Source: Candidatus Tanganyikabacteria bacterium (GTDB lineage: Bacteria; Cyanobacteriota; Sericytochromatia; S15B-MN24; VGJW01). From it: a stretch of DNA of 34,786 bases. Both the position numbers and the translations under genes were made by a program. This document shows positions 1 to 34,786 of this stretch, in pieces. Under the pieces are notes generated by a model. That model worked only from the letters and a program-made list of their open reading frames with translations. It made no database searches and had not been told where the DNA came from. Where the stretch lies: the NCBI GenBank assembly GCA_016867235.1, contig VGJY01000023.1, forward strand, positions 1 to 34,786, in the 5' to 3' direction. Position 1 is the first letter of the stretch; the number at the start of each line of letters is the position of its first letter.

Positions 1-1724
<1,724 letters not shown>

Positions 1725-1826
1725 GGGGGCCCCGCTGCGCCGCCGCCCTCGACCTGCCCGGACCCCGGGCCCCTTCGGTTTGCGGGAGCAGGTTGCGAAG
1801 CGCGAGGCCGGGGGAATGGATCTGTC

Positions 1827-3182
1827 GTGCGCATCCTCTTCATCCGGCCGAATCTGATCGAGACGCGGTCGACCGATGCGCTCGAACCGCTCTGCTTCGC
1901 CATCCTCAAGAGTCTGACGCCGGGAGACGTCGAGGTGGCGCTCTACGACGAGCAACTCGAGCCGATCCCGTTCGACGCGCCCGCCGACCTGGTCGCCCTG
2001 ACGGTCGAGACCTACACGGCGCGCCGCGCCTACCAGATCGCCGGGGAGTTCCGGAAGCGCGGCGTCCCGGTCGTCATGGGCGGCTATCACCCCACGTTCC
2101 TGCCCGACGAGGCGCTGTGCTTCGCCGACAGCGTGGCCATCGGCGACGCCGAGGGCACCTGGCCGGAAATCGTGGCCGACGCCCGCAAGGGGAAGCTGAA
2201 ACCCCTCTACCGGCAGGACGGCTTTCCCGATCTGGCCGGGGTCATGCCCGACCGGTCGATCTTCGCCGGCAAGCGCTACGGCGCGGTGCGGATGGTCCAG
2301 TACGGCCGCGGGTGCCGCTACGCCTGCGAGTTCTGCTCGATTCGCGCCTTCTACGGCGACAACCTGCGCCACCGCCCGGTGCGCGAGGTAGTCGAGGAAA
2401 TAGAACGCCTCGCGCCCAGGCACGTCTTCCTGGTGGACGATAACGTCTTCATCGACGTGCCCAAGGCCAAGGAACTGTTTCGCGCCCTGATCCCGCTGCG
2501 GATCCAGTGGTCCACGCAGGTGTCCATCGACATCGCGCACGATCCCGAACTCATGCGCCTCCTGGAGCAGAGCGGCTGCACGGCCGCCACCGTGGGCTTC
2601 GAGTCGCTGGACATCGACAACCTTCGCCAGATGCGCAAGGCCTGGAACGTCAAGCACCAGGACTACCAGACGTCCATCCGCATCCTCCAGGACGCCGGGA
2701 TCATGATCTTCGGGACCTTCGTGATGGGCTACGATCGCGACAAGCCGGAGGCCTTCGACGCCACGGTCGAGTTCGCCATCCGCAACAAGTTCTTCCTGGC
2801 GCACTTCAACCCCCTGACGCCCACGCCCGGCGCGGCGCTCTACGATCGGCTGCGAGCCGAGGGGCGTCTGCTGTACGACCGGTGGTGGCTCGATCCCGCG
2901 TACCGCTACGGCAGCGCCACGTACCGGCCGGCGGGCATGACCCCGGAGGAGCTCACGGCGGGGTGCTACCGGGCGCGATCCCGGTTCAATGCGCTTTCGT
3001 CCCTGGCTTACCGCGCCCTGGACTCCCGCACTCACCTCCGCTCGGCCCATCGCCTGGGGATCTTCCTGGGCGCCAACCTGATCTCCCGGCGCGAGATCCA
3101 CTCCAAGCAGGGTCTGCCGCTGGGCGGCGCTGACCCGCTGGATGTCTCCCCCCTGCAGACCGCCAACAGGTGCCTGGCTTGA
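1827..3182 (+). CDS. B12-binding domain radical SAM protein (first of a tandem pair)
   Basis: A 451-aa protein of the COG1032 type. Residues 1 to about 135 form a Rossmann-like cobalamin-binding domain (MRILFIRPN start, VVMGGYHPT near residue 82). The radical SAM core follows, with the 4Fe-4S motif CRYACEFC (Cys163, Cys167, Cys170) and later VFLVDDNVF and ATVGFES motifs. Such enzymes use a 5'-deoxyadenosyl radical, often with cobalamin, for methylations or rearrangements in lipid, pigment or natural-product pathways. No DxHxxG cobalamin motif is visible, as in many relatives, so real B12 binding is not assured. The start is GTG at 1827 with a GGGGGA purine run upstream. The last 13 bases overlap the next, paralogous gene, so the two are surely one operon. 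The substrate is unknown. Confidence 0.9.
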   Translation: MRILFIRPNLIETRSTDALEPLCFAILKSLTPGDVEVALYDEQLEPIPFDAPADLVALTVETYTARRAYQIAGEFRKRGVPVVMGGYHPTFLPDEALCFADSVAIGDAEGTWPEIVADARKGKLKPLYRQDGFPDLAGVMPDRSIFAGKRYGAVRMVQYGRGCRYACEFCSIRAFYGDNLRHRPVREVVEEIERLAPRHVFLVDDNVFIDVPKAKELFRALIPLRIQWSTQVSIDIAHDPELMRLLEQSGCTAATVGFESLDIDNLRQMRKAWNVKHQDYQTSIRILQDAGIMIFGTFVMGYDRDKPEAFDATVEFAIRNKFFLAHFNPLTPTPGAALYDRLRAEGRLLYDRWWLDPAYRYGSATYRPAGMTPEELTAGCYRARSRFNALSSLAYRALDSRTHLRSAHRLGIFLGANLISRREIHSKQGLPLGGADPLDVSPLQTANRCLA

Positions 3183-4639
3183 AGATCACCTTCGTCAAAC
3201 CCAACATCGGCCGCATGGAGCACAGCCTCTACGTGGACGAGGGCCGCATGGAGCCGCTGCAACTGGGAGTGCTGGCCGGCCTCACCCCGCCGGACGTCGA
3301 GTGCGTGCTCTACGACGACCGCCTGGAGCCCATTCCCTACGACGAGCCCACCGACCTGGTGGCCATCACGGTCGAGATCTACACGGCGCGGCGGGCGTAC
3401 GAGATCGCCGCCGAGTTCCGGGCGCGGGGCGTCAAGGTGGTCATGGGCGGCTTCCAGCCGACCCTGCTGCCCGACGAGTGCCTGCAGCACGCCGACGCCA
3501 TCTTCGTGGGCGACGCCGAACTGGGCTGGCACGAGGTCGTGGCCGACGCGCGGAACGGGAACTTGAAGCCCGTGTACAAGTCCCCGCCCGGCGTGCCCCA
3601 GGTCGGCGGCACGTTGCCGCGGCGCGATCTGTTCAAGGGCAAGGGCTACCTGCCCATCACGCTGATGCAGTTCAGCCGGGGTTGCCGCTTCGCCTGCGAG
3701 TTCTGCCACATCAGCGTGTACTTCGATCGCGAGCACTACGTGCGGCACGCCGTGGAGGTCGTGCGGGAAATCGAGGCCCAGGACCGGAAGCTGGTCTTCT
3801 TCGTGGACGATAACTTCCTGTCCAATCACGAGGCCGCCAAGATTTTCCTGCGCGAACTCATCCCCCTCAAGATCCGCTGGGTCTCGCAGGCGTCGATCGA
3901 CATGGTCAACGACCTGGAACTCATGGACCTGCTCGCGCGGAGCGGGTGCCTCGGCTTCGTCATCGGCTTCGAGTCGATCCAGGCCGGCAGCCTGCTGGAG
4001 ATGAAGAAGGGCCCCAACTTCCTGGGCGGGGCGCGCAAGAACCCGTACCGGCCCGAATGGGACCGCTACCAGAGCCAGATCGAGGTGTTGCGCCAGTTCC
4101 ACCTGCAGACCTGGGCGGCGTTCACGCTGGGCTACGACCACGACACGGTCGAGTCCATCCACGACACCCTGGCGTTCGCGATGCACAACAAGTTCTGCTT
4201 CGCGGCGTTCAACATCCTGATGCCGTACCCGCACACGCCCTTCTACGCGAAGCTGGAACGGGAAGGCCGCCTGCTCTACGACAAGAAGTGGTGGGTCCAC
4301 CCGCAGTACCGCTTCAATCACGCGGCCTACGTCCCGAAGAACATGACTCCCGACGAGCTCACGGCCGCCTGCTGGCATTGCCGCAAGGAGTGGAACACCA
4401 AGGCGTCCATTCTCAGGCGGGTGTGGGATTTCGACACGCACCTGAGCTCGCTGACGCGGCTGCTGGTGTACCTGAGCTACAACCCCATCTACTCGAAGGA
4501 GGCCTACAAGAAGCAGGGGATGCTCTTCGGCCTCTTCCGCAGGCAATCCCGGGGGATCGTCCGGCCGGACAACGAGATCGAGCGCCTGGTGACCTCCGAG
4601 GGCATCCCGGCCTTCTTCACCGGCAGGGGCGCGCGCTAG
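3170..4639 (+). CDS. B12-binding domain radical SAM protein (second of a tandem pair)
   Basis: A 489-aa paralogue of the preceding protein with the same layout: an N-terminal cobalamin-binding-like domain (VVMGGFQPTLLPDE), then the radical SAM motif CRFACEFC (Cys172, Cys176, Cys179), LVFFVDDNF and GFVIGFES. Shared segments such as IYTARRAYEIA and RLLYD.WW show that the pair arose by duplication. This copy has extra residues after GFESI (a KKGPNFLGGARKNPYRPEW region) and a longer tail. The start is GTG at 3170, overlapping the previous gene by 13 bases. TTG at 3179, which overlaps the upstream TGA, would also give a natural N-terminus. The gene ends 3 bases from the end of the convergent CoA-transferase gene. 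The reaction is unknown; paired function with its neighbour, as a heteromer or in sequential steps, is inference. Confidence 0.9.
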   Translation: MPGLKITFVKPNIGRMEHSLYVDEGRMEPLQLGVLAGLTPPDVECVLYDDRLEPIPYDEPTDLVAITVEIYTARRAYEIAAEFRARGVKVVMGGFQPTLLPDECLQHADAIFVGDAELGWHEVVADARNGNLKPVYKSPPGVPQVGGTLPRRDLFKGKGYLPITLMQFSRGCRFACEFCHISVYFDREHYVRHAVEVVREIEAQDRKLVFFVDDNFLSNHEAAKIFLRELIPLKIRWVSQASIDMVNDLELMDLLARSGCLGFVIGFESIQAGSLLEMKKGPNFLGGARKNPYRPEWDRYQSQIEVLRQFHLQTWAAFTLGYDHDTVESIHDTLAFAMHNKFCFAAFNILMPYPHTPFYAKLEREGRLLYDKKWWVHPQYRFNHAAYVPKNMTPDELTAACWHCRKEWNTKASILRRVWDFDTHLSSLTRLLVYLSYNPIYSKEAYKKQGMLFGLFRRQSRGIVRPDNEIERLVTSEGIPAFFTGRGAR

Positions 4640-4642
4640 CGC

Positions 4643-5023
4643 CTACTGGCCGCAGGGGCCCCGCAGCAGCAGTTGCAGCTCCTGGGGCACGTCCAGGGCC
4701 CGTTCCTTGTGCATGACCCGGTCGCAGCCGGCTTCGATGGCCTTGCAGTCCGCGTCCAGGCCAGGGCAGGCCGTAAGGGCCACGACGACCGTGTCCGCCG
4801 TGGCGGGATCGGCGCGCAGGTCCCGCATGAGGGCAAGCGCTTCGTGGCAGCGGCCCTGGCATTCGATGAGGACCGCGTCCGGGTGCGCCTCGGCGATGCG
4901 GCGCCGGGCGGCCTCGATCGTGTTGCACACCTCGACGCCGTAGCCGTCGTGCTCGAGGCTCAGGCGCGTGACGAGGCGATCGTCGCGCGGATCGGCCAGT
5001 AGTACCAGTTCCTTGGTTCGCAT
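4643..5023 (-). CDS. possible separately translated receiver-like protein (internal start)
   Basis: ATG at 5023 lies 7 bases after a near-perfect Shine-Dalgarno sequence, AGAGGAGGA (5031-5039), inside the CoA-transferase frame and in phase with it. Initiation here would give a free 126-aa protein with a response-regulator receiver fold. The usual acidic pocket is reduced to ADP (Asp11). The phosphoacceptor position reads VLIE, with Glu54 replacing Asp. The conserved Thr (ALTA, Thr84) and Lys (Lys106) remain. A Glu at the phosphosite often mimics or replaces phosphorylation. Seven cysteines in 126 residues is unusual. The fold call is moderately secure. That it is made as a separate protein is inferred from the ribosome-binding site alone. 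Confidence 0.55.
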   Translation of the reverse strand: MRTKELVLLADPRDDRLVTRLSLEHDGYGVEVCNTIEAARRRIAEAHPDAVLIECQGRCHEALALMRDLRADPATADTVVVALTACPGLDADCKAIEAGCDRVMHKERALDVPQELQLLLRGPCGQ

Positions 5024-5755
5024 CGGCGAATCCTCCTCTGGCTCGTCGAGTCGCGCCTCCCGCGGCCGGACCGTCCGGTACTCGATCCGCTTCTGGTAGT
5101 GTTCCCCCAGGACGAGGCGATGGACGTAGATGCAGGGGGTGTGGATGGCGTCGGGATCCAGGTCGCCGAGATCGACGATTTCCTCGACTTCGGCCACCAC
5201 CACGTCGGCCGCCGTCGCCATCACCGGGTTGCCATTGCGGGCGGTCTTGCGGTAGACCAGGTTGCCATACGGATCCCCGCGCCAGCCCTTGATCAGGGCC
5301 AGATCGGCCCGCAGCGGCTCCTCGAAGAGGTACTCCCGCCCGCGAATCGTGCGTACTTCGCGCCCCCGGGCGATGTCGGTCCCCACGCCGGTCGGCGTGT
5401 AGAAGCCGCCGATGCCGGCGCCGCCCGCGCGAATGCGCTCGAAGAGCGTGCCTTGCGGCACTATCTCCCAGGTGACCGCGCCCTCGATCACCAGGCGTTC
5501 GAAGAGCTTGTTGCCGCCCGAGAACGAGGAGATCACCCGCGAGACCTGGCCCCCCTCCAGCAGCACGCCGGCCCCGCCGTCGGCGACGCCCATGTTCGAA
5601 GAGATGACGGTGAGGTCCTTGACGCCCGAGCGCACGACCTCGCGGACCAGATTCTCGGGGACTCCCACCAGGCCGAAGCCCCCGACCATCAGGGTCATAC
5701 CATCCCGGAGGACGCCGTCGAGGGCCCGGGATACGGAAGCGTACCGCTTGTCCAC
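4643..5755 (-). CDS. CoA-transferase family I subunit A fused in frame to a degenerate receiver (REC) domain
   Basis: Residues 1-244 match the alpha subunit of 3-oxoacid CoA-transferases (ScoA/AtoD type). GMTLMVGGFGLVGVPENL lies near the N-terminus, followed by SSNMGVADGG, FSGGNKLFE, VPQGTLFERIRAGGAGIGGFYTPTG as separate family landmarks, and HYQKRIEYRTVRP at the usual end. Instead of stopping, the frame continues through an acidic linker (EPEEDSP) into a 126-residue receiver-like domain. The start is GTG at 5755, which places DGM about 18 residues in, as is usual; a longer frame upstream has no family resemblance. The family's catalytic Glu sits in subunit B, and no subunit B gene is adjacent. 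Whether the product is a true fusion or two overlapping products is open, because a strong internal start exists at 5023. Confidence 0.85.
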   Translation of the reverse strand: MDKRYASVSRALDGVLRDGMTLMVGGFGLVGVPENLVREVVRSGVKDLTVISSNMGVADGGAGVLLEGGQVSRVISSFSGGNKLFERLVIEGAVTWEIVPQGTLFERIRAGGAGIGGFYTPTGVGTDIARGREVRTIRGREYLFEEPLRADLALIKGWRGDPYGNLVYRKTARNGNPVMATAADVVVAEVEEIVDLGDLDPDAIHTPCIYVHRLVLGEHYQKRIEYRTVRPREARLDEPEEDSPMRTKELVLLADPRDDRLVTRLSLEHDGYGVEVCNTIEAARRRIAEAHPDAVLIECQGRCHEALALMRDLRADPATADTVVVALTACPGLDADCKAIEAGCDRVMHKERALDVPQELQLLLRGPCGQ

Positions 5756-5843
5756 GCAGGTCCAGGTTCGCGCACCGCGCGCCCCTAGGGGATCGGTCGA
5801 AAATGCGGAGACTCCCGGCGGAGCCGAGCGTCGGGCGGCTTCA

Positions 5844-5865
5844 TCCCGGGTCAATCTATCCGGGA
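5844..5865. promoter_or_regulatory. inverted repeat in divergent intergenic region
   Basis: TCCCGG (5844-5849) and CCGGGA (5860-5865) form a 6-bp inverted repeat with a 10-base A/T-richer centre. It lies between the divergent CoA-transferase/REC gene (start 5755) and the hypothetical gene at 5901. It could be an operator, but nothing identifies its binder. A second perfect palindrome, CCCCTAGGGG, is at 5782-5791. Confidence 0.25.
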
Positions 5866-5900
5866 CGATCGCAACATGTGCCCGGGCAATACCTCCAGGG

Positions 5901-6410
5901 ATGCCGGAGCACACGTCTTCCACGCGCTATCGCTGGCAGGGCCACTCGCTGGAGTTGGTCATCGAGGACCTGACCGATCGCCATCCCGAGGACTACCCCT
6001 GGGGCCTGCTCCTGCGCGACGATCTGGCGTCCGGCCGCGGGGAAATCTTCTACTGGTTCGGCTCGCCGGGCGAAGCCCTGGCTTACCTGGCCGAAGCCGA
6101 GCCGCTGATCCACCTGCAGGACGACGATCCGGCCGTCGCCCGCATCCGGCGCGAGGTGGCCGCCGCGACCGCCGACCTGGGCACCACCCTGCCCGAAGCG
6201 CGCATCCCGGAAACCAACGTCCTCCTGGCCGGGGGCGGCGAGATCCTCTGGTGGGGGCATCTCGACGATCTGTTGGCCGCGGCGACGCCCCGCTCGAGGC
6301 GCGTCGTGCGGCGCTTCCGGGACCTGGCCGGCGCGGGGGGCAAGCGCGGGCCGGTGCGGCCGGAAGAACACGAGCGGTTCATCGGCTTTCTCTGCGGCGA
6401 TCCGGTCTGA
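5901..6410 (+). CDS. hypothetical protein, 169 aa
   Basis: I do not recognise this protein. The start is ATG at 5901 (MPEHTSSTRYRWQG), preceded closely by CCAGGG. The open frame extends upstream only as non-coding-like sequence, so this start is preferred. The product is soluble and acidic, without a signal peptide or membrane segment. Its first half has many Trp, Tyr and acidic residues (ELVIEDLTDRHPEDYPWG, IFYWFGS). The second half has ILWWGHLDDLL and a basic patch near RSRRVVRRFRD. Third-position G+C bias supports coding. Its TGA (6408-6410) directly abuts the stop of the convergent fumarase gene, forming a shared TGATCA. Confidence 0.65.
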   Translation: MPEHTSSTRYRWQGHSLELVIEDLTDRHPEDYPWGLLLRDDLASGRGEIFYWFGSPGEALAYLAEAEPLIHLQDDDPAVARIRREVAAATADLGTTLPEARIPETNVLLAGGGEILWWGHLDDLLAAATPRSRRVVRRFRDLAGAGGKRGPVRPEEHERFIGFLCGDPV

Positions 6411-8024
<1,614 letters not shown>

Positions 8025-8105
8025 CGATTGCAGATCTCCTCTCGCTTCCAGTTTCCCCCATCCGGGCCCTGGCTGCCACGCTGGCGAACTTGGTATCCTG
8101 CAACC

Positions 8106-9530
8106 ATGGAATGCAAGCTTTACATCGACGGGCAGTGGATCACCACCGACAGCGCGGGGCCTGTCCTCAACAAGTACGACGGCCGGACCATCGCCACATT
8201 GCCGATCGCCGGCCCGGCCGAAGTCGATCGCGCGCTTGCGGCGGCCGCGGCGGCGGCGCCGGTCATGGCCCGCATGCCGGCCCACGAGCGGGGCGCCATC
8301 CTCGCGCGCGCTTCGGCGCTGCTGGCCGCCCGCAAGGAAGATCTGGCCCGCACGATCGCCGGGGAGGCCGGCAAGGCGCTCAAGTTCGCCCGTATCGAGG
8401 CGGACCGGGCGGCTTCGACCTTCGCGGTGGCCTCCGAGGAGGCCAAGCGGTTGCACGGCGAGACGATTCCCCTCGACGCCGTGCCGGCCGGCGAGGGGTA
8501 CTTCGGGTTCTGGCTGCGCCGGCCCGTGGGCGTCGTGGCGGCCATCGCGCCCTTCAACTTCCCCATCAACCTGGTGGCCCACAAGGTCGCCCCGGCGCTT
8601 GCCGCCGGCAACTCCATCGTGCTCAAGCCGGCGGCCTGGACGCCCCTGGCGTCGGTGATCCTGTGCGAGATCCTGGCCGAGGCGGGCCTGCCGCCCGGCG
8701 CGATCAACCTCGTGCATGGCCCGGGATCGCGCATCGGGCCGCAACTGGTGGCCGATCCCCGGGTCGCCAAGGTCACGTTCACCGGCTCCAAGGAGGTCGG
8801 CCAGGACATCCTGGCTCGCGCCGGCATCAAGAAGGTCACGCTGGAACTGGGCAACACCTCGCCGGTCGTGATCTGCCATGACGCCGACCTGGATTTCGCC
8901 GCCAGCCGCTGCGCCGTCGGCGCCTTCTACAATTCGGGCCAGGTCTGCATCTCGGTGCAGCGGATCTACTGCGATCGCCGGGTGTACGAGCCCTTCCTCG
9001 AGAAGCTGCGGGCCGCCACGCGGGCGATGGTCGTCGGCGATCCCCTCGCCGAGGGCGTGGACGTCGGCCCCATGATCGACGCCCGGGAGACCGATCGCAT
9101 CGCGGCCTGGGTCGACGAGGCGAAGGCGGCGGGCGCCACGGTCGTGGAGGGCGGCCGGCGCGAGGGACCTGTCTACTGGCCGACCGTCCTCACCGAGGTG
9201 ACGCCAAAAATGCGGGTCGTGGCCGACGAGGCGTTCGGTCCGGTCGTCGCCGTGCTGCCGTTCGACGATTTCGCCGAAGGCCTCCGCCAGGCTGACGATT
9301 GCGAGTACGGCTTGCAGGCGGCTGTTTTCACCCAGGATGTCGATCGCATCCTGATGGCCGTGCGCCACCTCAATTTTGGCGGCGTGATCGTCAACGACAC
9401 GCCTTCCTTCCGCTGCGACCACATGCCCTACGGCGGCAATCGCCAGAGCGGCCTCGGGCGGGAGGGCGTCCGCTTCGCCATGGAAGAGATGACCAACATC
9501 CAGATGGTGGCGATTCGCAGTCCCGGGTAA
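8106..9530 (+). CDS. NAD(P)-dependent aldehyde dehydrogenase
   Basis: A 474-aa cytoplasmic aldehyde dehydrogenase that oxidises an aldehyde to its acid, or possibly its CoA-independent ester intermediate. Classic motifs are present: APFNFPIN with the oxyanion Asn151, IVLKPA with the cofactor-binding Lys174, [17 protein letters not shown] with general base Glu247, and [11 protein letters not shown] with nucleophile Cys281. The C-terminus is the usual [15 protein letters not shown]. The [11 protein letters not shown] wording resembles lactaldehyde/glycolaldehyde and succinate-semialdehyde-type members, but the substrate is not predictable here. The start is ATG at 8106; no clear ribosome-binding site is seen. 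A small ORF with a strong Shine-Dalgarno follows after 26 bases and is probably on the same transcript. Confidence 0.95.
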
Positions 9531-9556
9531 ATCATTCTCAGGAGGGAGGAGCCGCC

Positions 9557-9736
9557 ATGCCAGCCCGCCTCAGGAGCGGCAACGCCACGCGTAAGGGCGT
9601 CGTGACGATCGGGACGCCTTCGGCGATGGTCCTGCCGGTGGATCGGCCGCGACCCAAGAAGCCGCGGCCCAAGCCCGCGCCCGGGGACGCGCACCTCCAG
9701 CCTCCGGCGGGGAAGCCCAGCGGCATCAGGCCCTGA
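9557..9736 (+). CDS. small basic proline-rich hypothetical protein, 59 aa
   Basis: A short frame starting at ATG 9557 behind GGAGGGAGGA (9541-9550), one of the best ribosome-binding sites in the window and correctly spaced. It follows the aldehyde dehydrogenase by 26 bases. The 59-aa product has no hydrophobic segment. Its middle is rich in Pro, Arg and Lys ([14 protein letters not shown]), suggesting a disordered, possibly nucleic-acid- or partner-binding peptide. I recognise no family. Its stop codon lies in the first unit of a 20-bp tandem repeat. Coding is supported by the ribosome-binding site and codon bias only. Confidence 0.5.
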
Positions 9737-9786
9737 TCGGGCAGATCAAGGCCTGATTCGCCAGTTCAAGCCCTGATCTGGCAAAC
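9727..9786. repeat. three imperfect 20-bp tandem repeats at converging gene ends
   Basis: Three consecutive 20-base units (9727-9746, 9747-9766, 9767-9786) share the pattern CARGSCCTGATYnGSCAGWT. Each contains a small dyad around its CCTGA core; the first is ATCAGG-C-CCTGAT (9725-9737), a perfect inverted repeat. The array covers the stop codon of the small plus-strand ORF (9734-9736) and the last codons and stop of the minus-strand flavoprotein gene (9766-9768). No T-run follows, so an intrinsic terminator is not evident. It may be a short repeat expansion or a hairpin protecting both 3' ends. Confidence 0.7.
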
Positions 9787-11076
9787 TTCCGGATCGGGCC
9801 GGGGCTTGGACCGCGCGGGCGCCTCGGATTGCCGCGGCCGCGACACCCGGTGATCGGCGCCGAACTGGTAGTCGCGGAAGACCTCCTCGGCCGTCGGTAG
9901 CAGGTAGCGGCCGGGCGCTATCTCGCGAGCCGTGTCCTTGAGGCGATAGACGTAGTGGCCGCAGGTGTAGACGCGGAAGCCGGCCATGTGCGTGCACAGG
10001 CAGGTCTTGTCCTGCACCGGCGCGGTGCGTCCGGTGGCCGCGTCGCGCGGCGTGCGGGCGTGGGCGTCGAGGTACTTGCACTTGCCTTCGCCGTCCAGGA
10101 GGAAGCCCAGGGCCTCGCAGTTGGGCGTCACGTTGGAACGCAGGGCCGGCGAGGACTTGAGCATGCGCATCGGATAGCCGGTGGGCGATTGCGTGTTGAC
10201 CTCGACATCCTCCTCGCGGGCTTGCAGGTAGATCTGCTTGACCCGGTCGGGCAGGCCGCTCTCCTGGGCGATGGTGAAGCGCGTGGCCACCTGCACGGCG
10301 GCGGCTCCGCGCTCCAGGAATCCCACGGCGTCCGACCCGGTGAAGATCCCGCCGGCCGGGATCAGGGGGATCGCCAGGCCCTCGGCCGCCAGAAAGCGCC
10401 TGACCTCCGCGAAGACGTCCTCGAGGGTTGTGTGCCGCCACTCGTCGATGCCGTACCCCAGGTGGCCGCCCGCCAGGGGCCCCTCGACGACCACGTAGTC
10501 GGGCAGGCGGCCGGTGCGCCGCGCCTTGCGCAGGAAGAGGCCCAGGGCGCGGGCCGACGAGACGATGATTCCGAGCTTGGCGTCGCGGAAGCGCGCGTGA
10601 TCGGTGATGAGGTCGAACGACGAGAGGTGCAGGCCGGCGCTCAGCGTGATGCCGTCGGCCCCGGCGTCCAGGATGCCCTCCAGGCGCGCCTTGAGCGTCT
10701 CGCGCGGCGCGCCCATCGTGAGCTTCTCCATGACGTTGACGAAGATGCCGCCGGTCCCGCGCTTGGCCGCCATGGTGCGGCCCACTTGCAGCATCGCGGC
10801 CTCCTTGATCGCCGCCGCGTCGAAGCGGATGGCGCTCTTGTCGGTGCCGCCGCGCAGGGCCTGGAAGCGCCGGCCCTTGTCGCGCAGGAACGTCGTGCCG
10901 AAGTGACGATCCACGACGCCCAGCGAGCAGGAATCCGAGATGTGGCCGATCCCGCCCAGGCGAGCGATTTCGAGGGCGAGCGCCGAGGTCGAGATGTCGG
11001 TGCCCATCCCCCCGAGCATGATCGGGACGTAGGAGTCCTTGCCGAGAATCAGCCGAAAATCATCAACACGCTTCAT
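9766..11076 (-). CDS. nitronate monooxygenase / NAD(P)H-dependent flavin oxidoreductase family protein
   Basis: A 436-aa FMN-dependent TIM-barrel protein of the 2-nitropropane dioxygenase/FabK-like family. The N-terminal IMLGGMGTDIS with LGGIGHIS is the family's first FMN loop. GADGITLSAGL, VVVEGPLAGGHLGYG and IPAGGIFTGSDAVGFLERGAAAVQVATRF give the phosphate-binding core. The tail is unusual: five cysteines in about 60 residues (NCEA, KCKY, TCLCT, TCGHY), which may bind an iron-sulfur cluster or zinc, followed by a low-complexity basic end. The start is ATG at 11076, with GAGGG immediately before it. Members oxidise nitronates or reduce enoyl or quinone substrates; the substrate here is unknown. 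Confidence 0.88.
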   Translation of the reverse strand: MKRVDDFRLILGKDSYVPIMLGGMGTDISTSALALEIARLGGIGHISDSCSLGVVDRHFGTTFLRDKGRRFQALRGGTDKSAIRFDAAAIKEAAMLQVGRTMAAKRGTGGIFVNVMEKLTMGAPRETLKARLEGILDAGADGITLSAGLHLSSFDLITDHARFRDAKLGIIVSSARALGLFLRKARRTGRLPDYVVVEGPLAGGHLGYGIDEWRHTTLEDVFAEVRRFLAAEGLAIPLIPAGGIFTGSDAVGFLERGAAAVQVATRFTIAQESGLPDRVKQIYLQAREEDVEVNTQSPTGYPMRMLKSSPALRSNVTPNCEALGFLLDGEGKCKYLDAHARTPRDAATGRTAPVQDKTCLCTHMAGFRVYTCGHYVYRLKDTAREIAPGRYLLPTAEEVFRDYQFGADHRVSRPRQSEAPARSKPRPDPEVCQIRA

Positions 11077-11094
11077 CCCTCGATCGTAGTGTCC

Positions 11095-11110
11095 GACCGG
11101 GTGCCCGGTC
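11095..11110. promoter_or_regulatory. perfect 7-bp inverted repeat between ABC operon and flavoprotein gene
   Basis: GACCGGG-TG-CCCGGTC is a perfect dyad located 19 bases upstream of the flavoprotein start and downstream of the ABC ATPase stop on the same strand. On the plus strand a TTTT follows at 11118-11121, but on the minus strand, where both genes are read, no T-run follows. It therefore looks more like an operator for the flavoprotein gene than a terminator. A related ACCGGTCGGTC lies at 11127-11137. Confidence 0.35.
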
Positions 11111-11188
11111 TACGTAGTTTTCCCTAACCGGTCGGTCATCTTTCAGTCATGGCGCCGGCGTCCGCCCTGCAGCCGCTGCCCCCGACGC

Positions 11189-13087
11189 CTACCCGCCGGC
11201 GCGGTGGCCCACCCGCGTCGGATCGCCCTCGGGGATGGCGGCCAGGAGCTTGCGCGTGTAGGGGTGTTCGGGATTGCGGTACAGGTCGCCCGGGGTCTTG
11301 AACTCGACGATGTGCCCGCCCCGATCCCGCTTCTTGAGCCGCTCTTGCTCCTCGCCGGAATAGAGGTCGATGACGACCGCATCGGAGGCCATGACCGCCA
11401 CGTAGTCGGAGACGTACTTCACCACCGAGAGGTCGTGGCTGATGAACAGATAGGTCAGGCCCAGTTCGTCCTGCAGATCGAGCAGCAGATTGATGATGCC
11501 GGCCTGGATGGACACGTCGAGGGCGCTCACCGACTCGTCGCACACCACGAATTCGGGTTCGACCGCCAGGGTCCTCGCGATGCCGATGCGCTGCCGTTGC
11601 CCGCCGGAGAATTCGTGCGGGTAGCGCGAGAGATAGCTCTCCTTGAGGCCCACCAGTTCCATCAGGCGCACCGCCCGGTCGTGGCGCTCGGCGCTGGTCT
11701 TGTAGAGGCCGTGGACCTTCATCGGCTCGACGATGGTCTCCTCGATCGACAATCGCGGGTTGAGCGACGAGTAGGGGTCCTGGAAGATGATCTGCATCTT
11801 CCGGCGCATCTTCCGCAGGTCGTGGAGCGACATCTTCGTGACGTCCTGGCCCTGGTAGCGGATCTCGCCGGCCTTGGGCTCGACCAGGCGCAGCAGCGTG
11901 CGCCCCAGCGTCGTCTTGCCGCAGCCCGACTCGCCCACCAGGCCGATGGTCTTGCCCCGCGGGATGACCAGGTCCACATCGTCGACGGCCTTGACCCAGC
12001 CCACGGTGTTCTGGAAGACCCCGGCGCGGATGGGGAACCAGGTCTTGAGGCCCTTGATCTCGACCAGGGGCTCGCCGAAGCCCGGCCGGTCCTCGCGGCT
12101 GGCCTGCGCCCGGCCGGGGTAGTGCAGCTCCAGGTTGGGATCGGTGGGATCGAGCGTGATGCCCTGCTTCTCGGCGCGGATGAAGTCGTCGATCGTGGGC
12201 AGGCGCGACGAGGCGGTCTTGAGGGTGGGGCGGCACGCGATGAGGCCCTTGGTGTAGGGGTGCTGCGGATTGGTGAAGATGTCCTGGACGCTGCCGAACT
12301 CGACGACGTGCCCGCCGCGGTCGAACTCGGGCGAATCCTGCTTCTCGGTGCCCTGGTAGAGCTGGCGCAAGGTCTCGCCCGGGCACATGACGGCCACCTG
12401 GTCGGTCAACTCGGCCACCACGCCCAGATCGTGGGTGATGAACAGGACCGCCATGCCGCGATCCTGCTGCAACTGCTTGATGAGGTCGAGGATCTGCTTC
12501 TGGATGGTGACGTCCAGGGCCGTGGTGGGCTCGTCGCAGATGAGCAGGCGCGGATCGCAGGCCAGGGCCATGGCGATCATCACGCGTTGCTTCATGCCGC
12601 CGGATAGCTCGTGCGGGTATTGCGCCATCCGGCGCGCGGGCATGGCGATGCCCACTTCCTCGAGGAGCCTGGTGCCGCGCTCCCAGGCCTCCTCCCAGGT
12701 CTTGCCCTGGTGCTTCACGATGGCTTCGGCCACCTGGTAGCCGCACTTGAGCACCGGGTTGAGGCTCGTCATGGGCTCCTGGAAGATCATCGCGATCTCC
12801 CCGCCCCGGTAGTAATGCATCTCCTCGATCGGCAGGCCCCGGAGGTCGACGGCGCCCCGCGTGCCCTTCCACGTCACCTGCCCTTCCTTGAGGGAGATGA
12901 ACGACTCGGGGATCAGGCGGAGGATCGAGTAGGCCGTCACCGACTTGCCCGAGCCGGACTCGCCCACGATGCCCAGGGTCTGGCCTTCCTGGACGGCCAG
13001 GCTCACGCCGTCGACGGCCTTCACTTCCCCCTCTTCGGTGTGGAAGTAGGTCTTGAGGCCCTCGATCTGCAGCAGGGTGCCGGCCAA
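11189..13087 (-). CDS. peptide-type ABC importer ATPase with two nucleotide-binding domains (YejF/GsiA-like)
   Basis: A 632-aa cytoplasmic ATPase carrying two complete ABC cassettes, equivalent to fused DppD and DppF. The first half has Walker A GESGSGKS (residues 42-49), [10 protein letters not shown], signature LSGGMKQR and Walker B LLICDEPT. The second has [18 protein letters not shown], signature FSGGQRQR and VVCDES. Each half ends with the oligopeptide-family extension ([20 protein letters not shown]). The second Walker B reads CDESVSALD, with Ser where Pro-Thr-Thr is usual, a variant common in this subfamily. The start is TTG at 13087, chosen because AGGAG lies 6 bases upstream. It is the last gene of a four-gene importer operon and follows the permease stop by 9 bases. 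Confidence 0.95.
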
Positions 13088-13096
13088 GCTGGTCTC

Positions 13097-14497
13097 CTAT
13101 CTCAACCGCGCATAGCGCTTCGGGTCGAAGGCTTCGCGCACGGCCTCGCCCACCAGGACCACGCATAGCAACGTGCCGGCGAATGCCAGGGTCGGGATGA
13201 AGACCAGTTGCGGGTGGTTGACGATGTTGTTGGCGCCCTGATCGAGCAGGGCCCCCCAGGAAGGCGTGTTGGGCGGCAGGCCGAAGTGCAGGTAGTCCAG
13301 CGCGACCAGGGTGCTCATGTTGCCGACGATCGAGAAGGGCGCCAGCGTCACGATGGGCACCAGGGCGTTGGGCAGGATGTGGCGCAGCATCAGCTTCCAG
13401 TCGCGCACGCCAAGCGCCCGGGCCGCCTGCACGTAGTCGCGGGACCGCTCCCGGTAGAACTCGCCGCGCATCGTGTAGGTGATGCCTTCCCAGGCGGCGA
13501 GGACGATGAGCAGGAACGACAGGACCCAGAAGTTGGGCTGCAGGATGGAGGCCAGGATCATGATGATGAAGAAGAACGGCAACGAGCCCCAGATCTCGAT
13601 GAAGCGCTGCATCCCGATGTCGATCCAGCCGCCGTAGAAGCCCATCAGGGCGCCCGCCACGACGCCGATGAGGTAGCCGCTGATGGTCACCATCAGGGCG
13701 AAGCCCATGCCCACGCGGAACCCGTAGAGCAACTGCGCCACCACGTCGTGGCCGGCCGAGTCGGTGCCCAGCAGGGGCACTCCGGGTGTGAACGGCTTGT
13801 GCGGCGGCGTGCCCGGCAATCCGAGCAACTGCTCGGTGGGCGAGTAGGGCCACAGCGGCATGACGATCTGCGCCTTGCCTGCCTGCAGGTCCTTCTGGAG
13901 GGCCAGGAGGGCCTTGGCGTTTTCGCGGCGTTCGGCGTAGTCGGCCAGCTTGGCGTCCGGCAGGGGCAGGGTCGGATCGTAGGTGAGGCCCTTGGTCTGC
14001 GCCTGCTGCTGCATGACCGTGCGGAAGCGCTTTTCGTCGTCCACGATGCCTTGCTCGATCGCATTTGCCTCCTCGGTGAGCTTGGCGGGATCGCCCACCC
14101 AGGCGGCGAACTTGCGTGTCTCGAGGCCCCCGCCCGCCTTGAGGCCGTAGTCGGCGGCCATGAGGTCGGTCTTGGGCGACGTCCAGGGCAACACGAAGCC
14201 GCTCCAGGCCGCCACCGCCGGGAAGCGCGCCTTGTCGCCATAGCGGATGTAGAGCGGCAGGTCGTTGACGAAGAGTTCGAGGAAGAGAGACGCCACGAAG
14301 GCGGTGACGATGAGGACGAAGGCGCCATATCCGCGGCGGATGCGACGGAAGCGGGCGATGCGCCGCTCGGTGAGCGGGTTGAGCTTGCCCGTGAAGCCCA
14401 AGAGGCGGAGCGCGCCCCGGAATGCCGCCGGAGCGAGGCGGAACGACAGGAAGTAGGCCGCGACGCCGATGAGCAGGAAGCCGATGAGCGTCGTCAT
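13097..14497 (-). CDS. ABC importer permease, DppC/YejE type
   Basis: A 466-aa inner-membrane permease of the peptide/nickel importer family. After an N-terminal membrane segment and a basic stretch comes a second membrane segment (about residues 58-76). About 150 residues of predicted extracytoplasmic region follow, then the typical LLGTDSAGHDVVAQLLYG segment. The five-helix transport core contains the EAA-like loop ARALGVRDWKLMLRHILPNAL. Typical DppC proteins are about 300 residues and YejE about 340, so the segment from roughly 77 to 230 is enlarged. The ATG at 14497 overlaps the TGA of the upstream permease by 4 bases (ATGA), which implies translational coupling. Confidence 0.93.
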   Translation of the reverse strand: MTTLIGFLLIGVAAYFLSFRLAPAAFRGALRLLGFTGKLNPLTERRIARFRRIRRGYGAFVLIVTAFVASLFLELFVNDLPLYIRYGDKARFPAVAAWSGFVLPWTSPKTDLMAADYGLKAGGGLETRKFAAWVGDPAKLTEEANAIEQGIVDDEKRFRTVMQQQAQTKGLTYDPTLPLPDAKLADYAERRENAKALLALQKDLQAGKAQIVMPLWPYSPTEQLLGLPGTPPHKPFTPGVPLLGTDSAGHDVVAQLLYGFRVGMGFALMVTISGYLIGVVAGALMGFYGGWIDIGMQRFIEIWGSLPFFFIIMILASILQPNFWVLSFLLIVLAAWEGITYTMRGEFYRERSRDYVQAARALGVRDWKLMLRHILPNALVPIVTLAPFSIVGNMSTLVALDYLHFGLPPNTPSWGALLDQGANNIVNHPQLVFIPTLAFAGTLLCVVLVGEAVREAFDPKRYARLR

Positions 14498-16020
14498 GCC
14501 TGCTGCCCCCCGAAGCGGATGCGCGGATCGATGGCCGCCCAGACCAGGTCCGACAGGATGTTGCCGATCAGCGTGATGAGCACGCTGAGCACCAGGATGC
14601 CCATGACGACCGGATAGTCGCGCTGCAGCAGGGCCTCGAAGCCCAGCAGGCCCATGCCCGGGATGTTGGTCGTCTTCTCGATCAGGAACGACCCCGCGAG
14701 CAGCAGGCCGATGGCCCCGCCGATGCCCGCCGTGATGGGGATCAGCGAGTTACGGAGCACGTGCAGGAAGATCACCCGGCGTTCGGTGAGGCCCTTGGCG
14801 AATGCGGTGCGCACGTAGTCGGCCGTGAGATTCTCCATCACCGAGTTCTTCATCAGCATCGTCATCAGCGCGAACTGGCCGGCGACGTAGGCCGTGACCG
14901 GGATGATCATGTAGCGGACGCGCTCCAGGGTCGCTTCCGCCCACGAAAGCTGCTCGATGTTGGGAGGCTGGTAGCCGCCCAGGGGCAGCCACCCGTTGGC
15001 CGCCAGGGTCGCGAGCAGCAGCATCGCCACGACGTAGCCCGGCACCGAGTAGCCCAGCAGCACCAGGAAGGAGGTGAACGAGTCGAAGACCGACCCGTGG
15101 CGCACCGCCTTCAGGACGCCCAGGGGCACGCATACGATCCAGGCCAGGAGGTAACCCGTCAGCCCGAAGATCAGCGAGATCTCGAAGCGGGACGTGATGA
15201 GGCCCAGGACGCCGCGGCTATGCGTGTACGACCTGCCGAAGTCGCCTTGCAGGATGCCCGAGAAGCGCGGCTCGACCTGGTAGATCAGCCCGTCGCGAGA
15301 TAGCTCGTAGCCATGCTCGTCTTTCAGCTTGCGCTCCAGGTCGGAGGCGAGCGCGAGGGCGCCCAGCAACTTCCCTGCCTGATCCAGCAGGGCGGTCGTC
15401 TCGGGTGAGCGCTCGAGGTGCTTGTAGGGCTGGCTGTTGGCCCACGTGAGGCCGTGCGGGGCCAGGAAGGCCTCCAGTTGCGCGGCCTTGCCGAAGCCGG
15501 CCGCCGCCAGGTGTTCGGCCTTCTCGCGCACGTGCTTCGGCAGGTCCTTGACCTCGGCCTCAGTGAGCGGGCGCCACACCGCGCCCTTCGCCGCCAGGTA
15601 CTCCTTTGCCGCCAGGAGGTCGTCGAGTTCGGTCTGCAGCTTCGCGCGGCGCTCGTAGAGTTCCTTGAGCGGCGCGAAGGTGGCCGCGTCCTTTTCCAGA
15701 TTTGCCGCCGGCACGCGGGTGCGGAAGGGTCGCGGCGCGGCCCCCAGCCACTGGGCGTAGCCGATCGGGATGGGCTTGTCCAGGGCGTAGTAGCGCTCGA
15801 GATCCTTGAGGGCCGACTCGTCGAGCATCAGGTCGTTGCGGCTGGAAAGCCCGCCGCCGCTGCCGCCGGCCTCGCCGCGTGCGGCCTGGATCTTCATGGC
15901 GGCTTCGGCCTGCTCGACCGGGCCGCCGGGCGCGATGCGCAAGATGGCGTACACCAGGAAGGTGATCGCCAGGAAGGTCACCGGCACCAGCAACAGGCGC
16001 CGGATGAAGTAGGCAGACAT
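14494..16020 (-). CDS. ABC importer permease, DppB/YejB type, with long insertion
   Basis: A 508-aa inner-membrane permease. The first helix (RRLLLVPVTFLAITFLVYAI) is followed by the family's RIAPGGP. A long hydrophilic insertion of about 200 residues comes next, rich in Glu, Lys and Leu and likely helical or coiled-coil (ELYERRAKLQTELDDLL). The core then resumes with GDFGRSYTHSRGV, YSVPGYVVA, the coupling loop RTAFAKGLTERRVIFLHVLRNSL and the IPGMGLLGFEALLQRDYPVV tail region. YejB in E. coli is about 364 residues, so the insertion is exceptional. The start is ATG at 16020 (MSAYFIRR), 5 bases after the binding-protein stop; upstream frame lacks resemblance. It pairs with the DppC-type permease. 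Confidence 0.93.
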   Translation of the reverse strand: MSAYFIRRLLLVPVTFLAITFLVYAILRIAPGGPVEQAEAAMKIQAARGEAGGSGGGLSSRNDLMLDESALKDLERYYALDKPIPIGYAQWLGAAPRPFRTRVPAANLEKDAATFAPLKELYERRAKLQTELDDLLAAKEYLAAKGAVWRPLTEAEVKDLPKHVREKAEHLAAAGFGKAAQLEAFLAPHGLTWANSQPYKHLERSPETTALLDQAGKLLGALALASDLERKLKDEHGYELSRDGLIYQVEPRFSGILQGDFGRSYTHSRGVLGLITSRFEISLIFGLTGYLLAWIVCVPLGVLKAVRHGSVFDSFTSFLVLLGYSVPGYVVAMLLLATLAANGWLPLGGYQPPNIEQLSWAEATLERVRYMIIPVTAYVAGQFALMTMLMKNSVMENLTADYVRTAFAKGLTERRVIFLHVLRNSLIPITAGIGGAIGLLLAGSFLIEKTTNIPGMGLLGFEALLQRDYPVVMGILVLSVLITLIGNILSDLVWAAIDPRIRFGGQQA

Positions 16021-16025
16021 GCCGC

Positions 16026-18092
16026 TCAATGTGCCGGCTCCACTCCCAGGGCGCGAAGCGCCTCGTCGCGGCCGGGTTCGACACGCGGCTCGGGATGGGT
16101 GAGCCAGTAGCGATCCTCGACCTGTTCGGACTGATTCAACGGTTTGCCCGGATGGTTGGGCTTGTCGACGGCGCGGTTTTGCTCGGTCTTGCGCGCACGC
16201 TCGGGATCCAGCCACCAGTAGCGCGTGATGGCGGCGAAATCGCCGACGAAGCGCTCGGAGTACTCCGGCGGGTGGCCGAACTTGTCCCAGTACAGCACCC
16301 GCCAGTACGGCGCGTACCACGCCAGGGCGTAGGGATGCTGGTCGAAGAGGATCTCGTCGACGCGTTGCATCATATTGAGACGCTTGGCCTGGTCGAATTC
16401 GTACTTGTAGGCGTCGAAGAGGCGATCGGCCTCGGCGTTCTTGAAGCCGTTGAGGTTGTTGGTCTGGGGCTTGTCGGCCAGCTTGGACGCGAACTGGCCC
16501 TCCATCTGCGGGAAGATGGACGCGGTCCAGTTGAAGAAAACGATGGAGAATTTGTACTCCCAGACCTTCTTGAGGAGCGAGGCGTAGTCGACGTTGAGGA
16601 TCTCCAGCTTGATGCCGGCCTCCCGCCAGAGATCGTCCTTGAAGACCTGGTGCAGGCGGCCGAAGCTGGGGCCGTCGGCGTTATCCAGGCTTAGCGCCGG
16701 GAAACGCTGCCCTCGGCCGTTGATCAGGAAGCCGTCGCCGTCGCGGCCGCTCCAGCCGGCCTTGGCGAGCAGCCGCCGCGCCTCGGCCGGGTCGAAGCGG
16801 ATGCGCTGCGCGTTCGGGCGGGAATAGATCTGGCCGGGGAAGTAGCTGTCGATGTAGTCGTACTGGAAGTAGAAGAACTTCTCGAAGAGCTTCTCGCGAT
16901 TGAAGAGGTGGGCGAAGGCGGCCCGCACGTCGCGGTCGTTGAACGGCGCGCTGCGCATGTTGAGGCAGTAGCCGCTGTAGCCCTGGGGCTCGAGGTTGTA
17001 GAGCTTGCGCTTCTGCACCCATCCCTTCTGGATGGCCACCTTCTTGTCTATCTCGTCGACCCAGCGCTGAGCGCGGTTGACGCGGTACACGTCGAGTTCG
17101 CCGGCGAAGAATTTCTGGTATTCGAGTTCCTCGTCGCGGATCACGTTGTAGACGATGGCGTCGAAGTTGAACTTCCCGGCGTTGGCGGGATCCTTCTCCG
17201 CCCACCAGTCGTAGCGCCGCTTGATCGCGATGGACCGACCCGGCTGCAGGCCGTCGGTCGCGAGCGCGTAGGGGCCGCTCCCCGGGGGCAGTTTCCAGTT
17301 CCACTCGGACAGATAGGTCTCGCCGTCCATGCGGATGTAGGCGGCGGGGTAAATAGGCGTGCCCAGGCCGATGGTGACCATCGTCTCCCACTGCGGCAGA
17401 TGGCCGGTGATCTCGACGGTGAGCCGATCGAGGACCTTGACCTCCTTGATCATCTCCCGGTTGCGCTCGGCCACCTGGGGATCCTTGCGATCCTCCCGCA
17501 TGAGGTGCTCGAGGGTGGCCTTGACGTCGTCGGCCGTCACGGCGCGGCCGTCGGCCCAGCGGGCGCGCTTGTCGATGTGGAAGCGGAAGGTCTTCCGGTC
17601 AGGGCCGATCCACCAGTAGTCCGCCAGCCGCGGAAGGTAGGCCCCCCTGGCCACGTCGTACTCGAGAAGCGTTTCGTAGACGAGTTCGTGGATGTCGCGC
17701 GTGGACTTGAGCCGCGAGTTTGGCCCTTCGGTGCGCAATGTGGGCGGCCAGTCGCGCATGGGCATGCGCAGGGTTCCGCCGCGGTGCGCCCGCGGATCGT
17801 TGACGAACGACGTGGCCTTGCCGGTGGACCACTCCTCGGGCTTGAAAGGCAGATCCGGCGGGAACTTGGGGTGGTAGTCGGTCCCCACCTCGGGCGGCGT
17901 CTCGAGCTTTACCTTGGCCAGGTCGCCCAGCTTCTTCTCGAAATCGGCGCGCGCGCCTTTCAGGCCCAGGGTCTGCCAGGCCGCCGCCTCGTCGTACTTG
18001 ACGGCCTCCGACGGCTGCAGGTCCGAACAACCGGCCAAGCTTGCGACGATCGCGGTCAGAAAGATGCTGAGAGCCTTGCGAGCGGGATTCAA
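16026..18092 (-). CDS. periplasmic substrate-binding lipoprotein, family 5 (YejA/DppA type)
   Basis: A 688-aa extracellular solute-binding protein, the first gene of the importer operon. A lipoprotein signal is clear: basic MNPARKA, a hydrophobic run, then lipobox LAGC with Cys22. After a spacer it shows SBP family 5 landmarks: HRGGTLRMPM, YETLLEYD, LADYWWIGPDRKTFRFHI, RWADGRAVTADDV, GSGPYAL and AFAHLFNREKLFEKFF. The length and the FYFQYDYIDSYF/YFPGQ region resemble YejA-type binders of modified peptides (microcin C importer) more than nickel binders. The start is TTG at 18092 with AGGAAGG 7-8 bases upstream. The ligand, possibly a larger or modified peptide, is inference. It diverges from the phosphofructokinase gene. 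Confidence 0.93.
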   Translation of the reverse strand: MNPARKALSIFLTAIVASLAGCSDLQPSEAVKYDEAAAWQTLGLKGARADFEKKLGDLAKVKLETPPEVGTDYHPKFPPDLPFKPEEWSTGKATSFVNDPRAHRGGTLRMPMRDWPPTLRTEGPNSRLKSTRDIHELVYETLLEYDVARGAYLPRLADYWWIGPDRKTFRFHIDKRARWADGRAVTADDVKATLEHLMREDRKDPQVAERNREMIKEVKVLDRLTVEITGHLPQWETMVTIGLGTPIYPAAYIRMDGETYLSEWNWKLPPGSGPYALATDGLQPGRSIAIKRRYDWWAEKDPANAGKFNFDAIVYNVIRDEELEYQKFFAGELDVYRVNRAQRWVDEIDKKVAIQKGWVQKRKLYNLEPQGYSGYCLNMRSAPFNDRDVRAAFAHLFNREKLFEKFFYFQYDYIDSYFPGQIYSRPNAQRIRFDPAEARRLLAKAGWSGRDGDGFLINGRGQRFPALSLDNADGPSFGRLHQVFKDDLWREAGIKLEILNVDYASLLKKVWEYKFSIVFFNWTASIFPQMEGQFASKLADKPQTNNLNGFKNAEADRLFDAYKYEFDQAKRLNMMQRVDEILFDQHPYALAWYAPYWRVLYWDKFGHPPEYSERFVGDFAAITRYWWLDPERARKTEQNRAVDKPNHPGKPLNQSEQVEDRYWLTHPEPRVEPGRDEALRALGVEPAH

Positions 18093-18131
18093 GGATGGTC
18101 CTTCCTGTGCTCGACGAGATTACCACCTCTC

Positions 18132-18157
18132 AGGCGGTTCCGCCTCGGGGGTATGAT
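18132..18157 (+). promoter_or_regulatory. palindrome and -10 element in the importer/phosphofructokinase divergent region
   Basis: AGGCGG-TT-CCGCCT (18132-18145) is a perfect 6-bp inverted repeat. TATGAT (18152-18157) is a good -10 hexamer 20 bases before the phosphofructokinase GTG. The palindrome overlaps where the -35/spacer would lie, a typical repressor position, and also lies upstream of the oppositely read binding-protein gene. No good -35 is visible. Confidence 0.35.
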
Positions 18158-18177
18158 GGCGCTAGGAGTTGCAGCAC

Positions 18178-19461
18178 GTGACGACACAACACAAGAGACT
18201 CGCCATCCTGGTCGGAGGCGGCCCCGCGCCCGGCATCAACAGCGTCATCTCGGCGGCCACCATCCGGGCCGAACTCGAGAACGTGGACGTCATCGGCGTC
18301 CGGGACGGTTTCGAGTGGATCATGCAGGGCGACATCGACCACGTCACGCCGCTCACCATCGAAAACGTGAGCCGCATCCACTTTCGCGGCGGATCGTACA
18401 TCGGCATCTCGCGGGCCAACCCCACCAAGGATCCGCAGCTCCTGGAAAACACGGTCATCTCGCTGCTGCGGCTCAACGTCTCGCAGCTGATCACCATCGG
18501 CGGGGACGATACGGCATTCTCGGCGATGCGGCTGGAAAAGCACGCGGAGGGCCGCATCCGCGTCGTCCACGTCCCCAAGACCATCGACAACGACCTGGAT
18601 CTCCCGGCGCACGTGGACACGTTCGGCTTCCAGACGGCCCGCCACCACGGCGTGGAAATCGTCAAGAACCTGATGGTGGACGCCAAGACCACCTCGCGCT
18701 GGTACTTCGTGATCGCGATGGGCCGCAAGGCCGGGCATCTGGCGCTGGGCATCGGCAAGGCCGCCGGCGCCACGCTGACCCTCATCCCCGAGGAGCTCGC
18801 GGGGCAACGGGTCCGCTTGAAGGCCCTCGTGGACACCCTCGTCGGCGCCATCCTCAAGCGCCAGTCGTACGGCCGGCGCGACGGCGTGGCGATCCTTGCC
18901 GAGGGCCTGGTCCTGGCGCTGGAGAAGGACGATCTGTCGGCCCTCGAGGAGGTCGAACGCGACGCCCACGGCCACATCCGCATCGCCGAGGTCAACATCG
19001 GCGAGATCCTCAAGCACGAAGTGCAGAAGCGCCTCAAGCAGTTCGGCGTCAAGGCGACCATCGTGGAGAAGAACATCGGCTACGAGCTGCGCTGCGCCGA
19101 TCCCATCCCGCTCGACATGGAGTACACCCGGGACCTGGGCTACTGCGCGGCCAAGTACCTCCTGTCGGGCGGCAACGCGGCGATGATATCGCTGCAGGGC
19201 GGCAACTTCGTGCCCATCCCGTTCGAGCAGCTTCTCGACCCCGAGTCGGGCCGCGCCAAGGTTCGGCTGGTGGATATCAATTCCACCCGCTACGCCATCG
19301 CCCGGCGGTACATGATCCGCCTGCGGCGCGACGATTTCGACGATCCGCACGAGCTCGCGAAGTTCGCCGCGACCGCCGGCATGAACCTGGAGCAGTTCCG
19401 CGCCGAGTTCGAACCGCTGGTCCTCGCCGAACCCGCGCCCCTGCGCATCCCGGTGGCGTAG
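18178..19461 (+). CDS. 6-phosphofructokinase, pyrophosphate-dependent signature
   Basis: A 427-aa phosphofructokinase that phosphorylates fructose 6-phosphate in glycolysis, or reverses this. The N-terminal loop is GGGPAPGINS and the catalytic segment is PKTIDND with base Asp137. Two positions decide the phosphoryl donor. After GGD the residue is Asp111 (GGDD) rather than Gly, and the residue before TIDND is Lys134 rather than Gly. Both are hallmarks of PPi-dependent enzymes. ATP use cannot be fully excluded because some group members deviate. The start is GTG at 18178, 9 bases after TAGGAG; a TTG at 18169 touches the Shine-Dalgarno and is less likely. A PPi enzyme would allow reversible, energy-saving glycolysis. 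Confidence 0.93.
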   Translation: MTTQHKRLAILVGGGPAPGINSVISAATIRAELENVDVIGVRDGFEWIMQGDIDHVTPLTIENVSRIHFRGGSYIGISRANPTKDPQLLENTVISLLRLNVSQLITIGGDDTAFSAMRLEKHAEGRIRVVHVPKTIDNDLDLPAHVDTFGFQTARHHGVEIVKNLMVDAKTTSRWYFVIAMGRKAGHLALGIGKAAGATLTLIPEELAGQRVRLKALVDTLVGAILKRQSYGRRDGVAILAEGLVLALEKDDLSALEEVERDAHGHIRIAEVNIGEILKHEVQKRLKQFGVKATIVEKNIGYELRCADPIPLDMEYTRDLGYCAAKYLLSGGNAAMISLQGGNFVPIPFEQLLDPESGRAKVRLVDINSTRYAIARRYMIRLRRDDFDDPHELAKFAATAGMNLEQFRAEFEPLVLAEPAPLRIPVA

Positions 19462-19467
19462 GGGGGG

Positions 19468-20883
19468 CTACCGGGTGTCGTGCTCGGCGACGATCGCGCT
19501 GCCCGGCAACGTGAACCAGAACTCGGATCCGCGGCCGGGTTCGCTGACCACGCCGATGGTTCCGCCATGGGCCTCGATCAGGGCCTTGCTGATGGACAGG
19601 CCCAGGCCGGTGCCCCGGATGGGAGAGGTGCCCGGCGGCGCAAGCTGCGAGAAGGGGCGGAAGAGCTTCGGGATGTCGTCGGCCGCGATGCCCTGCCCCG
19701 TGTCGCGCACCGCGCAGCGCACGTCGCCGTTGCGCTCCACCCGAACGGTGATGGTGCCGCCGGGCGGGGTGAACTTGATGGCGTTGCCCACCAGGTTGTA
19801 CAGCACCTGGCCCAGGCGCTGATCGTCGGCGCGGAGGGGAGGGAGATCCGCGACGTCCGAGCTGAGGCGCACGCCGCTCGATGCCGCCAGCGGTTGGAGC
19901 GACGAGAGCACGCCGGAAATCACTTCCGGGAAGTCGATGAGGCGCATGCTGAGCGAGAATCGCCCCGCCTGGATGCGGCTCATGTCGAGGAGGTCGTCGA
20001 TGAGCGCCAGGAGGACGTTGGCGCCGCCCAGCATCTTGCCCAGGTAGTCCCGCTGTGCGCCATTGAGGGGCCCGGCCAGCTCGTCTTCGAGCATGCTGCC
20101 GAAACCAAGGACCGAATTGAGAGGCGTCCGCAACTCGTGGCTGAGCATGCCCAGGAAGCGGTTCTTGAGCTCGTCGGCGCGGCGCAGCGATTCGAGCTCG
20201 CGCCGCGTCTCCTCGGCCTGGTCGGCTTCCTGCCGGTAGTAGGCAAACAGATACCCGAGCGCGATCCAGTAGCCGGCGACGCGTACGACATGCCAGGTCC
20301 ACCAGATGGGATCCCAGAGCGTCGAAAACGGGAAGATGAGCCCGCCGGCGCCCTGCAAGGCCAGGAACACCGCGAGCGGCCAGGACCGATAGGCGAAGAA
20401 CTCGGCGCGCGCCAGGCGCAGGGCGGCCGCGAGGAAGCCCGCGCCGCCGAGCATGTTGGCCGCCACGGCCGCTGCCGTGAAGCCGGCGGCGTCGAAGGGC
20501 GGCGGCAGGAAGTCCGGCCGGAAGGCCACGGAGATGCCCAGGGCGGCCGCCGCCCCGGATGCCAGGAGCGGCAGAATGATTCCCGCGCGCTCGGATATCG
20601 GGCGGTCGGGCAGCCACACGAGCGCGAACAGCGCGCCGCCCACGCCCACGGCCAACGAATGCAGCCACACGAAGGCCGGCCCGGGACCTACCGCGGCATG
20701 GATGCCGTCGAGGATGCCCATCGCCAGCAACGCGGCCGCCATGCGCACCCCGGCGCCGAATTCCCGGCGCGACCACCAGAGCAGCCAGGCGAGGGCCGCC
20801 AGCGCCATCGCCGAGAAGCTCCCGAAGGCTTCGATCAGCGAGTGCAGCGCCGGCGCCTCCCAGGTCAGCGCGAGCAGCGGCAT
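19468..20883 (-). CDS. membrane-bound sensor histidine kinase
   Basis: A 471-aa two-component sensor kinase. Residues 1 to about 215 form about seven transmembrane helices with almost no loops, like an integral membrane sensor domain. A short coiled linker (ETRRELESLRRADELKNRF) leads to the HisKA domain with H-box MLSHELRTPLNS (phosphorylated His249). The HATPase_c domain then has NLVGNAIKFTP (N), RDTGQGI (G1), FRPFSQL (F) and GTGLGLSISKALIEAHGG (G2). All catalytic motifs are intact. The start is ATG at 20883; an in-frame TTG lies directly before it. There is no Shine-Dalgarno and the start sits only 14 bases after the presumed terminator T-run of the upstream gene. No response regulator lies beside it, so it is an orphan kinase. 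Confidence 0.9.
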   Translation of the reverse strand: MPLLALTWEAPALHSLIEAFGSFSAMALAALAWLLWWSRREFGAGVRMAAALLAMGILDGIHAAVGPGPAFVWLHSLAVGVGGALFALVWLPDRPISERAGIILPLLASGAAAALGISVAFRPDFLPPPFDAAGFTAAAVAANMLGGAGFLAAALRLARAEFFAYRSWPLAVFLALQGAGGLIFPFSTLWDPIWWTWHVVRVAGYWIALGYLFAYYRQEADQAEETRRELESLRRADELKNRFLGMLSHELRTPLNSVLGFGSMLEDELAGPLNGAQRDYLGKMLGGANVLLALIDDLLDMSRIQAGRFSLSMRLIDFPEVISGVLSSLQPLAASSGVRLSSDVADLPPLRADDQRLGQVLYNLVGNAIKFTPPGGTITVRVERNGDVRCAVRDTGQGIAADDIPKLFRPFSQLAPPGTSPIRGTGLGLSISKALIEAHGGTIGVVSEPGRGSEFWFTLPGSAIVAEHDTR

Positions 20884-20889
20884 CAAGTC

Positions 20890-20946
20890 GAGAAAAAGTA
20901 TACCGCCCGGTCGCGATCAGACCGCGTCGTGGCGACCGGGCGGGTA
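20890..20946 (-). terminator. rho-independent terminator-like hairpin after isocitrate dehydrogenase
   Basis: Read on the minus strand after the icd stop (20960), a perfect 12-bp G+C-rich stem pairs 20932-20943 with 20903-20914 across a 17-base loop. TATAC and then TTTTT (20893-20897) follow. The T-run starts five bases after the stem and the loop is long, so strength is uncertain. Position and orientation suit termination of icd ahead of the histidine kinase gene. Confidence 0.6.
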
Positions 20947-20959
20947 CGAGACCAAGGCG

Positions 20960-23218
20960 CTAGGCCAGTTGCACCTCGCGGCTCGGGAGTTCGCGCGCGA
21001 TGCCGTCGATGATGGCGTTGAGCGTGGGGCTGGGCCGCATCGCGCGGGACGCCTTGTCCCTATTCGGGTGGTAGTAGCCGCCCAGGTCCATCGGCTTGGC
21101 CTGCGCCCCGAGCAACTCCTCGTTGATCTTGGCTTCGCTGTCTTCGAGTTGCCTGGCCACGCCGGCAAACTTCGCCTGCAAGTCGGCGTCCTCGGCCTGC
21201 TCGGTCAGGGCCTGCGCCCAGTACATGGCCAGGTAGAAGTGGCTGCCCCGGTTGTCGATCTGGCCGACCTTGCGGGCGGGCGACTTGTTGTTGTCGAGGA
21301 ACTTGCCGATGGCCTGATCGAGCGTGTCGGCCAGGATCTGCGCCTTGCGGATGTCGAAGGCTCCCGCCAGGTGCTGCAGGGAGGCGGCCAGCGCCGAGAA
21401 TTCGCCCAGCGAGTCCCAGCGCAGGTAGCCTTCCTTCACGAACTGCTGGACGTGCTTGGGGGCCGACCCGCCGGCGCCCGTCTCGAACAGGCCGCCGCCC
21501 GCCAGGAGGGGCACGATCGAGAGCATCTTGGCGCTGGTGCCCAGCTCCAGGATGGGGAACAGGTCGGTCAGGTAATCGCGGAGCACGTTGCCGGTGATGG
21601 AGATGGTGTCCTCGCCGTCGCGGATGCGGGCCAGGGAGAATTTCATCGCGTCCACCGGGGCCATGAAGTAGAAGGACAGGCCCGTTGTGTCGTGCTCCTG
21701 GAGGTACTTCTCGGCCCTCATCATCACGTTGGCGTCATGCGGGCGGTTCTTGTCGAGCCAGAACACGCCCGGAGCGCCGGTCGCCCGCACGCGGGCCACG
21801 GCGAGTTTCACCCAGTCGCGGATGGGGATGTCCCGCACCCGCGAGAGCCGCCAGATGTCGCCCGTCTCGACCGCGTGCTCCATGAGGACCTTGCCGTCGG
21901 CCGCCACCACGCGGAGGGTGCCGTCGGTGTCCAGGATGAAGGTCGTGGGGTGCGAGCCGTACTCCTCGGCCTTCTGAGCCATCAGGCCCACGTTTGGTAC
22001 GGATCCCATGGTCGCCGGGTTGAACGCGCCGTTCTTCTGGCAGTCCTCGATCATCTCCTGGTACGCCCGGGCGTAGCAGCGATCCGGAATCAGGGCCTTG
22101 GTGTCGTGGAGCTTGCCGTCGGGGCCCCACATCTTTCCCGAATCGCGGATCATCGGCGGCATCGAGGCGTCGATGATGATGTCGTTTGGCTGGTGGAGGT
22201 TCGTGATGCCCTTGTCGGAATCGACCATGGCGAGCGCCGGCCGCGAGTCGTACTGGGCCTTGATGTCAGCCGCTATCTCGGCGCGCTTGGCCTCGGGGAG
22301 GCTCTCCAGCTTCTTGTAGAGATCGCCCAGCCCCAGCGCGGGATCGACTCCCAGGTCCCGGAACGTCTCGGCGTGCTTATCGAAGACGTCCTTGAAGAAG
22401 ACCGATACGGCGTACCCGAACATCACCGGGTCGGAGACCTTCATCATGGTCGCCTTGAGGTGCAGCGACAGCAGGATGCCCTGCTCGCGCGCGTCGGCGA
22501 TCTGCTCGGCGTAGAACTGCTTGATAGCCTTGGCGCTCATGAACGAGGCGGAGAGGATCTCGCCCGGCAGGGCCGCGAGCTTGTCCTTCAAGACCTTCGT
22601 CGCGCCGTCCCGGGCGACCAGTTCGATCCGGAAGTCGCCGCCCGCGTCCATGGCCACGGAACGCTCGTTGCCGTAGAAGTCGCCACCGCTCATGTACGCC
22701 ACGTGGGTCTTCGAATCGGGCGCCCAGGCTCCGAGCCTGTGCGGGTTCTTGCGGGAGAAGTTCTTGACGGACACCGGCGCCCGGCGATCGGAGTTGCCTT
22801 CGCGCAGGATGGGGTTGACCGCGCTGCCCAGGACCTTCGCGTAGCGCGCCTGCAACTCCGTCTCGTCTGGAGTCTGCGGATCCTCGGGGTAGTCGGGCAG
22901 GTTGTAGCCCTGGCGCTGCAACTCCTCGAGGGCGGCCTTCAACTGCGGGACCGTGGCGCTGATGTTGGGGAGCTTGATGATGTTGGCCTCGGGGCTCTGG
23001 GTGAGCTTGCCCATTTCGGCCAGGTAGTCGGGGATGCGCTGCGCCTCGGTGAGGTACTCGGGGAAGCTGGCGATGATGCGGCCCGCGAGGGAGATGTCCC
23101 AGGTCTCGACGGCGACACCCGTGCCGGCCGTGAAAGCCTGCACGATGGGGAGCAGCGAATAGGTCGCGAGGGCCGGGGCTTCGTCGATTTCGGTCCAGAT
23201 GATCTTGTGTGTCGCCAT
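20960..23218 (-). CDS. icd: NADP-dependent isocitrate dehydrogenase, monomeric type
   Basis: A 752-aa TCA-cycle enzyme that oxidatively decarboxylates isocitrate to 2-oxoglutarate with NADP. It belongs to the monomeric (IDH-II) class of about 740 residues rather than the common 400-residue homodimeric class. Landmarks run through the whole length: [20 protein letters not shown] at the start, [15 protein letters not shown], then [72 protein letters not shown] and LGGYYHPN near the end. The start is ATG at 23218, the natural N-terminus of the family, with GGGAG about 14 bases upstream. It is apparently a single-gene unit with its own terminator. Very secure. Confidence 0.97.
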
Positions 23219-23257
23219 TTTTCTTGATTTTCTCCCTGGAAAGCCGTGAAACATCAC

Positions 23258-23263
23258 AGTATA
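23258..23263 (-). promoter_or_regulatory. candidate -10 element for isocitrate dehydrogenase
   Basis: TATACT on the minus strand, one mismatch from TATAAT and preceded by TTG, lies about 40 bases upstream of the icd ATG in an otherwise G+C-rich gap. No convincing -35 is present, so this is a location-based suggestion. Confidence 0.3.
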
Positions 23264-23360
23264 CAAGCGCCCGCGGGCAGGCGCCATACGGGAAATAGCC
23301 GGAGCAGCGGCAGGCTGCGGCGCTCGCCCGCGTGGTATGGTGGGGGGGCTGGAGTTTGCC

Positions 23361-24353
23361 GTGTCCGATCCCTTGGTTTCAGTCGTCGTGCCGTCTTACC
23401 AGCACGCCGAATTCGTCGCCGTGGCGATCGAGAGCGTCCTGGTGCAGACCGTGGCCGATCTCGAAGTCGTCGTGGTCGACGACGGGTCCACCGATGGCAC
23501 GCCGGATATCGTCGCGGCACTGGACGATCCCCGGATCCGCCTGGTGCGCCTCCCCGAGAACCGGCGCGAGCACGCCCGCAACCTCGGGCTGCGCCTGGCT
23601 CGCGGGCGCTTCGTGGCGTTCCAGAACTCCGACGACGAGTGGCTTCCCGGAAAGCTGGCCGCACAGCTTGACGTGCTGGAGCGGCGAGCCGACGTCGGCG
23701 CGGTGTTCACCGCGGTCGAACTCATCGACGAGGATGGGTTGCCGGTCTCGGGCACGTGGGCCGACGGGCAGTTCTGCGACGGAGCGCGCGAGCGCACGTC
23801 GGCCGAGTGGCTCCGGCAGTTCTTCTGGCGCAACTGCCTGTGCATCACGTCCGCCCTGGTCCGCCACGATCTGTTGCGGGAGGTGGGGCGGTTCCGTCCT
23901 TCCCTCGTGCAACTGGCCGACGTCGACCTCTGGATCCGCCTGGCGGCCCGCGCCAACTTGCACGTCGTGCCCGAACCGCTCACCCGGATGCGCATCGGCG
24001 CCCGCAACCTCAGCGCGCCGCACCCGGGCCACCAGGCGCGCATCGCCATGGAGTGGGCCGACGTGTTGGAGAATTACGCCCGCCCGCCCCTGCTGGGCCG
24101 ACTGGCCGAGATCTTCCCGGATGCCTTTCCCGATGGGCCGGACGCGGAGCCGGTGGTGGACCTCGCGGCCTTCGCCTGCCACGCCGCGGCGGGCCGAGAT
24201 CTCTCCCGCCGCCTCCTCGCCGATCGCGTTCTCGGGCGCTTGATCGACGACGACGAAAGCCGGGAGAAGCTCGCCTCGCGGTTCGGCAACCGCATCTTCA
24301 AGCACTTCCTGGATCTGCGGACGCAATGGACGATCTCCGCCGGACAGCCTTGA
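23361..24353 (+). CDS. family 2 glycosyltransferase
   Basis: A 330-aa GT-A fold glycosyltransferase that transfers a sugar from a nucleotide donor. The N-terminal [27 protein letters not shown] and [11 protein letters not shown] are standard GT2 landmarks. NSDDEW holds the metal-binding acidic motif, and ADVDLWIR corresponds to the acceptor-side ED motif. There are no membrane segments, so the product is cytoplasmic or peripheral. The start is GTG at 23361, 6 bases after GGAG (MSDPLVSVV). An upstream in-frame ATG at 23337 would add eight residues through a run of seven G. Its last 28 bases overlap the NDP-hexose 2,3-dehydratase gene, suggesting that both act on the same deoxysugar-containing product. 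Confidence 0.92.
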
Positions 24354-25663
24354 CGGCGCCCTCTCCGGCAGCCGAGCGCATCGCGGCCTGGTTCCAAGAA
24401 CTCCTGCGCGCCGAAGATTTCGCCCTGGATCACGTGCCACTCGCGGACTCGCGGGAGTGGGCGCCGCGCGCCGGCGCCATCCGGCACCGCACCGGCCGCT
24501 TCTTCTCGGTGGTGGGCGTGCGCGCGCGCTTTCCCGACGGGGCGGCCTGCGAGCAGCCGTTGCTCGAGCAGCGAGAGGTCGGCACGCTCCTCTTCCTGGT
24601 CCGCGAGGGCGGCGACCTGCTGGTCCAGGCGAAAGTGGAACCCGGCAACGTGGGCGTCATCCAGCTCGCGCCGACCTTCCAGGCCACGGGCAGCAACGCC
24701 GCCCGGGCGCACGGCGGCGCGCCGCCGCCCCTGCACGAGTGGTGCCTGGGCGTGGCGCATGGGACGTCGGTCGCCAGCACGCTCCAGTCCGAGCAGGGCA
24801 CCCGCTTCCTGGGCAAGCGCAACCGCAACGCCGCGATCCTGGTGGCCGGCGACGTCCCGCACGGGGCGCATCACCGGTGGTTGCCGGCGCGGGAGCTGTG
24901 CTCCCTCCTGGCCGCGGATCACATGGTCAACACGGACGCGCGTTCGGCCCTGCTGTGCATGCCGTGGGACCTTCTCGCGGGGGGCCGCCCGTTCGGCGGC
25001 GACGGCTTCGCGGGCGATCTTCGGGCCTCGCTCGATCTGCCGGATGCTCGGGCCTGGCGCCCCCTGGATGAAGTGGTCGCCGGTCTGGCGGAGCTCGCTC
25101 CCTGGCGCGAGGCGCCGGGGGTTGTGCCGCTCGAGCGGCTGGCGGGCTGGCGCATGGCCGAAGAAGGGCCCGAACCGGCAGGCGGCGGGAGTTTCCGCCT
25201 GCGGCACGTCCGCGTGGCTGCGCGGAGCCGTGAGGTACCGGAATGGGACCAGCCGATCGTCGAGAGCGCTGGCCCGGGCGAGGTGATCCTGCCCGTTGGG
25301 CGTTTCGTTGGTGTTCCCCACTTCCTGTTCCGGCCGGCGGTCGAACCGGGCTTCGGAAGCCGCGTCGAGTTCACGCCCGCCCTGACGGCGCCGCCGGGAG
25401 TGCGGCCGGCGCCGGCCGATTCCTTCGCGGCCGACCTGCGCGCCTTTGGCAGGGAAATCGCGTCTTGCCTGCAATCCGAGGAGGGCGGCCGCTTCCTGCG
25501 GGACGAAAACCGCTACGCCCTGCTGGATGTGGGCGAAGCCACCGACCCGCCCGAGGGCTGGTGCTGGCTCTCGCTGGCGCAGGTACGCGCGCTGCTCGAT
25601 CGCGGGGAGAGCCTCACCAACGAGGCGCGCAGCGCCCTGTCGCTGCTGCTGGGTTGGCTGTAG
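24326..25663 (+). CDS. NDP-hexose 2,3-dehydratase family protein
   Basis: A 445-aa protein of the EvaA/TylCVI-type dehydratases, which remove the C2 hydroxyl of NDP-4-keto-6-deoxyglucose in the first step of 2,6-dideoxysugar formation. The protein is a pseudo-repeat, as in the family. The first half shows IRHRTGRFFSVVGV, QAKVEPGNVGVIQLAPTFQAT and QSEQGTRFLGKRNRN. The second shows WDQPIVES, HFLFRPAVEPGFGSRVEFTP and QSEEGGRFLRDENRY. The start is ATG at 24326, overlapping the glycosyltransferase by 28 bases. A TTG at 24350, overlapping the upstream TGA, is the alternative. None of the usual pathway partners (3-ketoreductase, 4,6-dehydratase, thymidylyltransferase) are adjacent. Its stop codon lies in a hairpin shared with the convergent gene. 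Confidence 0.88.
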   Translation: MDDLRRTALTAPSPAAERIAAWFQELLRAEDFALDHVPLADSREWAPRAGAIRHRTGRFFSVVGVRARFPDGAACEQPLLEQREVGTLLFLVREGGDLLVQAKVEPGNVGVIQLAPTFQATGSNAARAHGGAPPPLHEWCLGVAHGTSVASTLQSEQGTRFLGKRNRNAAILVAGDVPHGAHHRWLPARELCSLLAADHMVNTDARSALLCMPWDLLAGGRPFGGDGFAGDLRASLDLPDARAWRPLDEVVAGLAELAPWREAPGVVPLERLAGWRMAEEGPEPAGGGSFRLRHVRVAARSREVPEWDQPIVESAGPGEVILPVGRFVGVPHFLFRPAVEPGFGSRVEFTPALTAPPGVRPAPADSFAADLRAFGREIASCLQSEEGGRFLRDENRYALLDVGEATDPPEGWCWLSLAQVRALLDRGESLTNEARSALSLLLGWL

Positions 25664-25674
25664 CCGCGCTACAG
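25658..25674. repeat. palindrome containing both convergent stop codons
   Basis: CTGTAGC-CGC-GCTACAG is a perfect 7-bp stem with a 3-base loop. It includes the TAG of the dehydratase (25661-25663) and the TAG of the opposite gene (25669-25671). It could form a small bidirectional hairpin at both 3' ends. No T-run follows on either strand. Confidence 0.5.
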
Positions 25675-27027
25675 GGAAAGCAGCAGGCCGGCCCGCCCGA
25701 TCCAGGCCGCGTCGAGATCGACCTCGCCGGCAAGCCAGCCGTCGGTCTTCCCCAGGCCCTCCAGGCGCAGGGTCGCGCGATCCGAGAGCGGCAGGCCCAG
25801 ACCGAGACGCAACGCTCCGCCGGGACCTTCCGACGTGTCGAGGAAGGATCCGGTCCGGGGCTGGAGCCACGCCACCGCGCCCACATCGACCGCGAGGCGC
25901 AGGTCGCCCAGGCGAACTGGCTGGCGCACCAGGGCGGCCTCGAGGCCGGGGAAGGCGCGCGCGCCGTTGAAGAAGTGGTGGTAGCCCAGGGTCAAGCCGT
26001 GCTCCGGGCTCCGGCTCAGCAGTTCGACCTGCACCACCTGCCCGAAGCTGGTCAGCATGTGCTGGAGGCCGAAGGTCCACTCCCCGTGGCCGGGGATCGC
26101 GAGGGGCGGCAGGCCGAAGAGGTCCGGCGCGGCGAAGTTCAGCAGCGACAGCGTGCGGGCCTGCCCGAGGAAGGCGCGGCCCTCGGCGGACAGGTCGGTG
26201 CTCTTGCGATAGCGGCGGATGCCGACACCGGACGGGTGCGCGCCCCGGCCGTCGTACGCCTCGTTGAAGCGTTCGAGGTCGTACATCCAGGCCAGGCAGT
26301 CGGCCCCGGCGAAATCGCGCCTGGCCATGTCGGCCCCCTCCTGCGCCATCTTCTGGTCCACCATCGCGTCGAAGCCGTCCGACGCGCAGCCTTGCAGGTA
26401 GAAGAAGACGTTGCCCAGGGTCAGGCCGACGGCCGGGATGTCGCGGTACAGGGGCCGGCGATCGAAGAAGGCTTCGTCGCGGATCTCCCTTGCAAGGAGC
26501 ACGTTCGCTTCCATGCCGGCCGCCGAGAGGCGCACGAAATCGCGCGGCCGGGAGCGCTTGAGCGTGGCGAGGGCGTCGTCGGTGACGTGATCGACGGCGA
26601 TGGCGTCGCTGAAAGGCGGGTAGGAGTAGAAGCCGTTGCGGCTGCCGATGCCGTGCCGCGCCATGACCGCCCGGTGCCATTCCTCGTGGGACCACCCGGC
26701 GCCGAGCGGGATCTGCCCGAGCAAGACGGTCGCACCGGCCAGGGCCGGGATCTCCAGGCCGTAGCGCAGCCCCTCGTCCCACCCGGCGGCGAGGTGGTCG
26801 AAACCCAGGTCCACGGCCCAGTCGACGCCCTCGACGAGCGACCGGGTCAGATCGAGGGCCTGCCGCATGGTGGGGACCTGGTAGGCCTGGGCCAGGTTCG
26901 CCGGCGCGTCGACCAGGGTGAGGCGGGGCCGGTACGGCCCGCTGGGCGCGAGCGGTCGCGGTTCGGCCGCGATTGCGGGCGGGGCGAGCAGCGCCAGGGC
27001 GGCGACGACCGGCAGCAGTTCCCTCAT
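25669..27027 (-). CDS. secreted protein with HExxH motif and beta-rich C-terminus
   Basis: A 452-aa protein I cannot assign to a named family. It starts at ATG 27027, 6 bases after GGAGG, with a clear signal peptide (MRELLPVVAALALLAPPAIA, cleavage before AEP), so it is exported. Residues 90-110 are hydrophobic, followed directly by WSHEEWHRAVM. His114-Glu115-xx-His118 fits the zinc-metalloprotease HExxH pattern, and downstream Glu/Asp/His candidates exist but no third ligand is obvious. The last third alternates polar and hydrophobic residues like beta strands, suggesting an outer-membrane or barrel-like region, though it ends in LLLSL rather than a terminal Phe. It diverges from pepC by 101 bp. 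Confidence 0.7.
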   Translation of the reverse strand: MRELLPVVAALALLAPPAIAAEPRPLAPSGPYRPRLTLVDAPANLAQAYQVPTMRQALDLTRSLVEGVDWAVDLGFDHLAAGWDEGLRYGLEIPALAGATVLLGQIPLGAGWSHEEWHRAVMARHGIGSRNGFYSYPPFSDAIAVDHVTDDALATLKRSRPRDFVRLSAAGMEANVLLAREIRDEAFFDRRPLYRDIPAVGLTLGNVFFYLQGCASDGFDAMVDQKMAQEGADMARRDFAGADCLAWMYDLERFNEAYDGRGAHPSGVGIRRYRKSTDLSAEGRAFLGQARTLSLLNFAAPDLFGLPPLAIPGHGEWTFGLQHMLTSFGQVVQVELLSRSPEHGLTLGYHHFFNGARAFPGLEAALVRQPVRLGDLRLAVDVGAVAWLQPRTGSFLDTSEGPGGALRLGLGLPLSDRATLRLEGLGKTDGWLAGEVDLDAAWIGRAGLLLSL

Positions 27028-27074
27028 GACGATCCTCCGAACCAAGCATTCCCGCGGCGAACGCCCGATCCGCC

Positions 27075-27104
27075 ATGACGGGCAGGACCGAGGCACGGTA
27101 GGAT
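27075..27104 (+). promoter_or_regulatory. candidate promoter of pepC
   Basis: ATGACG (27075-27080, four of six matches to TTGACA) and TAGGAT (27099-27104) are separated by 18 bp. They are placed so that transcription would begin just before the pepC Shine-Dalgarno (GAGGAGGG, 27115-27122). Plausible but weak. Confidence 0.3.
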
Positions 27105-27128
27105 GGATGGCCTGTGAGGAGGGCGCAA

Positions 27129-28499
27129 ATGCCTAGCGGTACCGCAACCAAGACCCCCCGCGCCGCCGTTTCCAGCAACGGCGCGATCGATCACGACATG
27201 CTCGCGCACTGGCGGGCCGAGTTCGCGGCCAACCCGGCCTACCGGCTGGCGATGAACGCCTGCTCCCAGGGCAACGTCGACGAAATCGCGCTCAATCGCC
27301 GCGCCATTTCGGGCCTGGACTGGCATTTCTCCAACGAGGTCGAGACCGGCGCGATCTCGAATCAGAAGCGCGCCGGCCTCTGCTGGATGTTCGCCGCGCT
27401 CAACTGGCTCCGCATCGGCGTCATCGAGAAGCTCAAGGTCGAGACGTTCGAATTCTCGCAGAACTACTTGACCTTCTGGGATCGGCTCGAGAAGGCCAAT
27501 CGCTTCCTGTCGGCCATGGTGGCGCTCCGCGACCGACCCACCGACGATCGCACGATCGATTTCCTCGTGCGCGAACCCACGCCGGACGGCGGCGAATGGC
27601 ACATGGTCGCCAACTTGATCCGCAAGTACGGCCTGGTTCCCAAGTCCGCGATGAACGATACCGCCAATCTGACCGACTCGGGGTTCCTCAACAAGGTAGT
27701 AGGCTACAAGCTGCGCCAGACGGCCGCCGAGATCTTCGCCGCGCAGCGGAAGGGGGCCGGCCAGGCCGCGATCGACGAGATCAAGCGCCGGGCGCTCGCC
27801 GAGATCTACAGGCTGCTCTGCATCCTGCTGGGCGAACCGCCCGAGCGCTTCGATTTCACGTACCGCGACAAGAAGAAGAAGTTCCATGCCCACCGCAATC
27901 TGACGCCGCGGACGTTCTTCCGGGAAATCGTCGGGCTCGACCTGGATGACTACGTATGGGTGATGAGCTCCCCGCTCGAGAGCACGCCCTACCACCAGAC
28001 GTTCTGGATAGAGCAGTTCAACAACGTGGTCGAAGGCGATCCCGGGCGCTTCCTAAACCTGCCGATGCCCGATCTCAAGGACCTGGCTGTCCGGGTGCTC
28101 AAGGACAAGCAGGCCATCCTCTTCGGCTGCGACGTGCTCCAGGAAGCTTCCAGCCGCAAGCTGGGCGTCCTGGCGCCCGGCGTCCTGGAGTACGACCTGC
28201 TGTTCGACATGCCATTCTCGATGAGCCGCCAGGAGCGCATGCAGTTCCTCCAGGCGCGCCTGACGCACAACATGGTGATCCTGGGCGTCGACCTGGTCGA
28301 CGATCGGCCGGTGAAGTGGAAGATCGAGAATAGCTGGGGTGATGAGGTCGGCAACAAGGGCATCTTCCTGATGACCGACGCCTGGTTCGACGAGCATGTC
28401 TACGCCCTGATCGTCCACAAGCGGCACCTGGATTCCGACCAGAAGGCCCGGCTCAAGAAGAAGCCCACGGTCCTGCCGCCCTGGCACCCGCTGGCCTGA
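27129..28499 (+). CDS. pepC: C1B family cysteine aminopeptidase (PepC / bleomycin hydrolase)
   Basis: A 456-aa papain-fold aminopeptidase of the PepC/bleomycin hydrolase family, normally a cytoplasmic hexameric peptidase that trims peptides from the N-terminus. The triad is intact: NQKRAGLCWMFA with oxyanion Gln79 and nucleophile Cys85, LTHNMVILGVD with His380, and KIENSWGDE with Asn401. The family's IENSWG.E.G..G and WFDEHVY segments near the C-terminus are clear. The residues before the Cys read RAGL where relatives usually have SSGR, and the C-terminal tail is extended with a basic PWHPLA end. The start is ATG at 27129, 6 bases after GAGGAGGG. No signal peptide; the first 20 residues look disordered. 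It ends 11 bases from a convergent gene. Confidence 0.95.
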   Translation: MPSGTATKTPRAAVSSNGAIDHDMLAHWRAEFAANPAYRLAMNACSQGNVDEIALNRRAISGLDWHFSNEVETGAISNQKRAGLCWMFAALNWLRIGVIEKLKVETFEFSQNYLTFWDRLEKANRFLSAMVALRDRPTDDRTIDFLVREPTPDGGEWHMVANLIRKYGLVPKSAMNDTANLTDSGFLNKVVGYKLRQTAAEIFAAQRKGAGQAAIDEIKRRALAEIYRLLCILLGEPPERFDFTYRDKKKKFHAHRNLTPRTFFREIVGLDLDDYVWVMSSPLESTPYHQTFWIEQFNNVVEGDPGRFLNLPMPDLKDLAVRVLKDKQAILFGCDVLQEASSRKLGVLAPGVLEYDLLFDMPFSMSRQERMQFLQARLTHNMVILGVDLVDDRPVKWKIENSWGDEVGNKGIFLMTDAWFDEHVYALIVHKRHLDSDQKARLKKKPTVLPPWHPLA

Positions 28500-28510
28500 A
28501 CGTGCGCCGG

Positions 28511-29788
28511 CTATCTCTCGAAGGTCGTCGCCTGGCCCGATAGGGTCATGGCCGCCGGATCCGCGGGGCAAGCGGCGCTGTTCGTGACGTTCTCGACCTG
28601 GAGGTGCAAGGCGTCGACCAGTCGGACGAGCAGGATGCCGGTCGGCCGGGTCAACGGCAGGCCGCCGGTCGTGCGGCCGGTGGCGAAAGCGTCGTAGCAG
28701 TAGGGGCCGTCGGCCTTGACGTCGCGCCAGTCGCGGTTGGCCCGCCCGGTCGTGGCGAGGGGCGCCTTGATGCCCACGATGCCCGTGAGGCCGCCTTTCA
28801 GGGCCGAGGCGCCGATCGACAGCAGGGCCTCGCCATCGTAGGCGACGTAGTCGTGTACCAGGGCGAGTGCCGTCGGCTCGAAAGGAGTTCCCTGCGTGGA
28901 AGGGAAGCGTCCCTCGGAGAACCAGTTGCCCTGGGCGGTTCCCTCGAGGTCCTGGACGTACTCGCCGTGGAGGGGCAGGGCCGTGCGTTTCACGCGTCGG
29001 TCCATCACGCTCCCGAGCGACGCGGCGATCGCCGCGCGGGCGTCAGGCGCGAGGTACGGGACGGGCGACACGTACGGGCGGTAGCCCGAGTAATGGCCGG
29101 GAACCGCATGCTTGTTGGCGACGACGCGCTTGTCGTAGGCGCCGAAGTCAACGCCGGCGCCGTCGCCCGATCGGCCGAGTACCTCGCCGGCCTTGACCGG
29201 GACAAGGACCTTCTTGTCGCAGCTCGTCTTGTCGCCGCCCTGCAAGGGCGTGTAGCGGCAGTCCGGATCGGACCGCTCGTCGACCAGGACCCTGGCCAGT
29301 TCGGCCGCGAGCGGCTCGGAGAGCTGCTTCAAATGGTTGAAGTACGTGACGAATTCGGCGCATGGCTGGAAGTAGACCTGGTAGTTGATCCCGCCGCCGA
29401 TCGCCACCTTGTTGATCAGCGCGACCCACCCGTCGGCCGGCGCCCTGACCGGCCGCACGTCCGCCACGGTCTGGCCGGGTTCCGCGATCGCGAAGCTGGA
29501 GTGGTAAGCCGGCAGCACCCAGATCGGGTGCGAGATGAAGCCCAGGGGGCGGAACGCGACGTAGTCTCCCGGGGCCATCGGGACCACCGAGAGCAGCGGT
29601 GTCGCGACGTCTCCCGGGCACGCCGGCAGGGTCGGGTTGAAACCGGGCTGCACCCAGTCGATCCGCGCTCCGGCCGGCAACTGGGCGCTGCCGGCTGCCG
29701 GTGCACCGGCCGTTTGGGGCGCCAGAGCACAAGCCGCGCTGGCGATCGCCAGGACGACGGCCGGATAGCCCCTCGGGGTCAGAACCAT
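28511..29788 (-). CDS. secreted protein with degenerate M23/LytM-like domain
   Basis: A 425-aa exported protein. The N-terminus is a signal sequence ending in SAAC with Cys20, a weak lipobox, so it may be a lipoprotein. Residues about 90-220 resemble the M23 peptidase/lipoyl-like beta fold: PADGWVALI, YFNHLKQLS, VPVKAGEVLGRSG and VDFGAYD. The zinc ligands are mostly missing: HxxxD reads HSSFA (His96) and the HxH position reads FNH (His152). An enzymatically dead, binding role is therefore more likely than hydrolysis. The C-terminal 150 residues are unrecognised and contain paired cysteines. The start is ATG at 29788, overlapping the upstream barrel-like gene by 10 bases, so they are co-translated. 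The fold assignment is inference. Confidence 0.72.
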   Translation of the reverse strand: MVLTPRGYPAVVLAIASAACALAPQTAGAPAAGSAQLPAGARIDWVQPGFNPTLPACPGDVATPLLSVVPMAPGDYVAFRPLGFISHPIWVLPAYHSSFAIAEPGQTVADVRPVRAPADGWVALINKVAIGGGINYQVYFQPCAEFVTYFNHLKQLSEPLAAELARVLVDERSDPDCRYTPLQGGDKTSCDKKVLVPVKAGEVLGRSGDGAGVDFGAYDKRVVANKHAVPGHYSGYRPYVSPVPYLAPDARAAIAASLGSVMDRRVKRTALPLHGEYVQDLEGTAQGNWFSEGRFPSTQGTPFEPTALALVHDYVAYDGEALLSIGASALKGGLTGIVGIKAPLATTGRANRDWRDVKADGPYCYDAFATGRTTGGLPLTRPTGILLVRLVDALHLQVENVTNSAACPADPAAMTLSGQATTFER

Positions 29789-30291
29789 CGGCTCAGGCCG
29801 AGCCTGATGAAGGGACCGGCCAGTTCGCCCTGGCCGGGGCCGAGCCTTACATAGGCGTAACCGGCGTCGGCCGCGGCGTGGAAGCCGCCGGGCAGCGCGA
29901 GGTCGGCGCCCCCGGATGCGAAGGCCTGGTAGGTTAGGACGCCCTCGGTCGGCGTGTCCCAGTCGATCGCCTGCAAGCCGCCGCCGGTCGTCTGGAAGAA
30001 CGTGAACACCCCGGGGATCAGCGGGAACTGGTGATCGAGGCGGCCAATGACCGACACGCCCGGTGGACCGGTGAGGAGCTGCATGTAGCCGACCTCGACG
30101 CCTACCTTCCGCCCCCGCCCGAGTTCGCCCAGATCGAGCCCCACGCCGTTCATCGCGCCCGACAGGCCGGCCGGCGTGAACTGGATGCGGTTGACGTAGC
30201 CGATGGCGCCGCCGAAGTGCCCGTGCGCTTCTGCAGGCGCGGCAAAGAGCGCGATGAGGGCCGCGCTCGCGGCCAGGCGTGCGATCTCCAT
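29779..30291 (-). CDS. small predicted outer-membrane beta-barrel protein
   Basis: A 170-aa protein starting at ATG 30291 with a typical signal peptide (MEIARLAASAALIALF, cleaved after AEA). The mature part begins HGHFGG and alternates short polar and hydrophobic stretches rich in Gly and aromatic residues. It ends in IRLGLSRWF. A terminal Phe after an amphipathic strand is the recognition signal for outer-membrane barrel insertion in diderms. The size suits an eight-strand barrel. No enzyme motif is seen. Its last 10 bases overlap the M23-like gene downstream, so the two form a pair. Upstream, 109 bp separate it from the divergent small gene at 30401. Confidence 0.72.
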   Translation of the reverse strand: MEIARLAASAALIALFAAPAEAHGHFGGAIGYVNRIQFTPAGLSGAMNGVGLDLGELGRGRKVGVEVGYMQLLTGPPGVSVIGRLDHQFPLIPGVFTFFQTTGGGLQAIDWDTPTEGVLTYQAFASGGADLALPGGFHAAADAGYAYVRLGPGQGELAGPFIRLGLSRWF

Positions 30292-30360
30292 CCCGCTCGC
30301 TTTGACGACGGGGAGCGGCGGCTCGTTCCCCGAGGCCGCGCGCCAGGCCAGGCCGGCGGG

Positions 30361-30366
30361 TACAAT
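30361..30366 (+). promoter_or_regulatory. candidate -10 element of the 30401 gene
   Basis: TACAAT, one mismatch from the -10 consensus, lies 35 bases before the ATG at 30401, between the divergent barrel gene and this gene. No -35 is recognisable 16-18 bp upstream. Confidence 0.3.
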
Positions 30367-30400
30367 TCTCAGCGGGCGAGCTAGCCTGGGAGGGTGCCTG

Positions 30401-30682
30401 ATGAATCCGGTCATTCCAAGAACACCGGTCGAGATGCCTCCGCCACGCAGGATGACGGCCATTTCGCGCCTGATCAACGTGGTCGGCGGCGCGTTCGGGG
30501 CAGCCTTCAACCTGCCGCCGGCGCTCCTGGGGTTCAGGCGGAATCAGCTCGACCTCAGCCGTGCCTGGACCGATATCAAGTCCGGCTGGGCCGGCTATCG
30601 CCTGCCTTATCATGCGGCTGACGATCCGGCGCGGGTATCCGATGCCGCCCAGCGCGCGCGGCAGGCCCAAGGCGCAGAATAG
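30401..30682 (+). CDS. small hypothetical protein, 93 aa
   Basis: I do not recognise a family. The start is ATG at 30401, 6 bases after GGGAGGG (30388-30394), a strong ribosome-binding site. The 93-aa product has a Pro-rich N-terminus (MNPVIPRTPVEMPPPRR). A moderately hydrophobic helix around residues 21-46 (RLINVVGGAFGAAFNLPPAL) could associate with a membrane. A polar Ala/Arg/Gln-rich tail follows. Its last 41 bases overlap the downstream lipoprotein gene in another frame, which suggests coupling. Confidence 0.6.
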   Translation: MNPVIPRTPVEMPPPRRMTAISRLINVVGGAFGAAFNLPPALLGFRRNQLDLSRAWTDIKSGWAGYRLPYHAADDPARVSDAAQRARQAQGAE

Positions 30683-31580
30683 GGCGCGCCAACGCGCCGT
30701 ACCGATCGGCGCCGGGTTGGCCGTCGCTCTCGGCCTGGCGGCCTGCAAGCCGATCCGGCCTTTGCCGCCGGGGGCCACCTTCGCCCCGCCGTCCACCTTC
30801 GACGGCGCCGCCGCGGGCGAGAGCCGGCAGATAGCCGGCGTGCCGGTCCGGTGGTGCCCGGCCGGGACGTTCACGATGGGCAGCCCCGTGTTCGAGCCGG
30901 AGCGGCGGCCCGGTGAAGACCAGGTGCAGGTGCTCATCAGCAAGGGCTTCTGGGTCGGGCAGCACGAGGTCACGCAGGGCGAGTGGCAGCGCATCGTCGG
31001 GGCGGCCCCGGAGCCTTTCAACGTGGGGGAAGGCGCCGCGTTCCCGATGTACCGCGTGAACTTCGCCGAGGCCGAGGACTTCTGCCTGAAGTTGACCGCG
31101 ACGGCGCGGGCTTCGGGCGACCTGCCCGCCGACTGGGAGTTCCGGCTGCCGACCGAGGCGCAATGGGAGTACGCCGCCCGCGCCGGCACGACCGCGGCGA
31201 CATCGTTCGGCGCGGCGCTGAGCAGCAAGCAGGCCAACTTCCGGGGCGCCCCGTACAACGGCGGCGAGCCCGGCCCTTCGCTGGATCGCACGGTGCCGGT
31301 CGGGAGCTATCCGGCCAACCCGTGGGGACTACGCGACGTGCACGGCAACGTGTTCGAGTGGTGCCGCGACTGGGCGCGGGAACAACTGCCGGGCGGCGTG
31401 GACCCCGACTTGCATGCCGTGCTGGGCGACCGCAACGAGAGCGGTTCGTTCTCGCGGATCCGGCGCGGCGGCTGCTACGCCGATCCCGGCTGGGCGTGTC
31501 GCTCGGCGTTCCGCTTGCGCTTCGAGCCCGAGCGGCGCCACGAGCACATCGGCTTCCGGGTCGTGGCCGTCAGGCCGTGA
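30642..31580 (+). CDS. lipoprotein with sulfatase-modifying factor (SUMF1/FGE-like) domain
   Basis: A 312-aa predicted lipoprotein. A basic n-region is followed by a hydrophobic stretch ending in lipobox LAAC with Cys35. The remainder is one SUMF1 domain: GTFTMGSP, FWVGQHEVTQGEW, YRVNFAEAEDFC, FRLPTEAQWEYAARAGT, VGSYPANPWGLRDVHGNVFEWC and a final GFRVVAVRP. Formylglycine-generating enzymes need a Cys pair near RGG. Here the segment is RRGGCYADPGWACRSAFR, in which only the second Cys aligns, so a structural or ligand-binding role is more likely than sulfatase activation. The start is ATG at 30642, without a good ribosome-binding site; ATG at 30612 is an alternative. It overlaps the preceding small gene by 41 bases. 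Confidence 0.88.
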   Translation: MPPSARGRPKAQNRARQRAVPIGAGLAVALGLAACKPIRPLPPGATFAPPSTFDGAAAGESRQIAGVPVRWCPAGTFTMGSPVFEPERRPGEDQVQVLISKGFWVGQHEVTQGEWQRIVGAAPEPFNVGEGAAFPMYRVNFAEAEDFCLKLTATARASGDLPADWEFRLPTEAQWEYAARAGTTAATSFGAALSSKQANFRGAPYNGGEPGPSLDRTVPVGSYPANPWGLRDVHGNVFEWCRDWAREQLPGGVDPDLHAVLGDRNESGSFSRIRRGGCYADPGWACRSAFRLRFEPERRHEHIGFRVVAVRP

Positions 31581-31619
31581 AGGTTGCCTGACGTCCCCTA
31601 GGCGCTGCCTCGCGACCGC

Positions 31620-31647
31620 TTGACAACGAGCCCCGGGAGGCTGTAAT
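31620..31647 (+). promoter_or_regulatory. strong sigma-70-type promoter of the arsR-like gene
   Basis: A perfect -35 box TTGACA (31620-31625) and a -10 TGTAAT (31642-31647, one mismatch) are separated by 16 bp. Transcription should start near 31654, about 16 bases before the ATG at 31670. This leaves a very short leader without a Shine-Dalgarno. The A+T-rich patch stands out against the flanking G+C-rich DNA. Confidence 0.75.
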
Positions 31648-31678
31648 TAACCAGTAGGTTATTTAACCGATGGGTTTA
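31647..31678. promoter_or_regulatory. tandem palindromic operator for the ArsR-family regulator
   Basis: Two copies of AACC-N4-GGTT occur: AACCAGTAGGTT (31649-31660) and AACCGATGGGTT (31665-31676), exactly 16 bp apart. Flanking bases extend the likeness (TTAACC, TTTAACC). The first covers the expected transcription start and the second contains the ATG start codon (31670-31672). Binding by the ArsR-type dimer at one or both sites would block transcription, so autoregulation is the natural inference. Confidence 0.65.
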
Positions 31679-32035
31679 GCAAGCCGGGACCTCGACCACA
31701 CTTTTGCCGCCCTCGCCGATGCGACGAGACGGGCCATCCTGGCGCGTCTGGCAAGCGGGGAAGCGTCGGTCAAGGAGCTGGCGGGGCCCTTCGACATGAG
31801 CCTGCCGGCCGTTTCGAAGCATCTCAAGGTGCTCCAGCGGGCCGGGTTGATCTCCCGCGGTCGGGATGCTCAGAGGCGTCCGTGCCGGCTGGAGCCGGCT
31901 GCGCTCAAGGAGGTCGCCGATTGGGTGGGTCAGTACCGCCTGTTCTGGGAGCAGAGTTTCGACCGTCTGGACGAGTATCTGCAGCAGCTTCAGGCGAAGC
32001 GGAAGGAGAGTTCGGATGAGCCCGACGGGCAGTGA
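31670..32035 (+). CDS. ArsR-family winged-helix transcriptional regulator
   Basis: A 121-aa dimeric winged-helix repressor. Residues 6-80 show the ArsR fold: DHTFAALADATRRAILARL, then VKELAGPFDMSLPAVSKHLKVLQRAGLI, with the recognition helix SLPAVSKHLKVL, and a wing at SRGRDAQRRPCRL. No metal-binding CxC motif is seen. The C-terminal helix (YRLFWEQSFDRLDEYLQQL) is typical of ArsR proteins paired with SRPBCC partners, which probably sense a small organic ligand rather than a metal. The start is ATG at 31670 within its own presumed operator. Its last 20 bases overlap the SRPBCC gene, so the two are co-regulated. Confidence 0.93.
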   Translation: MGLASRDLDHTFAALADATRRAILARLASGEASVKELAGPFDMSLPAVSKHLKVLQRAGLISRGRDAQRRPCRLEPAALKEVADWVGQYRLFWEQSFDRLDEYLQQLQAKRKESSDEPDGQ

Positions 32036-33026
32036 AGCGGCCGCCATGGCGAGCGAGGAACTGGTGCTCACGCGCGTCCTCGATGCGCCCCTGGCGCTGG
32101 CCTACCGGGTCTGGACAGACCACGGGCACCTGGCGAGGTGGTGGGGACCGAAGGGGATCGGCCTCACGGTCATCAGGCTCGATTTCCGCCCGGGCGGCGA
32201 GTTCCTCTACGCGATGCACGGCCTGGGTCCCGAGGTCGCCTACGGCAAGTTCGCGTATACCGAGATCGTTCCGGAGGTGCGCATCGTCTGGAACAACTCC
32301 TTCGCCACGGCCGACGGCCAGGTCGCGCGCAACCCCTTCGGTGGGACCTGGGCGACCTATCCGCTCGAGGTGAGGCACGTCCTGACATTCGAGGCCGACG
32401 GGGACAGGACGCGCGTCACCCTGCGGGCGCGCCCGATCGACGCGACCGCCGAGGAGCTGCAGACCTTCGCCAGCGTCCTGGGGAGCGTGGAGGCCGGCAC
32501 CAGAGGCACGCTCGATCAGCTCGTAGCGTACCTCGACACCCTGGAGACCGATCGAGACCTCGTGACCGCGCGCGTCTTCGACGCACCCCGCGACCTGGTC
32601 TTCGAGGCCTGGACCGATCCTCGGCACGTCGACCGGTGGATGGGGCCGCGCGGGTTCACCACCACCACGTCAGAGATGGACTTCCGCGTCGGCGGCTCGT
32701 GGCGCTACGTCATGCGCCACGAGCAGTACGGCTCCTTCGAAAACGTGGTCACGTACCGCGAGATCGTCCGCCCCGAGCGCCTGGTTTACGACCACGGCTC
32801 GCCGGAGGATCCCACGATGATGCTCGTGACCGTCCGCTTCGCGGAGGAGGGCGACGGGAGGACGCGGCTCACCATGCGGAGCCGCTTCCCGTCGGCCGAG
32901 GCGCGAGACAAGGTCGTCGCCGAGGTCGGCGCCGTCGAAGGCGGCAGGCAGACCCTGGATCGCCTGGCCGAGCACCTGGCTTCGATTGGCACGAGACAGG
33001 AGCGATCCGCCCCGTGTACTGGATGA
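32016..33026 (+). CDS. tandem SRPBCC (AHSA1-like) domain protein, C-terminus altered by a junction
   Basis: A 336-aa cytoplasmic protein with two consecutive AHSA1/START-like ligand-binding domains, about residues 15-175 and 180-328. Each begins with TRVLDAPLALAYRVWTD or ARVFDAPRDLVFEAWTD, followed by the RWWGP/RWMGP and DFRPGG/DFRVGG segments. Such domains bind hydrophobic small molecules; bacterial ones next to ArsR genes are often called activator of Hsp90 ATPase-like, without proof of that function. The start is ATG at 32016, 7 bases after AAGGAG, overlapping arsR by 20 bases. The final 11 or so residues (TRQERSAPCTG) run into sequence antisense to a helicase fragment, so the original 3' end has probably been replaced. 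Confidence 0.88.
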   Translation: MSPTGSEAAAMASEELVLTRVLDAPLALAYRVWTDHGHLARWWGPKGIGLTVIRLDFRPGGEFLYAMHGLGPEVAYGKFAYTEIVPEVRIVWNNSFATADGQVARNPFGGTWATYPLEVRHVLTFEADGDRTRVTLRARPIDATAEELQTFASVLGSVEAGTRGTLDQLVAYLDTLETDRDLVTARVFDAPRDLVFEAWTDPRHVDRWMGPRGFTTTTSEMDFRVGGSWRYVMRHEQYGSFENVVTYREIVRPERLVYDHGSPEDPTMMLVTVRFAEEGDGRTRLTMRSRFPSAEARDKVVAEVGAVEGGRQTLDRLAEHLASIGTRQERSAPCTG

Positions 33027-33888
33027 GCGTTCCCTTCCAAGAGCACGGCATCGCCAGGAGCAACGTGTCCAGACGCGGAAAGTCGAAACCCTCGCCGACG
33101 AAAGGGCCAGTCCCCACGACGATCGTTCGCGCTCCCTCCGGGATCGCCGCTATCTGCTCGGCAAGGTCAGCACGCTGGCGGGCGGTCCTGCCACCACGCA
33201 GGGTGATCACATGGGGAGTGAGGGCGCGAGCCCGGGCGGCCAGCAACTCGACATGCTCCCTGCGCTGGGTCAGCACCAGCGGGGAACGCCCCTCGTCCAA
33301 CGCCTCCTTGAGATCCGCGAGAATGAGCTGGTTGCGATCCTCGTCGGCAGCCAGTTGCCCGTACAGCGCCAAGTGAGACAGCGGCGCCGCCTCGGCGGAC
33401 TGTTCCCTGCGAATGTCCGTGGGCCGAGCGATGAGGCGCTGGGTGAAGAGAGGCCGGGCCGCCTGATCGCCTGGCTTGATCACGAATCGGGGCGGTCCCA
33501 GCTGGAGGGTGGCGATGTGGTGCAGGCTATCACGTCGCTGCGGCGTAGCCGTGAGCCCGAGGAGGAAGCGGGCGCGAACCTCCCTGAGCACCCGCTCGAA
33601 CATCACGGCCGCCGCATGGTGGCACTCATCCACGATCACGAGGCCGTAGTCCGCTACCCGGTCGTCCACTCGTCCGCCGCGTTCGAGACTCCTGATGCTC
33701 GCAACGTCGAGCCGGCCGTTCGGGGTGCGCTTCCCCCCGCCGATCTGGCCCTCCTCATCAAGCTCGATTCCGAGGAACATCGCGAGTTGCGCTTTCCACT
33801 GGTCAACAAGTTGCTGAGTATGGACCAGGATCAGGGTGTTCACCTTCCGCTGAGCGATCACGTAGATGCCTACGAGGGTCTTGCCTAC
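33007..33888 (-). pseudogene. internal fragment of an SF2 (TOTE-type-like) helicase
   Basis: About 294 codons without a stop encode only the motor core of an SF2 helicase. The sequence begins abruptly at VGKT, the end of Walker A whose first half is missing. It continues with TLILVHTQQLVDQW (Ia), LVIVDECHH (II), LLGLTATPQRRD (III), VLTQRREHVELL (IV) and GEGFDFPRLDTLLLAMP (V), then stops right after QYTGR (VI). The phrase LLLAMPCSWKGTLIQYTGR resembles helicases of TOTE-type conflict systems and related DEAD/DEAH proteins. Both ends run into unrelated DNA: the SRPBCC gene on the left and the transposase leader on the right. It has no plausible own start and is best read as a recombination remnant. 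The family likeness is from memory of motifs. Confidence 0.75.
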
Positions 33889-33978
33889 GTGCTCTTGTCG
33901 TACGTTGACCACGTGAATCAGGCGGCCTTACGCCGGACACTTTCGTCTGGTGACGCCGTCGAGTACGGAGGTCATCGG

Positions 33979-34659
33979 ATGATGAGCAAAGGTCGGACGA
34001 TACGCCGGTACTCCGCCGAGGAGCGCGCAGAAGGCGTACGCGTGACGCTGGCTCTGGGACCCGCGGCGGCGGCAAAGAAGCTGGGAATCCCGGACGGGAC
34101 GTTGAGCTTCTGGGCGTATGTGCATCGGAAGACGAACGGCGGAGCCGCTCCGGTGGCCGCCCAGGCTGCTGGTTGCGAGAGCGCGAGCGAGAGCAACTCT
34201 GCTCCGTCGGCACCGCAAGATGCCGTCACATCCAGATCAGAGGTGGCAGGGGATCCTGCGACCACGGCACCGAGCCAGAACGTTGCCAAGGTCTACACGC
34301 CTTCGCAGCGGGTGCAGGCCCTGGAGTATGCCGCGAAACATGGGCCGGCCGCCGCGTCCAGGAAGTTCGGGATCTCGCGCTTCTCGCTGCGGGAGTGGCG
34401 CCGCAAGGCCCAGCAGCATGCCGAGGGAAAGCGCTCGGATAACCCTCTTGCTGGATCCGACGAGAACGCGGCAGAGCTGCATGACCAGCGCATACTCGCC
34501 GAGTGGCGCGCTCATCCCGGCCTGGGGCCCACCCAGGTCCGTAACCAGCTGCGTCGCCAAGGCTTCAAGGTCAGCACGCACACGGTCCGATGCGTCCTGG
34601 ACGCGAACGGCTACGTCACGCCCAGGTCCCGGCGCCAGGAAGCGCACGACAACTTCTAG
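33979..34659 (+). CDS. IS481-like transposase, truncated before the DDE catalytic domain
   Basis: A 226-aa product starting at ATG 33979, 8 bases after CGGAGG; a second ATG at 33982 follows directly. It has two helix-turn-helix units: RRYSAEERAEGVRVTLALG...KKLGIPDGTLSFW near the start and YTPSQRVQALEYAAKHG...RKFGISRFSLREW in the middle, joined by an Ala/Ser-rich linker. A region like the N-terminus of IS481-type transposases follows (ILAEWRAHPGLGPTQVRNQL, VSTHTVRCVLDANGY). The frame ends at TAG 34657 after EAHDNF. The next codons (YYER) still fit the family's usual continuation, but no DDE/integrase core follows in any frame. It is probably inactive, or could act as a DNA-binding regulator. 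Confidence 0.75.
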   Translation: MMSKGRTIRRYSAEERAEGVRVTLALGPAAAAKKLGIPDGTLSFWAYVHRKTNGGAAPVAAQAAGCESASESNSAPSAPQDAVTSRSEVAGDPATTAPSQNVAKVYTPSQRVQALEYAAKHGPAAASRKFGISRFSLREWRRKAQQHAEGKRSDNPLAGSDENAAELHDQRILAEWRAHPGLGPTQVRNQLRRQGFKVSTHTVRCVLDANGYVTPRSRRQEAHDNF

Positions 34660-34679
34660 TATTACGAGCGAAGTAGCGC

Positions 34680-34696
34680 CGCCGCCTGAGGCGGCG
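34680..34696. repeat. G+C hairpin downstream of the truncated transposase
   Basis: CGCCGCC-TGA-GGCGGCG is a perfect 7-bp stem with a 3-base loop, 20 bases after the transposase stop. No T-run follows. It could be a terminator-like structure or part of an element end. Confidence 0.45.
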
Positions 34697-34699
34697 CCC

Positions 34700-34750
34700 G
34701 CGTAACAATTCGACGCCGCAGCGCAGATCTGCGGCGGCCGAATGTTGCTC
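34700..34750. repeat. imperfect cruciform with attC-like layout
   Basis: An outer arm AACAATTCG (34704-34712) pairs with CGAATGTTG (34739-34747), leaving one unpaired base. An inner arm GCCGCAG (34715-34721) pairs perfectly with CTGCGGC (34729-34735) around a 7-base loop. GTAAC at the left and GTTG at the right recall the AAC/GTT ends of integron attC sites, and an extrahelical base is also attC-like. The simple-site consensus fits only partly and the 51-bp length is short, so this may simply be a hairpin at an element end. The remaining bases to 34786 hold nothing I can identify. Confidence 0.3.
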
Positions 34751-34786
34751 ATGCGCCACGGACAGAAGAGCCCCTCGTTGGCCATG

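Follow-up and report, generated by a model that had tools for sequence, protein, structure and literature searches.

A putative outer-membrane-anchored zinc metallopeptidase family with a helical HExxH domain inserted in a predicted β-barrel

Few proteases are integral to the outer membrane and, to our knowledge, none of these is a zinc enzyme. In the omptins, such as OmpT and Pla, the active-site residues belong to the barrel itself. M48 peptidases use Glu as the third zinc ligand, pallilysin is surface-exposed, and the HExxH motif is also found in proteins that are not peptidases. Site-2 proteases are described as having HExxH on one helix and, on another, an LDG motif that coordinates zinc (PMC10202637), BepA as a periplasmic M48 zinc metallopeptidase with a function connected to the outer membrane (PMC8423444), and pallilysin of Treponema pallidum as an HEXXH metalloprotease (PMC3406077). 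Here, we compare with these systems a gene from a Candidatus Tanganyikabacteria genome, whose product we consider reasonably likely to be an outer-membrane-anchored zinc metallopeptidase of an unnamed family, with a helical domain inserted in its barrel.

The window, that is, the whole stretch of DNA analysed, comprises 34,786 nucleotides of contig VGJY01000023.1. A first-pass annotation of the sequence had placed an unrecognised secreted protein at 25669-27027; the open reading frame confirms these coordinates and assigns the gene to the minus strand, with an ATG at 27027, 452 codons plus a stop, and GC of 0.75/0.49/0.92 at codon positions 1/2/3. The product begins MRELLPVVAALALLAPPAIA, and homologues can be aligned over almost its full length. 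Residues 1-20 (26968..27027, minus strand) resemble a signal peptide by hydropathy (Kyte-Doolittle 1.91 over residues 3-21), with a cleavage site placed by eye between AIA and A, in agreement with the cleavable signal claimed in the annotation; an 11-residue run with a Kyte-Doolittle value of at least 2 lies close to the N-terminus in 40 of 45 aligned members of the family. The gene is solitary, being convergent with an NDP-hexose 2,3-dehydratase gene (PF03559) and divergent from a C1-like peptidase gene (PF03051), and no informative neighbour was seen at the window locus. A glycosyltransferase family 2 gene followed by the dehydratase gene occupies 23337-25663 on the plus strand, and 28514-29854 on the minus strand encodes a secreted-looking protein that has no Pfam match (E ≤ 0.01) and whose middle is M23-peptidase-like by eye.

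No family in Pfam (E ≤ 10), NCBIfam (E ≤ 10) or PHROGs (E ≤ 1) matches the window protein, and a literature search, in a collection that leaves out many journals, returned no account of such a family. The protein belongs to a real, conserved family, undescribed in any library searched, with 51 distinct members including the window protein. Initial scans for related loci with the single window protein as the query found no relatives; the first to emerge were on two Spirosoma plasmids (E = 4e-49 and 2e-47; 30.8% identity over 90%), and 13 further loci were found among genome contigs, from 47 pattern-matched stretches. Profile searches, each tally of which counts genomes previously known as carriers, were positive for 25 of 200 genomes of the Telluribacter family, 11 of 199 of the Saprospiraceae, 8 of 222 in an order sample and 2 of 395 in one Bacteroidota sample; the single positives among 200 Gemmatimonadota genomes and among 98 relatives of the window genome were, respectively, the already known genome and the window genome itself. 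A tblastn search at E ≤ 1 yielded weak short pieces in 18 of 386 genomes of the phylum, the gene's own genome among the 18, and no relative was found in the viral contigs and phages searched. The family is thus rare and patchy. Named carriers are Bacteroidota, one Gemmatimonadota metagenome-assembled genome (MAG) and one Treponema MAG (Spirochaetota), and all three phyla are diderm. Identity to the window protein is 37.4% for the nearest relative, a Longimicrobiaceae MAG protein, and falls to 21% within the family; the window protein sits on a long tree branch, so its exact placement is unsure.

The counts exclude duplicates of loci already counted (L035, L037, L039-L042, L063, L129 and L134), an 85-aa fragment with two stops (L062), and a set of disrupted or incomplete genes (L072/L074/L075 and L073), in which HEEYHR and HEESHR are still visible; L136 was retained although a contig end cuts the gene. 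Weak Pfam and NCBIfam lines (DUF3575, 0.029; SctI, 0.0027, in one member; and others, some below the cut-off) were rejected, as they differ from member to member. In the Treponema MAG, as in a Bacteroidales MAG, the family gene adjoins a related gene that appears topA-like by eye (L025:2840-4933 and L026:785-3424, both plus strand), though on different sides; shared transfer or mis-binning of the MAGs may account for this.

Neighbour clustering revealed no conserved neighbour in the main clade; it also grouped a 374-aa protein of L110, a main-clade locus, with exporters. Six loci of a divergent clade were read (L114-L117, L127 and L128), and five of these contain at least one export-type feature, either a double-glycine-leader peptide or C39-ABC export genes. 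A peptide-export-type ABC transporter is encoded in L115, L116, L127 and L128, with the C39 domain confirmed by Pfam in the last three, and with Pfam ABC domains and a C39-like start in L115. HlyD-like genes are present in L115, L127 and L128, and L117 has a BLAST-related fragment without a family match. Small double-glycine-leader-like ORFs adjoin the family gene in L115 (7444-7647, minus strand), L117 (7418-7528, minus), L127 (7598-7774, plus) and L128 (1181-1360, plus); in a scan covering the ORFs of L115, L127 and L128, bacteriocin profiles matched only those of L115 and L128, weakly and below the cut-off. Within the stretch read, L114 has no exporter, HlyD-like gene or leader-like ORF. 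A C39 regular expression run over the 51 loci found three, all in the divergent clade; it failed to detect L128 and is thus not fully sensitive. The leader-like ORFs, mostly accompanied by C39-ABC and HlyD genes, mark candidate bacteriocin-type export loci in the Telluribacter family, hinting at exported peptides as substrates. None of the export-type genes was seen at the window locus, so the argument for a peptide substrate is indirect for the family as a whole; it suggests exported or hostile antimicrobial peptides, which for the solitary window gene is extrapolation only. As a separate observation, the family gene of the divergent clade is directly followed by one for a secreted-looking protein of ~140-150 aa (L128:2746-3195, plus strand, matching DUF2846 with E = 3e-10; L114:7005-7427 and 7453-7875, plus; L115:5562-5978, minus).

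An AlphaFold model of the full-length protein, built from 14 family sequences, the only ones used in structure prediction (pLDDT 83.1, pTM 0.84), predicts a strand at residues 35-42, helices across 54-298 and strands across 309-451, the last of these matching the β-rich C-terminus of the first-pass annotation. The C-terminal barrel strands are assigned to residues 305-452 (25672..26115, minus strand) from the model, structure matches and hydropathy alternation, and residues 31-42 (26902..26937, minus strand) are read as barrel strand 1 from the DSSP strand at 35-42, porin alignments and alternation. The Foldseek matches listed for the barrel part are outer-membrane barrels (best E = 4.5e-3, with low TM). 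In VIA-align the best row is PorB (Z 8.7, rmsd 4.8, 205 aligned, model 31..452), and the porin alignments run from model residue 28-36 to 452. Across 44 members, the hydropathy alternation of the strands was matched by none of 5000 shuffles; segments 35-42 and 358-373 show no alternation in the register tested, and residues 31-39 alternate to an extent equalled in 219 of 5000 shuffles. The predictions thus comprise the signal peptide, amphipathic strands and barrel fold of an outer-membrane barrel. The original proposal of a membrane-embedded protein survives with this barrel as the most likely anchor, in preference to the hydrophobic helix, whose hydropathy is modest. The model does place a helix (85-103) just ahead of the HExxH helix (110-123), as had been claimed, and the stretch preceding the motif (93-111) is hydrophobic only to a Kyte-Doolittle value of 1.40.

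When residues 31-42 and 305-311 are counted, the barrel has ten strands, an even number that would keep the N- and C-terminus on the periplasmic side and place the helical domain in the first loop, outside the cell. DSSP assigns only 309-311 of strand 305-311, and strand 35-42 sits in a low-pLDDT stretch; with two strands this weak, both the count of ten and the outward orientation depend in part on parity and on loop conservation. The long loops on the domain side are more conserved than the short turns (mean 0.56 over 32 columns vs 0.23 over 13 columns), which would fit loops turned towards the catalytic domain. The modelled architecture is therefore probably that of an outer-membrane barrel of ten strands in which the first loop accommodates the helical domain, probably on the extracellular side. 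The same enzyme could also be placed on the opposite side of the membrane, with an eight-stranded barrel (315-451) and a periplasmic peptidase domain acting on envelope proteins or exported peptides. Strands 315-451 alone do form an even barrel, strands 35-42 and 309-311 are short, and the exporter-linked clade would suit a peptidase on the export path; however, the conserved long loops would then face away from the catalytic domain, and the porin alignments take residues from 28-36 onward as the first strand. We consider this periplasmic arrangement unlikely, though it is the strongest of the alternatives.

The proposed zinc-binding and catalytic motif, HEEWH, occupies residues 114-118 (26674..26688, minus strand), as first annotated, and is the sole HExxH among the 156 stop-to-stop frames of at least 100 aa in the window. 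Because about 1% of shuffled versions of the window protein (219 of 20,000) contain HExxH, the motif by itself is weak and its conservation is decisive. In the 51-row alignment, HExxH is intact in all members except L061 and L136 (49 of 51), extending to proteins only 21% identical to the window protein, a conservation that is partly ascertained in those loci found with a pattern containing HEE; among the 35 members recovered by the whole-length profile, a set that excludes those from the short sequence pattern or the plasmid search, 33 have it. The first-pass annotation had made its zinc-protease reading depend on conservation of HExxH among homologues, and the alignment shows this conservation.

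Twenty-four columns are near-invariant, that is, identical in at least 48 of the 49 HExxH-bearing members, and only four of these, E115, H118, R119 and D243, are altered in both L061 and L136; both retain seven near-invariant residues (D150, L153, G171, R272, N297, P301 and G329). H114 is missing from L061 but not from L136, and at D238, conserved almost as well as D243, L061 has a gap and L136 retains the residue. Since D243 is lost together with HExxH in the same two members, it is the best candidate for the third zinc ligand, and probably is that ligand. This residue closes RDFAGAD (residues 237-243; 26299..26319, minus strand) and is shared by 49 of 51 members; across the family the site takes the form RDxxGxD, mostly continuing as FTAW or LTAW. 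E173 was rejected as the third ligand, since its position varies (E in 37, Q in 10 and H in 4 of the 51 members); it lies in AGMEAN (residues 170-175; 26503..26520, minus strand), which contains the invariant G171 and resembles the AGPxAN of site-2 proteases by eye. The alignment has no near-invariant Glu column outside the motif, so the downstream Glu ligand of a gluzincin (M48-type) is missing. Judged from the alignment, the joint loss provides the strongest argument for a metal-binding or catalytic role of HExxH with D243, and, together with the conservation of HExxH and the lack of a catalogued family, it supports well the earlier suggestion of a new metallopeptidase. L061 (L117:5995-7257, minus strand) and L136 may be inactive paralogues, and one of them adjoins a leader-peptide-like ORF.

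These residues also bear on whether the protein might be a zinc-binding or HExxH-bearing outer-membrane protein other than a peptidase, such as another hydrolase, a metal scavenger or a structural protein. HExxH does occur outside peptidases, and two members persist without it; yet the catalytic-type Glu is as conserved as both His residues, and E115, H118 and D243 are lost jointly, which makes a non-peptidase distinctly improbable. A chance HExxH in an ordinary porin-like protein, at the rate seen in the shuffles, is rejected by the conservation of the motif throughout the family, including the profile-found members, and deserves hardly any credence.

The helical HExxH domain (residues 43-304; 26116..26901, minus strand) appears in the full-length model and when modelled alone (pLDDT 86.9, pTM 0.85). 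Its top VIA-align row is the RseP orthologue 7w6y (Z 7.5, rmsd 3.0 Å, 128 aligned, 20% identity; domain model 56..218 vs chain 9..410), followed by a row with Z 5.3; one RseP entry alone is present among the best 50 rows, and other site-2 structures are not in those 50. For helical domains, a VIA-align Z below ~13 can reflect a common helical arrangement, and with Z 7.5 the RseP match is accordingly a lead. Counted by hand from the alignment ends, not by residue-level superposition, HExxH and D243 fall within ~3 residues of HEWGH 22-26 and the LDG Asp (~395) of 7w6y, and AGMEAN is similar by eye to AGPMAN of that chain. Foldseek with the domain alone gave nothing below E = 0.1 (best E = 0.13), and a BFVD search nothing below E = 0.57, with a phage 'Peptidase M50' at rank 6 (E = 1.3, TM 0.32/0.42). 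The M50 profile gave no Pfam match for the window protein (E ≤ 10) or for 14 members (E ≤ 1), and hhalign against two M50 alignments gave probabilities of 0.54% and 0.10%. As sequence profiles are unsupportive, we do not file the protein in M50. PDB sequence profile searches returned only the phage fibre 7zlv (E = 0.0088 and 0.0038, ~70 residues around RDFTG); this alignment of straight-fibre chain i with the domain profile (164-233, RDFTGxD) is probably a chance local match.

The family shares with site-2 proteases (M50, RseP) a helix bearing HExxH and, further along the chain, a conserved Asp opening another helix, and with RseP, its best solved-structure match, a helical core with an AG-containing helix between both motifs. 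Unlike M50, it has no LDG motif, its Asp sitting in RDxxGxD, and it has a signal-peptide-like N-terminus, a fused barrel and modestly hydrophobic helices, with no PDZ domain seen. Site-2 proteases have three membrane helices at the core of their fold, with an active site lying in the membrane; here the structural match to 7w6y stands beside a hydropathy of no more than 1.40 over the 19 residues ahead of the motif. With omptins it would share the status of an outer-membrane barrel protease, an active site proposed at the outer rim and possibly the number of strands, predicted here as ten, two of them weak; Pla is Foldseek rank 5 (E = 0.01, TM 0.14/0.21, rmsd 15.1). The omptin profile gave no Pfam match for the window protein (E ≤ 10) or 14 members (E ≤ 1) and, unlike omptins, the family carries HExxH in a separate inserted domain of 260 residues. 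BepA is likewise a zinc metallopeptidase related to the outer membrane, a putative assignment here, but it is described as periplasmic, and no M48 profile match was found for the window protein (E ≤ 10) or 14 members (E ≤ 1). Pallilysin, as described, is also an HEXXH protein of a diderm bacterium, but no family profile joins the two, which are likened by description alone.

In the mechanism that we propose, an export signal would direct the protein to the periplasm, and the mature form would insert in the outer membrane with both termini on the periplasmic side. The helical domain would face outward, packed on the conserved rim loops 326-329, 354-357, 390-400 and 428-440. Zinc would be held by H114, H118 and D243, with water activated by E115, as in site-2 proteases, and the most likely substrates would be peptides or proteins located in the outer leaflet or on the cell surface. 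In its fullest form, which we offer as a tentative possibility well short of a probable one, this would be a new peptidase family in which the first loop of a ten-stranded outer-membrane barrel bears a zinc active site resembling that of site-2 proteases and cuts surface or outer-leaflet peptides; in one clade, the enzyme would provide immunity or maturation for a Gram-negative bacteriocin system of the double-glycine-leader type.

If this reading is true, an HExxH peptidase fused to a barrel would enlarge the group of outer-membrane proteases and would represent a novel bacterial route to peptide cutting at the cell surface, possibly an outer-membrane counterpart of site-2 proteolysis. The exporter-linked clade would then allow direct testing of the ways in which some Bacteroidota bring their own peptides to maturity or withstand them.
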